A DNA stretch of 26,040 nt from a virus: positions 1 through 26,040 of the IMG/VR virus record IMGVR_UViG_3300044732_000144; one strand, written 5' to 3'. The notes under the pieces are model-generated. The model had not been told where the DNA came from. It worked only from the letters and a program-made list of their open reading frames with translations, and made no database searches. Of the stretch, positions 1 to 26,040 are shown piece by piece. Position 1 is the stretch's first letter. Every line of letters begins with the position of its first letter. The translations under genes and the position numbers were made by a program.

Positions 1-68
1 GTCACCCTTAACAATTCAAGGCACTTAATGAAATACCCCTAGTGGGTCAATGACTGGGTGGGGTATCG

Positions 69-84
69 GTCGGCAACAGCCGAC
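69..84. repeat. Short perfect hairpin GTCGGC-AACA-GCCGAC
   Basis: Six perfect base pairs enclose a four-base AACA loop, five bases before the Fur/Zur-like palindrome. No T-run follows on either strand, so it is not a standard intrinsic terminator. It may be an operator half or an RNA structure. Confidence 0.5.
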
Positions 85-88
85 ATAA

Positions 89-109
89 TGAGAATGATTA
101 TCATTGTCA
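89..109. promoter_or_regulatory. Fur/Zur-like operator palindrome
   Basis: The inverted repeat is TGA-x-AATGAT-x-ATCATT-x-TCA. The core at 90-108, GAGAATGATTATCATTGTC, matches the classical 19-base Fur box GATAATGATAATCATTATC at 16 of 19 positions. Actinobacterial Zur boxes have a similar AATGAtnnTCATT architecture. This suggests binding by a host Fur-family repressor (iron or zinc). The nearest gene on the + strand starts about 300 bases downstream, so the site could equally serve a gene to the left of the window. Confidence 0.45.
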
Positions 110-146
110 ATAACAACATGACCCCCAGTCCTTAAGTCCTGCCCCA

Positions 147-201
147 CACACCCCACCATGACTCACCCTTATTTTTTCGTGCTGTTTTTGGTGGGGATGT
201 G
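147..201. repeat. Long imperfect stem with competing partner
   Basis: CACACCCCACC (147-157) can pair with GGTGGGG-A-TGTG (190-201), giving eleven base pairs with one bulge around a 32-base loop. The same left arm (150-157) can instead pair perfectly over 8 bp with GGTGGGGT at 57-64. The two pairings exclude each other, so an RNA spanning this region could switch between two folds. Confidence 0.35.
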
Positions 202-225
202 CTTATGTTGTAAGGGTTTTTCTCA

Positions 226-241
226 TGTGACACAAGTCACA
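226..241. promoter_or_regulatory. Perfect CRP/GlxR-type box TGTGA-N6-TCACA
   Basis: TGTGACACAAGTCACA is an exact match to the consensus of cAMP-receptor-type regulators (E. coli CRP, mycobacterial CRP, corynebacterial GlxR). It lies inside a 7-bp perfect inverted repeat, ATGTGAC-ACAA-GTCACAT (225-242). Possible -10 hexamers follow at 279-284 (CATAAT) and 293-298 (TATAAG). The latter would put the box centre near -71.5, one of the spacings at which CRP can activate from upstream. The promoter assignment is inference; the box match is seen directly. Confidence 0.5.
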
Positions 242-318
242 TAAAAATAATTAGATACTAATGCGTTACGGGGTATACCATAATGGGGTTAGTATAAGTG
301 TATGGTTTTATATTATTA

Positions 319-337
319 GTGTCCCCTGGCGGGACAC
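319..337 (+). repeat. Leader hairpin 1, loop CTGGC
   Basis: GTGTCCC (319-325) and GGGACAC (331-337) form a perfect 7-bp stem around the loop CTGGC (326-330). It is paired with a second hairpin 36 bases downstream that has the identical loop. No T-run follows, so it is not a simple terminator. Confidence 0.6.
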
Positions 338-354
338 AGAATGTAACTAAATAC

Positions 355-373
355 GCACCGCCTGGCGCGGTGC
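355..373 (+). repeat. Leader hairpin 2, loop CTGGC, terminator-like
   Basis: GCACCGC (355-361) and GCGGTGC (367-373) form a perfect 7-bp stem around CTGGC (362-366), followed by TTTATAT. The GC-rich stem and T-rich tail look like a weak intrinsic terminator or attenuator ahead of the terminase gene. The shared CCTGGCG loop-closing motif with hairpin 1 could also be a protein recognition site, for example for terminase or an antiterminator. Confidence 0.5.
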
Positions 374-415
374 TTTATATGTAGTTTTTATTGTCTAGTT
401 TTTACGAGGTTTATT

Positions 416-2302
416 ATGTCCGCGAAGAGTGGAGAAAACCATCACTTCACAGTACGGCGCGAACAGGACCAGGCTGCGTTCCTGGCCTCTGTAGCCTCTG
501 GAATTGACGAACATACTGCCCTCGGACTAACTGGTCGTAAACTGCCTGCGCTTAAGACTTGGCTCCGGGATGGGAAGTTTGCCTCGCGTCTAGAAGCCGC
601 GCGGACAGAATCCAATAAACTATACGGCGAGACTCTAGCCTCTGGCAAGAATATCGACTACGCCACGTTCTCCAAAGAGTTCCTGAACTCTGAGGTGTTC
701 CCACACCATCAGTCTTGGATTGACGTTCTAGAGGGTAACGAGCCTACCTACCTGCATGAGTCCATGACCTATGAGCCAGGCAATCGTCGCCGCTTGCTTA
801 TTAACGTACCCCCAGAACACGCTAAGTCCACAGTCCTAACTGTAGGCTATGCCGCCTACCGCATTGCTATGGACCCAAATATCCGTATTGTGGTAGTTTC
901 CCAAACTCAGGCTCGCGCCAAGGAATTCCTCTTCTCAATCAAGCAACGGCTCACCGAGCCTGCTTGGGCCAAGATGCAATCTGTCTACGGACCTGCTGGA
1001 GGCTACCAAGCCACCGCAGACCAGTGGACTCAGGATAGAATCTACCTAGAGCGCGACTCTGGCGAGAAGGACCCTACCGTACAGGCTATTGGTATGGGTC
1101 AACAGATTTACGGTACTCGTGCCGACCTCATCATCCTAGATGACGTTATCACTACTACCAACGCCCATGAATGGGAAAAGCAACTTAACTGGCTACAGAA
1201 GATGGTTATCACCCGTGTAGGTGCTACCGGTACCCTAGTTATTGCAGGTACCCGTGTATCCTCTATTGACCTATACAAAGAGATTCGTAACCCAGATAAC
1301 TGGTCTGGCGATAAGTCCCCATTTACCTACCTGGCTATGCCAGCGGTTCTGGAGTACGCCGACAAGCCAGAAGACTGGGTAACCCTATGGCCACACTCAG
1401 ACCGTGTATGGGATGGGGCAGACCCAGAGTACGACGCAGAACTTTTAGTACAGGATGAAAATGGATACTTCCCGAAGTGGGATGGCAAGCGGCTCTTCCA
1501 CCGCCGTAGTGAAGTTAACCCTTCTACTTGGGCTCTTGTATACCAGCAGCAAGATGTGGAAGAAGATGCAATCTTCCCACTTATCTCCGTTAATGCGTGT
1601 ATCAACCGCATGCGCAAGCCTGGTACTATCAAGCCCGGTACTCCAGGACATCCACGAGACGGACAATGGGTAACCATCCTAGGATTTGACCCAGCCATGG
1701 TAGGTAACTCTGCTATGGTAGCCTATGCCGTAGAACGGCAAACAGGTCAACGTATGGTTCTAGATGTGTTTAACATGACAGAACCAACCCCAGCAAAGAT
1801 TCGTAACCTCATTGAAGAATGGGTTACCAAGTATAACCCGATGGAACTGCGTATTGAAATTAACGCATTCCAAAAAGCCTTCGCGTTGGATGAAGACCTC
1901 CGTATGTGGCTTGCCAATCGGGGTGTCCGATTCAGTGAGCAATTTACTGGTAAGAACAAGTGGGACACAAACTTTGGTGTTGCTGGTATGTCAGGGCTAT
2001 TTGGTTCTATCCGTGAGGGTAAGCACCAAAACGATAACCTGATTGAACTACCAGATAATACGAATGAACACATCAAGGCTCTGGTTAACCAGTTAATTAC
2101 TTGGAAGCCAGACACCAAGAACAAGACCGACTGTGTTATGGCTCTTTGGTTCTGCGAACTTCGCGCTAAAGAACTTGTACAGCAATCAGGTAACAAGATT
2201 TACCATACATACAACAGGTACGCAACACGCCGTAATGATGCACAGCGAGTAGTCTTCGACTTAGACGAACTTGCTGCAGAACAATCATTACTCTACATTT
2301 AA
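416..2302 (+). CDS. Terminase large subunit (TerL) with N-terminal HTH
   Basis: This is the ATP-driven DNA packaging motor and nuclease of the phage head, 628 aa. Residues 131-140 carry the Walker A-type loop VPPEHAKSTV, and residues 238-244 the Walker B segment LIILDDV. LVIAGTR (274-280) fits the coupling motif. The C-terminal RNase H-like nuclease half begins near residue 420 (ILGFDPA), with candidate metal-binding residues Asp425, Glu481 and Asp572. Residues about 15-65 (from EQDQAAFLASVASGI to the charged helix ending SRLEAAR) look like the helix-turn-helix usually found in small terminase subunits. No separate TerS is seen. The start at 416 is supported by GAGG six bases upstream. The portal gene follows directly, as expected for this module. 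Confidence 0.95.
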   Translation: MSAKSGENHHFTVRREQDQAAFLASVASGIDEHTALGLTGRKLPALKTWLRDGKFASRLEAARTESNKLYGETLASGKNIDYATFSKEFLNSEVFPHHQSWIDVLEGNEPTYLHESMTYEPGNRRRLLINVPPEHAKSTVLTVGYAAYRIAMDPNIRIVVVSQTQARAKEFLFSIKQRLTEPAWAKMQSVYGPAGGYQATADQWTQDRIYLERDSGEKDPTVQAIGMGQQIYGTRADLIILDDVITTTNAHEWEKQLNWLQKMVITRVGATGTLVIAGTRVSSIDLYKEIRNPDNWSGDKSPFTYLAMPAVLEYADKPEDWVTLWPHSDRVWDGADPEYDAELLVQDENGYFPKWDGKRLFHRRSEVNPSTWALVYQQQDVEEDAIFPLISVNACINRMRKPGTIKPGTPGHPRDGQWVTILGFDPAMVGNSAMVAYAVERQTGQRMVLDVFNMTEPTPAKIRNLIEEWVTKYNPMELRIEINAFQKAFALDEDLRMWLANRGVRFSEQFTGKNKWDTNFGVAGMSGLFGSIREGKHQNDNLIELPDNTNEHIKALVNQLITWKPDTKNKTDCVMALWFCELRAKELVQQSGNKIYHTYNRYATRRNDAQRVVFDLDELAAEQSLLYI

Positions 2303-2309
2303 GGCTATC

Positions 2310-4091
2310 ATGCTAAGTATTGAACAAATCACAGGTAAGGTACTGTCCCTTCAGGACCGGTACTCTGCACGTGACCAGCGCATGCGAGATATTACTATGG
2401 TTCGCCGTGGTAACATGGAAGCAGTCTACCCAGACATGTTCCCTGAAGGCATCTCTAAGCCTATGATTGCTAACTTCTGTGACGTTGTGGCACGAGACCT
2501 AGCAGAAGTGTTGGCACCACTGCCATCATTTAACTGCTCAACTGTTAATAGCACGAGCGATTCCGCTCGCAAGGCTTCAGATAAGCGAAGCATGATTGCT
2601 AATAACTACGTTCAGAATTCTGGGTTACAGACCCAGATGTACACTGGAGCAGACTGGGCATTTACCTATGCCTACATGCCCATTGTTGTAGAGCCTGACT
2701 TTGAGGCTCGTATGCCACGCATTCGCATAGAAAACCCTATGGGTGCTTACCCAGAGTATGACCGCTATGGAAAATGTGTTTCATACACTAAGCGTTACTT
2801 GAAGACTATTCGCGAACTCATTGTTGATTTCCCAGAGTACGAATCACGTATCCTAGGTAAACTTGGCTTCAAAGACCAAGACCTAAACACCGAACTAGAT
2901 GTCATGCACTACCAGGATAAAGACCAAATCGTCATGTTCCTGCCACAGCGTGACTCGTTAGTGTTGCGTAAAGCAAAGAATCCTTTAGGCAAACTTGCTG
3001 TTGTCGTGCCTCGTCGCCCAGGTATTGATGTTGACGACCCACGTGGACAGTTTGATGATGTGCTATGGGTGCAGATTGCACGAGCACGCTTTTCCCTTCT
3101 GGCAATGGAAGCAGCCGAAAAATCAGTTCAGGCTCCTATTGTCGTTCCCCAAGATTTACAAGAGTTTGCATTTGGTCCTGATGCAATCCTTCGTACCAAT
3201 AACCCTGCAGGTGTACGCCGTGTAGGACTAGAACTACCTACCGGTGCATTTACCGAACAGCAGATTCTGGAAACAGAAATGCGTATGGGTTCACGTTACC
3301 CTGAAGGTCGCTCCGGAAACATTGATGCTAGTGTTATTACTGGCTCTGGTGTTCAGGCACTTATGGGTGGCTTTGATTCCCAAATCAAGGCTATGCAGAT
3401 GATTATCGGTGAAGCACTTGAAGAAGTAATTGCTCTTTGCTTTGAGATGGATGAGAAGTTATTCCCAGGCGAGAAGAAGCAACGCGGAACTTTTAATGGT
3501 GCACCGTATGAATTCAAGTATGACCCAGCAAAAGACATTGCTGGTGACTACACTATTCAGGTTCGTTACGGTCTTATGGCTGGACTTGACCCATCACGTG
3601 CACTTATCTTCTCGCTACAGGCTTTGCAAGCCAACCTAGTATCCCGTGATTTTATCATGCGAGAGTTACCATGGAGCATGAATGTTTCAGGTGAACAAGA
3701 GCGCATTGATATAGAGCGAATGCGTGATTCATTATCAGCATCGCTAGCGTCTTTAGCACAAGCAATCCCACAGATGGCTATGCAAGGACAAGACCCATCA
3801 GGTATTGTGGAACAAATTGCAAAGGTTATTGACCTTCGCCGTAAAGGTAATGCAATTGAAGAGGCAGTTGTTAAGGTATTTGAAAAACCAAAACCAGAAG
3901 CACAGCCTGCACAACCAGAAGTACCTGCGCAGATGTCACCAGAAGAACTGGTTGCTCAATCTATGGGTCAGGCTGCTGCCCCAGCAGAAGAACCAGAACC
4001 TCCGACCGAGGAACAAGTTTCGCCTGCAGGTCCTGCTGGGGGGCAACCGCCTATGGACTTGGCTGGAATCTTGTCACAACTTGGTGGATAA
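2310..4091 (+). CDS. Portal protein
   Basis: This is the probable portal, the dodecameric ring at the capsid vertex through which DNA enters and leaves. The frame is open from an ATG at 2271, but that start lies inside the terminase gene. The ATG at 2310, preceded by AAGG at 2301-2304, gives a clean 593-aa protein. The N-terminal part (GNMEAVYPDMFPEGISKPMI and following) and central region fit phage portals of the kind next to TerL. The last roughly 75 residues are rich in Pro, Gln and Glu, a disordered tail. Assignment rests on size, position right after TerL and overall character; no single catalytic motif exists for portals. It is followed two bases later by the Ntn-hydrolase gene. Confidence 0.85.
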   Translation: MLSIEQITGKVLSLQDRYSARDQRMRDITMVRRGNMEAVYPDMFPEGISKPMIANFCDVVARDLAEVLAPLPSFNCSTVNSTSDSARKASDKRSMIANNYVQNSGLQTQMYTGADWAFTYAYMPIVVEPDFEARMPRIRIENPMGAYPEYDRYGKCVSYTKRYLKTIRELIVDFPEYESRILGKLGFKDQDLNTELDVMHYQDKDQIVMFLPQRDSLVLRKAKNPLGKLAVVVPRRPGIDVDDPRGQFDDVLWVQIARARFSLLAMEAAEKSVQAPIVVPQDLQEFAFGPDAILRTNNPAGVRRVGLELPTGAFTEQQILETEMRMGSRYPEGRSGNIDASVITGSGVQALMGGFDSQIKAMQMIIGEALEEVIALCFEMDEKLFPGEKKQRGTFNGAPYEFKYDPAKDIAGDYTIQVRYGLMAGLDPSRALIFSLQALQANLVSRDFIMRELPWSMNVSGEQERIDIERMRDSLSASLASLAQAIPQMAMQGQDPSGIVEQIAKVIDLRRKGNAIEEAVVKVFEKPKPEAQPAQPEVPAQMSPEELVAQSMGQAAAPAEEPEPPTEEQVSPAGPAGGQPPMDLAGILSQLGG

Positions 4092-4093
4092 CC

Positions 4094-4615
4094 ATGACAA
4101 CAATTCTTGCCGTACAATACGACAATGGTTTCGTATTTGCAGCAGATAGTCAAGTCACTGCAAATGAACGCCCCTACATGCACAGTGATGTTAGAAAAAT
4201 CACCGAAGACGGTGATTATGTAATTGCTGGTGCAGGAAATGCGAGACTTTGTGATGTTGTCCAATATGGATGGAAACTACCTAGATACGATGGAACTGAC
4301 GGATACCGTTTCATGGTTAGCAAGGTTGTGCCAGAGATAAAGAGAGCCCATGATTCTACTGGGACTACTCTAGAAAAAGAAGATGGGTTTTCATTTCTCA
4401 TCGGTTTAGATAATAAGATTTACTACATTGCTGAAGATTACTCGGTACTACGTACCGATACAGGAATCTATGCAATGGGTACTGGCGGAGAACTTGCACT
4501 AGGTGCATATCATGCTGGTGTTACAATTAGACAAGCAATGCGAACTGCTATTAAGTTTGATGTTAATAGCGGTGGTAAAATACAGATTGTGAAACGAGGA
4601 AAGCAAAATGGCTAA
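4094..4615 (+). CDS. Proteasome/HslV-like Ntn hydrolase, candidate prohead protease
   Basis: This 173-aa protein has the layout of the HslV/20S proteasome beta-subunit family. It begins MTTILAV, so removal of Met would expose an N-terminal Thr nucleophile. The motif AADSQVT places Asp at mature position 17, as in HslV. VRKI supplies a Lys at mature position 34, near the catalytic Lys33. GTGGELALGA (129-138) aligns with the GSGG segment of HslV, and a late Asp (156) lies before the final strands KIQIV. The full-length match suggests an active peptidase. It sits between portal and capsid genes, where tailed phages place the head maturation protease. A role in cleaving scaffold or other head proteins is inference. 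A compartmental protease acting on host proteins is the alternative; no ATPase partner is seen. Confidence 0.8.
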   Translation: MTTILAVQYDNGFVFAADSQVTANERPYMHSDVRKITEDGDYVIAGAGNARLCDVVQYGWKLPRYDGTDGYRFMVSKVVPEIKRAHDSTGTTLEKEDGFSFLIGLDNKIYYIAEDYSVLRTDTGIYAMGTGGELALGAYHAGVTIRQAMRTAIKFDVNSGGKIQIVKRGKQNG

Positions 4616-5078
4616 ACAAGGTGGGTACCGTAGACCAGCCAATCCTGCTCCAGTTTCAGGACCTGGTAAGTTATCACGTCGTACAGATGGTGGACCATCT
4701 AGCAAGTCAGCAGTTCAGGGTGTCCGTGAGATGTCCGGTGGTGGCAAGTACGGCGAACGTAAGGCACTAGAAGAAGCACAGAGTGGTGCTCCTATGGCTG
4801 GTAACCCAGTTATGGGTGTAGCCCCTGCTATGGCTACCTCAGCCCCTGTTGGTGGACCAGCAACTGGTTTGTTTGACCCAAGTGAACGACCTAATGAACC
4901 AGTTACATCTGGTTTACCTGTAGGTCCAGGAAGAACTCCTGCACCTGCTATGACTGGCAACTATGACATGATTATGAAATATATGCCAGCACTAGAACTT
5001 ATGGCATCTCAAGAAGATGCACCAGAACCATTCAGAGCATTAGTAAACTACGTAAAGGTTACGGCAGAACAAGTATGA
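4608..5078 (+). CDS. Small Gly/Pro-rich virion-module protein, function unknown
   Basis: This 156-aa protein starts eight bases before the end of the Ntn-hydrolase gene. Its first half is basic and rich in Gly, Pro and Ser (MAKQGGYRRPANPAPV), the middle is Gly/Pro/Ala/Met low-complexity sequence, and only the last about 40 residues (MIMKYMPALELMASQED and on) look helical and folded. The disordered body with a short C-terminal helix would suit a linker, chaperone or protease substrate in head assembly. I do not recognise a named family. Translational coupling to the hydrolase suggests joint expression. Confidence 0.75.
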   Translation: MAKQGGYRRPANPAPVSGPGKLSRRTDGGPSSKSAVQGVREMSGGGKYGERKALEEAQSGAPMAGNPVMGVAPAMATSAPVGGPATGLFDPSERPNEPVTSGLPVGPGRTPAPAMTGNYDMIMKYMPALELMASQEDAPEPFRALVNYVKVTAEQV

Positions 5079-5242
5079 ATTTACAGGAAAACGTAGCGGC
5101 ATTCGTTAATGTTTTTGGTGTAGAGAATTCTGAGGTAGCATTCCCATTTGGATTAGTTGATTGGGAGTCATCAGACGACCGCAACAAATTCATTGCACAA
5201 ATATTAGAACTTAACAATGGAGAAAGAATTGGTGACCTATAA
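5075..5242 (+). CDS. 55-aa acidic small protein, unknown
   Basis: This short gene is linked on both sides: its ATG overlaps the upstream stop as ATGA, and its stop overlaps the next start as TAATG. The product begins MNLQENVAAFVNVFG and ends ELNNGERIGDL. It is acidic and probably helical at both ends, with a central FPFGLVDWESSDDR segment. The coupled start and stop, and the absence of any other gene in this gap, support it as real. Function is unknown; a small chaperone or assembly factor for the giant downstream protein is possible. Confidence 0.7.
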   Translation: MNLQENVAAFVNVFGVENSEVAFPFGLVDWESSDDRNKFIAQILELNNGERIGDL

Positions 5243-8200
5243 TGGCTACCAATAAGAATATCCTTGATAGTGTTTTACAGGCACCTGGTAGCCTAGCCAA
5301 TCGCGCCCTTCAGACCGTAGCAAATACTGCTCGAGATGAAGAAGGTTGGACTGGAGACGTATCAAGAAAAATTATAGACATTGCTTCCTCTGAAGAAACA
5401 ATGACTAATGTTGAAAAACTTGATAAGCCATACCGTGTTGGTGTTGCTCGCCCAATGTCTACTTTCCTACAGACAATTAAAGATATTGGCGAAGATGGTT
5501 TAACACCACGTCAGACGTGGGACCGAGCATGGGAACGCTCTAAAAGTGGTGTTACAATCGGACAGGCTTCAGTAGGCTTAGTTGCAAAACTTACACCTGG
5601 TCAACAGGGTGCAGATAAAATCAACTGGTCCGATAAGATGCAGGTTGAAGGATACTTCAAAAAGGACAACACTGCTGCTGAGCGAATTTCTGGTGCAGTA
5701 GATGCCACCATGAACTTCTTCTTTGACCCACTTGTAATAATTGGTAAGGCTGCAAAATTTACGCGCCTAGGTTTAATGGGTGTTCGTGGTACTGCAATAA
5801 AAAGCCCAGTAACATTTGGTAAGGATAATCTTGCCAAACTTGTTCAAGAAGCAGATGAAGCACAAGCAGGAGCAAGTAACTCTGCATCCGTTGTTGTTGA
5901 TGCAATTGAAAGAAACATTGGTGATTTTACAAAATTGGAATCAATTCCAATTGTTGCAAACTCACAAAATCCTACTGCTGTTTCTCGTGCATTAAATGAA
6001 GCCTATGCTACCGGTGGTCGGTCAGAAATCTTTGAAGTACTAAAAGCAGGTTTTGGTGACAATAAGGCAATCACCAGAATTGAAGAACAAGATTCTATTC
6101 TAAGCGAATCCCTTAATAGTATTAAGGGAAAGATTACCTCTATTGAGAATCAACTAAAGGGAACACCTGGAAAAACTCCAGTTCAAAACAATCCTAAACT
6201 TACTCCAAGACAATTAAAGAACCTTGAAGCCAATAAAGAAAAATTAGTTGCCGAACAAGCCGAAGCAAGAAAAAGACTTGACGCATTGCGTACTGTTGTC
6301 TCAAAAGAAGACGAGGGTGGCATTGTAGGTAAAGTTGGTACTGAACTTGCCTGGAGTCGCATGAAGTACATTGAGTACTTGCGTAACAAGGCTGGCGAAG
6401 TTAATGGTCGCGGTTTGTTTACTGACTACGATGCAACAATTGACCCTTCTGATGCTGCTGCTTTACATAAGTTAGATACCGAAGTTGACCCTAAGGGAAT
6501 GTCCAATACCCAGTTTCGGGTTCTTCGTACTGTAGGTTATTTTGGCCGCAACTACAAGGCACGTGAAATACCAGCAGGTTCTGTAACTATCGCTGGTGAA
6601 GTTGGCGACTTTGCCAATAAGGAATTTCGTGCCCGTCTTATCTCTGCAGCAAAAGAGGCTGGACTTTCTGCAAAAGAGCAAGAGAAATGGTACAATGGTT
6701 TTTCTGCACTAAAGACAGATACTGCAAGATTTGCTGAACTTGAAAGATTTGAAGAAGAAACTCTAACTAAGATTCTTGTTCGTGCAGTTGATACAAATGG
6801 CATGACAAAAGAACAACTTAAAGTTCTTAACGAAACCTTTTTGTATATTGCCAGAGATATTAGCAATACAAAGAAGGCAAAACTAAAAGAGATTATTAAC
6901 GACCAAAACTATGTACACGTTGACCCACGAAGTGGAGACGCATACATTGTTAAAGACGTTAGAGATTCAGTAACTGCCTTAGCATCTAGAATTGCACAAC
7001 TTGCTGGTAGAGAAGTTATTGACAATGACATTACTTCGGCCAAAAATATTCTTTCCGGTAATCCACAGTTTAGTTCACAGGTTCCTAACGTACATTACGG
7101 TGTAGATTTCAAGAAAATAGCAGAAATACTTGGAGACGAAAAGACTTTAGTATCTGGTATTGCTTTTGTTATCAAAAATAATCCAGATGTAAAAGCGTCT
7201 AACATCAAAGAGATTATTACTAAAGCAAAAACTACTGGTATTTCAGATAAGTCTGGTTTTGTACAGGGCACACGAGAAACCGTTGGTGAGTTCTGGCATG
7301 AAACCATTAAAGATGGATATGAAAATCTACAGAATTATGTGTGGAAGCCAGCAGTTTTGCTATCACTTCGGTATACATCACGTAACGTGCTTGAAGGATG
7401 GGCTCGTTCGCTAGCAAGTTTTGCTGATATGGCTACCCATCAAGGGCTTTCTGTCAGAACATTACTATCTGGCTTTGATATTCCGTCAATGGTTGAAACA
7501 AAACTTCAAAATGTTACAAATACTGTACAGCAACGGGTAGCATACAAAGGTTTAATCGGTACTGGTGGTGCTAAGGCACAGTTGGCCAGTGCACGTGCAC
7601 AGAAACTAGAGAATGAACTACTTATTGGCAGGAACTTTGGTGCCCTTCCGGAAGATACCCCACAAAACATTGTAAGAAAGATTAGAGATAGGTACCTGGA
7701 AGAAGCAGAGTACTTTATGAACACTTCTCAGGATGTTCTGTCCTCGTCTATCGAACTTTCTCGTCAGCAGTTTACCACTATTGGTAAATACAAGGGCAAT
7801 CCGCAGGCTACAGCAGTTGCAAAAAAGATTTCAAAAGAGGGACAGAAGATATTTAATATCCCTGGCTCCGATACCATCTCAGGCCCATTTCTTGCCGCAA
7901 TGAAAGATGGAGATTACGCAACAGCATACAAGATTGCAATTGATAGTAATCCTGAGGTAATATTTAACACCCTTGAAGAGATAACAAAGCGTGCAGATAA
8001 AGCATTAACTGAAGTAAATAAAATTGCTACAAGTAGTGCAATTGGTCGTAGCCCTAGACTTAAGTTGCAGATAGAAGCAGTTCAGGAAACAATTGAACTG
8101 ATTAAGCAAAATTCAGACTTAACAAAGATGGCATTTGATATCTCTAATAGACAGAGAATCATGAAAAACTATAATGGTGCCCTTGAGGTATCATCTGCTA

Positions 8201-10884
8201 AGCCAGAAAAGATTCGTGCCTTTTCACAGAAGCGTGTAAAGATTTCTGGTGGTGCAACCATTAGTCCTGCTATGGCAAAGATTCTACGCTATGAAACAGT
8301 TAGTGCCGCTAAGAGTACCTCAATAGCCATTCTTAACTCTCGTAGAGAAGCATTAAGTGGGTTAACTTCTGTTGGTAAAAGACAGACTATAATTGAACCT
8401 ACAGATAACATGTGGACAGCAGCACATTCTGAATATGTTAACAACATTATTTACAATGATGATGCAAGTAGAATTATCATTAAGATGTCTGTCACTAAGC
8501 GTGACCTAAGCAACAAATATGTAAAAGCAAATGTTGCTGCCCTAAGAAAGCAAAAGAAGTCCGAGCAAGAAATTGCAGACTACTTAGAGGGTGACTACAA
8601 TGATGACGAAATTATGTCAGCATTGATTGATTGGGTAAAGAGTTCAGACTCCCTTGCTTGGCGTAATGAAATGCGCTTAACCCTTGCAGAGTACCAAAAA
8701 GAAGGTTCTAAGGGAATGCAGTGGTCTGATATATTCCAGACACAAATCCTAGAAGTTCACAAATATCTTCCACTAGAGGGCCCATCCAAAGAATCACTTA
8801 AGTCTTTAAGATTAGACCTTGTTGACCCTAAGAAAACTTTTGATGATACTTCGTCAGCACTCATACCACTAGGCTTTAGAAGAGCGGTATATGCTAATGC
8901 TGAGGTTGGTCCTGACAGAAGTCTAAAGAACATGTACAAGAATGTAATTGGAAACTTATTCCATCTTCTTGCCACAATGCCAGAAGACTTCTTGGTACGT
9001 CATCCGTTTTACAATGGTGTGTACAAGGCTGAAGGTGAACGTCTAGCAAATCAGTTTGCAAAACAAGGTATAGATGTTTCAACTAGAACAAAAGAGATTG
9101 AAAATGCTGCACATGCAGCAGCCTTGAAAGCAGTTAATGACCGCCTATACACAGTGGAACGTCACACAAACATTGGTCAACTAAGCAGATTCATTGAACC
9201 ATTCTACATGGCAAAGCAGAATACTGTTAAGTTCTGGATACCAACGGTAGTTCGTAACCCTGAAATTGCTGCGCGTTTTATACAGTACTTCACCCTTCCG
9301 TACAAACTTGGAACAGTTTATGACCGTGAGGATAACTACAAAGTAGTTAATCAAATTGGCCATCCTTGGAATACCAAGGGTAAGGTAATGCTTTTTGAGT
9401 ATCCACAATGGATGATAAATAAGTTCTTTGATGGAGACTCTAGAGCAAGAATGCAGGTCTCACTAACAGGCTTTGATGTTGTATTCCAGGGTCAACCGAT
9501 TGGTGTTCCTCAAATCAGTAGCCCAGTTGGTAACATGTTTATTGGACCAATCATGCGTAACATGGTTGGTAAGCCTTACGACCCATCAAAGTTCTTGGAG
9601 AAGCATGGAATTGCCAATCTAGAAACTTTAATGAATTATGTGCAACCTTACTACGAAGGCACTAGAGGCGAAAGCACATCACAGCAGGTTGCTAGTGCAT
9701 TTGGTTCCGGTTCTGTTGCATTAGAATCATTAATGATTGCAATTGGTGGGCAAGCAGGTATGTTTGCTGATACAACTGGTGGACAAAAGTTCTACAATAG
9801 ATTCCGGGCAATTGAGGCAGACCGACTTGCCAAACTAATGGAAGATGATATTGCTATTACAGGTGCAATTCTTGAAAAGAATAGAGAAGAATCTCTAGCA
9901 CTTGCAACTAAGTCTTTCTATGCTGAAGCATTTACAAATGGTTTACCACTGGTATCAACCAGCAGATACAAGACATACTACGAAGTATACGGTGAGCCTA
10001 GACTACGCGCATTGCGTGAACAGTTTGGATACGACCTGGGCACAGCAAGATACGTTGAAGAGATTGATAAAGTACAGGGTCAGTATATAGCAAATCTAAT
10101 AACTGACAGTACAACCGATAATAGATTTGGATTTAATTCATCCGAAGCGACACTTCAGGGAATTTATCCTAATCAAGACTTGTTAAATCGTGTCGACTCG
10201 GTAGTTGGTGATACCAGTTTAATTGGTGCCTTATTTAACCAAGGTGACTTTACTGAAGACCGTTCTGATGTTGTATCAGATATTCTATTTAACATTAGAA
10301 TTAATGGTAAGCCAGTTAAGTATACATCTGATGAAGCATTTTCTGCTGCTGAGGACCTACAAATACGTTCTGGAAACAAGGACTATTATTCTGGTATAGA
10401 AATTATCGAGCAAAAGGCAAGAGATGCTGGCCTTAAAAAGGGAACCAAAGATTACGAAGAACAATTCGGTGCATGGAAAGATAACTGGGAATTAACCATT
10501 GCGGAACGCTACCCACTATGGGGAGCCCGTGATAAGAAAATTCGCCAGAACCGTGTTGAAAAGAATATTGCTGCTGCAAGTCTAATTGTATTTGATGATA
10601 ACTTCTCAAAGACAGTTGGGGAGAACTCAACAATTCCGCAAGCAGTTAAAGAGTATCTTGTTGCTCGTCAAGAATTACTTGTAATGTTTGAAGAAGCAAA
10701 ACTAGCAAGTGGCAGAACAACACTTGAGGCTGCTGATAACGCTTACATTGCAGAGATAAGAGATAATCTTGTTTCAATCTTAGATACTAAGTATCCTGGA
10801 TTCCAAAGAGTATATGATATCTACTTTAACAATGACCCATTAACACCAATAACACAATATCAAACTGGATATGGATTTAACTAA
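5242..10884 (+). CDS. Giant 1880-aa virion protein, probable internal/ejection protein
   Basis: This is the largest gene in the window. The N-terminus (MATNKNILDSVLQAPGSLAN) is followed by an amphipathic/hydrophobic stretch around residues 151-176 (GAVDATMNFFFDPLVIIGKA). A Lys/Glu-rich, coiled-coil-like region lies at about 276-350, and long helical, mixed-charge sequence follows. A more globular part near residues 1310-1440 contains aromatic-rich segments such as SRFIEPFYMAKQN and FEYPQWMINKF. No enzyme motif is evident and there is no signal peptide. Large proteins of this character in phages without a tape measure are often internal core or ejection proteins (compare T7 gp15/gp16), but here it lies upstream of scaffold and capsid rather than downstream. 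The start overlaps the previous stop (TAATG). Function is inferred only from size and context. Confidence 0.85.
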   Translation: MATNKNILDSVLQAPGSLANRALQTVANTARDEEGWTGDVSRKIIDIASSEETMTNVEKLDKPYRVGVARPMSTFLQTIKDIGEDGLTPRQTWDRAWERSKSGVTIGQASVGLVAKLTPGQQGADKINWSDKMQVEGYFKKDNTAAERISGAVDATMNFFFDPLVIIGKAAKFTRLGLMGVRGTAIKSPVTFGKDNLAKLVQEADEAQAGASNSASVVVDAIERNIGDFTKLESIPIVANSQNPTAVSRALNEAYATGGRSEIFEVLKAGFGDNKAITRIEEQDSILSESLNSIKGKITSIENQLKGTPGKTPVQNNPKLTPRQLKNLEANKEKLVAEQAEARKRLDALRTVVSKEDEGGIVGKVGTELAWSRMKYIEYLRNKAGEVNGRGLFTDYDATIDPSDAAALHKLDTEVDPKGMSNTQFRVLRTVGYFGRNYKAREIPAGSVTIAGEVGDFANKEFRARLISAAKEAGLSAKEQEKWYNGFSALKTDTARFAELERFEEETLTKILVRAVDTNGMTKEQLKVLNETFLYIARDISNTKKAKLKEIINDQNYVHVDPRSGDAYIVKDVRDSVTALASRIAQLAGREVIDNDITSAKNILSGNPQFSSQVPNVHYGVDFKKIAEILGDEKTLVSGIAFVIKNNPDVKASNIKEIITKAKTTGISDKSGFVQGTRETVGEFWHETIKDGYENLQNYVWKPAVLLSLRYTSRNVLEGWARSLASFADMATHQGLSVRTLLSGFDIPSMVETKLQNVTNTVQQRVAYKGLIGTGGAKAQLASARAQKLENELLIGRNFGALPEDTPQNIVRKIRDRYLEEAEYFMNTSQDVLSSSIELSRQQFTTIGKYKGNPQATAVAKKISKEGQKIFNIPGSDTISGPFLAAMKDGDYATAYKIAIDSNPEVIFNTLEEITKRADKALTEVNKIATSSAIGRSPRLKLQIEAVQETIELIKQNSDLTKMAFDISNRQRIMKNYNGALEVSSAKPEKIRAFSQKRVKISGGATISPAMAKILRYETVSAAKSTSIAILNSRREALSGLTSVGKRQTIIEPTDNMWTAAHSEYVNNIIYNDDASRIIIKMSVTKRDLSNKYVKANVAALRKQKKSEQEIADYLEGDYNDDEIMSALIDWVKSSDSLAWRNEMRLTLAEYQKEGSKGMQWSDIFQTQILEVHKYLPLEGPSKESLKSLRLDLVDPKKTFDDTSSALIPLGFRRAVYANAEVGPDRSLKNMYKNVIGNLFHLLATMPEDFLVRHPFYNGVYKAEGERLANQFAKQGIDVSTRTKEIENAAHAAALKAVNDRLYTVERHTNIGQLSRFIEPFYMAKQNTVKFWIPTVVRNPEIAARFIQYFTLPYKLGTVYDREDNYKVVNQIGHPWNTKGKVMLFEYPQWMINKFFDGDSRARMQVSLTGFDVVFQGQPIGVPQISSPVGNMFIGPIMRNMVGKPYDPSKFLEKHGIANLETLMNYVQPYYEGTRGESTSQQVASAFGSGSVALESLMIAIGGQAGMFADTTGGQKFYNRFRAIEADRLAKLMEDDIAITGAILEKNREESLALATKSFYAEAFTNGLPLVSTSRYKTYYEVYGEPRLRALREQFGYDLGTARYVEEIDKVQGQYIANLITDSTTDNRFGFNSSEATLQGIYPNQDLLNRVDSVVGDTSLIGALFNQGDFTEDRSDVVSDILFNIRINGKPVKYTSDEAFSAAEDLQIRSGNKDYYSGIEIIEQKARDAGLKKGTKDYEEQFGAWKDNWELTIAERYPLWGARDKKIRQNRVEKNIAAASLIVFDDNFSKTVGENSTIPQAVKEYLVARQELLVMFEEAKLASGRTTLEAADNAYIAEIRDNLVSILDTKYPGFQRVYDIYFNNDPLTPITQYQTGYGFN

Positions 10885-11825
10885 TGACTGTAGGACCAAC
10901 AGAGAATCGTAGGGAATGGGAAAGTTCCACGCCTGAACGTAATGCGGAACTTATTGCTGCTGCAAATTACAACATTGGACTTAGTCAAAAGGTTGCTTCT
11001 GGTGAAATCACAGAACTTGAAAAAGCACAACTTATGTCATCCTATGACCCTGCCGCAAAAACTAAATCTAGTGCTGGTACTACTTCAAAGTCAAGAACGC
11101 TTCCAACAACCTTAAATAAGGCTGCGGCAGATGCTCTTATTGAAAAGGAATTAGTTGATGCCTTAGGTTTTATGCCTAATGCAAAAATTAAGGCTGAGTT
11201 CTTCAAAGGAGTTAATGCATTTCTAAAAGCCTATGGCTCTAGTTCTTCAACTAAATCTAGTGATGGTAGAAGTACAAGTGCTAGCGTTCAAGGTGCAGAT
11301 GCAGATGTTTATGTTAAGCAGTTTGTTGCAGAAGTAGTCAAGGATTCCCTTAAGGCCAATCCAAACATTAAGTTTGGTGGAAAAGTTGGAGATACTGTAG
11401 CAGTTTTAAGCAAGTATTCTGCTGACATGGGTGTCTTCAAAACTGCTGGTGAAATTGCAAGAAATGCAATTGATGTTGCTGGTGGCAAGGCTCGTCAAGA
11501 AGACCTGCTAACAAAGTACCGTAAAGATGCTCAGGCATTATACGCTAACTTTGCACCACGTCTAGCAGAAGATGCTAGCCTTACTGTGCGTGACTTGGCT
11601 AATCCATATATCCAAATGATGGCTGATACATTTGAAGATGTTGCAGATAACATTAAGTTAACTGATGACACCATTCAAAAAGCAATTAATGATGCAAAGG
11701 GAATTATGTCGTTAGGTAACTTTAGAACAATGTTGCGCAATGACCCACGCTTTGGTACAACATTAGGTGCTAAAAGGGAAGCGGCTCAACTTGCCACTTC
11801 TATGATTAGTTCGATGGGATTTTAA
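10884..11825 (+). CDS. Probable virion-associated protein, 313 aa, unknown
   Basis: The ATG overlaps the stop of the giant gene (TAATG), so the two are coupled. The product is helical and rich in Ala, Lys and Ser. A Ser/Thr-rich linker near residues 58-75 and another near 118-135 (SSSSTKSSDG) separate helical blocks. The C-terminus has RNDPRFGTTLGAKREA followed by a short helix ending in ISSMGF. This tail resembles the extreme C-termini of some phage internal or injection proteins, but the resemblance is weak. Position between the giant protein and another structural protein suggests a shared particle role. Confidence 0.8.
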   Translation: MTVGPTENRREWESSTPERNAELIAAANYNIGLSQKVASGEITELEKAQLMSSYDPAAKTKSSAGTTSKSRTLPTTLNKAAADALIEKELVDALGFMPNAKIKAEFFKGVNAFLKAYGSSSSTKSSDGRSTSASVQGADADVYVKQFVAEVVKDSLKANPNIKFGGKVGDTVAVLSKYSADMGVFKTAGEIARNAIDVAGGKARQEDLLTKYRKDAQALYANFAPRLAEDASLTVRDLANPYIQMMADTFEDVADNIKLTDDTIQKAINDAKGIMSLGNFRTMLRNDPRFGTTLGAKREAAQLATSMISSMGF

Positions 11826-11828
11826 GTT

Positions 11829-12944
11829 ATGGCTCCTCGTGGTGGTCCTGGTGCAAAAACCCAGACTAAAGACAAAACAGTTCCTAATGTTGTTAACAAG
11901 CCAGTTGTTGCAGTTGACAAAAAGAAAAAAAGGAAAGCCCCAGTAACTCCTGCAGCACCAGTTATTAATACTGGTTTAGCACTTGATGAGGCACTTACTG
12001 AGGACCCAACTCAAACTCCAGAGCAAATTGCACGACGTATTGCTGCCGAAGAAAAGGCAGCAGAACAAGCGGACTTCCTTGCTGATGCTGGTGCAGTATT
12101 CAGAAGCACACTAAAGACCGTGTTTCCTGGTGCAGAAAATGATGGATGGATTAACCAGTTATTTGAAGCAGCAAAGCCACGTCTAACTGTTGGCTTTGAA
12201 ACCAATGACATTCTTGATTTAATGATTCAGAATGGTGAAACACCACCACAGTTTAATGAAAGATTCAAGGGTATCTTTGAACTTGATAGACGACGTGATG
12301 CTGGTGAAGCGGTTTATGTTCCAAAGATTGCAGAGTACGAAGCAGGAAGAGAAGCATACTCTCGCCTAATGAGTCGTATGGGTATGTCTAGTCTTGGAAC
12401 AATAGAGAACTACGGAACCCTTGTTGGTAATGATGTATCTCTTGATGAAGTTACTGACCGAATTGCTAATGCATACAGTAGGGTTAGTGCTTTAGATGAC
12501 CAGGTACTTGCTGGTCTTAAAGAGCAGTTCCCTAGCCTAAGACAAGAAGATTTAATTCAAGCAGTGCTAACCAAAGAAACACCTGGACAACTTGAGAACC
12601 GTATCATACGTTCTGAGATTGGTGTTGAGGCTAGACAAGCAGGAGTTGTATCGGTTCTTGGTGCTCAAGCATTGCAAGAGAGAGGTGTCACACGTGCTCA
12701 GGCACGTCAGGGATTCCAAGCACTTGCTGAATACCAACGTAACTCAGGTACCGGTATTGCACAGGCACAGCAAATGTTCGGTGATACTACATCTGCTACT
12801 GACTTGCAAACAGAACTTGAAAGCGAAGCACTACTTGGTCAGACATCTAAGACACGTAAGCGTCTTGAGTCACAGGCTCGTGCACAGTTTGGTGGTTCCT
12901 CCGGTATTACCTCTGGTTCGCTAGGTCGCAAGAAGCAAGTATAA
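11829..12944 (+). CDS. Probable virion-associated protein, 371 aa, unknown
   Basis: It starts three bases after the preceding stop. The first about 45 residues are basic and disordered, with a Lys/Arg cluster (DKKKKRKAP). An Ala/Glu-rich helix follows (about 60-80), then a helical core from about residue 85 to 300 with FKGIFELDRRRDAGE and LQERGVTRAQARQGFQ. The last 30 residues are again basic and Gly/Ser-rich (RAQFGGSSGITSGSLGRKKQV minus its ends). The exposed basic termini could contact DNA. No enzyme motif is visible. It is the last gene before the structured gap that precedes scaffold and capsid genes. Confidence 0.8.
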   Translation: MAPRGGPGAKTQTKDKTVPNVVNKPVVAVDKKKKRKAPVTPAAPVINTGLALDEALTEDPTQTPEQIARRIAAEEKAAEQADFLADAGAVFRSTLKTVFPGAENDGWINQLFEAAKPRLTVGFETNDILDLMIQNGETPPQFNERFKGIFELDRRRDAGEAVYVPKIAEYEAGREAYSRLMSRMGMSSLGTIENYGTLVGNDVSLDEVTDRIANAYSRVSALDDQVLAGLKEQFPSLRQEDLIQAVLTKETPGQLENRIIRSEIGVEARQAGVVSVLGAQALQERGVTRAQARQGFQALAEYQRNSGTGIAQAQQMFGDTTSATDLQTELESEALLGQTSKTRKRLESQARAQFGGSSGITSGSLGRKKQV

Positions 12945-12950
12945 TAAACT

Positions 12951-12977
12951 CTCGTTGGATTGACCGCCCCCAACGAG
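12951..12977 (+). terminator. 8-bp stem after the upstream operon segment
   Basis: CTCGTTGG (12951-12958) pairs perfectly with CCAACGAG (12970-12977) around an 11-base loop, seven bases after the stop of the preceding gene. No T-run follows, so this may be a factor-dependent terminator or an mRNA-stabilising 3' structure, not a classical intrinsic terminator. Confidence 0.4.
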
Positions 12978-13001
12978 TATTAGAGCGGTAGTACACACCA
13001 A

Positions 13002-13021
13002 CCTACATACCCCTGTGTAGG
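13002..13021 (+). promoter_or_regulatory. Hairpin in the leader of the scaffold/capsid genes
   Basis: CCTACA (13002-13007) pairs with TGTAGG (13016-13021) around an 8-base loop. It is the second hairpin in the roughly 120-base gap ahead of the scaffold gene. Such a leader, placed before the most highly expressed phage genes, could protect a processed mRNA 5' end or contain a promoter. I see no convincing -35/-10 pair with proper spacing. Confidence 0.35.
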
Positions 13022-13066
13022 AGTGAGAGTGTACGTTCAAACAACAATGTAAGGGAGATGGTTGCG

Positions 13067-13558
13067 ATGAGCAACACAAATCAGGAATGGCTAGACGACG
13101 ATGAGTTAGATTTCGATGACTACTCAGATGAACCACAACGTGGTTCTGATGATGTGTTAAAGAAAGTCCGACGTGCAGAACGTGCGAAGGATAAGCAACT
13201 CAAAGAGTTACAAGCGGAATTGGAAAGTTTGCGCAAGTTCCAACGCGAAACTACAGTTAGCCAAGTCCTATCGGAGAAAGGCATTAATCCAAAGATTGCC
13301 AAATTTATTCCAGGTGATGTTCAATCACCTGAATCCATCAGTGAATGGTTGAAGGATAATGGCGAAGTCTTTGGGTTTACAGTGGAAGAACCTCGTACTG
13401 CTTTAGCGTCAGAAGACATTGCTGCACTACGACAAATGGAATCTGTAGCATCTAATGCTTACACTCCAGATGATGTTAACGATATGTTTAGCATCCTCAA
13501 CAATGCACAGTCGCAGGAAGAATTGTTAAATATTCTTTATGCTAACGGTGCAGAATAA
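13067..13558 (+). CDS. Scaffolding / capsid assembly protein
   Basis: This 163-aa protein lies immediately before the major capsid gene, where scaffolds usually are. The N-terminus is strikingly acidic (WLDDDELDFDDYSDE). It is followed by a charged coiled coil at about residues 28-65 (VRRAERAKDKQLKELQAELE) and a helical C-terminal half. This composition is typical of phage scaffolds, which form elongated helical dimers inside the procapsid. The frame also offers an ATG at 13058, but that codon touches the Shine-Dalgarno AAGGGAG (13051-13057). The ATG at 13067 has a normal 9-base spacer and is preferred. It would be a natural substrate for the Ntn hydrolase encoded upstream. Confidence 0.85.
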   Translation: MSNTNQEWLDDDELDFDDYSDEPQRGSDDVLKKVRRAERAKDKQLKELQAELESLRKFQRETTVSQVLSEKGINPKIAKFIPGDVQSPESISEWLKDNGEVFGFTVEEPRTALASEDIAALRQMESVASNAYTPDDVNDMFSILNNAQSQEELLNILYANGAE

Positions 13559-13591
13559 TTCGCAAATCAATCTAACCCCTAAGGAATAATC

Positions 13592-14602
13592 ATGGCTGTA
13601 ACAGGCTTATCGGGTGGTTCCGCCAATACCAATGGTGGTCTTGGTGGTGGACAGTATTCGTCCGCCAACAACGTCGGAACATTCACCCCATCCAACGGTG
13701 CAGGTCTAGTTCAGAAGGCATACGACCGCCTTATTGAATTTGAACTTCGCTCCACCCCATTGCTACGTTCAGTAGCAGACAAGAAGCCAGCACGTCAGGC
13801 AATGCCAGGTTCATCTGTAGCACTACAGATTTACAACGACATGGCAGTTGCTAAGAGCGTTCTGTCTGAAGAAGTTGACCCAGAGGCAATTGCTCTGTCA
13901 ACTCCAGATATCGTAACCGTTACTCTTAACGAATACGGTAATGCTACTCTTGTTAGCAAGAAACTTGGTCTTATGTCTCTAGCAGACGTAGACCCAGCAG
14001 TTGCTAACATCATTGCCTACAACATGGCAGATAGCATTGACGAACTAGCACAGGATGCATTACTAACAGGTACTAACGTACTTTATGCAACTGGTGGTAC
14101 AACAACCGCAACAACAACTTCAGGTATCACTTCAGATGACACACTATCTGCTGCTGACATCCGTCGTGCCGTTGCTAAGTTGCGTACTAACAAGGCTAAC
14201 GGTCGCAAGGGTTCACTATACTGGTGTGGCATCCACCCAGAAGTATCCCATGACCTTCGTGCCGAGACCGGTGCTGCTTCATGGCGTAACCCACACGAGT
14301 ACCAGAGCAATGATGCAATCTGGGCTGGCGAAATTGGCCAGTTTGAAGGTGCATACTTCATTGAATCTCCTCGTCTAAAGAAGGCTAACGATGGCGCAAG
14401 CAGCATTCCTGTTTACCGCACATTCCTAGCCGGACAGCAAGCACTTGCTGAGGCTGTTGCTGAAGAACCACACGTGGTTATCGGCCCAGTCGTTGACCGC
14501 TTGATGCGTCAACGCCCAATCGGTTGGTACGGTGTTCTAGGACACGCTATCTACCGTCAGGATGCGTTGTTCCGTATTGAGTCTGCTTCAAGCATTGCTT
14601 AA
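13592..14602 (+). CDS. Major capsid protein (N4-gp56-like, HK97 fold)
   Basis: This 336-aa protein has the features of the N4-gp56 major capsid family. A Gly/Ser-rich N-terminal arm (1-35) is followed by a helix (QKAYDRLIEFELRSTPLL), a loop region about 60-100, the strand TVTLNEYGNATLVSKKLG (109-126) and helices AAYNMADSIDELAQDAL-like around 141-158. A capsid P-domain with ADIRRAVAKLRTN (188-200) and conserved-looking WCGIHPEV follows. A good Shine-Dalgarno (AAGGA, 13581-13585) lies six bases before the ATG. Codons are rich in frequently used C-ending forms compared with neighbours, as expected for high expression. A terminator-like hairpin follows. The family name is from recollection of the pattern; the capsid role is secure from context. 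Confidence 0.9.
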   Translation: MAVTGLSGGSANTNGGLGGGQYSSANNVGTFTPSNGAGLVQKAYDRLIEFELRSTPLLRSVADKKPARQAMPGSSVALQIYNDMAVAKSVLSEEVDPEAIALSTPDIVTVTLNEYGNATLVSKKLGLMSLADVDPAVANIIAYNMADSIDELAQDALLTGTNVLYATGGTTTATTTSGITSDDTLSAADIRRAVAKLRTNKANGRKGSLYWCGIHPEVSHDLRAETGAASWRNPHEYQSNDAIWAGEIGQFEGAYFIESPRLKKANDGASSIPVYRTFLAGQQALAEAVAEEPHVVIGPVVDRLMRQRPIGWYGVLGHAIYRQDALFRIESASSIA

Positions 14603-14616
14603 TTAGCGACACTAAT

Positions 14617-14652
14617 CTCATCCCTAAATCATATAACGGGTTTAGGGATGGG
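14617..14652 (+). terminator. Terminator-like hairpin after the capsid gene
   Basis: CATCCCTAAA (14619-14628) pairs perfectly over 10 bp with TTTAGGGATG (14641-14650) around a 12-base loop. The stem can extend by a G-U and a C-G pair to 14617/14652. It is followed by GGTTATGTTT, which has T's but no clean run. It probably acts as a partial terminator or 3' stabiliser that lets the capsid mRNA be more abundant than downstream messages. Confidence 0.6.
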
Positions 14653-14680
14653 GTTATGTTTCTAACATATAAGGAAAATA

Positions 14681-14932
14681 ATGGGATATCTATTTGTACC
14701 ACCAGTGGTCGACGAAGGACCAATGGGTGGTAACTGGCTGTTTGCTAGGTACACACGCAAGCAAGGTGTAACTGTTTTCCGCATTGACGGTCAATGGTAT
14801 GAAGACAGATTTGTTTCGCAAGATGACTTGGATGCTTCAGATGTTTTCTATCTAGGTGGACATGAGTACCCAGTAACCGAAGCCGAGAAGGATGACCTTG
14901 AGGCTGCTGGCTATGATGTGATTACAGTATGA
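14681..14932 (+). CDS. Small protein after capsid, 83 aa, unknown
   Basis: The start is supported by AAGGA (14671-14675). The product is acidic, with aromatic residues in the first half (GYLFVPPVVDEG, NWLFARYTRKQG) and a C-terminal segment HEYPVTEAEKDDLEAAGYDV that looks like a small alpha/beta fold. It has no membrane segment. Its place directly after the major capsid protein would fit a head decoration, head completion or connector protein. No family is recognised with certainty. Confidence 0.75.
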   Translation: MGYLFVPPVVDEGPMGGNWLFARYTRKQGVTVFRIDGQWYEDRFVSQDDLDASDVFYLGGHEYPVTEAEKDDLEAAGYDVITV

Positions 14933-15155
14933 GCATGTTAGAATCGTTGACTGTTGTATCTTTAGCCTTAGGCATTATTGCTATGTTAGGTAAGTTCCTA
15001 GTTGTTAATCCATTGAAGTCTTACATTAAAGAACTAACACATCCTATTCAGCCTACGGCTAATGGTGGTAGAAGTCTTCCAGACGTTGCTCGTGCGGTGG
15101 ACAGAATTGAAAAGCGTTTAGATGAGCATATTACATTACATCTTAAGGATGAACT

Positions 15156-15159
<4 letters not shown>
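14929..15159 (+). CDS. Single-pass membrane protein, 76 aa
   Basis: The ATG overlaps the upstream stop (ATGA). Residues 7-27 (LTVVSLALGIIAMLGKFLVV) form one hydrophobic segment with few charges before it. The C-terminal half has an amphipathic, heptad-like helix (VARAVDRIEKRLDEHITLHL). One transmembrane segment with a cytoplasmic or periplasmic coiled coil could be a holin-like or virion membrane-interacting protein. No endolysin gene is seen nearby, so holin is only a possibility. Both ends are translationally coupled to neighbours. Confidence 0.75.
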
Positions 15160-16399
<1,240 letters not shown>

Positions 16400-16401
16400 T
16401 T

Positions 16402-16497
16402 ATGGCTTGTCGTACAGGATGTCCAACTCAGGACTGTGAATCATATGCTGACTGCTGCAAGGGTGTAGCAATCAATAGGTCGTCACTACGACCATAA
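16402..16497 (+). CDS. 31-aa Cys-rich peptide, paralogue of the 88-aa protein downstream
   Basis: The reading frame starts three bases after the fibre stop codon and encodes MACRTGCPTQDCESYADC and a short tail ending SSLRP. Five Cys occur in the first 19 residues (positions 3, 7, 12, 18, 19). The first eleven residues differ by only one from the N-terminus of the 88-aa product encoded at 17577-17843 (MACRSGCPTQD), and the Asp-Cys near position 17-18 is also shared. That conservation supports a real gene or a truncated relic. The Cys spacing could bind zinc or form disulfides. It lacks the helical C-terminal part of its paralogue. Confidence 0.65.
   Translation: MACRTGCPTQDCESYADCCKGVAINRSSLRP
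16478..16493 (+). repeat. Hairpin GGTCGT-CACT-ACGACC at the end of the Cys-rich gene
   Basis: Six perfect base pairs enclose a four-base loop, overlapping the last codons of the 31-aa gene and 27 bases ahead of the glycosyltransferase start. It could lower expression of the next gene or stabilise the upstream mRNA. No T-run follows. Confidence 0.4.
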
Positions 16498-16519
16498 GGT
16501 AGTATGATAGGATTATAGC

Positions 16520-17587
16520 ATGGTTAAGATTGCAGTCTATGCTATAGCAAAGAACGAGGCTAAGCACGTTAAACAATGGGTGGAAGCCACCAAAGGTGCA
16601 GATGTCCGAGTTGTCCTAGATACTGGGTCAGAAGATAACACCTATGACCTACTCCAGAAGTACCCCGTAGAAGCCCACAGAGCCACGCTAAGCGACTTTA
16701 GGTTCGATGTGGCTCGGAACATGGCACTAGATTTAGTGCCATCTGACGTGGATGTGTGTGTCTCCATTGACATGGATGAGGTTCCAGACCCAGACTTCTT
16801 TGACAAGATACGACAGGCTTGGCAGCCTGATACAACTCGTGCTTGGGTAATGTGGGATACAGGAAACATCTGGGCTAACAACAATCGTGTCCATGCTAGA
16901 CATGGATACAGGTGGCGTTATCCCTGCCATGAGGTTATCCACACAGATGGACCAGAGAAACTAATAGTCATTGAGACTTCTGCTACACACAAACCAGATG
17001 ATGATAAGTCTCGTGGTCAGTACTTGCACCTACTAGAACTAGGTCATGCTGAGGAACCGGACAACCATCGCATGTTGGTTTATCTTATCCGTGAGTATTA
17101 CTTCAAGGGTATGTGGCAAAAGATTATTGACCACGGTAAGAAGTTAGAACTTCAAACTGGTGGTTGGAATGTTGAACTTGCCCAGTCATGGCGAGCCGTG
17201 GGTGAGGCATACTGTAAACTTGGTAATGAACGTGAAGGTCTTTACTGGTATCAACGTAATGTTGAAGAAGCACCACTAGACCTAGAGGCTTGGATGCCTT
17301 TGGCTTTCTACTATTACGAACGTAAGATGTGGAACCACTGCTATCAAGCAGCAATTAAAGTAGAAGAACTTTCCCTTGAGTCATATAAACATTATGTGGC
17401 TGACCAATCAATGCCATGGAGAATGTACGACTTGCTCTCTCTTGCGTGTTGGAACCTTGGCAAGAAAGGTTCTGCTAAAAGATACGCACGTAAAGCAGTT
17501 GAACTTAATCCTAACAATGAACGTCTAGTTAAAAACTATGAGTTCATTATGACTCAAACTGCGAAGGACTATAAGAATGGCTTGTAG
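16520..17587 (+). CDS. GT2-family glycosyltransferase with C-terminal TPR repeats
   Basis: This 355-aa protein has a GT-A nucleotide-sugar domain in residues 1-160. AIAKNEAKHVKQW (8-20) and LDTGSEDNT (33-41) form the donor-site loops, and SIDMDEV (82-88) is the DXD-like metal site. CHEVIH (136-141) is the late conserved-looking His motif. Residues about 205-340 are helical repeats of TPR type (e.g. WRAVGEAYCKLGNEREGLYW, KKGSAKRYARKAVELNPNN). This architecture is known in protein or glycan glycosyltransferases related to SPBc2/SunS-like enzymes, where TPRs hold the acceptor. Placed just after the collagen-like fibre, it may glycosylate fibre Thr residues. Modification of host glycans is the alternative. 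It has only a weak ribosome site. Confidence 0.85.
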   Translation: MVKIAVYAIAKNEAKHVKQWVEATKGADVRVVLDTGSEDNTYDLLQKYPVEAHRATLSDFRFDVARNMALDLVPSDVDVCVSIDMDEVPDPDFFDKIRQAWQPDTTRAWVMWDTGNIWANNNRVHARHGYRWRYPCHEVIHTDGPEKLIVIETSATHKPDDDKSRGQYLHLLELGHAEEPDNHRMLVYLIREYYFKGMWQKIIDHGKKLELQTGGWNVELAQSWRAVGEAYCKLGNEREGLYWYQRNVEEAPLDLEAWMPLAFYYYERKMWNHCYQAAIKVEELSLESYKHYVADQSMPWRMYDLLSLACWNLGKKGSAKRYARKAVELNPNNERLVKNYEFIMTQTAKDYKNGL

Positions 17588-17843
17588 AAGCGGATGTCCC
17601 ACCCAGGACCACGACTCCTGGGGTGATTGCCTAAGGGCATCAAACATACAGATGTCAACTGGTGACGCTAATGGCGAACTGGTTAACAATGGTTGGACTA
17701 ACAAGAAGTGGAACAACGAACTAAAGTTATATCGTGATGCTCGTGCTCAAGGTATACAGCCTGAAGGAACATCTACAGATAAGATTCGCAAGGCTATGGA
17801 TGTAAGCGATAAGACAGGACATGCGTACGGCAGTGCGCTTTAA
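17577..17843 (+). CDS. 88-aa protein with Cys-rich N-terminus, unknown
   Basis: The ATG lies 11 bases inside the end of the glycosyltransferase gene, implying coupling. The product starts MACRSGCPTQDHDSWGDCLR, with Cys at 3, 7 and 18, and then has a helical region with NNGWTNKKWNNELKLYRDAR and QPEGTSTDKIRKAMDVSDKT. The N-terminal Cys/His set could bind one metal ion; the remainder resembles small tail-region proteins of uncharacterised phages. A shorter paralogue precedes the glycosyltransferase, so the two flank it. Function is unknown. Confidence 0.75.
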   Translation: MACRSGCPTQDHDSWGDCLRASNIQMSTGDANGELVNNGWTNKKWNNELKLYRDARAQGIQPEGTSTDKIRKAMDVSDKTGHAYGSAL

Positions 17844-17855
17844 CAAGGAAAAATA

Positions 17856-18611
17856 ATGGCATACAAACCAAGAAAAGATATTAAGGTTTCTGAATCATAC
17901 ATCCAGAAACTTCGTGATGCAGGTTCCAAAAAGGCTGCCCTAGAAAAGTACGGCAGTTCAAGTGACCCTAAGATGCGTGAAGCATTGCGTCGTTTTTACG
18001 GTGCTAGTGCACCTGCTCCAATGAAAGATTCTAGTCGTACTGTTGCTAGAACTCTACCGAAGAAGAGCATTCCAATGAAGACTGTTGCACAGTCAAAGCC
18101 TTCTCGTACTGGTATTGCTCCAAAAAGCAAGACTGCAACCAAGTCAACTAAGCCAGCATCAAATGAAACCATAACTATGGGTTCTCGTACTGGTGGAAAA
18201 ATTACTGTTAATAAAGCCGCTAACGAAAAGCGCAAGGCAGAATTTGAAAAGCGCACGAATCGTGCTTTGACAGTTGCATCTCTTATTCCAGCGGTTCGTG
18301 CTGGTCGTGCAGTTGCTACTGGTGCAAAGGTGGCAAGTGGTGTTTCTAAGGTAAAGGGTACCGCAAAGTACTACGGTGATGCTGCAAAGAACATTTCCAC
18401 TCGTGCTCAAAAAGCAGGAGAGATGCGTAGCACACAGCAAGCAGTTGCTGCTGCTAGCAAGAAGAAGGCTAGTGGATTACAAGGTGCTGCTACTCGTGCA
18501 AAGAATGCTAAGGCTGCAGAGAAGGCAAGACTGGAGCGTAACGCTAAGGCTGCTGCTACTCGTAAGCGTAATGCTGCTGCTGCTAAGCGTGCAGGTAAGG
18601 CTGGTAAATAA
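17856..18611 (+). CDS. Histone H1-like Lys/Ala-rich basic protein
   Basis: This 251-aa protein has a good Shine-Dalgarno (AAGGAAAA, from 17845). The N-terminus (MAYKPRKDIKVSESYIQKLR) may form a small folded unit, followed by a Lys/Ser/Pro-rich linker (about 55-105). A short Ala/Val-rich stretch lies near 140-165 (LTVASLIPAVRAGRAVATGA), and the C-terminal tail (about 195-251) is dominated by Ala, Lys and Arg (e.g. AKAAATRKRNAAAAKRAGKA). The tail resembles histone H1 and bacterial H1-like proteins, which bind DNA non-specifically. It heads a row of six small, mostly basic proteins. A DNA-condensing virion or early-infection role is inference. Confidence 0.75.
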   Translation: MAYKPRKDIKVSESYIQKLRDAGSKKAALEKYGSSSDPKMREALRRFYGASAPAPMKDSSRTVARTLPKKSIPMKTVAQSKPSRTGIAPKSKTATKSTKPASNETITMGSRTGGKITVNKAANEKRKAEFEKRTNRALTVASLIPAVRAGRAVATGAKVASGVSKVKGTAKYYGDAAKNISTRAQKAGEMRSTQQAVAAASKKKASGLQGAATRAKNAKAAEKARLERNAKAAATRKRNAAAAKRAGKAGK

Positions 18612-18949
18612 TGCCAGGTCAACGTCAAATAGGTGGCGGTAAAGGTTCCGGTGGAGGAATGCGCACCGGTGGAGGTAGTGGTAAAGCAGGCAAGCCTAAG
18701 TCTAATGTTACTAAGATTGGTAGCAAGAAGCCAATGAGTGCTGCTGAGCAGAAGGCTCGTGTCAAAATTGACCGAATCAAAAAGTCTCCTGCTGCTGAAG
18801 ATATTCGCAAAGGCAATCTAGATAATCTAAGAAAAACATATGGACTATCTCCACAAAAACCTAAAGTAACTCGCAAGAACAACTCACCATTTGGTCCAGT
18901 TGCTGCAGGTATTGTAAAGACTAAGCCAAAGCCGAAGGGTAAGAAATAA
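18611..18949 (+). CDS. Basic Gly/Lys-rich small protein, 112 aa
   Basis: The start overlaps the previous stop (TAATG). The first 30 residues are Gly-rich with Arg/Lys (QRQIGGGKGSGGGMRTGGG), like an RGG/GK-type flexible nucleic-acid-binding tail. The middle (about 43-80) can form a charged helix (AAEQKARVKIDRIKKSP). The C-terminus ends in alternating Lys-Pro (TKPKPKGKK). No enzyme or metal motif is present. It is probably a disordered nucleic-acid-binding protein; the evidence is composition and neighbours only. Confidence 0.7.
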   Translation: MPGQRQIGGGKGSGGGMRTGGGSGKAGKPKSNVTKIGSKKPMSAAEQKARVKIDRIKKSPAAEDIRKGNLDNLRKTYGLSPQKPKVTRKNNSPFGPVAAGIVKTKPKPKGKK

Positions 18950-19101
18950 TGTGTGCAACATGTGGATGCAATCACAAGAACTACCAGCACGAAATGCCTA
19001 AGATGCCAGGTTCCTACAAAGGTATTGACAAAGTAAACTACAACATGCCGAAGGTACCAGCAGTTCCTGCTATGCCTAAGTCAACCAAGAAGGGTAAGTA
19101 A
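18949..19101 (+). CDS. 50-aa protein with N-terminal Cys cluster and PKM-rich tail
   Basis: This gene is coupled by a TAATG overlap to the preceding one. The product is MCATCGCNHKNYQHEMPKMP followed by GSYKGIDKVNYNMPK and a Pro/Lys/Met tail ending STKKGK. Cys 2, 5 and 7 with His 9 form a compact potential metal site. The rest is basic and probably disordered. Gene density, coupling and absence of another frame support it. It fits the basic-protein row by its tail but differs by its metal-site-like head. Function is unknown. Confidence 0.7.
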   Translation: MCATCGCNHKNYQHEMPKMPGSYKGIDKVNYNMPKVPAVPAMPKSTKKGK

Positions 19102-19102
19102 C

Positions 19103-19555
19103 ATGGCAATGAAACCAGTAAAGCCAAAGGTAATGGCCAAGCCAAAGCCACGTAAGCCAGTAGAAAAGCCAAAGGCTCCACGTGGTAGCAAGACTGATAA
19201 ACAAATGGGTGATATGAATCAACGTGAATCATATAACGCTAAGCGTGATGCAAACAATAAAGTAGTTGCAAAGTACGCTCCACTTAAAGTTAATACCAGT
19301 GCAGATAAAGTTAGCAAATCAAGTACTGGTGTAAAAGTAAAAGGTGAAACACCTCGTTACTCTATGCACAAAGAAGTTTTGGCTGCACGTAAAAAGCGCA
19401 ACGAACAACGCGCTGGTGGCAAAGTAGGAGTTACAAGTGCAGGTAAGTCTAATCCTAAAAAGCGACCTGCAGGCACAGGTGGTTCTATGCCTAAGTATAT
19501 TCCAAGTGCAAAAGCAGTAAAAAATACAATAAAAAAGTCACAAAGAAGTAAGTAA
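19103..19555 (+). CDS. Very basic Lys-rich protein, 150 aa
   Basis: It starts one base after the upstream stop. It opens with MAMKPVKPKVMAKPKPRKPV, an almost uninterrupted Lys/Pro/Arg stretch, then has a central region with QRESYNAKRDANNKVVAKYA. It ends in Lys-rich sequence (KAVKNTIKKSQRSK). Acidic residues are few, so net charge is strongly positive. There is no signal peptide, membrane segment or catalytic motif. It is protamine- or histone-tail-like in composition and is likely to bind nucleic acid or a negatively charged capsid interior. No family is recognised. Confidence 0.7.
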   Translation: MAMKPVKPKVMAKPKPRKPVEKPKAPRGSKTDKQMGDMNQRESYNAKRDANNKVVAKYAPLKVNTSADKVSKSSTGVKVKGETPRYSMHKEVLAARKKRNEQRAGGKVGVTSAGKSNPKKRPAGTGGSMPKYIPSAKAVKNTIKKSQRSK

Positions 19556-19557
19556 TC

Positions 19558-19845
19558 ATGGTAGCAAAGAAGGACCCACGACTAGCACGTGCAGGTGTTT
19601 CTGGCTACAACAAGCCAAAGCGTACACCTAATCATCCAAAGAAGTCACACGTAGTTGTGGCTAAAGTTGGTACTGAGGTTAAGACTATTCGCTTTGGTCA
19701 GCAGGGTGTGTCTGGCTCTCCTAAGAAATCAGGAGAGTCAGCATCCTATGCTGCACGTAGAAAGTCATTCAAAGCACGTCACGCATCTAATATTAACAAG
19801 GGTAAGATGTCCGCAGCATACTGGGCAGACAAGGTTAAATGGTAA
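19558..19845 (+). CDS. Small basic phage protein, 95 aa, conserved-looking
   Basis: This protein looks folded rather than simply basic: DPRLARAGVSGYNKPKRTPN, then a strand VVVAKVGTEVKTIRFGQQG. It ends with ASYAARRKSFKARH, SNINKGKMSAAYWADKVKW. The RRxSFxARH and SAAYWADKVKW segments resemble small, widespread but uncharacterised phage proteins with conserved Arg, His and Trp residues. It is basic overall. I recall this type from metagenomic phages but cannot name a function. It lies between two further basic proteins. Confidence 0.75.
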   Translation: MVAKKDPRLARAGVSGYNKPKRTPNHPKKSHVVVAKVGTEVKTIRFGQQGVSGSPKKSGESASYAARRKSFKARHASNINKGKMSAAYWADKVKW

Positions 19846-20240
19846 TGGCTTACACCAACCCTGCTAAACGAGAAGCACTTAAGAAAAAGATTATGGCTAG
19901 TTCCAAAGGTGGTAAGCCTGGTCAATGGTCTGCTCGTAAAGCACAACTACTTGCACAAGAGTACAAGAAGTCTGGTGGTGGATACTCCGGTCCTAAGACT
20001 TCTAAACAGAAGTCCCTATCCAAGTGGACTAAAGAAGACTGGGGTACTAAGTCAGGTAAGCCTAGCACTCAAGGTAGCAAGGCTACAGGTGAACGCTACC
20101 TACCCAAGAAAGCCAGAGCAGCCTTAACTGCCGAAGAGTACAAGAAGACCTCTGAGGCTAAGCGCAAAGGCACTAAGGCTGGTAAACAGTTTGTTAAGCA
20201 ACCAAAAACTATTGCAAAGAAAACGGCAAGGTATAGATAA
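19845..20240 (+). CDS. DUF5872-like basic protein, 131 aa
   Basis: The frame opens at 19839, but the ATG at 19845 overlaps the previous stop (TAATG) and gives the natural N-terminus MAYTNPAKREALKKKI. A first module (to about residue 48) carries GGKPGQWSARKAQLLAQEYK. The second carries SKWTKEDWGTKSGKP, ATGERYLPKKARAALTAEEY and RKGTKAGKQFVKQP, which I tentatively match to the DUF5872 family of phage and algal-virus proteins. The Lys/Arg content is very high. Possible roles are DNA binding inside the particle or on host DNA. Family name is moderate confidence; function is unknown. Confidence 0.75.
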   Translation: MAYTNPAKREALKKKIMASSKGGKPGQWSARKAQLLAQEYKKSGGGYSGPKTSKQKSLSKWTKEDWGTKSGKPSTQGSKATGERYLPKKARAALTAEEYKKTSEAKRKGTKAGKQFVKQPKTIAKKTARYR

Positions 20241-21139
20241 TGGCAACATTTAGCCAAATGATTGACGAGGTATCCAGAAAACTTTCTGGCTTCACCTTAC
20301 GTCAAGACCGTCAGACATACTTGACGGCAGAGATTACATCAACAGATTCAAGTATACCAGTTAACTCTGCACAGAACATTAGTTCTGGTTTGATTCAAGT
20401 TGGTGACGAACTTATGTTCGTTGAATCCTTTGACCGGACAAACGGTACATTGTTTATCCCACCATATGGTCGTGGATACGATGGCACACAAGCAACCGAA
20501 CACGTAGCAGGTGAACGAGTAGTTATCTCTCCTACCTTCCCACGTCTAGATGTAAAGAATGCAATCAATGAAACAATCCTTGCTGTCTTTCCTGACCTAT
20601 ATGCAACAAACTCTTACACCTTTAAGTTCTCACCAGCCAAGTCAACTTACCCATTACCGGAAGAAGTTGAAACAGTACTGGCCGTTGCTTATGAAACTAC
20701 TGGTCCTTCTAAGGAATGGCTTCCTGTTCGTGGTTGGCGTGTTGACCCTATGGCTAACACTACTGCTTTTGGTTCTCGTAATAGTATTAGTCTTTATACT
20801 GGTGTAGAACCTGGAAGAACCGTACAGGTATTCTATTCAACTGCTCCAGAAATCTTAGAGACTGCCAATGATGATTTTGAAATCACAACTGGCTTACCTG
20901 CATCCTGTAAGGATGTTATTGTTCTTGGTGCATCTGCACGTTTAGCATCCTACATTGACCCAGGTCGTTTGACCTTTGGTTCTGCCGAGGCAGACCAGCA
21001 ATCACAAATTGCAGGTCGTTCGTATGGTGCTGGTACAAATGCATCCAAGTATTTACTTGCTCTTTATGACAAGCGACTTGCCGAGGAAACTCGCAAACTT
21101 CAAGACCGTACACCAATCCGCATCCACTTCACACGATAG
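20240..21139 (+). CDS. Probable head-tail adaptor / tail tubular A-like protein
   Basis: The start overlaps the previous stop (TAATG). This 299-aa protein begins with a helix (MATFSQMIDEVSRKLSGF), then has a beta-rich insert with GLIQVGDELMFVES and PYGRGYDGTQATEHVAG. DVKNAINETILAVFPDLYA follows, then a second beta region, and finally a helical end (KYLLALYDKRLAEETRKLQD). Helical ends around a beta insert, with DVKNAINETIL-like helices, fit gateway/adaptor proteins of podoviruses (T7 gp11-like). It precedes the fibre cassettes and a large tail protein, as an adaptor would. Assignment is by pattern and position. Confidence 0.6.
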   Translation: MATFSQMIDEVSRKLSGFTLRQDRQTYLTAEITSTDSSIPVNSAQNISSGLIQVGDELMFVESFDRTNGTLFIPPYGRGYDGTQATEHVAGERVVISPTFPRLDVKNAINETILAVFPDLYATNSYTFKFSPAKSTYPLPEEVETVLAVAYETTGPSKEWLPVRGWRVDPMANTTAFGSRNSISLYTGVEPGRTVQVFYSTAPEILETANDDFEITTGLPASCKDVIVLGASARLASYIDPGRLTFGSAEADQQSQIAGRSYGAGTNASKYLLALYDKRLAEETRKLQDRTPIRIHFTR

Positions 21140-21148
21140 AAGGATACA

Positions 21149-22363
21149 ATGCCAGCACGTCAATATCGCTCTACGGTTGAAGCGAAGACACTAAACCAAA
21201 CAATAACTAATAGTTCAACTACTATTGTTTTGAATAGTGTTACCACGCTTCCAACCACATACCCATACACCCTTGTCCTTAATCCAGACACGTTAACAGA
21301 AGAAATTGTAACTGTTACCGCATCTGCTGGTGGCAACTCTCTAACTGTAACCCGTGGTCAAGATGGTACTACAGCACAGGCACACAACCTTGGTGCTGCT
21401 GTACGTCACATGATTACTGCTCGTGACTTGCAGGAACCACAGGACCACATCAACAATGGTGGCTACCACATCATCGTGTGTACATCTTCTACTCGCCCAG
21501 GTTCTCCTGTAGATGGACAACACATCTACGAGACCAACACAGATAAGACATTATCGTGGGATGGTACTGCATGGAACCCTGTCTCTGGTGCTGCTGCATA
21601 CCAGGCAGGTGCACCTTCTAACCCTTCAGTAGGTTCACTCTGGGTTGACAGTGATGAGACTGCTTCACAGTTAAACACTAACGACTTCTTATTAAAGTCT
21701 GATGCTAGTGCTGCCAGTGGTTATGTATCCAAGGTTGGTGGAGATACTGTAGTTGCTTCTGGTGCTGCAGTTAAACCATTAGTTCTTAAGGGTGCATCAA
21801 GTCAGACTGCTAACCTACAAGAGTGGCAGGATTCAACTGGTGCTGTAGTTGCTAGTGTTAGCCCAACAGGTAACATTGTTGGTAGCGGATTGACATTAGT
21901 TAAAAAACAAACCGTCGGAACAGGTGTCTCATCTGTAAACGTAACAGGCGCATTTAGCGCAACATTTGAAAATTACCGAATTATATATTCAGGTGGAACG
22001 CAAAGCGCCGATACAAATATAAAGTTGCAATTAGGTGCATCTGTAACAGGTTATAGCGGTGCGTTAGTTTACATGCAATATACAAGTAATACAGTTTTTG
22101 GCGCGGTTGATAATAATGCAAGCGCATTTAGTTTTGTCGGTGGTGGAGATAGTAATGCGTCTTTTGTTAATTTTGAATTATTATGTCCGCAAAAAGCACA
22201 ATTTACCCGCATCTTAAACGGCAAATATTTAATTTCAACATCTACTGGAAGTTATGACGGTGTACATAAAGTCGCAACGGCTTACACAGATTTTACAATA
22301 ACCCCTGGTGCAGGAACGCTAACTGGCGGAACGATTTACGTTTACGGATATGGAACAAACTAA
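21149..22363 (+). CDS. Tail fibre/receptor-binding protein, cassette 1
   Basis: A weak GAAGGA lies ahead of the ATG. This 404-aa protein has an N-terminal beta domain (1-95) with TVTRGQDGTTAQAHNLGAAV, typical of a virion-attachment region. A linker holds two repeats of the LSWDGTAWNPV and GSLWVDSDE kind, then a shaft segment (VLKGASSQTANLQEWQDSTG) and a C-terminal head from about residue 250 (LTLVKKQTVGTGVSSV to GGTIYVYGYGTN). The head is clearly related to that of the 190-aa fibre downstream. Base composition shifts around 21890 to GCG/AGC-richer and AT-richer codons, suggesting the head was acquired by exchange. It probably binds the host surface. Confidence 0.8.
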   Translation: MPARQYRSTVEAKTLNQTITNSSTTIVLNSVTTLPTTYPYTLVLNPDTLTEEIVTVTASAGGNSLTVTRGQDGTTAQAHNLGAAVRHMITARDLQEPQDHINNGGYHIIVCTSSTRPGSPVDGQHIYETNTDKTLSWDGTAWNPVSGAAAYQAGAPSNPSVGSLWVDSDETASQLNTNDFLLKSDASAASGYVSKVGGDTVVASGAAVKPLVLKGASSQTANLQEWQDSTGAVVASVSPTGNIVGSGLTLVKKQTVGTGVSSVNVTGAFSATFENYRIIYSGGTQSADTNIKLQLGASVTGYSGALVYMQYTSNTVFGAVDNNASAFSFVGGGDSNASFVNFELLCPQKAQFTRILNGKYLISTSTGSYDGVHKVATAYTDFTITPGAGTLTGGTIYVYGYGTN

Positions 22364-22476
22364 TGACTAAACCACTTATACAAATTGATGACCTTGTTCG
22401 TGAGATGACTGACGAGGAATTTGCAGCATACGAAGAACAAATAGCAAACGCACCAACATTAGGAGCATCTGAATAA
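22363..22476 (+). CDS. 37-aa acidic fibre-partner protein, cassette 1
   Basis: It overlaps the fibre stop (TAATG) and the next start (TAATG). The product begins MTKPLIQIDDLVREMTDEEF and ends NAPTLGASE. It is nearly repeated by the 36-aa product at 24100-24210, which shares KPLIQIDDLVREMTDEE. Small acidic helical proteins directly after phage fibres are often fibre assembly chaperones; that role is inference here. Confidence 0.8.
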   Translation: MTKPLIQIDDLVREMTDEEFAAYEEQIANAPTLGASE

Positions 22477-23309
22477 TGGCAGTCAACCCAATCAAAGTAT
22501 GGAATGGTACAGCGTGGGAATACACAGGTCCCGTTGTAGCAGCACCACCAGTTAAGTATCAGGCAACTGCACCTACCTCACCTGCAACAGGTGATGTATG
22601 GGTAGAGTCTGACTACGATGTGGCTAGTGTTGACCCTTCCAAGTTATTAACAGGTGGTGTGTACACTAACGAGTCTACTCGTAGTGCTGCTATCCCTACC
22701 CCTACCACTGGTATGGTTACATATGTTGGTGATACTGGTACTGAAAGTCCATCATCCACTATTCCACAGTTAGAAGCATACACTGGTGCTGCTTGGCAGA
22801 ACCTTGGTGGAATGACATTGCTTTCTAAGGTTGATTTTACAACTGGAACAAGTTTTCAAGTAAATAACGTATTTACTTCCGCATACAAAAATTATGAAAT
22901 TTTACTTACCTTAGAAGATGTGAGTGCAACTGGTTCCGTTACGTTCCAATTAGCCTCAGGTGGAACAGTAAATGGAAGCAACAACTACACCTATGCTGGT
23001 CGGGGATTCATCTCATCAAACGCTGCTTCTGATGTTTGGTCAACTGGACTAAACAGTTCATTTCAAATTGGCTATGTTGTAAAAAATACTATCGGACTAC
23101 AGTCAAGTCGTATTACTTTATACAATCCACAACTAACAAAATATACAACTATGACAGCGCAGACCGTATCTAGTCAAGCAGATACTCAAAACTATGGTTT
23201 TGCAATTGGTGGAATGATGAATGTTACAACTGCTTATGACGGAATAAGGGTTAACAGTTCAGGAAATAGTGTAGGAACTTTACAAATTTATGGATTGAGG
23301 AACTCATAA
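22476..23309 (+). CDS. Tail fibre/receptor-binding protein, cassette 2
   Basis: This 277-aa protein starts with IKVWNGTAWEYTGPV, a shorter attachment segment than in cassette 1. It is followed by GDVWVESDYD, then TYVGDTGTESPSS, and from about residue 113 a C-terminal head (MTLLSKVDFTTGTSFQVNNV to GTLQIYGLRNS). The head has the same overall plan as cassettes 1 and 3: an opening strand, FTSAYKNYEILL, and a final strand ending in YG. It is more diverged than the other two are from each other. The start overlaps the 37-aa gene stop. It is likely a second receptor-binding specificity. Confidence 0.75.
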   Translation: MAVNPIKVWNGTAWEYTGPVVAAPPVKYQATAPTSPATGDVWVESDYDVASVDPSKLLTGGVYTNESTRSAAIPTPTTGMVTYVGDTGTESPSSTIPQLEAYTGAAWQNLGGMTLLSKVDFTTGTSFQVNNVFTSAYKNYEILLTLEDVSATGSVTFQLASGGTVNGSNNYTYAGRGFISSNAASDVWSTGLNSSFQIGYVVKNTIGLQSSRITLYNPQLTKYTTMTAQTVSSQADTQNYGFAIGGMMNVTTAYDGIRVNSSGNSVGTLQIYGLRNS

Positions 23310-23524
23310 TGAGCGAAACATTAACAGCAGTAATCTTTGATGCTGCAACAGGTGAAGTAACAGAACGCCCACTAACAGCAGAAGAAATTGCTGAACGTGA
23401 AGCAATGCAAGCAGAAGCAGAAGCACGTCAAGCAGAGCAAGATGCTAAGGCTGCTGCTCGTGTTTCTGCACTAGCAAAGTTAAAAGAATTGGGTCTATCC
23501 CAGGAAGAGATTGAGGCACTGTAA
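23309..23524 (+). CDS. 71-aa acidic coiled-coil fibre partner, cassette 2
   Basis: It is coupled at both ends by TAATG. After a short strand region (TLTAVIFDAATGEVTERPL) it is a long Glu/Ala-rich helix (IAEREAMQAEAEARQAEQDA) ending LKELGLSQEEIEAL. This resembles small proteins encoded after phage fibres (tail fibre assembly type). It differs from the partners of cassettes 1 and 3. Chaperone function is inferred from position and form. Confidence 0.75.
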   Translation: MSETLTAVIFDAATGEVTERPLTAEEIAEREAMQAEAEARQAEQDAKAAARVSALAKLKELGLSQEEIEAL

Positions 23525-24096
23525 TGGCAAAGGTCGCAAAGATTTGGGATGGTACTGCTTGGGTTGACCTTGCCACAAGTGTACCTGATTTAAGTAACTA
23601 TCAGTTAAAGTCTGAAGGTGGTTTGACTTTTGTAAAGAAGCAGACCATTGGTACGGCAGTGTCAAGTGTAACTGTGACAGATGCCTTTAGTGCAACTTAT
23701 GACAATTACAAAATCATGGTTTCAAGTGGCGTGGGAAGCGGTACTAATTATTTAACTTTGTCTTTAGGTGCAGCAAATAGTTTATATTACAGCGCATTAA
23801 CATCAGCATTGTATTCAAATGCAACAGTTTTGACGGCAAACACTAATAATGGAGCGGCTTTTGGTCAGGCGGGTTGGACTTCTCCTGGAATGATAAGTTT
23901 GAGCGTTGATGTAATAAATCCATTTTTGTCTAAAAATACTTTAATTAGTGGAAATTTTGCTGGAACTTCCGTAGGTGGAAGTATGGGCGGAATTCAAGAT
24001 AGCACCACTTCATTTACAGCCTTCACAATTACACCTGCTGGTGGCGTTACCTTAACAGGTGGAACAATCTACGTCTACGGATACAACAAGGGATAA
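23524..24096 (+). CDS. Tail fibre/receptor-binding protein, cassette 3
   Basis: This 190-aa protein is the shortest fibre. KIWDGTAWVDLATS (6-19) is followed almost at once by the head, LTFVKKQTIGTAVSSVTVTD to LTGGTIYVYGYNKG. Head start, the segment FSATYDNYKIM and the end GGTIYVYGY match cassette 1 closely, while the middle is diverged. That is the pattern expected of a receptor-binding head whose exposed loops vary. It begins on the stop of the 71-aa gene (TAATG) and is followed by a 36-aa partner. Confidence 0.75.
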   Translation: MAKVAKIWDGTAWVDLATSVPDLSNYQLKSEGGLTFVKKQTIGTAVSSVTVTDAFSATYDNYKIMVSSGVGSGTNYLTLSLGAANSLYYSALTSALYSNATVLTANTNNGAAFGQAGWTSPGMISLSVDVINPFLSKNTLISGNFAGTSVGGSMGGIQDSTTSFTAFTITPAGGVTLTGGTIYVYGYNKG

Positions 24097-24099
24097 CAG

Positions 24100-24210
24100 A
24101 TGAGTAAACCTTTAATTCAAATTGATGATTTAGTCCGTGAAATGACGGATGAAGAATACGAAACATATCAAGCACAGATTGCAGATGCACCACAACTTGT
24201 TTCTGAATAG
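24100..24210 (+). CDS. 36-aa acidic fibre-partner protein, cassette 3
   Basis: The product MSKPLIQIDDLVREMTDEEY and following residues ending APQLVSE is a paralogue of the 37-aa product of cassette 1, sharing seventeen consecutive residues. The DNA differs at many third positions, so the protein sequence appears to be under selection. It starts three bases after the fibre stop. Confidence 0.8.
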   Translation: MSKPLIQIDDLVREMTDEEYETYQAQIADAPQLVSE

Positions 24211-24218
24211 GAGTATAA

Positions 24219-26040
24219 GTGCCAATCAACTCATTGGGTAACACCTACTCTGAGGACATTACCGAAGACCTACTGTATGACATTACACGGTCACAGGAGA
24301 ATACACAGTTCACTCCATCAGATATTGCATACGACTTAAGCATCAACAACATACCGTTTGTGATTAAGTCTGACAACCAATACAAGTATGTACGTGAGAC
24401 TGCACAGTACAAGAAGGACCAGTTTGATAACTCACCTGAACCAGGTGAACAATCATTACTTGGTTGGTGGCTACGGTCACAAACCTCTTGGCATAACGGT
24501 TCTGGTATTGAGTTCTATGAACCAGGTACCGACTACCAACACGTCAGTCACCGCTTTAAGGACTCTCGTGGTGTAGACGTATGGACAGTAGGTGAAATGC
24601 GCCTACACAAGAAGGTCTATCATGCTTACACTGGTATCAAAGGCATCAATGCTGCCACTGGTCAGTGGACTGACACTAGCGGTGCAACACCAGTCAATAG
24701 AGAAGTATTAGTTTCTGGTGATGACAATGGTATCCTAAAAAGGATTACTCCTGATGCCCTTAATGGTGCAGTTGCCACAGCAAACTATACTGCTGGTGCT
24801 ACATATCCTGATGGTCACGGTGGTACCGACTTCCCGTTTTACTCAGTAACCACTGATGGTTCAACTTACTATGCCGCTTGTTCACGCTGCATTCATAAGG
24901 GTACTATCGGAACCTTAACATCTGACGATGTTTTCTTTAAGCATAGCACAACCAGTAACGCTAATATTTTAGTCAAGTATGCAAAGGGTAATGTTTTTGT
25001 TGGTACGGGTAGAACTTTTGGTTTACTTCCCACTACTACAACAACTCACACACATACCACTGGTGCGGTTGATACGTTTACCAACTCAATGAACCACATC
25101 AACACCAGTTGGAACTGGGTAGATGCTACTGGTTCACCTGGTCCATTGTTCTTTGCTGGTAATGGTGGTAACAATGGTGAGATATGGTCTGCAACTATTG
25201 ACCCTAACGAATCACCAGTTACAAACACCATTAACCTAGCAGGTGCGACAATGGTATTGTCTTTGCCAGATGGTGAAACCGTCAATGCAATTCACTATTA
25301 CCTTGGGTACCTTGCCATTGGTACAAACAGAGGTGTACGTATCTGTCCAATCGGAAACAGTGGCAACCCAGTCATGGGTCCACTGCTTGTTGAAACTGCT
25401 TACCCAGTTAATGCATTTACCGAACGTGGTACCTACCTGTACGCAGCAACCAAAGTTCTTGAGGGTGCTGATACCAATGCCATACTAATTCGCATTGACC
25501 TGACTCAACAATTTGATGATGGTACATTTGCTTATGCTTATGACCTTGAGTATGAATCATCTGCTGATGGTGACAGTTCAGACTGTACTGAAGTTTACAA
25601 CATTAATGACCGTATGGTAATGGTTATCCAAGAAGATAGCGATACCGTCAAGGGTGAACTACAGATAGAACATACCACTGACTACCGAAGTTCTGGATAT
25701 GTGACAACTGGTAACATCCGTTTCAATACAACTGAACCCAAGTTCTTTAAGTTCATAACTATTAACGGTTCTATCGCTGAGGGCGATGGTATTACTGTTA
25801 CAACTATTGATGCTAACGGTAATGAGTTTGACCTGCTAACCCTGGACACCGTAAGTATTGGTTCTGAGGTAGACATTGCTCAGCCTGCTGTTGCTGTTGA
25901 ACAGATGGGTCTTAAGTTTACTTTAGTTAACGGTAGTCCGGTTACCAGTTATCCGGTACTTAAGTCCTACCAGTTAAAGGCATTACCTGCTGCTCGTAGG
26001 CAGCGACTAATCCAATACAACTTGCAGTGCTTTGACTCAG
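24219..26040 (+). CDS. Large tail protein (nozzle/tail tubular B-like), partial
   Basis: The reading frame starts with GTG at 24219, preceded by AGGAG (24209-24213) with a 5-base spacer. It stays open for 607 codons to the right edge, so the C-terminus is missing. The product starts MPINSLGNTYSEDITEDLLY and has a conserved-looking entry segment, KYVRETAQYKKDQFDNSPEP followed by GEQSLLGWWLRSQTSWHNGS. It then has repeated beta units with Gly-Asn-rich turns (e.g. VLVSGDDNGILKR, LFFAGNGGNNGEIWSATID, IGTNRGVRICPIG), which suggest a beta-propeller. Size and position after the adaptor and fibres fit a podovirus nozzle protein; a minor tail protein is the alternative. No stop or frameshift is seen. 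Confidence 0.75.
   Translation, partial: MPINSLGNTYSEDITEDLLYDITRSQENTQFTPSDIAYDLSINNIPFVIKSDNQYKYVRETAQYKKDQFDNSPEPGEQSLLGWWLRSQTSWHNGSGIEFYEPGTDYQHVSHRFKDSRGVDVWTVGEMRLHKKVYHAYTGIKGINAATGQWTDTSGATPVNREVLVSGDDNGILKRITPDALNGAVATANYTAGATYPDGHGGTDFPFYSVTTDGSTYYAACSRCIHKGTIGTLTSDDVFFKHSTTSNANILVKYAKGNVFVGTGRTFGLLPTTTTTHTHTTGAVDTFTNSMNHINTSWNWVDATGSPGPLFFAGNGGNNGEIWSATIDPNESPVTNTINLAGATMVLSLPDGETVNAIHYYLGYLAIGTNRGVRICPIGNSGNPVMGPLLVETAYPVNAFTERGTYLYAATKVLEGADTNAILIRIDLTQQFDDGTFAYAYDLEYESSADGDSSDCTEVYNINDRMVMVIQEDSDTVKGELQIEHTTDYRSSGYVTTGNIRFNTTEPKFFKFITINGSIAEGDGITVTTIDANGNEFDLLTLDTVSIGSEVDIAQPAVAVEQMGLKFTLVNGSPVTSYPVLKSYQLKALPAARRQRLIQYNLQCFDS

Follow-up and report, generated by a model that had tools for sequence, protein, structure and literature searches.

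A proteasome-like Ntn hydrolase gene in an exchangeable slot beside the portal gene of a podovirus lineage: probably an accessory protease, not an obligatory head-maturation enzyme

Homologues of the proteasome have already been described in phages, both by Fuchs, Alva and Lupas (2021) and as the phage protein family PHROG_1040. Fuchs et al. report the group-I homologues PPH, AAH and CPH in phages, and name for them neither an AAA+ partner nor any hint of function; they found no actinobacteria-specific phage with AAH (PMC8665760). In Alteromonas phage V22, a gene called 'proteasome-like' is grouped with protein catabolism (PMC7289586). Salmonella phage pSal-SNUABM-04 has two genes for HslV and none for HslU, alongside three distinct genes for prohead proteases (PMC7823757). 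Another close system is BPH (5ovs, 5ovt, 5ovu), which has neither a propeptide nor an unfoldase and binds epoxomicin, and for which no activity was obtained in vitro (PMC5777263). In the open-licence PMC literature, we found no paper that puts a role of such phage homologues in head maturation to the test. The protein described here, P0001, adds another member to this group.

P0001 is encoded in a stretch of viral DNA of 26,040 nucleotides, called the window below. Its gene is a complete ORF on the plus strand, running from ATG to TAA and encoding 173 aa. The original prediction, made from the letters alone, placed a gene here between the portal and the scaffold/capsid genes; the ORF is real, and its immediate neighbors are the genes for the portal and for a 156-aa protein, p156. 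The head-gene region of the window contains the following features:

416..2302, plus strand: terminase large subunit (phrog_38, E 2.8e-63)
2271..4091, plus strand: portal protein, the upstream border of the slot (phrog_104, E 5.6e-30)
4094..4615, plus strand: proteasome-like Ntn hydrolase (PHROG_1040), 173 aa, with Thr2 as predicted nucleophile once Met is removed (profile, structure model, conservation)
4608..5078, plus strand: p156, 156 aa, the downstream border of the slot, present with and without the protease (phrog_8200, E 4.3e-18)
13058..13558, plus strand: scaffold-like acidic protein, pI 4.3 (phrog_7813, of unknown function, and phrog_3760, head scaffolding)
13592..14602, plus strand: major capsid protein of the N4-gp56 family (TIGR04387, 117 bits against a cut-off of 60; phrog_1357)

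The protease gene is tightly packed between its neighbors. Only 2 nt separate the portal stop from its start, and its 3' end overlaps the start of the p156 gene by 8 nt; the sequence upstream of the p156 ATG is GAGGAAAG. The listed TTG start of the portal gene runs into the terminase gene, and the true start is likely a later ATG. The protease gene is under purifying selection, with dN/dS of about 0.06-0.14 in the 4 unsaturated pairs of the 5 computed. Downstream of the capsid gene, the window also encodes a 301-aa protein with 25% glycine and a long collagen-like Gly-X-Y stretch (15494-16399), a glycosyltransferase-like protein (16520-17587; phrog_13126, moron category, E 3e-77) and five adjoining small proteins with pI 10.5-11.3 and 24-27% Lys+Arg (17856-20240), which are possibly DNA-binding virion proteins.

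P0001 belongs to the Ntn hydrolases of the proteasome/HslV type, and its active site looks intact. It matches the Pfam Proteasome family (PF00227) at 27.6 bits, above the cut-off of 22.4, with the best stretch limited to residues 2-50, whereas the match to PHROG_1040 ('peptidase HslV family', E 3.1e-33) extends from residue 1 to residue 171. At E values up to 0.1, no other Pfam or PHROGs family was found, and no known prohead protease family in either collection. A profile of 52 sequences was also compared with PDB sequences. This set contains P0001 and 51 relatives that are 20-92% identical; it was restricted to complete ORFs of 150-200 aa with an ATG start and a match starting at query residue 1, which left 196 loci; clustering at 93% brought these down to 47, and five sequences were added, one of which (L278) has a GTG start. 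P0001 stands in the set in place of its identical copy L002. The top match was BPH (5ovu, E 6.8e-14, residues 2-173), followed by HslV and 20S beta subunits. Designed dTor toroids, with repeats that each score 3-6.5 bits, also came up and were set aside as chance matches.

The structure check proposed in the original prediction, against HslV and 20S beta subunits, came out in favor of the Ntn fold. An AlphaFold2 monomer model built from the 52 diverse sequences has pLDDT 92.2 and pTM 0.88; an earlier model from 22 close sequences (P0001 and 21 of 27 representatives) had pLDDT 44.5 and was discarded. In Foldseek, the top match of the model is again BPH (5ovs, E 1.4e-10), and the VIA Z scores for BPH 5ovt (18.2; 163 residues aligned, 2.8 A), HslV 4hnz (18.1) and Anbu (17.8) are tied. 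The model shows an Ntn beta-sheet core with flanking helices at 50-59, 70-88, 132-140 and 145-155; no helix is inserted among its first strands.

Residues T2, D18, K35, P63, G129, G131 and A135 are invariant in all 52 sequences, and G48 is conserved in 50, with Ala in the other two. Since the set was filtered for ATG starts, nothing can be concluded from the constant M1. The HslV/proteasome layout that had been read from the sequence holds well: the protein starts with MTT, Thr2 corresponds to mature Thr1, Asp18 to mature position 17, and Lys35 to mature position 34, where it aligns with Lys33. The GTGG motif claimed at 129-132 is present as well, at those positions in full-length and not in mature numbering; position 130 is Thr in 34 of the 52 sequences and Ser in 18. 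A methionine in front of a threonine is expected to be removed, and removal of Met1 would expose the catalytic threonine. T2, D18, K35 and G48 are the equivalents of Thr1, Asp17, Lys33 and Gly47 named in PMC8665760.

Comparison with the known groups places P0001 near BPH. The two share Thr1, Asp17 and the lysine, the lack of a propeptide and the lack of a known ATPase, and BPH is the best match by both profile and structure. However, P0001 is only 18-23% identical to BPH, is phage-borne and, in the alignment, is shorter in the insert that precedes the strand after the second helix. The failure to obtain activity from BPH in vitro counts against reading P0001 as an active protease. With HslV, P0001 shares the fold, the Thr-Thr start of the mature chain and the active-site layout. 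Its scores nevertheless lie far under the curated HslV cut-offs (31.7 bits against 137 for NF003964; 30.3 against 157.75 for TIGR03692), so it is not HslV, and an HslV equivalog was rejected on these scores and on the absence of a cognate HslU ATPase from the phage records. The score against the archaeal 20S beta family is also below its cut-off (TIGR03634, 23.4 bits against 224). Like AAH, PPH and CPH, for which no AAA+ partner is reported (PMC8665760), P0001 is a group-I-type phage homologue. PPH, however, is about 140 aa long and is described without helix H2, whereas P0001 has 173 aa and four helices; it is therefore not PPH. The proteasome-like family also contains the ligase connectase (PMC8665760), which raises the possibility that P0001 uses its Ntn fold for a different reaction, for example as a specific peptide ligase or as an amidase. 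We regard this as very improbable, given the four flanking helices, the lack of a helical insertion among the first strands, and BPH and HslV as nearest relatives.

The host of the lineage is very probably an actinobacterium, judging from gene content and cultured relatives. Of the 22 related records, 21 carry WhiB (PF02467), and only the window itself does not; among 14 control genomes, the profile was matched only in Corynebacterium. The closest cultured phages are Streptomyces podoviruses, with 46-48% identity in the portal protein and about 52-55% in the capsid protein; FlowerPower and Manuel are classed in the Beephvirinae. Together, the WhiB content and these relatives suggest an actinobacterial host. 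Scans of bacterial genome contigs for relatives of the protease used short patterns and are therefore weak: the first, with the 22-sequence set, found none, and the second found one contig (L285) from a gammaproteobacterial MAG. In addition to the protease relative, L285 carries phage-like genes, and inspection by eye suggests that it encodes a WhiB-like protein as well as a metallophosphoesterase. It is probably a misbinned actinophage contig.

No HslU/Clp-type ATPase (AAA_2) was matched in 16 phage records including the window and record G001, while the same profile gave a match in all 14 control genomes. The general AAA profile (PF00004) gave weak matches of 19-27 bits, 12 of them above the cut-off, in 14 of the 16 records, the two without a match being the window and FlowerPower. 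In the window, which the original prediction described as having no HslU/Mpa-like ATPase, neither profile gave a match. The weak PF00004 matches occur in carriers of the protease and also in the non-carriers G009, G011 and G019. Judged by position, the match of G001, like those of G012 and G017, belongs to a 260-aa ORF resembling a DnaB-like helicase (it is the G001 protein that was scanned), and we read it as a helicase P-loop and do not count it as an unfoldase. Many Actinobacteria possess a proteasome. The phage enzyme might pair with an AAA+ unfoldase of the host, such as Mpa/ARC or one of the Clp ATPases, or it might co-assemble with the host proteasome, and so redirect the degradation of host proteins. 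The absence of an HslU/Clp-type ATPase from the 16 records, the helicase nature of the AAA matches where inspected, with and without the protease, the inferred host and the proteasome of Actinobacteria, which PMC8665760 mentions in general terms, would all suit such a partnership. However, the nearest structure, BPH, lacks a partner unfoldase and does not conserve the HslU-interface residues (PMC5777263), and P0001 stays far under the curated cut-offs for HslV and for the archaeal 20S beta subunit. On balance, we consider this partnership unlikely.

The original prediction assigned P0001 to maturation of the phage head, and the genomic slot between portal and p156 offers a comparison that bears directly on this idea. 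The position is very stable wherever the gene is present, which would also suit a virion-linked role. In a ct2KA10-like search (best 80 of 144 loci), where the proteins are only about 35% identical to P0001, the portal gene lay upstream and p156 downstream in 75 of 80 loci; four of the others were cut by contig ends and one was unrecognised. The same arrangement was seen in 122 of 134 loci, repeated contigs included. From a further search, the best 80 of 374 rows were kept.

Contigs were gathered through the capsid protein, independently of the protease, and the best 80 of at least 598 capsid relatives were kept. The capsid gene and p156 were not both visible in 29 of the 80 loci, which were left out of the slot count. 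In the remaining 51 contigs, some near-copies included, the slot holds the protease in 34, an unrelated acidic ORF of 81-85 aa in 13 and nothing in 3, with 1 unjudged. Of the 50 contigs that could be read, 16 thus have no protease in the slot. Two rows are weaker: L091 is cut by a contig end, and the slot ORF of L085 shares no more than 45% identity with the 83-aa family. The replacing family is represented as follows:

L032:638-889: acidic slot ORF (83 aa) of the 81-83-aa family; others in L037, L038, L039, L045, L073, L075, L076, L084, L086, L089 and L098

This 83-aa ORF was never found together with the protease in 193 loci. The L032 copy matched no Pfam or NCBIfam family above cut-off and none in PHROGs, and tblastn found no match in the phage collection. 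It could be a functional stand-in for the protease.

The capsids of genomes with and without the protease at the slot are up to 94.6% identical, and such pairs align across the N-terminal 36 residues with few changes. For example, the capsid of the window (to which the L079 copy is identical) and that of L032 share 94.3% identity over 336 residues, and their Gly/Asn/Ser-rich N-termini are nearly alike. Such near-identical capsids with and without the protease favor an accessory role. An obligatory prohead protease would be expected in every genome that builds the same head module; this gene is missing from some of them. On the capsid tree, the protease state changes at least 5 times, with 3 changes forced by strongly supported branches, whereas the scaffold and p156 trees require only 3 and 4 changes, respectively (all trees are quick trees without bootstrap). 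Scaffolds of gene-minus and carrier genomes are at most 74% identical. The few changes on these two trees and the divergence of the scaffolds are consistent with a possible scaffold- or p156-directed role in carriers. As for p156, which had been proposed as a substrate, it is also found in genomes without the protease, which speaks against that suggestion.

Absence from the slot can mean absence from the genome. PHROG_1040 was matched in 16 of 33 full records and in none of them twice; the other 17 had no match. Seven records of 37-41 kb (G006, G009, G010, G011, G014, G019 and G022) have no match anywhere. Three of these have terminal redundancy (G011, 100 nt, exact; G019, 123 nt with 2 mismatches; G009, 216 nt with 23 mismatches), suggesting that they are complete; none was found in G006 and G014. 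Among the empty-slot contigs, the third (L071, 24.8 kb, record G013) also has no PHROG_1040 match and may be a fragment. One carrier record, IMGVR_UViG_3300042567_000108 (L249), has one protease match and at 79 kb is about twice as long as most long relatives; it is possibly chimeric. FlowerPower and Manuel share the order of terminase, portal, p156 and capsid genes with the window, the scaffold being recognised weakly; their slot contains three small ORFs, and neither of these two Beephvirinae has a match to PHROG_1040. Their relative Abafar forms plaques and has icosahedral podoviral particles (PMC11536984).

In two other records with an empty slot, G012 and G017, a homologue of 174 aa, about 20% identical to P0001, is found among the genes for replication and regulation and is read from the other strand than the structural genes. 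In G017 it is flanked by a gene for a DnaB-like ATPase and an unidentified 165-aa ORF, and in G012 it adjoins a sigma-like gene; these neighbors were named by eye, from their similarity to scanned proteins of G001. The divergent protein was located at:

L110:6506-7030: divergent proteasome-like protein, 174 aa, replication module, late slot empty
L111:7857-8381: divergent proteasome-like protein, 174 aa, replication module, late slot empty
L275:3507-4028: divergent proteasome-like protein, 174 aa

Its best matches in the phage collection include proteins annotated as 'peptidase HslV family' in a Moorella phage and 'proteasome subunit' in Vibrio phages. P0001 matches PHROG_1040 over residues 1-171 and several phage homologues carry that annotation, but unlike the gene of the window, the members in the cultured phages WaterT, Pumpernickel, Hum25 (an Arthrobacter phage) and DSL-LC01 do not lie between portal and capsid genes. 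The Pumpernickel homologue adjoins ThyX, that of DSL-LC01 adjoins WhiB, and that of Hum25 lies at the right end. In the Microbacterium phage WaterT, the homologue is found upstream of the terminase gene, outside the head genes, and a separate protease adjoining the portal matches phrog_15531, 'head maturation protease'.

The original prediction had pointed to a separate classical prohead protease elsewhere in the genome as evidence against its own reading. None of the searched families occurs in the carriers, and WaterT does have such a protease besides its homologue. Among 14 records, phrog_15531 was matched in WaterT only, and this match is the one working phage control. ClpP (PF00574) and S49 (PF01343) gave no match in any of the 14 records, WaterT included. 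The S78 profile (PF04586) matched no classical prohead protease and also missed the annotated capsid maturation protease of WaterT, which makes it a weak test. The searched families are absent from carriers and non-carriers alike. The N4-gp56-type head of this podovirus lineage may need no classical protease; if so, there is perhaps no vacancy for a proteasome homologue to fill.

Taken as an explanation in its own right, a dedicated maturation protease would trim the scaffold, the capsid protein, p156 or a large internal protein inside the prohead. The stable place between portal and p156, the lack of the searched classical families in carriers, and the scaffold tree with only 3 state changes and at most 74% scaffold identity across states agree with it. 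Against it stand the capsids of up to 94.6% identity, closely similar at the N-terminus, in genomes without the gene at the slot; the two Beephvirinae and three terminally redundant genomes that lack both the gene and the searched classical proteases; the divergent homologue of G012 and G017 in the replication module; and WaterT, with its homologue outside the head genes and a true capsid protease besides. On the slot that is otherwise filled or empty, the relocation and WaterT, we reject head maturation as the main role, and a dedicated enzyme of the head or virion appears quite unlikely.

The above observations are best explained if P0001 is a proteasome-like accessory protease encoded in an exchangeable late slot, probably ring-forming and independent of an ATPase, and not an obligatory head-maturation protease. 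We give this reading a probability of about 0.72. The accessory gene, flanked by those for portal and p156 within the late operon of podoviruses with actinobacterial hosts, would be expressed late. After removal of Met1, the subunits would probably assemble into rings, whose enclosed active sites may cleave small or unfolded polypeptides, and a dedicated ATPase would not be required. The most likely targets are proteins of the host or of the phage itself, cleaved inside the infected cell at a late stage. A bolder possibility, which we consider unlikely, is that the lineage swaps proteasome-like proteases between the late portal slot and an early one among the replication genes, with dosage or timing tuned against host proteins or proteasome-linked control of the host. 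In carriers, the late form may then also enter the virion or process ejected proteins.

Proteasome homologues are widespread in phages (153 records), and the literature we found assigns them no function. Cultured carriers include Microbacterium and Arthrobacter phages, and with the clade of the window, assigned by its WhiB content, proteasome-like genes are present in several actinobacterial phages. In this clade, near-identical capsids are combined with the protease, an unrelated ORF or nothing in one and the same slot. This is a natural experiment, and the comparison of presence and absence makes the choice between a head protease and an accessory protease directly testable.
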